5,088 bases of DNA, from positions 1 to 5,088 of the forward strand of contig JALSIF010000051.1 of NCBI GenBank assembly GCA_026981635.1, in the 5' to 3' direction. The stretch's first letter is position 1. Each line of letters opens with the position of its first letter. Below, piece after piece: positions 1 through 5,088 of the stretch. Below the pieces are notes generated by a model, which ran no database searches, had not been told where the DNA came from, and saw only the letters and a list, made by a program, of their open reading frames with translations. This DNA comes from JALSIF01 sp026981635 [NCBI: bacterium] (GTDB taxonomy: Bacteria > 4484-113 > JALSIF01). The position numbers were made by a program, and so were the translations under genes.

Positions 1-1998
1 GGAGATGAACTGGGGGCGGGTGGACTGGAGGTCCAGCACCCCGATGACCTCCTCCTTGGTGCCCAGGGGGATGGCCACCTCGCTTACGTGCCTGACCCCA
101 CCGGGGACGTCCTCCACGAAGCGGGGATCCAGGCGCACGTCATGGGAGATGATGGTCTTGCCCTGCTCGTAGGCACGGCCCACCAGCCCCGCCCCGAAGG
201 GTATTTCGGTGCGGGCACCGGGGGTGTCCTTGTAGAGACCCTCGCGGGTGTGGACCCAGAGAACCTTGCGCTCCCGGTCGGCAAACAGGATGGTCACATT
301 GGAGAAGTTGAACAGTCGCTGGATGTCACGGGCTGCCGCCTGGACCAGCTCATCTACCTGGAGGCTCTGCAGGGAGCGCTCGCTGAACTGGTTGATGAGG
401 TCAAAGAGCAGGTTGTTCTTGCGCTCCTGGTCAAACAGCTGGGCGTTACGCAGGGCGTTGGTGAAGAGGGTGGCCACCTGGATCATGAACTCCACCTCCT
501 GCTTGCCGAAGCTGCTCGGCTTGGTGGATTCCAGGATGAGCACACCCAGCTCCTCCTTGCGGGAGCGCAGGGCGATGATCATGAGCTCGCGGCTCTCGGG
601 GGAGGTGAAGCGATCAAAGCGCTCCTCAAACCAGCTCCCGCTCTCGTCGCGATAGGAGATGAGGTAGGGGTTTTCGCTCTTGAGGAACTGCCAGAGGTGC
701 TCATAGTCGCGCCCCAGGATTTCCCCCTCCTGCCAGTTGGACAGCCCCAAAAGGTCGGAGACCTGGGAGATGCGCAGGGTGCGCCGGTCCACCTGGGTGG
801 CAAGCACCATCACCTCGGCGTGGACCATCCGCCTGACCTGCTGGGCGGTGACCCGGAAGATGTCCTCCAGCTCCAGGGACTCGTTGATGAGCTGGCTGAT
901 CTCGTTGATGGCGGTAATCAGCTTGTTTGACTCCAGGGTCTCCTGCTCCAGGCGCTTGCGCTGGGTGATGTCACGCAGCATGACGATGACCAGGTCGTCC
1001 TCCACGTGGCGCAGAAGGCCGAGACTGACTGCCACCTCCACCGTGGTTCCGTCGGGGCGCACCAGCTCCATGTCCAGGTGGATGGGGCGCTGGTACTGGT
1101 GGAGGTTCTTGAGCCAGTAGTGGAGGCGGCGGCGGTCGTGGTCATCAAACAGGGAGAGGGGGCTCATGCCCACCAGCTGAAAGCGGGCCAGGGTGGTGAG
1201 GTCCTCGGCCTGCTCGTTCACCTCCACGATCTCCAGCCGCTCGCGGGAGATGAGGATGATCGCCTCGGTAGCCTGTTCCACCACCGAGCGGTAGCGCTGC
1301 TCCCGGCGTGCCACCTCTTCCAGGCGGTGGCGAAGCTCTGCCACCTGGGCATTCTCGGCAGTGGTCTCGTTGATCAGCATGCCGATGGCGATTCCCCGGA
1401 CCGCCGCGTCGTGGGTGAGGAAGAAGCGCACCCGGAAGTAGCGCTGTCCCTGGGGGGTGGCAAGGGCAAAGTCGTAGTAGCGCTCCCGGGTCTCACCCCC
1501 CTCGTCCAGGGAGGCCACATAGTGGACGAAGAGCTGGTAGAGCTCGGGAGAAAGGACCCGGCGGGCTTCCATCCCCCGCAGGCGGAGCTGGCCCAGCTTG
1601 TCCACCACCTCCCGGCTCACGTAGGGGCGAAGGGGAAGCGTCTTGCTGTGGCGGAGGATGGTGCCGTCGCGGGAGAGGACCAGGTAGGAGCTCACCGCCC
1701 GCTCCAGGGCGGCCTCCATGAACTCGCCCTTGCGCAGGTAGCCCTTGAGGGACTCGCCGGCAAGACGCAGGGTGAGCAGGTGGGCGAGAAAGATCAGACC
1801 GGCCACCCCCACCCCGGACCAGAAGCTCCAACTTCCGCTGAGAAAGCCGTAGTAGCCCACCGCAAGGGAAACGATCAGGCCGAAGAACCAGAGCCAGGGA
1901 CGGAGGCGGACAAACCTGGTGATGAGCTTGAGTTCAACCGGCAGGCTTCCCTCACCGCCTGATGCCGGCAGCTTGCCCAGGTTTCCCCTTACCTCCAT
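1..1998 (-). CDS. Membrane-anchored PAS/GAF sensor protein (3' partial, output domain missing)
   Basis: The frame is open for 666 codons from ATG 1998 to the window edge with no stop, so the C-terminus is outside. Residues 1-34 form a cytoplasmic-type tail. Two hydrophobic segments (about 35-53 and 57-77), joined by a very short loop, form a membrane hairpin. A divergent PAS-like region follows (about 90-205), then a charged helical linker (about 208-235) and a clearer PAS domain (about 236-345, starting YRSVVEQATEAIILI and ending in the typical RDITQRKRLEQE). Two GAF domains come next (about 360-520 and 530-666), the second with the family-typical IPFGAGLVGRAYEQGKTI and GVLDLQSTRP. The start is supported by GGAAGGA 9 nt upstream. 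The ATG overlaps the last 10 nt of glpX, suggesting translational coupling. By family knowledge the output could be a histidine kinase, GGDEF, or PP2C-type phosphatase domain. No such domain is visible, so the activity and the ligand are unknown. Confidence 0.88.
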   Translation of the reverse strand, partial: MEVRGNLGKLPASGGEGSLPVELKLITRFVRLRPWLWFFGLIVSLAVGYYGFLSGSWSFWSGVGVAGLIFLAHLLTLRLAGESLKGYLRKGEFMEAALERAVSSYLVLSRDGTILRHSKTLPLRPYVSREVVDKLGQLRLRGMEARRVLSPELYQLFVHYVASLDEGGETRERYYDFALATPQGQRYFRVRFFLTHDAAVRGIAIGMLINETTAENAQVAELRHRLEEVARREQRYRSVVEQATEAIILISRERLEIVEVNEQAEDLTTLARFQLVGMSPLSLFDDHDRRRLHYWLKNLHQYQRPIHLDMELVRPDGTTVEVAVSLGLLRHVEDDLVIVMLRDITQRKRLEQETLESNKLITAINEISQLINESLELEDIFRVTAQQVRRMVHAEVMVLATQVDRRTLRISQVSDLLGLSNWQEGEILGRDYEHLWQFLKSENPYLISYRDESGSWFEERFDRFTSPESRELMIIALRSRKEELGVLILESTKPSSFGKQEVEFMIQVATLFTNALRNAQLFDQERKNNLLFDLINQFSERSLQSLQVDELVQAAARDIQRLFNFSNVTILFADRERKVLWVHTREGLYKDTPGARTEIPFGAGLVGRAYEQGKTIISHDVRLDPRFVEDVPGGVRHVSEVAIPLGTKEEVIGVLDLQSTRPQFIS

Positions 1999-2999
1999 AT
2001 GTGGATGTCCTTCCGCTGCTTGAGCAGGATGGAGCTCACCAGCCGGATGGTCCTTGCGCCATAGTTCATCACCAGTGAGCTCACCCTACTCCCGTGCTCA
2101 AAGAACTTGACCCCAGGGAGGAGGTCCCCGTCGGTGACCCCGCTGGCCACAAACAGCAGGCGATCCCCGGGGGCAAGGTCCTCGGTATCGTAAATTCTAT
2201 CCGGATCCGCCCCCATTTGGACCAGCCTCTCCCGCTCTCCTTCGTTTCTGGGCCGAAAGCGGGCGAGGATCCTGCCCCCCATGCACTTCAGGGCGGCAGC
2301 GGAAAGGACACCCTCGGGCGCTCCCCCAATTCCCATCACGATGTGATCGCCGGTGCCGGCGAAGGCCACCGAGACGGCGGCCGACAGGTCCCCGTCGGGA
2401 ATAAGCTTTATGCGCACTCCGGTCCTGCGCGCCTCCTCCACCAGCTCCCTGTGACGGGGGCGGTCCAGGCAGACCAGGACGATCTCGCTCACCTCCCGGT
2501 CCATCGCCTCGGCCACCCGGTGGAGGTTTTCGGCGACCGACAGGTTCATGTCTATGGCATCTGCTGCCCGGGAACCCACCATGATCTTTTCCATGTAGAT
2601 GTCGGGGGCAGATATAAGGCCGCCGGGTACGCTCACCGCAAGCACGCTGATGGCGCCGGGCCGGCCGTGGGCGCAGAGGTTGGTCCCCTCCAGGGGGTCA
2701 ACCGCGATGGCCACTTCAAGATCGGCGTCGGGGCGGCCCACCCGCTCGCCGATGTAGAGCATGGGGGCCTCGTCCCGCTCCCCCTCACCGATCACCACCG
2801 TCCCCCGAAGCTCCAGCCTCTCCAGCTCCTGGCGCATGGCCTCCACCGCCACCCGGTCGCACTCGTTTCTGTCGCCGTAGCCCATCAGGCGGGCGGCGGC
2901 GATGGCGGCCCGCTCGGTCACCCCCAGAAGCTCGCTCTCCAGCAGTTTGAACTGGTGGTCGTAGCTCTCTTCCCGAAGCGGCTCCCTTTCTGCCTCCAT
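1989..2999 (-). CDS. glpX: Fructose-1,6-bisphosphatase class II (GlpX)
   Basis: This 336-residue protein has the usual length of GlpX enzymes, which hydrolyse fructose 1,6-bisphosphate to fructose 6-phosphate in cytosolic gluconeogenesis; cyanobacterial relatives also act on sedoheptulose 1,7-bisphosphate. Visible family motifs are VTERAAIAAARLMGYGD (27-43), GEGERDEAPMLYIGE (71-85), DPLEGTN (101-107), PDGD (201-204), GGAPEGVLSAAA (225-236) and ASGVTDGDLLPGV (285-297). By alignment with known GlpX enzymes, D43, E72, D101, E104 and E229 should be the metal and active-site acidic residues, and all are present. It starts at ATG 2999, 4 nt after the deoC stop. GAGGA lies 11 nt upstream of that ATG, inside the deoC end, so translation is probably coupled to deoC. 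Its own 3' end overlaps the sensor gene start. The enzyme looks intact. Class assignment is firm; possible bifunctionality with sedoheptulose bisphosphate cannot be judged. Confidence 0.96.
   Translation of the reverse strand: MEAEREPLREESYDHQFKLLESELLGVTERAAIAAARLMGYGDRNECDRVAVEAMRQELERLELRGTVVIGEGERDEAPMLYIGERVGRPDADLEVAIAVDPLEGTNLCAHGRPGAISVLAVSVPGGLISAPDIYMEKIMVGSRAADAIDMNLSVAENLHRVAEAMDREVSEIVLVCLDRPRHRELVEEARRTGVRIKLIPDGDLSAAVSVAFAGTGDHIVMGIGGAPEGVLSAAALKCMGGRILARFRPRNEGERERLVQMGADPDRIYDTEDLAPGDRLLFVASGVTDGDLLPGVKFFEHGSRVSSLVMNYGARTIRLVSSILLKQRKDIHIWR
2008..2014 (-). promoter_or_regulatory. Ribosome-binding site of the sensor gene, inside glpX
   Basis: GGAAGGA on the minus strand lies within the last codons of glpX, 9 nt before ATG 1998. 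It decides the sensor start and supports translational coupling between glpX and the sensor gene. Confidence 0.65.
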
Positions 3000-3003
3000 C
3001 CCC

Positions 3004-3714
3004 TCAGTCTTCCTCGGACAAGGTTTGCCTGACCAGCTGGCGGTGGGCCTCCACCAGCTCCGGCCCCCGGCTCACCCCCAGGATCTCCGCCCCGGCGCGA
3101 AACATGGCCTCGCACTCCTCCAGCGTGCGGATGCCACCGCTGGCCTTGATGCCGATCTCGCTTGCGCCCAACACCCGGCGCATGAGGCTTACCTGCTCGG
3201 GGCGGGTGGGGTTTCTGCCGTAGCCGGTTGAAGTCTTGAGGTAGCCTACCGGAAAGCCCTTGAGGTGCTCCACCACCCACTCCAGCTCCTGGTCGGTGAG
3301 GATAGGAGCCTCCACGATGAGCTTGAGCCGGCGGCTGCGCTCCCCCAAGGTCTCCACTAAAAGCTCCACCTCACGCACCAGCTTCTCTCGGTTTTTCGCC
3401 TTGATGGCATACAGGTCCAGCACCACGTCGTACTCGTCCACCCCGATCTCCTCCCCCTCGTGGATGGCAAAGAGTTTGGCGGCGGTGGTCTCCAGGCCCA
3501 GCGGGTAGGCCACCACCATGGACACCCGAAGCTGGGGGTAGTGGTGCTTGACGGTGGCCACCAGGATAGGGGGGAGACAGAGGGAGCGGAAGCCAAGCGC
3601 GAGGGCCTGTTCCACCTGCTGGCGAAGCTCATCGGGGGAGGTGTCCCGGTCCACCTTGAGGTAGGCCTGATCCAGGCGGGCGGCGAAGTCGGCGGTGGAA
3701 AGATCGCTCAGCAC
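3004..3714 (-). CDS. deoC: Deoxyribose-phosphate aldolase, divergent DeoC family
   Basis: This 236-residue TIM-barrel class I aldolase would cleave 2-deoxyribose 5-phosphate to glyceraldehyde 3-phosphate and acetaldehyde in deoxynucleoside catabolism. The catalytic set of DeoC is recognisable. The Schiff-base lysine is K160 in YLKTSTGYG (158-166). The second lysine is K190 in IKASGGIRT (189-197). The acidic partner is D96 in DEYDVVLDLYAIKAKN (93-108), matching the DEVDVV motif of E. coli DeoC. The strand KLIVEAPILTDQEL (131-144) corresponds to the usual KVI.E...L segment. Differences from typical DeoC include AYPLG in place of the usual GFPLG/NFPHG type segment and GVSRG near the C-terminus where a serine-rich phosphate loop is usual. 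The start is a GTG with no Shine-Dalgarno; a TAAAAT box lies 7 nt upstream. It sits between pyrK and glpX in the same orientation. The fold and aldolase chemistry are well supported; the exact substrate is less certain. Confidence 0.88.
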   Translation of the reverse strand: MLSDLSTADFAARLDQAYLKVDRDTSPDELRQQVEQALALGFRSLCLPPILVATVKHHYPQLRVSMVVAYPLGLETTAAKLFAIHEGEEIGVDEYDVVLDLYAIKAKNREKLVREVELLVETLGERSRRLKLIVEAPILTDQELEWVVEHLKGFPVGYLKTSTGYGRNPTRPEQVSLMRRVLGASEIGIKASGGIRTLEECEAMFRAGAEILGVSRGPELVEAHRQLVRQTLSEED

Positions 3715-3721
3715 CGAACCG

Positions 3722-3727
3722 ATTTTA
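3722..3727 (-). promoter_or_regulatory. -10-like box before deoC, possible internal leaderless promoter
   Basis: The minus strand reads TAAAAT, then 7 nt (CGGTTCG), then the deoC GTG at 3714. The geometry is identical to that before pyrK. The 23-nt pyrK-deoC spacer contains no Shine-Dalgarno. A TTGACT occurs upstream at 3760-3755, but its 27-nt spacing is too long for an ordinary -35. Function is inferred from the repeated layout. Confidence 0.4.
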
Positions 3728-3730
3728 GTG

Positions 3731-3741
3731 CTAGCGGCTAG
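3731..3741. repeat. Short inverted repeat at the pyrK-deoC junction
   Basis: CTAGCGGCTAG is a perfect 5-bp inverted repeat with a one-base centre. It covers the pyrK stop codon and lies just upstream of the -10-like box before deoC. The single-base centre makes an RNA hairpin unlikely, so a protein-binding site is more plausible if it functions at all; it could also be chance. Confidence 0.3.
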
Positions 3742-4535
3742 ACCAGGGCGGCAAAGTCAACCTCACGCAGATCCATAACCGGCCCCTCCACGCAGAGACG
3801 GCGAGGGTAGCGTCCTCCGTCGCTTCTCAGGGGCAGGTTGCACCCGTTGCACACCCCGATGGCACAGGCCATGGGCAGCTCCAGGCTCACCTGGCAGGGA
3901 AGCCCCTCGGGTAGCAGGTCAGCCAGAGCGCTAAGCATGGGGTTTGGGCCGCAGGCGTAGACCATCTGCCACTCCCCCTGCTCCAGCACCTCAGGAAGCA
4001 GGTCGGTTATGTATCCTCGGTGGCCCAGTGTGCCATCCTCGCTGGCCATGCGTGCCACCACCCCGAACTCCTCCAGCAGGCCGGGCACCAAGTCCCTGCC
4101 ACTGCGTGCTCCAAACAGGAACTCAACCCTGAGCTGGGGGGAGCTGTGGCGCATGCGGTCGTAGAGCATGAGCAGCGGTGCCACCCCCACCCCGCCAGCT
4201 ACCATGATGGCCCGCGAAACCCCCTCATGGGTGAAGGGTGTGCCCAGGGGGTAGATGGCCGGCAGCAGCTCACCCTCCCGGCGCTGGCAGAGCTGCCCGG
4301 TCCCCTCCCCCACCACCCGGTAGTAGATGGCCGCCTGGTGGGTGTCGGGCTGGTAGTCCAGGAAGGAGTAGGGCCGCCACAGCATGCGGTAGTCGCCAGG
4401 GGGGTCAACCTTGAGGTGGAGAAAGCTGCCGGGGAGGATCGGCTGATGGGGGGGAGGGGTTAGCCTTCCCCAGATGACGAAGTGCTCCGGGGCCAGCTCC
4501 ACCTGGCGGAGAACCTGAAAGAAGCCATACTGCAC
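3738..4535 (-). CDS. pyrK: Dihydroorotate dehydrogenase electron-transfer subunit (PyrK)
   Basis: PyrK passes electrons from dihydroorotate oxidation in PyrD to NAD+, using FAD and a [2Fe-2S] cluster, in cytosolic pyrimidine synthesis. The longest frame starts at GTG 4556 (272 aa; numbering here follows it). I prefer GTG 4535 (265 aa), because family N-termini begin near YGFFQVLRQ and a TATAAT box sits 7 nt upstream; neither GTG has a good Shine-Dalgarno. Motifs in order are the flavin-binding RPYS (61-64), VGEGT (82-86), PLGTPF (103-108), the nucleotide-binding VAGGVGVAPLL (119-129), GARSGRDL (149-156), YACGPNPML (200-208), and the cluster ligands C231, C236, C239 and C255 (C-x4-C-x2-C-x15-C). 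The usual partner pyrD is not adjacent: the next downstream gene is deoC and the upstream gene is divergent. Other ferredoxin-NADP reductase-like flavoproteins share the fold, but the C-terminal LELPMACAIGVCNGC and CVEGPVMDL favour PyrK. Confidence 0.9.
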   Translation of the reverse strand: MQYGFFQVLRQVELAPEHFVIWGRLTPPPHQPILPGSFLHLKVDPPGDYRMLWRPYSFLDYQPDTHQAAIYYRVVGEGTGQLCQRREGELLPAIYPLGTPFTHEGVSRAIMVAGGVGVAPLLMLYDRMRHSSPQLRVEFLFGARSGRDLVPGLLEEFGVVARMASEDGTLGHRGYITDLLPEVLEQGEWQMVYACGPNPMLSALADLLPEGLPCQVSLELPMACAIGVCNGCNLPLRSDGGRYPRRLCVEGPVMDLREVDFAALV

Positions 4536-4542
4536 CGCAGGG

Positions 4543-4548
4543 ATTATA
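4543..4548 (-). promoter_or_regulatory. -10 box of a likely leaderless pyrK promoter
   Basis: The minus strand reads TATAAT, a perfect -10 hexamer, followed by 7 nt (CCCTGCG) and then GTG 4535. Transcription would be expected to begin at or within a base or two of that GTG, giving a leaderless message. No TTGACA-like -35 is seen at 16-18 nt upstream. If translation instead began at GTG 4556 the hexamer would lie inside the gene. Confidence 0.5.
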
Positions 4549-4585
4549 GGTGGCACCCTACCGCAGGCTGGGGCAGGGGTGCCTC

Positions 4586-4593
4586 GGGGGAGG
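4586..4593 (+). promoter_or_regulatory. Ribosome-binding site of the membrane protein gene
   Basis: GGGGGAGG is followed by 6 nt and then ATG 4600. It is the strongest Shine-Dalgarno match in the divergent spacer and fixes the start of the partial membrane gene. Its last two bases overlap the parS-like palindrome. Confidence 0.7.
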
Positions 4594-4607
4594 TTTCACA
4601 TGAAACA
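4592..4607. promoter_or_regulatory. parS-like palindrome (possible ParB site or operator)
   Basis: The 16-mer GGTTTCACATGAAACA contains a perfect 6-bp inverted repeat, GTTTCA/TGAAAC, around a central CA. It matches the widely conserved ParB-binding consensus TGTTTCACGTGAAACA at 14 of 16 positions, differing at the first base and at one central base. It lies in the divergent spacer and overlaps the end of the ribosome-binding site and the start codon of the plus-strand membrane gene. A bound protein here could also repress that gene, so a local operator is an alternative reading. The palindrome is directly visible; its function is inferred. Confidence 0.5.
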
Positions 4608-5088
4608 CCGGCGCGGGCCATATACTCACCTGCCAGTGGAGCGGCTAAGGGCGGGAAAGGAGTGGCTCTCCGGAGCGCTTGAGCTGACCGGCTATTTCTG
4701 GCGCTACTGGTTCAGGCCCCCCCTGCTTCCGGTGCTGCTCATCGTGGTGGTGATGGTGGAGTTCTTCCTGGTGATCCGCTCCTCCTCCCCTCTGACGGTA
4801 AAGACCCTGCTCATGGTTGTTGCCATCGGGGCTCTGCTCATGCCCATTGGCATAAGCCAGCCCTTCCCCTCTCCTCTGGCCCGCTCGCGGAGGGACCTGG
4901 AGGAGTTCTTCGCCGCCTGCCGCTACCTGCCCAGCCAGGTTCTCTTCGCCATGACCTCAAGCGCCCTGCTTCCCCTCCTGGGTGTGGCGGTGGGGGGGCT
5001 TTTGATCCCCTTCCTCTGGTGGGGGGCGGGCTTCTTTGAGCCGGTCCCCTTTGACCACCGCTTCTACGTCTCTCCCCGCTTCCACCCC
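4600..5088 (+). CDS. Unrecognised multi-pass membrane protein (3' partial)
   Basis: The frame is open for 163 codons from ATG 4600 to the window edge, so only the N-terminal part is seen. A strong ribosome-binding site, GGGGGAGG, ends 6 nt before the ATG. Residues 1-38 are basic and aromatic (MKHRRGPYTHLPVERL, then GYFWRYWFRP), suggesting a cytoplasmic or interfacial N-terminus. Hydrophobic segments follow at about 41-60 (PLLPVLLIVVVMVEFFLVI), 66-86 (TVKTLLMVVAIGALLMPIG) and 113-145 (a long stretch ending LLIPFLWWGAGFF), with a polar, charged loop at about 91-110 (ARSRRDLEEFFAACR). I do not recognise a family; a transporter permease component is possible but unsupported. Codon use looks like that of the neighbouring genes. 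It is transcribed away from pyrK, and its start codon lies inside a parS-like palindrome. Confidence 0.8.
   Translation, partial: MKHRRGPYTHLPVERLRAGKEWLSGALELTGYFWRYWFRPPLLPVLLIVVVMVEFFLVIRSSSPLTVKTLLMVVAIGALLMPIGISQPFPSPLARSRRDLEEFFAACRYLPSQVLFAMTSSALLPLLGVAVGGLLIPFLWWGAGFFEPVPFDHRFYVSPRFHP

Follow-up and report, generated by a model that had tools for sequence, protein, structure and literature searches.

The window considered here, that is, the whole stretch of DNA analysed, is a complete contig (C51) of 5,088 bases. It contains two divergently read genes and, between them and over the start of one of them, a palindrome resembling parS. The features of the window on which the analysis depends are the following:

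1-163, strand not assigned: overlap of the window start with the end of contig C295 (163 bases, 1 mismatch, first 126 exact)
3738-4556, minus strand: divergent pyrK-like gene, with Pfam DHODB_Fe-S_bind and NAD_binding_1 over cut-off
4589-4593, plus strand: Shine-Dalgarno-like GGAGG, sharing bases 4592-4593 with site 1, with a 6-nt spacer to the ATG
4592-4607, strand not assigned: parS-like site 1, GGTTTCACATGAAACA, core palindrome 4593-4606
4600-5088, plus strand: membrane protein 1, ATG at 4600 and first 163 codons, continuing on contig C134 (L056:2408-3274, minus strand)
4943-5088, strand not assigned: overlap of the window end with contig C134 (146 bases, 3 mismatches at the outer edge, last 126 exact)

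Of the NCBIfam models, those for PyrK score best on the minus-strand gene, but they remain below their own cut-offs. This gene begins at 4556, the gap on its divergent side is 43 bp, and site 1 lies in and over that gap. The start region of the membrane gene reads GGAGG (4589-4593), TTTCAC and ATG (4600-4602), with the ATG inside site 1, which confirms the first-pass annotation in its description of a palindrome overlapping the ribosome-binding site and ATG of a gene beside pyrK. A promoter scan of 4480-4720 found none. Our literature searches turned up no parS described as overlying a start codon, which is weak evidence, and the exact cores TTTCATGTGAAAC or TTTCACATGAAAC were not found there.

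In ParABS systems parS is the loading site of ParB dimers, which spread from it as clamps along the neighbouring DNA, help SMC to load and are moved by ParA, with the outcome that the stretch of chromosome carrying parS is segregated early. The core of site 1 (4593-4606) reads GTTTCA-CA-TGAAAC, in which GTTTCA and TGAAAC form perfectly complementary inverted arms on either side of CA. Compared with the parS consensus TGTTTCACGTGAAACA, GGTTTCACATGAAACA agrees at 14 of 16 positions over its full length and at 13 of 14 in the core, which places it within two mismatches of the palindromic parS; the differences are T1G (4592) and G9A (4600), the latter being the sole change within the 14-bp core. 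Direct reading of 4592-4607 therefore bears out the 6-2-6 palindrome and the 14 of 16 matches that had been claimed for it. Within the window site 1 is the only match to parS at up to three mismatches, where shuffled sequences predict 0.01. We also carried out the genome scan at up to two mismatches that had been proposed as a check, covering 1,745,230 bases (1.745 Mb) in 317 contigs of an 85% complete genome. It returned a single place, site 1 itself, against an expected 0.07 (0.067) under a first-order Markov model built from 35,433 bases, namely six of the 317 contigs or about 2% of the genome. The exact core GTTTCANNTGAAAC occurs once in the genome. At up to three mismatches there were two places, with 1.28 expected and one found for the reversed control pattern.

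A palindrome in this position could have arisen by chance from a Shine-Dalgarno sequence, an ATG and a Lys-AAA codon, since the start codon supplies a T and a G of the site and the Shine-Dalgarno sequence supplies its first G. However, exact GTTTCANNTGAAAC is expected only 0.022 times per genome. If 1,700 starts are assumed and the TG of each start codon is taken as fixed, the expected number of such palindromes around them is still only 0.0003. That another parS variant, rare in its own right, lies 2.48 kb away further counts against coincidence. We thus consider a chance origin improbable. Taken by itself, site 1 could still be an accident, though an unlikely one. Since the genome count at up to three mismatches is not above chance, it is the position of the second site that decides, and proximity is the argument.

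This second site, GGTTTCACGTGGAACC, is the genome's other match to parS at up to three mismatches and lies on contig C134 (L056:1129-1144, core L056:1130-1143). It matches TGTTTCACGTGAAACA at 13 of 16 positions and at 13 of 14 in the core, and is one outer letter short of the two-mismatch limit for the 16-bp sequence. Its core GTTTCACGTGGAAC, which reads GTTCCACGTGAAAC on the other strand, is also the core of the parS within B. subtilis parB, according to the excerpted text of PMC4333373; exact GTTCCACGTGAAAC is expected 0.003 times per genome. The usual CACGTG centre of parS is present in site 2 and is replaced by CACATG in site 1.

Contig C134 can be placed next to the window by the 146-base overlap at positions 4943-5088. 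The frame of membrane gene 1 stays open across this overlap, and the final 48 residues of this frame within the window are encoded identically at the far end of C134, as a protein search revealed. The exact overlaps of 126 bases at both ends of the window suggest an assembly graph built on 127-base words. With the numbering of the window carried on by computation across the C134 overlap (joined coordinates), the features run as follows:

4600-5811, plus strand: membrane protein 1, inferred length 403 aa
5837-7075, same strand (L056:1144-2382): membrane protein 2, 412 aa
7076-7089: site 2
7095-7865, strand opposite to the membrane genes (L056:354-1124): XRE/S24 regulator

By way of the contig overlap, site 1 and site 2 are 2,483 bp apart and bracket a two-gene membrane operon. 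Given one site, a second of this kind would fall by chance within 2.5 kb of it with a probability of about 0.004. The sites are thus few and clustered, as parS sites are, with two places at up to three mismatches lying 2,483 bp from each other in the 85% complete genome. Site 2 follows directly on the stop codon of membrane gene 2, occupying 14 of the 19 bp between the convergent genes.

The gene on the far side of site 2 encodes a LexA-like S24 peptidase in which an XRE-type HTH replaces the LexA DNA-binding domain, and is convergent with the membrane operon. That the two palindromes are operators of another dimeric repressor, for example this XRE/S24 protein, controlling the membrane operon, has in its favour that site 1 lies over the start of the operon and that the regulator gene adjoins site 2. 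But at site 2, flanked by two convergent gene ends, an operator would have no promoter to block, and both cores match parS and not an arbitrary motif. The absence of a third such palindrome from the 85% complete genome also means that there is none before the XRE/S24 gene itself, which counts against a repressor of this kind, and we regard it as very improbable. The location of site 2 between convergent ends likewise favours partition over an operator as the function common to both sites.

We also considered by synteny whether this region might be a former parAB locus, as the XRE/S24 protein gave BLAST matches of 32-34% to proteins beside parB in two relatives (G003 and G006). Since those proteins are LexA (LexA_DNA_bind and Peptidase_S24), whereas ours combines an XRE-type HTH with Peptidase_S24, this idea was dropped; judged from domain composition, the likeness would at most be that of the peptidase domain.

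The two membrane proteins are adjacent multi-helix proteins of about 400 aa each, with no family or relative found in the searches made. Neither has a Pfam match over cut-off or an NCBIfam match, and the product of the gene at 4600 has strongly hydrophobic segments, as expected from its initial description as an unrecognised membrane protein. For the part of membrane protein 1 within the window, a search of a collection of genome contigs gave 44 candidate stretches of which none was confirmed, and a search of nine relatives of the same class gave nothing better than E 0.09. Membrane protein 2 had no relatives in plasmids, and its AlphaFold2 model, computed without an alignment, has a mean pLDDT of 51.6. 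The likeness of the two proteins to each other is unconvincing (E 0.76, in a comparison limited to 288 residues from the C-terminus of protein 1).

A Soj-type ParA is encoded in this genome at C73:3790-4494 (E 4.6e-84), directly after the GidB/RsmG (rsmG) gene. ParB was not found in the 85% complete genome by ParB_N, TIGR00180 or a profile of eight ParBs of the class; the first two were positive in control genomes, and the class profile was run without a positive control. By comparison, ParB is present in 8 of the 9 class relatives. In 6 of these 8 (G001, G002, G004, G005, G007 and G008) parB follows parA immediately, with a frame that either overlaps the ParA match or starts within about 70 bases of its end, while for G003 and G006 there was no ParA homologue in the DNA fetched around parB. 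The bacterium's own ParA is closest to those of G007 and G008 (53-54%). Contig C73 is 4,494 bases long and ends inside parA. Since it stops just before the usual place of parB, the missing parB is best read as a gap, and its absence is probably due to the assembly. The only DnaA match in the genome is to the C-terminal part of the protein (model positions 278-437), cut by the end of contig C140. The dnaA fragment and parA are thus on short contigs, both other than that of the window and without a link to it.

We compared the sites with nine other genomes of the class, none of the ten, our own included, being in one piece. Allowing one mismatch, GTTTCANNTGAAAC had 54 sites in the ten genomes as opposed to 31 for the reversed control, so that many of these one-mismatch matches are background. 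A much clearer result was obtained with the perfect CACGTG-centred core GTTTCACGTGAAAC, which has seven sites in six of the nine relatives, where about 0.1 would be expected over 25.1 Mb with equal bases. It occurs twice in G001, the two perfect sites being 187 bp apart, and once each in G002, G004, G005, G007 and G008. The 14-mer of site 2, GTTCCACGTGAAAC, is also present in G005, G007 and G008, there 37-46 bp from a perfect GTTTCACGTGAAAC. These parS pairs, each made up of a perfect site and a GTTCC variant 37-46 bp apart, belong to three genomes of one family (L058:8858-8908, L059:9975-10034 and L060:9956-10015).

Exact arms around a non-CG centre occur once in our own genome (CA) and at four sites in three of the nine relatives (AT in G005 and G007; CC and GT in G002), with about 1.4 expected given equal bases. 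These sites in the relatives show no sign of function and so lend the chance explanation some weight. Because exact arms with other centres can be background, site 1 alone is weak and weighs less than site 2. The T1G difference means little, since the outer letters of the 16-mer vary within the class. Lack of conservation in related genomes had been named beforehand as a finding that would speak against the site, and as regards its place conservation fails: in none of the nine relatives does the contig with the best PyrK match have a site within one mismatch, the best PyrK match of G001 being weak (E 5e-4). The parS sites of the relatives likewise lie beside differing genes; that of G004 is inside the mnmG frame (Pfam GIDA) and that of G002 is inside its homologue.

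Residues R173 and G201 of Caulobacter ParB contact parS, and Noc has Q and R, respectively, at these positions, as described in the excerpted part of PMC7383237. When aligned to chain 6t1f, which we took to be numbered ten lower than in that paper, all eight class ParBs carry R and G at those places. The same alignment shows substitutions at three other contact positions in the ParBs of G003 and G006 (K171R, S172G and R204V), and these two genomes have no CACGTG-centred site within one mismatch. Since contact residues differ in G003 and G006, the unseen ParB of our bacterium could differ too. At loci L071 and L074 of these two relatives parB is next to the gene for LexA and to a frame of SDR type, perhaps with a different parS.

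The annotation had also allowed for binding by a Noc-like protein. Noc is a ParB paralogue, and its binding site (NBS, TATTTCCCGGGAAATA) is like site 1 a 16-bp palindrome. However, the two differ at 6 of 16 positions, a ParB_N family search of this 85% complete genome at E 0.001 gave no match, and the eight class ParBs have R and G and not the Q and R of Noc. This proposal was therefore unsupported, and a Noc-binding site is in our judgement hardly credible.

Considering all of these results, we think it quite likely that site 1 belongs to a genuine pair of chromosomal parS sites serving the ParABS system of this bacterium. The identity of the palindrome as parS, as originally put forward, is well supported by the second parS-like site 2.48 kb away, by the cores found in the class and by the Soj-type ParA. 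With chromosomal parS sites (B. subtilis consensus TGTTNCACGTGAAACA, as listed in the table of PMC7022226) the pair shares the 14-bp core palindrome and the occurrence of two close sites, and with chromosomal ParABS systems the genome shares a Soj-type ParA adjoining rsmG. The differences are that site 1 has CACATG for CACGTG at its centre and overlaps a ribosome-binding site and start codon, and that parB is not seen in this assembly. The type of site is well known, and it is the merging with a ribosome-binding site and start codon that is unusual. The sequences, their rarity, the closeness of the two sites, the link through overlapping contig ends and the ParA are observed, whereas we infer the existence of the ParB, its binding and function, and the use of the start codon.

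In the mechanism that we propose, site 2 would be the stronger loading site for ParB and site 1 the weaker, and ParB from both would cover the membrane operon that they enclose. Canonical parS contains GTG-AAA, a legal start, and the G9A transition would make of it ATG-AAA, the presumed start of the membrane gene, while the first G of site 1 would complete the GGAGG ribosome-binding site. Site 2 bears the same outer G without a need for ribosome binding. The parS may have been taken over as a gene start, or the start region may have grown from a parS; the order could be either. Since G9A alters the CACGTG centre, weaker binding of ParB is expected at site 1, which probably binds it less well than site 2 does.

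How much such a change costs may depend on the organism. In P. aeruginosa, ParB binds all ten predicted parS, six of which have two mismatches, but the CACGTG centre matters for binding and its alteration lowers affinity, so far as the excerpt of PMC4368675 shows. This favours another explanation of site 1, as a dead or dying parS relic that has turned wholly into a translation start, leaving only site 2 to bind ParB. However, all 12 arm bases of site 1 are intact, and an unselected relic need not keep them. Moreover, the parS consensus of S. coelicolor given in the table of PMC7022226 has the non-CG centre CACCTG, so that tolerance at the centre varies and CACGTG does not define parS everywhere. 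We therefore judge a relic to be rather unlikely, though it is to be taken seriously.

On the reading of site 1 as a functional parS, a role in regulating the gene that it overlaps may also be considered. According to the excerpt of PMC5521831, P. aeruginosa ParB represses genes by way of the intergenic parS3 and parS4, not the intragenic parS1 and parS2. Our site resembles parS3 and parS4 in its intergenic position next to the starts of genes; at those sites ParB represses adjacent promoters (same excerpt of PMC5521831), whereas ours lies over the start codon itself. The genes beside the Spo0J sites of B. subtilis were unchanged when Spo0J was lost, as stated in the available part of PMC7022226. 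By analogy with P. aeruginosa, a role of site 1 as a ParB operator over the membrane gene is possible. A further extension, in which site 1 would be centromere site, translation start and operator at once, ParB occupancy would set the expression of this envelope operon, and the G-to-A change would be a selected compromise between ParB binding and initiation at ATG, we hold to be doubtful.

For an uncultured bacterium whose class is represented here by ten genomes, all of them in several pieces, the two sites are candidates for partition sites. Site 1 would be a natural case of a centromere site and a translation start on the same bases. It allows a test of how far the centre of parS can drift, and of what the loading of ParB at a gene start does to expression, on which B. 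subtilis (PMC7022226) and P. aeruginosa (PMC5521831) differ in the excerpts of these papers.

The left end of the window, which overlaps contig C295, gave a minor observation. The gene content of C295 comprises clpP, tig, an Ldh/Mdh-type gene and a SpoIIE-type phosphatase. Window positions 1-1998 together with L173:8282-9730 encode a long PAS/GAF sensor ending in a SpoIIE phosphatase and HATPase_c_2, the gene being split across the two contigs.
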